From the IMG/VR virus record IMGVR_UViG_3300035034_000914, positions 1-21,575 of that record: DNA of 21,575 bases. One strand, 5' to 3'. Of the stretch, positions 1 through 21,575 are shown piece after piece. The translations under genes and the position numbers were made by a program. Every line of letters begins with the position of its first letter. Position 1 is the first letter of the stretch. Below the pieces are notes generated by a model. It made no database searches, was not told the origin of the DNA, and saw nothing but the letters and a program-made list of their open reading frames with translations. The DNA comes from a virus.

Positions 1-1188
1 AACGAGCAGTTGCTCGAGCTCATCACCGACGCCGTCTTGTTCGAGTCCACCGCTGTGCCGGCATCGGCGAGTGGCGGCTTCGTCGACACCCCCAACGAGT
101 TGTCGGACTCCACGGTCCCTGACTGGAATGCCTTGGGCCTCCAGCCCGGCGACATCATCCTCGTGGACCCCGCAGGAGACCTCGAGGGGCCGTCTGGGGC
201 AGCTACCACTCAAGAGCAAGGGTCTCGACCCTTCGGCGATGAGTCGGTGCCAGACAGAGGCCCAGGAGCACCCTACGCCCCTGGCCAGCCCGCTGTGCTC
301 GACGACAACCGTGGCTTCTACCGTGTGGTGTCGGTGGACCCCGGTGGTGCCTTCGTCACGGTCTCTGGGGCTTCCGAGTTCACGGGGACGGATGGGGCCG
401 ATGTGGTCTTCGGTTCCACCAACGGACCGACGGGAACCAAGTACGCCGTCATCCCGACCATCTCTGGCTCGACCACACCGACGAGTGGTGGAGGTGCGAC
501 TGAGGGTCAGCAGGATCTCCGCACTACGGAGTACGCAGGGGTCTCGGACCCTGACCCGAACAGCTACAAGGGCAACCAGTTCTCCATCGCTCCGTTCAGC
601 TACCGTGTCATCCGACCATCGAACCTGTTCTCGGACGAGGCCATTGACCTGGTCCTGTTCAACCGGGAGCGAATCTTGTCCTGGCTCGAGGGGATGAACG
701 CTCCGATGTCGGGCGGGAAGTCGGGCAACTACTACGTCTTCCAGCGTGATGAGCACATCACCGACCTCGGGTCGCCGACCAACCCCGATGAGGGCCTTGG
801 GGTGGTGTCCAACGACTTCATCGTGTCCATCGCGGGGTTCACCCAGTACTCGCCGTTCGCCAACGTGTCGGACTGCCTGTCGGTGCTCGACCGTCGGTTC
901 TGGGTGCTCGACTTCCGGCTTGACTCCTTGGTGCCTCCGTATGGTGGTCCGACCCCCTACTCGGACTTCGCCGCAGGGGAAGGGAGGCCTGTCCTTCCAG
1001 ACCTGGTGGGTGGGGTGCTCGATGTGGAGGACCGGTTCCGCCAGCTCCGCCAGGCATGGATCAAGTTCCGATGTGAGCGGGTGAACGGTACATTGCCCAA
1101 CGTGGTTCGCTTCGGTGAGGAACTCCCTCGCCGTCAACAGGAGCAAGAAGACCTGCTTCGTCTCCAGGAGGGCCTCGATGAGACGTGA
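1..1188 (+). CDS. Virion structural protein, 5'-truncated by window edge
   Basis: The frame is open from the first base (N-E-Q-L...), so the true start lies upstream; the TTG at 10 has no visible ribosome site. About 395 residues are present, ending at a TGA. Near residues 40-120 there is a beta-rich piece of the form 'W.alGLQPGDIILV ... GFYRVVSVDPGG', a pattern common in phage tail proteins and echoed in the C-terminal part of the protein encoded at 9851-11191. The C-terminal half (from about 200) has 'YRVIRPSNLFSDEAIDLVLF' and a charged end rich in R, E and Q that looks helical. I do not recognise a named family. Its position just ahead of baseplate genes makes a tail or baseplate component likely; that is inference from context. 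Confidence 0.75.
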   Translation, partial: NEQLLELITDAVLFESTAVPASASGGFVDTPNELSDSTVPDWNALGLQPGDIILVDPAGDLEGPSGAATTQEQGSRPFGDESVPDRGPGAPYAPGQPAVLDDNRGFYRVVSVDPGGAFVTVSGASEFTGTDGADVVFGSTNGPTGTKYAVIPTISGSTTPTSGGGATEGQQDLRTTEYAGVSDPDPNSYKGNQFSIAPFSYRVIRPSNLFSDEAIDLVLFNRERILSWLEGMNAPMSGGKSGNYYVFQRDEHITDLGSPTNPDEGLGVVSNDFIVSIAGFTQYSPFANVSDCLSVLDRRFWVLDFRLDSLVPPYGGPTPYSDFAAGEGRPVLPDLVGGVLDVEDRFRQLRQAWIKFRCERVNGTLPNVVRFGEELPRRQQEQEDLLRLQEGLDET

Positions 1189-1194
1189 TTTCGT

Positions 1195-1215
1195 CTATCG
1201 GCTTGGTCCTTGTAG
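1195..1215 (+). promoter_or_regulatory. CTAT-N13-GTAG leader motif (variant copy)
   Basis: This copy has CTAT at 1195-1198 and GTAG at 1212-1215, separated by 13 nt; the other copies have 12. GTAG runs straight into GGAG and so forms the Shine-Dalgarno sequence of the next gene. It lies in the gap directly after the TGA at 1186. Role as promoter or leader element is inferred from its repeated placement. Confidence 0.35.
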
Positions 1216-1218
1216 GAG
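1214..1218 (+). promoter_or_regulatory. Shine-Dalgarno AGGAG that decides the start of the next gene
   Basis: AGGAG abuts an ATG at 1219 with no spacer, which is unfavourable, but sits 6 nt before an in-frame GTG at 1225. The same GTAGGAG-N6-start arrangement precedes the gene at 4903. The GTG is therefore the better start. Confidence 0.6.
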
Positions 1219-1224
1219 ATGCCA

Positions 1225-1470
1225 GTGACCTTCGACCCAGAGAACATGACTCTCGAGGAGCTTGAGGCGAAGCTCCGTGAGCTCGGCATCCCCCACAACA
1301 AGTGGAAGCCAGCAGGGGGGAGGACCGTCAAGCCGCCGAGGTTCGACAAGTACCAGGAGTTGCTGATCAGCATCCGCACGCTCCTCGAAGGCCAGATCGA
1401 CCGGGACAAGCAGCAGATGGCTGATCTCCACGCGGTGCTCCAGCGGACCAAACACGGCGGGGGTGCCTGA
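1225..1470 (+). CDS. Small helical protein of unknown function, probable tail/baseplate accessory
   Basis: This encodes 81 residues from the GTG at 1225 (83 from the ATG at 1219, which has no room for a ribosome site). The protein begins TFDPENMTLEELEAKLREL, then has a basic, Pro/Gly-rich piece (PHNKWKPAGGRTVKPPRFDK). A long charged helix follows (YQELLISIRTLLEGQIDRDK) and the protein ends in H-G-G-G-A. It has no signal peptide, membrane segment or cysteine. The 'TLEELEAKLRELGIP' stretch looks like a short helical protein-protein contact module. Its TGA overlaps the next ATG by one base (TGATG), so the two are probably translationally coupled. I do not recognise the family; partnership with the 850-aa protein downstream is inferred from the coupling. 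Confidence 0.7.
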   Translation: MTFDPENMTLEELEAKLRELGIPHNKWKPAGGRTVKPPRFDKYQELLISIRTLLEGQIDRDKQQMADLHAVLQRTKHGGGA

Positions 1471-4022
1471 TGGCGAGTTGGACCACCATTCAGCCGGGTC
1501 TTCCCTCGGTGCTCACCGATGTGGTGGAGACCATCCAGGGTCTCCTCAACGCCCTCATCGCCATCTTGAACATCTTGTTGGCGATCTTGAACGTCGTGAA
1601 GGCGTTCATCGCGGGGTTGCTCAACCCACTCCAGGCCATCATCGACGCCATCATCGCGGAGATTGAGGGGTTGCTGAACGACCTCCGACAGATCGGCGTC
1701 TACATCTCGGGAGACACCGAGCTCGACGGAAAGGACTTCTCCAACATCATCGGAGGCTTCGCTGCCTACGAGCGGCGGATGATTGGCCGCCTGGTGAACC
1801 GTTCCGACCCGACTCGACCCAACTTCTCGAGTCGGTCTGCGGTCATCGCCATCTTCCTGTACGTGGGTGTCGACACCTCGGGCGTCGGCCAACTGGTGTC
1901 CATCATCGAGCGTGTGATGGCCTTCTTCGGCAGGGAGACCAACATCAAGGTCACCTCCGTTCCTGTGGCCCTCGAGGCGACCTATGGGGAGGATGGTGCC
2001 CTCCTGTCGGCCTTTGGTCCGATGACACAGGCTTTGCGTGCTGGAGGTGTGCCGAACCAGGCCAACGTCCGGTGGCTCATGGCTCCCTCGGGTCAACCTA
2101 CAGGGCTGCTCCAGCCGGGACCCAAGGGATTCTTGGTGGAGGTGTCCACGGTTCCAGACGGCTTGCTCCTGGCCTACGACACCTACGCAAAGAACGCCCT
2201 CGTCGGAGAGAAGGCGGCCAAGCGGGTCTACGGGTTGGCTCGGGATCCCAAGACGGGCCTCCCTTTCCGCCTCTATGGCGGGTCGGACATGATCAATGGG
2301 ACCGATCTGGGCAATCCGACGTTCAAGGCGGACGAGGATGGGGAGGACCGGACGACAAAACTCTACGCCTACAAGAGTGCGGCGGACAACGTCCCCATCC
2401 CACTTGACCTCTTGAAGGATGGGGCTGACCATCTGCTTCAGCGGACGTTCTTCGTGAAGGCTGGTTTCCTCAACGTCGCCAAGCCTGGGCAGGGTTTCGC
2501 GGCCACACTCAAGGCCAGCGACATGCCGTTCGAGGCAGAGTTTGAGATGAACGGTGACAAGGTCAAGGCCACGAAACTTGGTCAAGCCACGACGGTCTAC
2601 GTTCGGGTGTCTCAGGTCACCGAGGAGATTGTGGATGCGGTGGCCGGGAAAAGCACGGGACCCCTCACCCAGCCGCTCAACTTCTACCAAACGTCTTCGG
2701 CAGAAGTCATCGCGGCGACACAGGGGGACGGGAACTACACCATCGGGAACTCCGGGGACTTTGGGAAGAACCACAAGGGTCAACCGTCCCAACCCCTCGT
2801 GCTGACGTTCCCCTCGAGTACGACGGCCAACTACATCGACACCCTCGTCGTTGCCCTTGCCATCTTGGTGCTGGGACGCACCGACCTCCCCGTCGCTGAG
2901 GAAGAGTCAGACCCGACAGGGGTGCAAAATGTTGGACTCACCCGGCCTGTGTTCAAAGTGGGGACGGCCGCGAACCAAACCGGCCTCGAGGAGATCAGCC
3001 GGTTCCTCATCCCCTCACTCATCAAGGGCGGCAAGCAGGGCTACTACGGACGCACCAATGTGTCCCCAGCGAACTTCCGTAGGCAGCTTCTTCAACGATG
3101 CCGGGGGCTTGCCAACCACCTCTACTCGTTGTCGGGACCCTTGGGGGACCTGGAGACCACGGTGGTGGATGCAGGTGAGGTGTTGTTGTCCTTCCGGTGG
3201 TCGGACGCTGACAACAACTTCCCCGACCAAACCATCTTGGAGTCTTTGGGGGACTCTAACAGCTCGACAGGGCTCGGGCTTGGCCCCAAATCCCTCGGTC
3301 TTGGCCCCAAAATCTACAAGGCGATGTACACGGATACATTCGGACAGGTCGCTCCAAATCGGGCACCAGGATTCCTGGAGAAGGCCAACCAAATCACAGG
3401 GACGTGGATGTACAATCAGGGTTCCGCTGACCCTTCACCTGTGGTCTACCGGTTGGGTACCGTAGCGGGGTTCGTAGGAGGCACCAAGATCTCCTTCTGC
3501 CGGAACGCTTTGACTCCCGAGGTGTACGGAGCAGCGGCAGCAGTGCTCCAGGTCAGTGCGGCGGTGATGACCCTCCGCCCGAACGCAGGAGCCTGGACGA
3601 CCCTCCGGTTGTTCCCTCAGGGGCTCCCGCCGGTTGACGCGGCACTCGACGAGATCATCAAGTGGGTCAAGGCCATCGCCTCGGGCATCCAGGGCTTCGC
3701 CGACATCATCATCTCCTACATCGAGTTCCTCCAAGCCCGGCTCCTTGAGCTCCAGGCCCTCATCGTCCGCATCAACGCCCTGCTGGGCTCCTTGGCCGCG
3801 TTCTCCCTTCCAGCGATGTCGGGGCTCGTGGTCACCGGTAACGGCACCGATGGCATCCTCGCCGAGCTCATCACCGCCGAGAACAAGCCCGCGAACGGAG
3901 GTCAAGTCACGGTCGAGGAGGACATCTACGGCACCTACGGAGCTGGCGTGGTGCTCCTTGCTGGTGGTCTGCCCGCAGTGCTCGTCGAGATCCTTCAGGC
4001 GATCTTCCCGGAGGCCGAGTAG
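1470..4022 (+). CDS. Large virion protein with hydrophobic helical segments at both ends
   Basis: The protein has 850 residues. Residues 13-76 are an almost unbroken run of Leu/Ile/Val/Ala helix ('LLNALIAILNILLAILNVVK' and onward) with few charges. The C-terminal part has a similar amphipathic helix (about 722-785, including 'FLQARLLELQALIVRINALL') and a last hydrophobic stretch at about 825-848 ('AGVVLLAGGLPAVLVEILQA'). The 570 or so residues between look like a soluble, Gly/Thr/Asp-rich structural domain. A short in-frame duplication (LGLGPK twice) lies near residues 602-614. The helices could be coiled-coil packing inside the tail or baseplate, or membrane-active segments exposed at infection. 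A tape measure is less likely, because only the two ends are helical. ATG at 1470 overlaps the previous stop, with a G-rich stretch upstream as a weak ribosome site. The gene is certain; its function is unknown. Confidence 0.85.
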   Translation: MASWTTIQPGLPSVLTDVVETIQGLLNALIAILNILLAILNVVKAFIAGLLNPLQAIIDAIIAEIEGLLNDLRQIGVYISGDTELDGKDFSNIIGGFAAYERRMIGRLVNRSDPTRPNFSSRSAVIAIFLYVGVDTSGVGQLVSIIERVMAFFGRETNIKVTSVPVALEATYGEDGALLSAFGPMTQALRAGGVPNQANVRWLMAPSGQPTGLLQPGPKGFLVEVSTVPDGLLLAYDTYAKNALVGEKAAKRVYGLARDPKTGLPFRLYGGSDMINGTDLGNPTFKADEDGEDRTTKLYAYKSAADNVPIPLDLLKDGADHLLQRTFFVKAGFLNVAKPGQGFAATLKASDMPFEAEFEMNGDKVKATKLGQATTVYVRVSQVTEEIVDAVAGKSTGPLTQPLNFYQTSSAEVIAATQGDGNYTIGNSGDFGKNHKGQPSQPLVLTFPSSTTANYIDTLVVALAILVLGRTDLPVAEEESDPTGVQNVGLTRPVFKVGTAANQTGLEEISRFLIPSLIKGGKQGYYGRTNVSPANFRRQLLQRCRGLANHLYSLSGPLGDLETTVVDAGEVLLSFRWSDADNNFPDQTILESLGDSNSSTGLGLGPKSLGLGPKIYKAMYTDTFGQVAPNRAPGFLEKANQITGTWMYNQGSADPSPVVYRLGTVAGFVGGTKISFCRNALTPEVYGAAAAVLQVSAAVMTLRPNAGAWTTLRLFPQGLPPVDAALDEIIKWVKAIASGIQGFADIIISYIEFLQARLLELQALIVRINALLGSLAAFSLPAMSGLVVTGNGTDGILAELITAENKPANGGQVTVEEDIYGTYGAGVVLLAGGLPAVLVEILQAIFPEAE
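3273..3311 (+). repeat. Short in-frame tandem repeat, 18-bp match at 21-bp period
   Basis: Positions 3273-3290 and 3294-3311 match at 17 of 18 bases (CTCGGKCTTGGCCCCAAA, K being G or T). The period is 21 bp, so seven codons are duplicated and the protein reads LGLGPK-S-LGLGPK. It is a small, recent-looking in-frame duplication inside the 850-aa gene. Confidence 0.7.
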
Positions 4023-4862
4023 ATGGCATTCAACTGGCTCGGCACTTTCCGACAGGGCTCCTGGCAGGCCTATCGACGCTTCATCCTCCAAGAGCGGAGG
4101 GACGTGGGCGAACGCATGGCGGTCATCCAAGCCGAGCTCACCCGCATTGGTGAGGTCACCGTGTACTACGCTTCGACCGTCGATGATGAGGGCAACGAGG
4201 TGGTGTCCGAGACCCGAGAGGGTTTTGAGGTGTCCCCCAATTCAAGCCTGTGCAAGTTGATCCAGGCGTACATCGCAATGGGCGGCAACCCCTTCGACAT
4301 CTCGTTGTTCCTGACCCCTGACTCGACGGTCATCCTCGACGGCACCGACCCCGACCAACCGGGCACTGAGGGTCAACCCAACGGCGGCGTGGTGTACCCG
4401 AAATCTGGGGCCTACACACCCGGTGAACGGTACGAGGGCGGCTACATGACCCTCAAGAAGTACCTGCCTGCCCGCATCGGAGGACGCAAGGCGGTTGAGG
4501 ACGCCAACGTGGCCACACGCATCGACGCAGGCCGTCGATGGCTCCAGAAAGAGATTCGGTACAAGAGGAGCAACCTCGAGGCACGCATCATCAAGCTCTG
4601 CGACTTGCGAGAACAACTCCTGGATGAACTGGACGCCATCACGATGGCTGTGGCGGGGATGTCGTCCGAGCTTCCAAACCTGGATGAGGAGCGGTACGAC
4701 AAGGAGTTGTCCGTCGCTTTCGTCGCCTACACCCTCGACTCCATCTTCTACACGATGGATGAGAACAACACGCCCGACTTCACCACGGAGAACACTGAAA
4801 CCCTTGGCTTCTACCCCTTCCTCTTGTCTGACGACGAGGAGGAAGCCAATACCGCTCTGTGA
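4023..4862 (+). CDS. Structural protein of unknown family, probable baseplate component
   Basis: The protein has 279 residues. The ATG directly follows the stop of the previous gene, with a good ribosome site (CGGAGG at 4009-4014, 8-nt spacer). Residues 1-45 are a basic, aromatic helix (FRQGSWQAYRRFILQERRDV). Residues 85-150 form a Pro/Gly/Asp-rich middle. Residues 150-215 form a strongly charged helix (RIDAGRRWLQKEIRYKRSNL, then KLCDLREQLLDELDAI) likely to pack as a coiled coil. The C-terminus is acidic (DDEEE). There is no signal peptide or membrane segment. I do not recognise the family. Its place between the 850-aa virion protein and the gp25-like wedge suggests a tail-tip or baseplate part; that is inference. 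Confidence 0.8.
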   Translation: MAFNWLGTFRQGSWQAYRRFILQERRDVGERMAVIQAELTRIGEVTVYYASTVDDEGNEVVSETREGFEVSPNSSLCKLIQAYIAMGGNPFDISLFLTPDSTVILDGTDPDQPGTEGQPNGGVVYPKSGAYTPGERYEGGYMTLKKYLPARIGGRKAVEDANVATRIDAGRRWLQKEIRYKRSNLEARIIKLCDLREQLLDELDAITMAVAGMSSELPNLDEERYDKELSVAFVAYTLDSIFYTMDENNTPDFTTENTETLGFYPFLLSDDEEEANTAL

Positions 4863-4872
4863 CGGTGCCGAG

Positions 4873-4893
4873 CCTATACCCACCGCCCGGTAG
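4873..4893 (+). promoter_or_regulatory. CCTATA-N-GTAG leader motif
   Basis: CCTATAC is at 4873-4879 and GTAG at 4890-4893, with exactly 12 nt between CTAT and GTAG, as in the copies at 12505 and 18191. GTAG continues as GTAGGAG, which serves as the ribosome site of the gene at 4903. CGGTG (4863-4867) and CACCG (4881-4885) could pair and place CCTATA in a 13-nt loop. It occupies the 40-nt gap after the TGA at 4860. A promoter or processing/leader role is inferred. Confidence 0.45.
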
Positions 4894-4902
4894 GAGTTCA
4901 TC

Positions 4903-5205
4903 ATGCCCACACTTCGAGATCGAGTCCGCCGCCTGGCCGCCCAGGAGCCGACCCTTCGAGCACCCCTCAAGGCTGCCCTTGCCATCACGGGCTCCGACGC
5001 GGACGAGCTCAAGTGGGCTGCGGACCAGATCGATGCCGCCAACGACATCCTTCAAGATGTCGTGGACACCCTCGATGCTCGCCACAGCGGCTCCTCTCTG
5101 GCGGACACCCACTCCGACGTGGCGAAGGTGGTGAACACCATCCGCCGTGAGACCAGCCGGGACCTCGACTCAGCAGCCAAAGTGATTCGGAGGGTTTCTC
5201 GGTGA
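4903..5205 (+). CDS. Small helical protein of unknown function ahead of the baseplate wedge gene
   Basis: The protein has 100 residues and is highly charged and predicted mostly helical. It has a basic N-terminus (PTLRDRVRRLAAQEPTLRAP), an acidic middle (DADELKWAADQIDAANDILQ) and a basic C-terminus (SAAKVIRRVSR). There are no cysteines, membrane segment or signal peptide. The ribosome site GTAGGAG (4890-4896) sits 6 nt before the ATG. The stop overlaps the next start as GTGA (4 nt), so it should be translationally coupled to the gp25-like gene. It could be a chaperone or a small baseplate subunit; I do not recognise a family and nothing in the sequence decides. Confidence 0.75.
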   Translation: MPTLRDRVRRLAAQEPTLRAPLKAALAITGSDADELKWAADQIDAANDILQDVVDTLDARHSGSSLADTHSDVAKVVNTIRRETSRDLDSAAKVIRRVSR

Positions 5206-6380
5206 GCACTGATGTCCAAATCGGACATCCCTGCCCGCACCTCGTCATAGAGGAGCCGGTTGCTTTGGGGGATGACCGCCGGTCGTTGGTGCCGCGAGCT
5301 CCTGTGGGGAACACCACCCTGCTCCGCGTCATCGCCAACAACCAGTACTACATCCCCCCATCGGGCCTGTACTCCCAGGCGATCCTCACCAGTGCGGCTT
5401 CTGGCCCGTACACCATCGAGGGCTGTGTCTCCGAGGGTGGCCGAACGGTGGACAACAACGTCATCACGGTCACGAGTTCCACGGAGACCAAGACGGTTCG
5501 CCTCCCCATCGGTCAACGGGTGAAGACCGACGAACTCGTCCGCATCTTCCGCTCGACGTTCTCCGACATCGTGGTCGACAACGACGGAGGCCACCTGGTC
5601 TTCCTCGACGTGGCGAAGATCGGCCAGGAGTCCCGCATCAAGGTCTCTGGCCGGGCGACGGAGGCCCTGGGGTTCCTCAACCAGCGGTCGGCTCGCGGGG
5701 CACAGATCTACCCTGGCTGGACGCTCGAGAAGCGGGAGGACCTCCTCCCGATGGTGAACCGCAACGGCATGGTGGTCACCTACGCTCGGTACCCGAAGTT
5801 CGTGGACACCGTCCGCCTCAACCCCACGTTCAAGGTCACCTACACCTCCCCACCGGAACGGTGTCCCCGGTGTGGAGGGACGTTCATCGAGAACGACTGG
5901 CGGTTCGACCCACAGGGCGATGTCATCCTCATCAAGGACGAGAACCTCCTGTACCAGGCAGCCCTCAAGATCCTGCTCACCAAGCGGGGCTCCAACCCGT
6001 TCCACCCGGCCTACGGCTCGAAGCTCACAGACCGCATCGGAGCCAAGGCGGTCGGGGCGACGGCGACGCTCATTCGGGAGGACGTAGTCACGGCCCTCCA
6101 ACGGATGCAGACCCTTCAGACAGGGCAGGTGAGGTCCCAGGAGGTGTCGTTCAAGGAGCGGCTCGCGACCATCCTGGCGGTAGAGGTGAGCCCTCACGTC
6201 TCTGACCCAACGGTGTTCCTGGTGGATGTCGTGGTGTCGAACAACACGGGCCAACCTGTGAAGCTCTCCATCGTTTTCTCGGTCCCTGGTGCAGTCGCAC
6301 TTGCGGGGTCGAACAACCTCTCGCTCGGTTTGGACACCACAGGGCTCACGCCTGCGGAGTCCACCCGTTTCCTTCGGTGA
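5202..6380 (+). CDS. Baseplate wedge protein, gp25/W-like, with N-terminal extension
   Basis: The protein has 392 residues, starting at GTG within the GTGA overlap; CGGAGGG at 5188-5193 is the ribosome site. Residues 245-345 show the hallmarks of the T4 gp25/GpW fold: 'LLYQAALKILLTKRGSNPF', then HPAYGSKL, then a long helix (IREDVVTALQRM) and a strand 'ILAVEV'. In contractile tails this protein joins the wedge to the sheath-initiating baseplate core. T4 gp25 is only about 130 residues, so some 245 residues are added in front. These include a beta domain at 50-180 ending 'RATEALGFLNQRSARG', a pattern seen in other tail proteins. A CPRCGG motif at 221-224 lies just before the gp25 domain, and a CPH is at 11-13; together they could bind a metal. 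The C-terminal 60 residues are beta-rich. Family call is by motif and by the adjacent J-like gene. Confidence 0.88.
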   Translation: MSTDVQIGHPCPHLVIEEPVALGDDRRSLVPRAPVGNTTLLRVIANNQYYIPPSGLYSQAILTSAASGPYTIEGCVSEGGRTVDNNVITVTSSTETKTVRLPIGQRVKTDELVRIFRSTFSDIVVDNDGGHLVFLDVAKIGQESRIKVSGRATEALGFLNQRSARGAQIYPGWTLEKREDLLPMVNRNGMVVTYARYPKFVDTVRLNPTFKVTYTSPPERCPRCGGTFIENDWRFDPQGDVILIKDENLLYQAALKILLTKRGSNPFHPAYGSKLTDRIGAKAVGATATLIREDVVTALQRMQTLQTGQVRSQEVSFKERLATILAVEVSPHVSDPTVFLVDVVVSNNTGQPVKLSIVFSVPGAVALAGSNNLSLGLDTTGLTPAESTRFLR

Positions 6381-6383
6381 TCC

Positions 6384-9300
6384 ATGGCGTCCACCCCCAA
6401 AGTCCTCGGCCCTGACGGTCAGCTTCGGACGAACCTGACGTTCTCGACCACCCTCGAGAGCCGGTTCTTCTCAGGCACGACTGACAGCGACACCGTGGAC
6501 ATGGAGGTCTCCATCCGGGGAGGTGCCTTCACCAATGACCCCGACCTCATCGCCTTTGAGGACACCAACTGGGTCGTCCCCAACCCTGCGGCGTACCCCG
6601 ACGGGCTCGACCTCCTTCCGGGCAACAACAACATCCAGATCCGAGCTGTGGCTTCCTCTGGCACCATCACCTCCGCCGCCTCGGTCACGGCCACCTTGGT
6701 CCAGGAGTCCGACATCGGGGTCGAGGCCATCCCACCGAGCAACATCAGCCTGACCCAACTCGACGGATCTGTGCGTATCGACGTGGAGGGCCTTGAAGAC
6801 GCCGAGGGCTTCCAAGGGTTCAACTACTACGCCTCGTTGAGTGAGGGTGGTGGGGACATCGGGTACCAGAGGGTCAACCTCGAGACAGTGTCGGGTAGCA
6901 CGACGACAGAAGACCTCGAGACCATCACGAACCTGGAGGTCGACAGCGACATCGTCGTCGACAACAACGGCACCCCCGTGGCCGACCCGTTGTTCTACCG
7001 CCTTCGCGGTCAACAGGAGGATGAAGACGGGGTCGTCATCCAGGAGGACTTCAACTCACTCGTCCCCATCGACGAGACCGTGCGTGAGATTCGGACCACC
7101 ATCCTGGTCCAGTCTGTCCGCCAGATTCAGACGTACAGCTTCGACCACAACCGCCTGGCGACCCCCAAGAGCACACCCCCCACCATCTCCATCAGCGGGT
7201 TCGCTGCTCTCTCCCGTGAGGAGGTGCTCTACTACGTGGTCACGTCGGTGTTCTTCGACGCCACGGCCAACGTCGAGTTTGAGTCGAGCTTCAGCCAGGA
7301 GGTCGTCGGACATCCTCTTCGGGTCACCGCCACCATCGGCAACTTCCCAGTGGTGTCCCGACAGGCCATCGTGCGGGACTACGTTTTGTCGGTCTTCCGC
7401 AGCAATCCTCAAATCAAGGTTGAGGAGGGCTCTGTCTTCCGGGACACGGTCATCGACCCGTTCTCGGCGGAGGCCGAGCGGCTTCGGTTCATCCTCGACT
7501 TCCTACACCGGTCCCGGTCACCTACCCTGCTCCTTTCCATCGACGACCCCACCGGCTCTGGCACATCCATCCCGGTGTCCCAGTCCTCGTACAAGCAAGC
7601 CCTCAAGAAGGCGTTCATCCTCACATCGGATGCCGATGTACAGGCCCTCATCAACGCGGCCTTCGACGCCTACGGCAGCAACTACGGCGTGTTCCGTCGT
7701 GCCGGTCGTTCGTCCCAAGGTGAGGTGGCGTTCTTCACCCGCACCCGCCCCACTCGGACGCTCCAGTTCCCGCTCGGCACCTTGGTGTCCGGTGGTGGGC
7801 AGACGTTCCGCACGACTCGAGCGGCATCCATCCCGCTCAACCAGATCGCCTCGTACTTCAACCCCGTCACGGGTCGCTTCCAGGTCACGGTCCCTGTGAA
7901 GGCTGTGGCTGTGGGCTCCAGCGGCAACGTCGGAACAGGCCAGATCCGCACCGTCAACTCGACGCTCTCCGGCGTGTCGGTCACCAACTCGGCTGCCATG
8001 TTCGGTGGGGATGACCAGGAGACCAACCTCCAACTCACGGAGCGAGCTCGGAACCGCCTGGCCTCGGTGGACACTGGCACGGCCCGTGGCCTCCTTCAGG
8101 TCGCAGCCGATGTGCCTGGCGTCATCAAGGCCAACGTCGTCGGAGCTGGCAACGGGCTCATGCAACGAGACCTCGACGCCAACGGCGTCCATCGCGGCGG
8201 CAAGGTCGATGTGTGGGTGCTCGGGGAAAACGTCGCGACCGTCACGGACACGTTCTCGTTCACGTTCGAGATTGCCCAGGACATCCAGTTCGTGCTCATC
8301 ACGGTGCCCTCCGAGCTCAAGTTCCGGGCCATCGACACGGCACTATCGGAAGAGAACCCCATCGTTGAGATGCTCGATTTCGCCGACGCTGGCTACGAGT
8401 TCAAGAACGCCAGCACAGGAGAGGTGTTCGACCTGACCGGTGTGACCATCACGGGATTCGACTCCATCCAGTTGGACACGTCCATTCCCCAGCCGGCCGT
8501 CGACCTCACCGATGTCGTCCTCGGGTCCTACCGCCGCCGCGTGGGCTCGACCTTCACGTTCCCTCGCCAGCCGGTGTCCGAGATCACGGCGGTCGAGGGT
8601 GTGGTGTCGGGAAGCCTTCCCACCACGGCTTTCGCCCTCAACCATCCGGACCCGCCGCTCGAGAAGGGACGGTCCTCCTTGGCCAGCGACTTCCTCCAAA
8701 TCATCCCTTTCACGGACGACTTGGGGGACACGGTGCCCTCCGGAGAACTCATCGCGGTGTCCGAAGAGCCACACACGCTCATCGGCGAGTACCTCGAGTA
8801 CGTGGACAACCTCGGGGCTGTGTTCCTGACAGTGGTGATCACCGACAGCACAGGCACCATCACGTACAAGGGGCCGAACGACCCCAGCGGCAACCCCGAC
8901 TACATCCTTATTCTCGGCGACCAGACAACGCCTTTGGCCATCAAGCGGGTTGAGGGTGGGGCCATTGCGTCAGGAGCCAACGTCCTCGTCTCCTACAGCC
9001 ACGACGAGAACTTCACGGTGACGTACAAGACGAACCTGGTCATCTCGACGGTTCAGGATGCAGTGGATGAGATGCGGCACGCCACAGCAGACGTCATTGC
9101 CAAGGAGGCTGTGCCTGTCCCCCTCGACCTGCAGGCCACGATCATCCTCAACAAGGGCAAGGGCCAGTCGGATGTAGACCCCGTGCTCCGGACGAACCTC
9201 GAGAACTTCACCACGAACCTTCGCTTGGGCGACCCGGCCCGACAGTCCGACATCATCAACGTCATCGAGAACACGGACGGCGTGTCCTACGTCGTCGTGC

Positions 9301-9848
9301 CCCTCACGTTGATGGTTCGCGGTGAGGGCAGCCAGGTGGTTCGCGAAGTCCTCACCACCGACCTCTCTGCTGATGTGTCCCAACCCGTCGACCTCTCGAC
9401 GGCCTCGGTGCTCGTCTGGCTCATCGAAGAGGAGTTGTCGGCAGCGACCACCAACGGCGGCGGTCCAGACACGGAGTTCCGTGGGGTCTTCCAGGACGAC
9501 ATCGCCCTCAATCTCCTTGCGGCCACAGCCCAACTGTCCGCTCTCGGGTTGGGGGTGGGGCGGGCGTACATCATCGGGTCCGATGGAGCATCCATCTCGG
9601 GCTTCTCCGACGACGCCACACTCATCGCCGCTGGGTACACCGACGCGACAGCTCGGGAGACAGAGCGGAAGCGGCTCACGGCCAACCGAGTGCTGGTCTC
9701 CACGGGCTCCGCCGACGCACCGGTCAGCCATGACTACGCCATCACCTACGTCGTCGGAGAGGACACGGGAGCCAAAGACATCGACCCAGGTGAGGCGGAG
9801 TACATCACCGTCGGCAACTTCCTGTTCACCTACGACCAGGATCAGTAG
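6384..9848 (+). CDS. Baseplate J/gp6-like wedge protein, very large, with Ig/FN3-like N-terminus
   Basis: The protein has 1154 residues; T4 gp6 has about 660 and P2 gpJ about 300. The J signature is clear at about 461-590: 'FPLGTLVSGGGQTFRTT', a beta piece with GSSGNVGTGQI, GGDDQETNLQLTERARNRL, then GTARGLLQVAADVPGVIKA. A second J/gp6-type region at about 890-985 has a helix (VQDAVDEMRHATADVIAKEA) and 'DPARQSDIINVIENTDGVSY'. Residues 1-110 look Ig-like (NNIQIRAVASSGTITSAASV) and 115-215 FN3-like (PPSNISLTQLDGSVRIDVEG), both unusual additions. It forms the wedge ring that controls sheath contraction. It starts 3 nt after the gp25-like stop with only a weak ribosome site (CGGTGA), which suggests coupling. 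J assignment is secure; the roles of the extra domains are inferred. Confidence 0.92.
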   Translation: MASTPKVLGPDGQLRTNLTFSTTLESRFFSGTTDSDTVDMEVSIRGGAFTNDPDLIAFEDTNWVVPNPAAYPDGLDLLPGNNNIQIRAVASSGTITSAASVTATLVQESDIGVEAIPPSNISLTQLDGSVRIDVEGLEDAEGFQGFNYYASLSEGGGDIGYQRVNLETVSGSTTTEDLETITNLEVDSDIVVDNNGTPVADPLFYRLRGQQEDEDGVVIQEDFNSLVPIDETVREIRTTILVQSVRQIQTYSFDHNRLATPKSTPPTISISGFAALSREEVLYYVVTSVFFDATANVEFESSFSQEVVGHPLRVTATIGNFPVVSRQAIVRDYVLSVFRSNPQIKVEEGSVFRDTVIDPFSAEAERLRFILDFLHRSRSPTLLLSIDDPTGSGTSIPVSQSSYKQALKKAFILTSDADVQALINAAFDAYGSNYGVFRRAGRSSQGEVAFFTRTRPTRTLQFPLGTLVSGGGQTFRTTRAASIPLNQIASYFNPVTGRFQVTVPVKAVAVGSSGNVGTGQIRTVNSTLSGVSVTNSAAMFGGDDQETNLQLTERARNRLASVDTGTARGLLQVAADVPGVIKANVVGAGNGLMQRDLDANGVHRGGKVDVWVLGENVATVTDTFSFTFEIAQDIQFVLITVPSELKFRAIDTALSEENPIVEMLDFADAGYEFKNASTGEVFDLTGVTITGFDSIQLDTSIPQPAVDLTDVVLGSYRRRVGSTFTFPRQPVSEITAVEGVVSGSLPTTAFALNHPDPPLEKGRSSLASDFLQIIPFTDDLGDTVPSGELIAVSEEPHTLIGEYLEYVDNLGAVFLTVVITDSTGTITYKGPNDPSGNPDYILILGDQTTPLAIKRVEGGAIASGANVLVSYSHDENFTVTYKTNLVISTVQDAVDEMRHATADVIAKEAVPVPLDLQATIILNKGKGQSDVDPVLRTNLENFTTNLRLGDPARQSDIINVIENTDGVSYVVVPLTLMVRGEGSQVVREVLTTDLSADVSQPVDLSTASVLVWLIEEELSAATTNGGGPDTEFRGVFQDDIALNLLAATAQLSALGLGVGRAYIIGSDGASISGFSDDATLIAAGYTDATARETERKRLTANRVLVSTGSADAPVSHDYAITYVVGEDTGAKDIDPGEAEYITVGNFLFTYDQDQ

Positions 9849-9850
9849 CC

Positions 9851-11191
9851 ATGGGTCACGACTACGACGACAAGAAGAGCCTCCTCCCCTTCAACATCCC
9901 CCAGAACCCCTCTCCAGACACCGAGACGGGCCAGTCGTTTGAGCGGAACCAACAGGCTCTCACCAACGAGATCATGACGACCTTCCTGGCCGTCCTCCCC
10001 TCGAACTACGTCTCGAACACCAACGGCCCTTGGTACACCCTCCAGTTCCAGGCCATGGCAGAGCAACTCGCGGCCATCCAAATCGTCGGCCAGGAGGTCA
10101 ACAAGGACTCCGACTTCGACTTCACGCGACCCGAGTTCCTCTGGGAGGTGCTCGGGACCCTCGTGTTCCCTGCCGCCACGGAACGCGGAGGAGCCCCTCT
10201 TCTCGACGGCGACATCGACTACCGGGCGTTCCTCCACAAGATGGTGCTCCTGTTGCTCCAGGGATCCACTGCGGCGACCCTCGAGGAGGGGGCGGAGTGC
10301 TTGATCGACTCCCAGGTGGTGCTCGTCGAGAAGTTCCTCTCGAGCATCCAGCGGGATCCCAACGGTGCCTGGACCATCGACAACCAGTTTGAGGTCGAGC
10401 TCAACGTCCAAGGCTTCCCCGACGGGACAGACCCTTTCACCTTCCAGGAGAACCTGCTCCTCGTGATGCAGGCCCTCAAGCCCGCTCACATCCTGATTCA
10501 ACTCGCCTACGTGTTCGACGACGACTTCCGAGACGAGTTCGGCAACCTGTTCGACGACAGCGACGCGGTGACCATCGACGGTGGGATGCAATGGGAGATG
10601 TCGTCGTACTACTACGACGACCTCCGGAAAAACTGCTACGGAGCCAAGCAACTCTCGGGAGAGGGCGACACCCTCGCGGACAGGACGTTGTTCACCGACC
10701 CGGACGTGAGCTTCCTGAGCATCACCCAAGGAGCTGAGCTCCACATCCTGAGTGGGGTCAATGCGGGCCGCTACCGGGTCATCGACGTGCGGGCGTTCCC
10801 CGTCGGTGATGACACCACGGCTCGAGCCTACACGACCTCACCGACGGGCCTCACGGGTTCTGCAACGGTCGAGGGCGATGTCATCACAGACAGCACCCAG
10901 AACTGGGCTCTCGCCGAGGAGGGGGAACTCCTCACGTTCACGGCAGGACCGAACGCAGGCACGTACCGCATGGATGTGCTCCTGGGGCCTCTGGGAGGCC
11001 CGCTGGGCGACCCGGTCGCCACAGGCCCAGCCGACGAGGTGCGAGTCTCTCCGGCCATCCTACGGGTCGACAGACGCATGGATACGGCATCGGTGACCGG
11101 CCAGGCGTACACGGTGACGGTCGACCGGCTTGGTGTGCGAGGTCCGAAGACCCGCACCAGCGAGGACGTGTCGAGCCAGTTCTACCTCTGA
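9851..11191 (+). CDS. Baseplate protein in gpI position, possible fibre connector
   Basis: The protein has 446 residues and starts 2 nt after the J-like stop. The N-terminal 235 residues are helical ('FERNQQALTNEIMTTFLAVL', then 'WYTLQFQAMAEQLAAIQIVG'), which resembles tail protein I/YmfQ-type proteins. Those genes normally follow J and link the baseplate to tail fibres. A helical stretch ending 'LLLVMQALKPAHILIQLAYV' follows. The C-terminal third is beta-rich with two copies of a motif: 'GAELHILSGVNAGRYRVIDV' near residue 295 and 'GELLTFTAGPNAGTYRMDVL' near 355. The order wedge, J, then this protein supports the assignment, but sequence resemblance to gpI is weak by eye. Its last 10 nt overlap the end of the opposing gene on the minus strand, leaving no space for a terminator. 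Confidence 0.7.
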   Translation: MGHDYDDKKSLLPFNIPQNPSPDTETGQSFERNQQALTNEIMTTFLAVLPSNYVSNTNGPWYTLQFQAMAEQLAAIQIVGQEVNKDSDFDFTRPEFLWEVLGTLVFPAATERGGAPLLDGDIDYRAFLHKMVLLLLQGSTAATLEEGAECLIDSQVVLVEKFLSSIQRDPNGAWTIDNQFEVELNVQGFPDGTDPFTFQENLLLVMQALKPAHILIQLAYVFDDDFRDEFGNLFDDSDAVTIDGGMQWEMSSYYYDDLRKNCYGAKQLSGEGDTLADRTLFTDPDVSFLSITQGAELHILSGVNAGRYRVIDVRAFPVGDDTTARAYTTSPTGLTGSATVEGDVITDSTQNWALAEEGELLTFTAGPNAGTYRMDVLLGPLGGPLGDPVATGPADEVRVSPAILRVDRRMDTASVTGQAYTVTVDRLGVRGPKTRTSEDVSSQFYL

Positions 11192-11790
11192 GCATCCTGA
11201 CGGCACGCGGCCTTGGAACCCCACCGGGCCTTGTGCATCAACTTCGGACCGTTGTGGAGGGTGTCAGGGTAGTGGGGGCCGACCCCATTCTCCTCACGAG
11301 CCTTGTCGGTGGCAGCCTTGCGGGCTTCCTGCCAGTCAATGTGCTCGTGAGTGTTGCCGCGGGGCTCGGGGTTCGCGAGCTCCCATGCGGCGAGTTCGGC
11401 GTGGAACGCAGCCGAACGGGCCTCCCCATCCACCTTGAGACGCTTGGAGTGATCCCGGATGGTGCCCGCAAGTTCGGGGCGAAGCAGGGATGCGGGGGCG
11501 TCCTCGAGTTGGTGTCCCGCGACCATGGGGGCGATGGTGGCTCCACCGGTCGGATGGTTGATGCGGATGGAGACCCCACAGGCGGTCTCCACGAGATCCC
11601 ACTTGGGCTGCGGCCAAGGGACTTCCTCGCCGCTCCAGAGGGTGGCGGGTCCGAGCTTCGGTTCAGCGGTCGTACACTGGGGACACCAGAACCGCATGGT
11701 GATGCCACGGGAGGGCTGGTTCTGCCAACCACGCTCCACGAACATGTTCGCATCGCCTTCGAGTCCGCAGCCGTAGCACTTGATCTGCAT
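11182..11790 (-). CDS. Zinc-ribbon protein of unknown function
   Basis: The protein has 202 residues if started at the ATG at 11790. A second ATG at 11796 is possible, but AAGGGG (11798-11803, minus strand) sits only 1 nt from it and 7 nt from 11790. The N-terminus has a clear four-cysteine ribbon: C5-x2-C8 (CYGCG) and C36-x2-C39 (CPQC). The middle has 'WDLVETACGVSIRINHPTGG'. The C-terminal half is charged and helical (KRLKVDGEARSAAFHAELAA), and the protein ends with scattered His/Arg/Lys. Zinc ribbons of this kind bind nucleic acid or protein; no catalytic motif is visible. It lies 50 nt downstream of the uracil-DNA glycosylase gene on the same strand, so the two are probably co-transcribed. 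The open frame continues upstream to 12132, but only through a shadow of the glycosylase gene. Confidence 0.75.
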   Translation of the reverse strand: MQIKCYGCGLEGDANMFVERGWQNQPSRGITMRFWCPQCTTAEPKLGPATLWSGEEVPWPQPKWDLVETACGVSIRINHPTGGATIAPMVAGHQLEDAPASLLRPELAGTIRDHSKRLKVDGEARSAAFHAELAAWELANPEPRGNTHEHIDWQEARKAATDKAREENGVGPHYPDTLHNGPKLMHKARWGSKAACRQDAQR

Positions 11791-11797
11791 GGTCATT

Positions 11798-11803
11798 CCC
11801 CTT
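11798..11803 (-). promoter_or_regulatory. Shine-Dalgarno AAGGGG that decides the zinc-ribbon start
   Basis: Read on the minus strand the sequence is CAAGGGGA-ATG-ACC-ATG. The spacer is 1 nt to the first ATG and 7 nt to the second (11790), favouring the second. Confidence 0.5.
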
Positions 11804-11840
11804 GTGCTTCTACAACGCGGTTGGCCCGCGATTGGAACCC

Positions 11841-12443
11841 TTACATCGCAACCAGTCGGAGAACTTTCCCGAGGTCGGCCACGATGTGTTTGGCGGCGGT
11901 CTTGGCGGTGGAGGGGTTGTCCTTGTTCCGGAGCACGTAGGACGGGTGGTAGGTCACCACGAGGGGAGCCATGACTCCTGTGACCTTGTTCTCGTAGAGC
12001 CAGTCCTTCTTGCGGAGGTACCCCACAGCGGTGTCCGAGTTGTTGGTGAGGTAGCGACCCGCGACACCTCCGATGGCCAGGATGACTCGAGGGCGGATGA
12101 GAGCGAGTTGGGTGTGCAGGAACGGGGCACAAGACTCAATCTCGGCCTCGGTCGGGTCACGGTTCCCTGATGGGCGACACTTCACCAGGTTGAGGACGTA
12201 GATGTCCGCCCGCTTGAGACCCACGCGACGAAGGAACCCGTTGAGAAGTTCTCCGGCTGGCCCCGAGAAGGGTTCCCCGGTGCGGTTCTCCTCCTCCCCT
12301 GGAGCTTCCCCGATGACCACGATGGCGGCATTGGGGTCACCTGAGCCAAAGACGAGGCAGTTGCGTCCCTTTGAGAGGGAGCAGCGGGTGCATCCCTCAG
12401 CTTGGGATGCCTTCAGATAATCGAGGCGGTCTTGGGTGTACAT
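11841..12443 (-). CDS. Family 4 (4Fe-4S) uracil-DNA glycosylase
   Basis: The protein has 200 residues, the usual length for this family. It removes uracil from DNA, the first step of base-excision repair. Visible signatures are the catalytic-site motif GEAPGEEEN at 45-53, GEPFSGPAGELL at 56-67, and the active-site motif HPSYVLR at 166-172. The four cysteines that hold the iron-sulfur cluster are C18, C21 (CTRC), C89 (NLVKCRPSGNRDP) and C105. All expected motifs are intact, so it should be active. Phages use such enzymes to repair deaminated cytosine or mis-incorporated dUTP. It is read leftward from a 105-nt gap shared with the fibre gene at 12549. Its ribosome site is weak (GCAGG, 3-4 nt from the ATG). 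A zinc-ribbon gene follows on the same strand. Confidence 0.95.
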   Translation of the reverse strand: MYTQDRLDYLKASQAEGCTRCSLSKGRNCLVFGSGDPNAAIVVIGEAPGEEENRTGEPFSGPAGELLNGFLRRVGLKRADIYVLNLVKCRPSGNRDPTEAEIESCAPFLHTQLALIRPRVILAIGGVAGRYLTNNSDTAVGYLRKKDWLYENKVTGVMAPLVVTYHPSYVLRNKDNPSTAKTAAKHIVADLGKVLRLVAM

Positions 12444-12504
12444 GAGCCTGCTTACGCGGCGGAGACGCCCCGAGGACCCCCCTTCCGGGTGACGCGGTGG
12501 CTTC

Positions 12505-12525
12505 CCTATAGGCGGGGACCTGTAG
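12505..12525 (+). promoter_or_regulatory. CCTATAG-N9-TGTAGAG leader motif
   Basis: CCTATAG (12505-12511), 9 nt, then TGTAGAG; 8 nt later comes the ribosome site. The copy at 18191 has the same two blocks with the same 9-nt and 8-nt spacings, although the spacer bases differ. CTATA and TGTAG can also pair (5 bp with one G-U), so a leader hairpin is an alternative to a promoter. Confidence 0.5.
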
Positions 12526-12532
12526 AGTCCCC
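12514..12532 (+). other. GC-rich hairpin in the fibre-gene leader
   Basis: The stem is GGGGAC/GTCCCC (6 bp) with loop CTGTAGA. The GTAG half of the leader motif is in the loop. No T-run follows, so it is not a typical intrinsic terminator; it would lie just upstream of the ribosome site. Confidence 0.4.
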
Positions 12533-12548
12533 CTCGAGAGGAGCCTGG

Positions 12549-15500
12549 ATGCCCGCTCGGATCCGCAGCACGATCCTCGCAGTCGATGTCGATGAAGCGA
12601 GCCGCAACGACGCCGTCGTTGGGTCCGTCGTGTCATTGGTGTCTCTGGACGCGGCTTCGACCTACGCTTGGGCCATCACCTTCGCTCCCGAAGGTTCGAC
12701 GGCCACTTTCACGGGGTCGAGTTCTGCCATCTCCCCCGGCACGTTCTCGGTGGACTTGGAAGGGCCGTACCTCATTCGGCTCATCATCGACGCCACGCTT
12801 CCGACGGAGGATGTCCAGTACGTCCGAGTTCGAGCCCTCACGGCCTTTGGTGAGCTCACCTTGGTGTCCGCCGGCGAACGCCGCGACGACACAGGGGTCA
12901 TTCCCGTCGATGTGGATGTCGAAGGTTGGGCGAACGAGCAGAACGCGAACATCCAGACCCTCTTGGGCTTCATCAAGCCCATGGTGGCGTCTGGGCGGAT
13001 GCTCTACGTCGACTCCAACGACGGCACGTCCGAGTACGCGGACCACGCCACCATTCAGGCGGCCATCACCGACGCCAACTCGAGCACCCCGAGTGCGGCG
13101 GAACCTTGGGTCATCCTGGTTCGCCCGGGTACCTACACCGAAGACCTGACCTTCTTCCCCTGGGTCCACGTCCTGGGCTGGCCCGGCAACCCTGACGGAC
13201 AGACCTCCGAAGCTGTTCGGGTCATGGGAACCCACACGGCGTTCTCGACGGCGGCACCGGAACGAACCCTACTGGCGAACCTCCACATCGAGAACGCCAC
13301 GGACACGACCTCGGCGGCCATCACGAAGACCGGCCTCGGCACACTTCGGGTGTTCGGCTCCAAAGTGGAGTCCAGTGGGTCGGATGCGAGCCAGGGACCC
13401 GCCATCCTGTTGTCGGCGGGCGGCCTCGATGTCGTTCGAGGTGTGTTGACCCAGAACTCTGCCAACGGTGCAGGGACCTACGCCCTCGTCCAGGACGGTA
13501 GCAACACCACCTCGACGTTCAATGACTCGACCCTTCAGGGGCCGAGCGGTGTGTTGCTCAATGACGGCGGCCCTGTCTTCAACGTCGTCTGTGAGATGTT
13601 CCACACGAACCTCACGACAGCCCACGCCGCTGGGACAGGTATTGCTGGCCTCCCGACCCAGCTCACCCTTCAAGGGTGTGAGCTCAACGTGGCGGGTGCG
13701 TATGGCATTGCCATCAACCCTGGGTCGGATGTCTACGCAGGAGCTGTGGCAGCGGACGTTCGGTTCACCAACATCAACGCGGACATCTTCTTCGAGGTCA
13801 CTGGGCTCGGCGGCACCCGCGAGCTCTCCCTTGGTTCGGTCATCTACGGTGCCACGGTGTTCCCAGGTGGAAGCCCGACCTACGCGGCCACCACCAAGTC
13901 AAAGACCAACTTCTACGACAACACGTTCTCTGGCCTGCTCTCCTCGAACGTGCAGGATGCCATCGACGAGTTGTCGGGGTCGGCGGCCATTGCTCCGCTC
14001 GTCTACCACGAGAACATGCCCGAGGTTCCCGACGACACGGTGAGGTACCGGGGTTGGGCATCGGTCACCTGCCAGCTCATCGCCATCCGCGTCTACATGG
14101 AGTCGCCGAACACCCAGGGCAACTACACCCTCACCGTCACCAACAACGCCACGGGCAACACGGTGCTCTCGGCGGCGTCTTTCGACATGAACACCTTGGT
14201 GGCCCAGACGCCGACCCCGGTGGCGTTGACGGCTGTACCCGCCGACCTCCTGTTCGCCTCCCTCGACCGCTGGACCATCACCCTCACTTCGGATGACCCA
14301 GGTTTCGACGGAGAGTCCGTCTACGTGGCCTTGGTGTTCAACTCAACGTCGGGTGCCCCGGCGGTTGTCCAGGACTGGGCGACGACGCTCCTCATCGGGA
14401 ACATCTCGGGTGGAACGAACCCTGAGCTCACGCCTGGCGACGTGATGGTGTTCGGCACGAGCCCTGTGGCAGTGGTGTCTGGAGCAGGCCAAGGTCGGCT
14501 CCGGTACAACCAGGGCACGGTGGAGTTTGAGGTCTCGGTCGATGGCGGCCCTTGGTCGGGCATCGGTTCAGGTGGTGGTGGCTCACCCTTCATTCACAAG
14601 AACGTGCCTCCGCTCCCCGGGAACACCTACCGGTATGAGGGGTGGACCCCCATCGACGCGGTGGTTGGGGACATCTCGGTAGCGATGGCGACGGTGAACA
14701 CCCAGGGCACCTACCAGGCGACGTTCACGAACGAGACCACGGGCCAGACGATGCTCGTCGGCCCTGACTTCGCCATGAACACCTTGGTCGCGGGTGTCGT
14801 GACCTCGCTCTCGTTGACGGGCACGGTTGCGGATCTCACGTTCAGTGCTGGGGACGAGTGGTCCGTCGAGTTCATCTCCGACGACTTGTCGTTCGACGGT
14901 GTGGGAGTCTACTTCTCCATCCTGTTCGGTGCGGACAGCACGATCACGGTGTCGGGTTCGCCGCCAGACGATGACCAGTTCGAAGTGACCGTTTTCCCGA
15001 ACAACACCGCCAACCACCTGTTCTTCCCGCCCTACGACTGCACCGTGACGGCCATCAAGGTGTACGGCCAAACCACGCCGACGACGGCGGGCACCTACTT
15101 GATGTCCGTCAAGAACCTCGACTCCGCCGCCAACCTGTTGTCTTTGGCTGCGTTCGACCTCACGGGGCTCCCCCCAGCGAGCTTGACCGATGCCGGGTTG
15201 ACCCTGTTCCCTGCGAACCTCCAGGTGCCGGAGGGAACACCCGTCCGGTTCCAGTTCATCTCGGACAACGCGGACCTGGTGGCTTCGGGTCTCTACGCTC
15301 AGATCATCTACATCGGTGGCTCGAGCGACGACGACCAGTTCGAGATGTCGGTGTTCCCGAACAACACCGTCAACCACATCATGTTCGCCCCCTACGACAT
15401 GCAGATCCTCGCCATCAAGGTGTACGGCCAGGTCAGCCCAACGACAGCAGGGGTCTACACGCTGGCAGTCGAGGACTTGGATGGGTCGAACAACCTGTTG

Positions 15501-15683
15501 TCGGCGGCGACGTTCGACATGACGAGCCTCTCTGCGGCCACCCTCACGACGATGTCGTTGACGGGGACAGGGGCGAACCTTCAAGTCCCGGAGGGCACAG
15601 CCCTCCGGTTCCAACTCGTGTCTGACAATGCGGATTTGGTGGCCTCCGGCCTCTACGCCCAGATCATCTTCAGGAGTCAATGA
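12549..15683 (+). CDS. Tail fibre/spike protein A: PKD-like, beta-helix, four repeated C-terminal domains
   Basis: The protein has 1044 residues from the ATG at 12549, which has the strong ribosome site GAGAGGAG 5 nt upstream. The frame is open back to 12402, but that part overlaps the glycosylase and has no ribosome site. Residues 28-105 are PKD/Ig-like (YAWAITFAPEGSTATF, DLEGPYLIRL). Residues 150-470 are a right-handed beta-helix of the NosD/DUF1565/pectate-lyase type (HATIQAAI, VILVRPGTYTEDL). A linker FYDNTFSGLLSSNVQDAIDEL follows, seen in many fibres. The C-terminus holds four related domains of about 120 residues (about 480-605, 679-800, 807-926, 927-1044). Residues 615-660 form a linker (WATTLLIGNISGG). 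It is expected to bind or depolymerise a surface glycan; no catalytic residues can be named. The first 480 residues are paralogous to the fibre at 18233. Confidence 0.85.
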   Translation: MPARIRSTILAVDVDEASRNDAVVGSVVSLVSLDAASTYAWAITFAPEGSTATFTGSSSAISPGTFSVDLEGPYLIRLIIDATLPTEDVQYVRVRALTAFGELTLVSAGERRDDTGVIPVDVDVEGWANEQNANIQTLLGFIKPMVASGRMLYVDSNDGTSEYADHATIQAAITDANSSTPSAAEPWVILVRPGTYTEDLTFFPWVHVLGWPGNPDGQTSEAVRVMGTHTAFSTAAPERTLLANLHIENATDTTSAAITKTGLGTLRVFGSKVESSGSDASQGPAILLSAGGLDVVRGVLTQNSANGAGTYALVQDGSNTTSTFNDSTLQGPSGVLLNDGGPVFNVVCEMFHTNLTTAHAAGTGIAGLPTQLTLQGCELNVAGAYGIAINPGSDVYAGAVAADVRFTNINADIFFEVTGLGGTRELSLGSVIYGATVFPGGSPTYAATTKSKTNFYDNTFSGLLSSNVQDAIDELSGSAAIAPLVYHENMPEVPDDTVRYRGWASVTCQLIAIRVYMESPNTQGNYTLTVTNNATGNTVLSAASFDMNTLVAQTPTPVALTAVPADLLFASLDRWTITLTSDDPGFDGESVYVALVFNSTSGAPAVVQDWATTLLIGNISGGTNPELTPGDVMVFGTSPVAVVSGAGQGRLRYNQGTVEFEVSVDGGPWSGIGSGGGGSPFIHKNVPPLPGNTYRYEGWTPIDAVVGDISVAMATVNTQGTYQATFTNETTGQTMLVGPDFAMNTLVAGVVTSLSLTGTVADLTFSAGDEWSVEFISDDLSFDGVGVYFSILFGADSTITVSGSPPDDDQFEVTVFPNNTANHLFFPPYDCTVTAIKVYGQTTPTTAGTYLMSVKNLDSAANLLSLAAFDLTGLPPASLTDAGLTLFPANLQVPEGTPVRFQFISDNADLVASGLYAQIIYIGGSSDDDQFEMSVFPNNTVNHIMFAPYDMQILAIKVYGQVSPTTAGVYTLAVEDLDGSNNLLSAATFDMTSLSAATLTTMSLTGTGANLQVPEGTALRFQLVSDNADLVASGLYAQIIFRSQ
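13986..14353 (+). repeat. Fibre A C-terminal domain, copy 1 (diverged)
   Basis: Copy 1 includes RYRGW, SPNTQGNYTLTVTNNATGNT, SFDMNTLVAQ and TSDDPGFDGESVYVALVFNS. It matches copy 2 at protein level (NTQG.Y..T.TN..TG.T, DDl.FDG..VY....F) and copies 3 and 4 more weakly. The likely fold is a beta-sandwich; this is a domain repeat rather than a DNA repeat. Confidence 0.6.
14583..14946 (+). repeat. Fibre A C-terminal domain, copy 2 (diverged)
   Basis: Copy 2 includes TYRYEGW, VNTQGTYQATFTNETTGQTM, DFAMNTLVAG and SDDLSFDGVGVYFSILFG. It is preceded by a Gly-rich hinge (GSGGGGS). It is close to copy 1 in protein sequence. Confidence 0.6.
14967..15326 (+). repeat. Fibre A C-terminal domain, copy 3 of a 360-bp tandem repeat
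   Basis: It starts at the codons for DDDQFE and is exactly 120 codons long. It shares long near-identical DNA stretches with copy 4, for example around TTCCCGAACAACACCG and AAGGTGTACGGCCA. Confidence 0.8.
15327..15683 (+). repeat. Fibre A C-terminal domain, copy 4 of a 360-bp tandem repeat
   Basis: It starts at DDDQFEMSVFPNNTVNH and ends with the gene's stop. Both copies 3 and 4 end in VPEGT..RFQ..SDNADLVASGLYAQII. The unbroken 360-bp period and conserved DNA point to a recent in-frame duplication. Confidence 0.8.
15672..15676 (+). promoter_or_regulatory. Shine-Dalgarno AGGAG that decides the start of fibre M
   Basis: Two ATGs overlap the previous stop (ATGATG at 15680-15685). AGGAG is 3 nt from the first and 6 nt from the second, which favours 15683. 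Confidence 0.5.
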
Positions 15684-17740
15684 TGGCGACCTATCCTTCA
15701 AACCTCGACGCGAAGGCCAACCTCGGTGCAGGTGGTGGCGGCTCCGTCATCGTCGAGGACGAGGGCGGTGTCGTAGGCGGAGGTCCACATACCACTCTCG
15801 ACTTCGTGGGTGCTGGCGTCACGGCCACCGATGCGGGTGGTGGCACCGCAACCATCACCATCCCTGGCGGGGGTGGCAGCGACCTCGCGACCACACTGGG
15901 TCTGGGAAATGTCACTGGCGGCACCAACATCATCGTCACCAGCGGGGACACCCTCCAAGGAGAAGACAACCCCGCGGGGGGTGGTGACGACCTCCTCATC
16001 CGGGCAGGCAATGCAGGTGGTGGAGGTGGTGATGACGGCGGCGACATCTACCTCACCCCAGGCTCTGAATCTGGTGGCGGCAACGACGGTGAAATCTACG
16101 CTCAAGGAACACTCAACGGGTCTGGCGACGCCATCTTCGACGGGTACGTGGGCATCAAGGAGACCACCACACAACCCAGCCCACCCTCCACACAGGGTGC
16201 CATCTGGGTGCGGACGTTTGTGGGCACCGCCGACAATGGGGGCTATTTCCTCGGGGGCGACGGCCGGAACACGCCGCTGAATGGGGGCTGGCGGGGGATG
16301 GTTCTCCACGCCAGCCAACTCACAACCACTGGGTCTGCCATCGGGGTGTCCCAGGCCACCATGTTTGCGTTCCAGAGTGTTCAGCCTACTGCTGGAGACA
16401 CCCTCTCCATCACGGATGGTTCCACGACACGGACGTATGGGGCCACTTCGGGTGGGGATGTGCAGTACACCATTGGTGGCACGGTGCAGGAGACCCTCAG
16501 CAACCTGGCTGCAGCCATCACGGGTGATGGCTCGGGGTTGTGGGAGGCGGTGACCGTCCCCGGGTTCTCGGGGAACGCTTTCGGGGGTGTGATCATCTAC
16601 CGCGAGACCCAATCGGCGGACTCTTTCGAGGACCGCCTCTACGGGACCTTTGCTTCCCCCACCCTCGTCCGGCAGTGGGACTACGGCACCTCTCCGGACT
16701 ACCGGCAGCACCCCGGAGCGGGGTCTTCCTTCGACACCCAAGTTCCTGCGGCAGACCCCGGTGTGAAGTCCTTCGGGTTTGGTGTACGGAACAACATCAC
16801 CCTCATGAACGGGGACACCTACATCACGGCCTTCGGGGGTCGTGTGGTGCGTGCGGACAAAGCAAAGACCTCTGGCACCTGGCGTGACATCGGACCTGTG
16901 GATGCCGTGCGGGTGGTCTTTGTCTCCAAAAGCGGGGACAACGACAACGACGGGCTCTCACCTGAAAACGCGAAGTTGACGATCAGTTTCGCGAACACGG
17001 CGGCGAACGGTCTTTCACCTGGGTCGGGCAACCAGGTGATCATCCATGTTCTGGATGCCGGCGAGTACGCAGGAGCAAGCCTGAGCGATTACGTGAGCCT
17101 TCAGGCTCCCGATGCGACAGTCACCTCGACCCTCACTCTCGGGGATGAAACCACCAACAAGATTTTCGCCTTCCGACCGGCAGCGGGCACCATCAACATC
17201 TCCGCAGGTGAGCGAGCCTGGCTTGATGTGGATGATGTTCTCGTCCCCGTAGGCGTCGCCATCAGCGTGAGTGGGGAGGGGTACCTGCGGGTTCGGAACA
17301 TGTCGAACGGCAGCGGCACCAACGTCACTGTAGGTGCCGCTGGGGTGTGCCACGCCCACATCGACAGGATGATTCTGACGGCCAACAGCGGCACCGGCAT
17401 CAACAACGGCGGGGTGTTCAAGGGCTACGTGGGGGAGATCGATGACGGCGGGTTTCTGGGAGTGTTCGCCATCACCAACAACGGCACGATGCACCTGGTG
17501 GCCAACCGTGTCGTCGGCGGGACTGGTGGTGGAGCAGCCATCACGGGCACTGGCACCGCCAACATCCAGATCGGTGAGTTGATCGGGCCTATCTTGGGAG
17601 CTGGCACTCGAATCTACGGGGGTGCCTACCGTCCCGCAACCGGGGGAGACTGGACCAACCCAGACCCCACGACCATCGGCGAAGCCATCGACCGCATTGC
17701 CGCAGCAGTTGTCGCCGGCACCGCCGGTCCCATCGCATAG
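15683..17740 (+). CDS. Tail fibre protein M with Gly-rich N-terminus and DUF1565-like beta-helix
   Basis: The protein has 685 residues from the ATG at 15683 (686 from 15680); its start overlaps the stop of fibre A, so the two are likely coupled. Residues 20-60 carry a module (VEDEGG...LDFVGAGVTATDAGGG) that also occurs near the C-terminus of fibre B at 18233. Next come LATTLGLGNVTGG, a linker type shared with fibre A, and a Gly/Asp-rich stretch (LLIRAGNAGGGGGDDGGDIY) resembling one in fibre B. Residues 215-320 are a beta domain containing TVQETLSNLAAAI. From about 411 a beta-helix begins with the DUF1565-type start 'VVFVSKSGDNDNDGLSPENA', followed by INISAGERAWLDVDD and many N/T/G-rich turns. 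The C-terminus is helical (IGEAIDRIAAAVVAG), perhaps a trimerisation or assembly tip. It is a likely adsorption component; its receptor is unknown. Confidence 0.82.
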   Translation: MATYPSNLDAKANLGAGGGGSVIVEDEGGVVGGGPHTTLDFVGAGVTATDAGGGTATITIPGGGGSDLATTLGLGNVTGGTNIIVTSGDTLQGEDNPAGGGDDLLIRAGNAGGGGGDDGGDIYLTPGSESGGGNDGEIYAQGTLNGSGDAIFDGYVGIKETTTQPSPPSTQGAIWVRTFVGTADNGGYFLGGDGRNTPLNGGWRGMVLHASQLTTTGSAIGVSQATMFAFQSVQPTAGDTLSITDGSTTRTYGATSGGDVQYTIGGTVQETLSNLAAAITGDGSGLWEAVTVPGFSGNAFGGVIIYRETQSADSFEDRLYGTFASPTLVRQWDYGTSPDYRQHPGAGSSFDTQVPAADPGVKSFGFGVRNNITLMNGDTYITAFGGRVVRADKAKTSGTWRDIGPVDAVRVVFVSKSGDNDNDGLSPENAKLTISFANTAANGLSPGSGNQVIIHVLDAGEYAGASLSDYVSLQAPDATVTSTLTLGDETTNKIFAFRPAAGTINISAGERAWLDVDDVLVPVGVAISVSGEGYLRVRNMSNGSGTNVTVGAAGVCHAHIDRMILTANSGTGINNGGVFKGYVGEIDDGGFLGVFAITNNGTMHLVANRVVGGTGGGAAITGTGTANIQIGELIGPILGAGTRIYGGAYRPATGGDWTNPDPTTIGEAIDRIAAAVVAGTAGPIA

Positions 17741-17752
17741 AGGAGACCGCAC

Positions 17753-18172
17753 ATGCCCTTCAACTCCCCCATGTCCGCTGTCCTCGCTCGAGGCCGCCGC
17801 AACATCATCACCATCTCCGAGACCCAGGCCATCGACAACCCCGGCGGCACGGTGGCCCTTGGCACGTTCCAGTTCAACCCGGCCACATTCGGGGAGCAGG
17901 CGACCTACCTGTTTCAGGCGATGATCTCGACTTCCAAGGGCTCCATCACGGGCTCGGTCCAGCTCTACAACGTCACCGACGCCGAAGCGGTCACTGGCAC
18001 CCTCTCAACGAGCTCGACGACACCCAGCAACCAGTCTGCATCCCTCACCATGGGCTCCGCCGCCGGCAACCTCAAGGACACCACCAAGACCTATGAGGCT
18101 CGCATCTCCGTCACGGGTTCCGATGCTTCGGACATCCTCTCCGTAGGCTCCATCCGGCTTCTCGTCCTCTGA
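17753..18172 (+). CDS. Small fibre-associated beta-rich protein
   Basis: The protein has 139 residues. An excellent ribosome site AGGAG (17741-17745) lies 7 nt before the ATG, and the gene starts 12 nt after the stop of fibre M. A short basic N-terminus (SAVLARGRRNIITISETQAI) is followed by alternating strands rich in Thr and Ser (STSKGSITGSVQLYNVTDAE; YEARISVTGSDASDILSVGS). It has no cysteine, signal peptide or membrane segment. The pattern suggests a single jelly-roll or Ig-like domain, which could be a fibre tip, a head decoration or a bacterial-surface binding protein. Its location between two fibre genes favours a fibre accessory. The family is not recognised. Confidence 0.75.
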   Translation: MPFNSPMSAVLARGRRNIITISETQAIDNPGGTVALGTFQFNPATFGEQATYLFQAMISTSKGSITGSVQLYNVTDAEAVTGTLSTSSTTPSNQSASLTMGSAAGNLKDTTKTYEARISVTGSDASDILSVGSIRLLVL

Positions 18173-18190
18173 CCGTGGGGCGGTTGCCGT

Positions 18191-18211
18191 CCTATAGCCC
18201 GCCGAGTGTAG
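18191..18211 (+). promoter_or_regulatory. CCTATAG-N9-TGTAGAG leader motif
   Basis: CCTATAG (18191-18197), 9 nt, then TGTAGAG (18207-18213), 8 nt, then the ribosome site GGAGAGGA (18222-18229). This repeats the 12505 copy with identical spacing and a different spacer sequence. It follows the TGA at 18170 by about 20 nt. GGCGG and CCGCC flanking CCTATA could pair. Confidence 0.5.
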
Positions 18212-18232
18212 AGCCTTTTACGGAGAGGATGG

Positions 18233-21200
18233 ATGGCCGCCATCATCAAGAGCACCGTCCTACCGGTCCTACACCCCATCACGGGTGTGGTCCGCAGTCC
18301 CGTGTCAGGTGCGAGCAGGGACGATCTCTACGACGGTGATGTGGTCACCCTGTCCACGGTCTCGGTGGCCACCAGCTACGCTTGGACGCTGGTGTACCAG
18401 CCCGAAGGCTCTGTGGCCGCCTTCTCGGGAGACGTGACCACAGCGGCACCCGGTAGCATCACCCTCGACCTCGAGGGCCCGTACCTGGTCCGTCTCACCA
18501 CGGATCTCGGCCTCCCGACGGAAGCCAGCCAGTTCGTCCGCCTCCGCTGGCTCACCGAGTTCGGTCGGCTCACCCTTGTCGCCGCAGGGGAAGAGAACAA
18601 CTCGGGCATCCCCATCCCCGTCGACCAGACCCCGGATGGGTGGACGAACGACCAGAACCGGAACATCACGACCCTCCTCGCTTTCGTGGCGAAGGTGTCG
18701 AGCTCGGGACGGGTGCTCTACGTCGACCAGAACGGGACGCCCACCGACACCATCCGAGGCTACGCCGACTACGAGACCATCCAAGAGGCCATTAACTACG
18801 CGGTGACGCAGACACCTTCGGCTTCCAACCCCTGGGTCGTTCTGGTACGCCCTGGGTTCTTCACCGAGGACTTGGCCCTCGCCGCCCATGTCCATGTCTA
18901 TGGGTGGCCGGGGAACGTTTCCGGGGATGACGACAACCGTGTCGTTCGCATTCGGAACGACACAACGGCCCACACGGCGAACCTTGCCAACGCAGGCGAC
19001 CGGGTGATGTTGGCGAACCTCACTCTCGAGAACGTGAGCAACGGCTCCCTCGCCGTCGTGAACAAGACGGGCGATGGCGAACTCCACATCTTCCGGTGCT
19101 CCCTCACCAACCAGGGCACCGATGCGTCCCAAGGCCCCGCTCTTCGAGTGGCCGCCGGCACGGTAGAGGCCAACGACAGCCAGTTCCTCCTGAACCCGGC
19201 TGCGGGAACGGGTCAACCCGCAGTCCGCGTCCTCGGCACAGGCACCACACTCAACCTGACCCACTGCCAGGTCATCGGGCCGACAGGCATCATCGCCGAG
19301 GAGGACACCTTCGTCCTTGCTCGCGACAGCCAGTTCACGGGCACAGGCTTGGGAGCCTCTACCGGTGTCCTGACCGACGCGGCGTCCTTCACCCTCGAGT
19401 ACTGCAACGTCCGAGCTCCGCTGGTCACCTACCCTCTCCAGGCTCACACCTCGGGGGCTGCCCTCACGGGAGACCTGGCCCTGTTCGTCCGGTGGACCCG
19501 CATTGAAGAGGGAGGCATCCTCTACGACTCCACCGGGGTCTCGGGGACCTCGACACTCAAGCTTGGGGCGGTCGAGTACAGCACGTTGGTTCTGACGGCG
19601 GCTCCCGACGTGTTCGAGGCGACGGTCAAGGCCAAGTCCATCTTCTACGACAACGGGGTGTCGGGGCTCACCGCCGAGGATGTTCAGAGTTCCCTCGACG
19701 AGATTCATGCCCTGGCGATTGCTGTTCAGACCCTCGACGACGCCTACGACGGTGGTGTCGGTGGCGGCATCGGGCGGACCATCACGGCAGACGCAGGGGC
19801 CGTACAAATCATCGGCTCTGGGACACCCACGGACCCACCGCTTGCCGGGGACACCGATGGCAAGCTCCAGGTGGTCTCGAACGTCCAACTCGGAGCCATC
19901 GACTCTCCCGAGATCGACATCGACCCGAACCCGTATGGGAACGGTGCCCTCATCTCGATGGGCCGCTTCATCGCAGCGGGCAACACCCCCTTCGGCTCGA
20001 CCGTTGGGCTCCTGGCCCGCTCCACGGGGACACCGGACTTCAACAACTACAACCTCCGACTCCAGACCGAGAGCTCGGCGGGTGGCACCCTCATTGGCCG
20101 GCTCATCGTCCAAGGTGGGGACGGTCTCGCCAACGGGGCTGGGACACCTCTGGCCTCGTCCATCTACATCCAGGCGGGAACCACCCAAGCGGGTCCGAAC
20201 AGTGGCGGTGATGTGTTCCTGGCCCCAGGGGATGCGGGTGGTGGAGGAGTCGCGGGCAGCGTGGTCTTCGTTCGCCCACAGGATGCAACCCCGGCTGTCC
20301 TCACGGCGAGCGGAGCCTTTGTTGGGGGTGTGGCGGGGACCATCCGCTTCGCAACGAGCATGGGGGCCATCGAGGTTGATGTCCTGGTGGGCGACATCCT
20401 GGCCACGGTGCTCGCAGCGTTCAACGCCACGGGTCAGGTCACGGCGGTGGACTCGGGTGGTGGGGTCATTGAACTCACCACGACGACCACAGGCCCGAAC
20501 GCCGAGGTCCACTACCTGAACGACACGGTGGGCGGCCTACTGGACACGGCTCTTGGCGGGTTCGACGGACAGGCCCAGACGAATGGCACCTGGCCATCGA
20601 CGGTGGCCTTCCGAGTCACGGCTGACCAGGAGATCACCATCGGAGCAGGTGCTCCCAACCCGATGATCTACGACGCGGTCACAGGCAAGCTCACAGTGCC
20701 TGGCCTCATCGACCCCACCGGGCTCATCCTCGACCAGAACGTCCCACTCGACCCTGGATTGGGCAAAGGCATCCTGTTCATCGGGGACGGCACGGCGGGG
20801 ACTACCCAGGGCAATTTCTACTACCGGTACGAGACGGGTGGCCTCCAGGACATCACCACTGCCGTCATCGGCTCGAGTGGGTTCGCGGTCGAAGACGAGG
20901 GGGCCCCCGTTCCGAACGGCCCGTTCACCGTCCTCAACTTCACGGGGGCGGCGGTTGTTGCGACTGACGCGGGTGGCGGCAAGGTCAACGTCACTGTCAC
21001 AGCGGGTGGAGGCTCCGTCGCAGGGGTGGCTCAAGAGCTCTACGACGACACAGACTTCGCGTTCGGTGGGGGTGTGTCCTCGGTCACCCTGGCGGACACG
21101 CCTGACACCAACGCGGCCTTGGTGGGTCTCTACATGGTGTTCCGCAACTCGTTGCTCGACATGAACAACGTGTCTCCTGCGTTGCCCATCAACGACAGCC

Positions 21201-21289
21201 AGTACCGCATCAACGGAAACGACTTGGAGATTGGGACCGACATCACGGCCTCAAGCAACAACTACCGCATCATCTACCCAACCACCTGA
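18233..21289 (+). CDS. Tail fibre/spike protein B, paralogue of fibre A with a different C-terminus
   Basis: The protein has 1018 residues. ATG at 18233 follows GGAGAGGA; an out-of-frame ATG at 18229 is ignored. Residues 40-120 are PKD-like (SYAWTLVYQPEGSVAAFSGD; DLEGPYLVRL). Residues 150-480 are a beta-helix (YETIQEAI, VVLVRPGFFTEDL, VHVYGWPGN). The linker FYDNGVSGLTAEDVQSSLDEI follows. This whole part aligns with fibre A. The C-terminal half is different. It has a Gly-rich module (IYIQAGTTQAGPNSGGDVFL), a domain with GDILATVLAAFNATGQVTAV, and VEDEGAPVPNGPFTVLNFTG with ATDAGGG near 885-930. The end module 'LVGLYMVFRNSLLDMNNVSP ... YRIINGN'-like (ending NNYRIIYPTT) resembles common fibre receptor-binding tips. 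It is an adhesin or spike with probable glycan binding; no catalytic residues can be assigned. Confidence 0.85.
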   Translation: MAAIIKSTVLPVLHPITGVVRSPVSGASRDDLYDGDVVTLSTVSVATSYAWTLVYQPEGSVAAFSGDVTTAAPGSITLDLEGPYLVRLTTDLGLPTEASQFVRLRWLTEFGRLTLVAAGEENNSGIPIPVDQTPDGWTNDQNRNITTLLAFVAKVSSSGRVLYVDQNGTPTDTIRGYADYETIQEAINYAVTQTPSASNPWVVLVRPGFFTEDLALAAHVHVYGWPGNVSGDDDNRVVRIRNDTTAHTANLANAGDRVMLANLTLENVSNGSLAVVNKTGDGELHIFRCSLTNQGTDASQGPALRVAAGTVEANDSQFLLNPAAGTGQPAVRVLGTGTTLNLTHCQVIGPTGIIAEEDTFVLARDSQFTGTGLGASTGVLTDAASFTLEYCNVRAPLVTYPLQAHTSGAALTGDLALFVRWTRIEEGGILYDSTGVSGTSTLKLGAVEYSTLVLTAAPDVFEATVKAKSIFYDNGVSGLTAEDVQSSLDEIHALAIAVQTLDDAYDGGVGGGIGRTITADAGAVQIIGSGTPTDPPLAGDTDGKLQVVSNVQLGAIDSPEIDIDPNPYGNGALISMGRFIAAGNTPFGSTVGLLARSTGTPDFNNYNLRLQTESSAGGTLIGRLIVQGGDGLANGAGTPLASSIYIQAGTTQAGPNSGGDVFLAPGDAGGGGVAGSVVFVRPQDATPAVLTASGAFVGGVAGTIRFATSMGAIEVDVLVGDILATVLAAFNATGQVTAVDSGGGVIELTTTTTGPNAEVHYLNDTVGGLLDTALGGFDGQAQTNGTWPSTVAFRVTADQEITIGAGAPNPMIYDAVTGKLTVPGLIDPTGLILDQNVPLDPGLGKGILFIGDGTAGTTQGNFYYRYETGGLQDITTAVIGSSGFAVEDEGAPVPNGPFTVLNFTGAAVVATDAGGGKVNVTVTAGGGSVAGVAQELYDDTDFAFGGGVSSVTLADTPDTNAALVGLYMVFRNSLLDMNNVSPALPINDSQYRINGNDLEIGTDITASSNNYRIIYPTT

Positions 21290-21368
21290 CCCGGTAGGGG
21301 TCCTATCCCCTGGGACAGACAGACAAGAAACTCTCGTGCTGTGAAACTTCCAGACTGAAAACACCTCC
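21290..21368 (+). promoter_or_regulatory. Relatively AT-rich gap between fibre B and the next frame
   Basis: This 79-nt gap is less GC-rich than its surroundings from about 21320 on (ACAAGAAACTC, GTGAAACTTCC, CTGAAAACACC). It contains the short tandem ACAGACAGACA at 21315-21325 and the hairpin at 21296. No Shine-Dalgarno sequence precedes the ATG at 21369. It may hold a promoter; no -35/-10 pair is convincing. Confidence 0.3.
21296..21311 (+). terminator. Possible terminator-like hairpin after fibre B
   Basis: AGGGG (21296-21300) pairs with CCCCT (21307-21311) around the loop TCCTAT. It lies 7 nt after the stop of fibre B. There is no T-run, so intrinsic termination would be weak. The loop contains CCTAT, the first half of the leader motif, so this could instead be a degenerate copy of that element. 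Confidence 0.3.
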
Positions 21369-21575
21369 ATGGCCGGTGGCATCGCTTATTCACAACTCCG
21401 TGCGAGTTCTACCGTTGCCCTCGCTGGTCTTGAGTCGTACACCGACGGTGGACTGGGGCGAACTCCATCCGCGTGGGTACAGGGGCCGGTCTGGCTCTTG
21501 GAACCGGTGGTGTTGTCATCGACCCGACGGGAACGGTCACGTTCACCACGGCGACGCACACCTACAACGCAGGTG
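21369..21575 (+). CDS. Partial fibre-like gene with apparent frameshift, 3'-truncated by window edge
   Basis: From ATG 21369 the frame reads MAGGIAYSQLRASSTVALAG, then LESYTDGGLG, after which it turns into Arg/Pro/Ser-rich sequence typical of a shadow frame, though with no stop before the window ends. From 21455 the frame one base back reads GANSIRVGTGAGLALGTGG, then VVIDPTGTVTFTTATHTYNA, which is typical fibre sequence. That second frame has a TGA at 21431 and no good start. Adding one G to the GGGG at 21455-21458 would join the two into one smooth protein. Either the base is missing (sequencing or true mutation) or the ribosome slips back one base here. The ATG lacks a ribosome site, so even the start is uncertain. 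Confidence 0.4.
   Translation, partial: MAGGIAYSQLRASSTVALAGLESYTDGGLGRTPSAWVQGPVWLLEPVVLSSTRRERSRSPRRRTPTTQV

Follow-up and report, generated by a model that had tools for sequence, protein, structure and literature searches.

Promoters of sigma54 (RpoN) carry the -24/-12 consensus TGGCAC-N5-TTGCW, those of bacterial ECF sigma factors combine a -35 block of the AAC type with a -10 block of the CGTA type 16-17 nt apart, and the consensus of sigma28 (FliA) is TAAA-N15-GCCGATAA. Late promoters of phage T4 have TATAAATA at -10 and are read by gp55/gp33 with the host RNA polymerase. The nvRNAP promoters of jumbo phages include TATG for the late genes of phiKZ and AACA-N6-TA/G for those of AR9 (PMC7598289), and jumbo phages without a polymerase of their own have been reported to encode sigma factors, which probably redirect the host polymerase (PMC7824862, PMC13282480). 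At the level of translation, cluster K mycobacteriophages have start-associated sequences, which are tied to translation start; about half of these sequences have 17-bp inverted repeats (PMC3203893).

The element described here has the layout CGGT[A/G]G-N5-CTAT, then about 12 nt, a softer GGTAG and the ribosome site, and it is probably a phage-specific promoter, most likely of late (virion) genes, in a clade of large GC-rich phages. No report of the CGGTAG-N5-CTAT motif was found in the open-access papers covered. It resembles sigma54 promoters in its two short blocks with a fixed 5-nt spacer, the GG of its upstream block, its predicted -24/-12 placement and the lack of a -35. However, its -12 block is a near-invariant CTAT, without the GC of sigma54 promoters. 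Like the T4 late promoters it would serve virion genes as a phage-specific promoter that lacks a -35 block, but its sequence is another one and a second block, one helical turn further upstream, is obligatory. The original prediction had set the element apart from T4 late and plain sigma-70 promoters alike, and rightly so: after CTAT, the bases at +4 to +6 are mostly C or G and do not fit TATAAATA, a conserved block is absent from the sequence 15-20 nt ahead of CTAT or of CGGTAG, the element does not fit TTGACA-N16..18-TATAAT, and no sigma-70-type site was found at 11000-21575 of the DNA analysed. The nvRNAP promoters are also short phage-specific signals of very large phages, but the present element is longer, is detectable from sequence alone and occurs in phages in which a multisubunit RNA polymerase was not found in the nine records searched. 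Similarly, start-associated sequences are repeated, oriented and placed just upstream of many start codons, whereas the core of our element lies further upstream, ahead of the ribosome site, and has no such repeats. The 16-17 nt spacing of ECF promoters is unlike N5, and these promoters resemble instead a second promoter class considered below.

The window, that is, the whole stretch of 21,575 nt that was analysed, is an IMG/VR virus record in its own right and had no match in named phage DNA. It encodes baseplate proteins and two fibre-like proteins that are 40% identical across their first ~490 residues (see the table). For the product of fibre gene 1 there were no matches in Pfam or PHROGs, and GenBank phages gave no match to the fibre protein. 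Residues 176-291 of fibre gene 2 have a weak pectinesterase-like match (PF01095, below cut-off), and its product is possibly a carbohydrate-binding or -cleaving fibre. Divergent from fibre gene 1 lies a uracil-DNA glycosylase gene (11841-12443, minus strand; PF03167, E=3.6e-38).

Ahead of the two fibre genes, the original prediction had described the pair CCTATAG-N9-TGTAGAG with a gap of 8 nt to the ribosome site, and this arrangement is exact at 12505 and 18191. The copies read CCTATAGGCGGGGACCTGTAGAG (12505-12527, plus strand) and CCTATAGCCCGCCGAGTGTAGAG (18191-18213, plus strand); 8 nt past them are GAGAGGAG and GGAGAGGA, respectively, with the ATGs at 12549 and 18233. In the strict form, with up to three mismatches allowed, two occurrences against 0.46 expected in the window are only mildly surprising. 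The looser CCTATA-N8..14-GTAG had three matches in the window against 0.00 in 100 shuffles, the third being at 4873-4893 with an ATG at 4903, 30 nt downstream. It had also been claimed that the blocks and their spacing alone are conserved. The blocks are indeed kept while spacers and flanks have diverged, but this description overlooked the most conserved half of the element, CGGT[A/G]G, which in both fibre-gene copies is present as CGGT(G/T)G, 5 nt ahead of CTAT. When this half is included, GGT-N7-CTAT has four copies in the window, all on the plus strand (reversed control pattern, 0), and CGGT-N7-CTAT likewise has four, all between genes, against 0.19 in dinucleotide shuffles. One of them, copy 3, sits in the 40-nt gap behind a gene that ends at 4862.

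Table. Coordinates of the element copies, genes and related features; positions refer to the window unless a contig or record is named.
Feature	Position	Strand	Remark
CGGTGG upstream block, copy 1	12495..12500	+	predicted near -24
CCTATAG, copy 1; core CTAT 12506-12509	12505..12511	+	predicted near -12
TGTAGAG downstream block, copy 1	12521..12527	+	predicted at or just past transcript start
Ribosome site GAGAGGAG, fibre gene 1	12536..12543	+	
Fibre-like gene 1, 1044 aa	12549..15683	+	paralogue of fibre gene 2
CGGTTG upstream block, copy 2	18181..18186	+	
CCTATAG, copy 2; core CTAT 18192-18195	18191..18197	+	
TGTAGAG downstream block, copy 2	18207..18213	+	
Fibre-like gene 2, 1018 aa	18233..21289	+	
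Copy 3, CGGTGC-N5-CTAT-N12-GTAG	4863..4893	+	ends 9 nt before ATG 4903
Copy 4 (weaker), CGGTAG-GGGTC-CTAT	21292..21306	+	degenerate downstream block; next ATG 21369
Class-B promoter candidate of uracil-DNA glycosylase gene, GGGGGT-N19-CGTA	12453..12481	-	not significant alone, 0.38 expected by chance
~30-residue leader (G023, G008, G006, G013, G018, G021)	e.g. L060:1011-1739, G023 121011-121739		sometimes within longer frames
LR745208.1 element, examples	record positions 1629, 13223, 15318		

The same element forms the leader of relatives of the fibre and baseplate proteins, and a position weight scan found its shorter form, CGGTAG-N5-CTAT, many times over in the large contigs G006 and G008. 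Related large-phage contigs hold 10-45 copies each, roughly 7-20 times the shuffled expectation, although these contigs are related and many are incomplete, and their counts are not independent. For CGGT-N7-CTAT, the numbers against dinucleotide shuffles were 29 against 1.68 in G008, 31 against 1.60 in G006, 45 against 3.10 in G023, 35 against 2.98 in G013 and 21 against 2.38 in G021. When two-part motifs ahead of called genes were counted without a template, CGGT-N7-CTAT also came first in G008, G006, G023, G013 and G024, and in G021 and G018 it shared the first place or came close to it. Most copies lie in gaps, although gaps make up only 3-15% of these contigs, and nearly all gap copies of the core are directed at a gene on the same strand; as genes were called by a simple ORF rule, the counts inside genes are upper bounds. 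Thus the core is concentrated between the genes of the relatives and not within them, which is the enrichment that the original prediction had proposed to look for. For the exact long form, 2.9 million viral contigs yielded 15 matches in 13 stretches, 14 of the 15 in gaps, although a single AT-rich sequence accounts for three of the 15, which may be due to chance. The remaining match, assigned to an over-long ORF by the ORF rule, is the fibre leader already known from L200. A reversed-pattern control in the same contigs gave 12 matches, with 11 inside ORFs and one in a gap.

The architecture of the element is rigid. In 28 aligned instances, CGGT[G/A] lies 11 to 7 nt before CTAT, and the T at -8 is invariant. 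Between CGGTAG and CTAT in gaps, the spacer was N5 in 72 cases, N4 in none and N6 in one (class-A contigs covered, G006 excepted), and spacing-shifted controls came to 5 in total against 120. Where single changes are tolerated, they mostly affect the last A and G of CGGTAG. A logo of 120 de-duplicated copies has no conserved block upstream as far as -60, and therefore no -35, and a moderate GG at +15/+16. The TGTAGAG block of the fibre leaders is real, but across relatives it is the softest of the three parts. It can merge with the ribosome site in its GGTAG form, and its GGT, at +15 to +17, stays in place where the ribosome site lies further off (76% G at +16). CTAT precedes the start codon by a median of 34 nt, and the most conserved part of the element lies ~29-50 nt ahead of that codon. 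Counted from the C of CTAT, no ribosome site begins at 12-17 and 24 begin at 18-19, an abrupt onset at +18.

The original prediction, that the element is a promoter or other recognition site, is borne out as far as a recognition element goes, given its presence at dozens of genes, its rigid spacing and its location in gaps. From the directly observed motif, rigid spacing, location, orientation, abundance and conservation we infer a promoter role, together with a start site, a timing and a reader. The abrupt onset of ribosome sites at +18 would be most simply explained by a transcript start some 10-15 nt past CTAT, at or just ahead of GGTAG. Such a start would leave only a short leader and would place CTAT near -12 and CGGTAG near -24. 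CTAT would then be a -10/-12 element, its TAT like the first three bases of TATAAT, and CGGTAG, one helical turn upstream, would be bound by the same rigid protein unit. The genes downstream of the element in G023 and G008 include those of fibre homologues and of large virion-type proteins as well as many whose products share a 30-residue leader, and a late class is the likeliest for the genes served. It is not exclusive, because one of the downstream genes in G023 encodes a helicase.

The same positions might instead reflect a signal in the RNA, such as a translation enhancer, a processing site or a protein-binding site in the leader, for which cluster K mycobacteriophages and their start-associated sequences offer a parallel. 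The element is always near start codons, GGTAG can merge with the ribosome site, and a translation or RNA-processing signal at these positions would yield many of the same statistics. However, a rigid two-block layout whose most conserved part is away from the ribosome site is not easily reconciled with such a role, the leaders have no conserved RNA structure and the window has no Rfam matches; we consider it unlikely. A separate reading, in which GGTAG-N5-CTATC forms an RNA hairpin with the function of a terminator, an attenuator or a single-strand promoter, is very improbable. On inspection of the sequence GGTAG and CTATC can indeed form four to five pairs, including G-U, around a five-base loop, and the original prediction had proposed a hairpin of CTATA with TGTAG. 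However, CTAC, which would replace the G-U by a G-C pair and improve the hairpin, occurs once against 72 cases, and therefore pairing is not what is conserved. Furthermore, in 21 gap copies the inner pair has T, A or C in place of its G, opposite an unchanged C, and the leader RNAs have the folding energies of shuffled sequences, with folds that differ between leaders.

That the window copies are a mere relic of the fibre gene duplication is improbable in the extreme. The similarity of the two fibre proteins is what such a relic would predict, but further copies precede the unrelated genes at 4903 and 21369 and occur throughout the related contigs, with diverged spacers and flanks. The copies at unrelated genes refute duplication as a full explanation and bear out the wider use that had been suspected. 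Two other candidates were also rejected. A T7-like promoter (CTATAG) does not agree with the base after CTATA, which is not reliably G, nor was a T7-type polymerase found in the nine records searched. Mimicry of a tRNA D-arm was suggested by one tRNA-like match in G013 (CCTATAGCTCAGTTGGTAG), but the element has no consistent D-stem; ARAGORN found no tRNA in the window.

If the element is a promoter, as we think probable, its reader would be the host RNA polymerase with a phage-encoded specificity factor, and the sigma-encoding jumbo phages (PMC7824862, PMC13282480) fit this explanation but do not test it. A phage-encoded or modified polymerase had also been proposed as the reader; none was found, in searches that were incomplete. 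For the multisubunit enzyme (PF00562) there was no match in nine records, with the control positive in 14/14 genomes, although divergent split subunits could escape such a search and the contigs may be incomplete. The T7-like enzyme (phrog_414) also had no match in the nine records, with the control positive in only 1/14 genomes, and PF00940 was uninformative, as it had no match anywhere, controls included. The DNA-binding domain of sigma54 (PF04552) had no match at E<=10 in the nine large phage records, with the control positive in 9/14 genomes. It is conceivable, though we would not favour it, that a phage factor unrelated to sigma54, perhaps of the sigma70 class or a wholly new protein, guides the host polymerase to -24/-12 promoters with an invariant 5-nt spacer. 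If true, this geometry would have arisen independently of sigma54.

One candidate factor would be an ECF-like sigma protein of these phages, which is divergent and has an additional domain at its N-terminus. A search for sigma region 2 found an RpoD-like protein in G013 and a divergent family of ~300-residue proteins in G008, G021 and G023. The family reaches Pfam sigma region 2 only below the cut-off, its profile matches a sigma-H factor (E=0.0015), and its best Foldseek matches are mostly ECF sigma factors, at E values of at least 0.05. In a predicted model (mean pLDDT 68, pTM 0.30), an N-terminal domain of the beta-beta-beta-beta-alpha type is followed by a helical core like that of sigma-2 and by a helix-turn-helix at the C-terminus. 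That this family (alignments A1/A2) itself reads the element, with region 2 binding CTAT and either the N-terminal domain or the helix-turn-helix binding CGGTAG, is a narrower form of the promoter reading and, taken as a whole, a doubtful one. Of five smaller contigs to which only the sigma gene led, most have more copies of the element than of the reversed control (12 against 1, 8 against 1, 9 against 3, 4 against 1 and 3 against 0), and the G023 sigma gene is in an element-free region, as expected of an earlier gene. However, distant homologues occur in G031, G032 and LR745208, where the element is absent, and a second motif class in G023, GGGGTTC-N16-TCCGTA, has the normal ECF -35/-10 layout that the N5 element lacks. 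The link between element and sigma protein, a co-occurrence in near relatives, is weak, because distant homologues go without the element and the second class is at least as good a fit for an ECF-type sigma; we make no claim for this family as the reader of the N5 element. Comparing the genes shared by contigs produced no clear DNA-binding candidate for that role, and among bacterial genome contigs none was found to encode the family. Beside the sigma-like gene in G008 and G021, frames in L124 and L123 encode a short protein (YVYVIQSQ..GFHYVGMTTDPKRRLRQHNGEI) that is GIY-YIG-like by its motif and possibly an endonuclease.

The element offers a map of transcription units, drawn from sequence only, for a group of large phages that is not represented in culture. 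If the geometry is confirmed, the promoter would be compact and rigidly spaced, its reading would need neither a -35 block nor sigma54, and its candidate readers could be tested gene by gene. With the help of the element, contigs of this phage group could also be recognized and linked.

The second two-part motif, with ordinary -35/-10 spacing, occurs in other regions of the same phages. In G023 its spacer is N16 in all 22 of 22 copies, and the two classes fall mostly into different 20-kb bins. The element separates two promoter classes that for the most part occupy distinct regions within a genome. The corresponding motif is GGTTCCC-N13-GACGTAA in G013 and G028, and GGGGGGT-N~16-ACGGGTA, in few copies, in G008, G006 and G026; in G031 the class takes forms with TTCCGTATA. 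Lineage-specific motifs that are promoter-like are TGCGGTTG or GGGATCG ~16 nt before TTCCGTATA in G031 (~30 gap copies, e.g. L163:4367) and ATAATTTCAC-N13-TTTGTATAAAAGG in G029 (nine copies, e.g. L195:7392).

The shared N-terminus mentioned above, of ~30 residues, reads T(A/S)xDRxxLIRLASTLPxGSxERRxILAGL and begins many otherwise different proteins; it may serve for capsid targeting or be a prohead signal that is cleaved. Finally, LR745208, the nearest named record by baseplate protein, is without the CGGTAG-N5-CTAT element. This 485-kb phage (LR745208.1) has an element of its own, CGATTTCnCTAAAA-N16-CCGATAGG (CTAAAA-N16-CCGATAGG), upstream of ~25 genes, which is close to the sigma28 (FliA) consensus.
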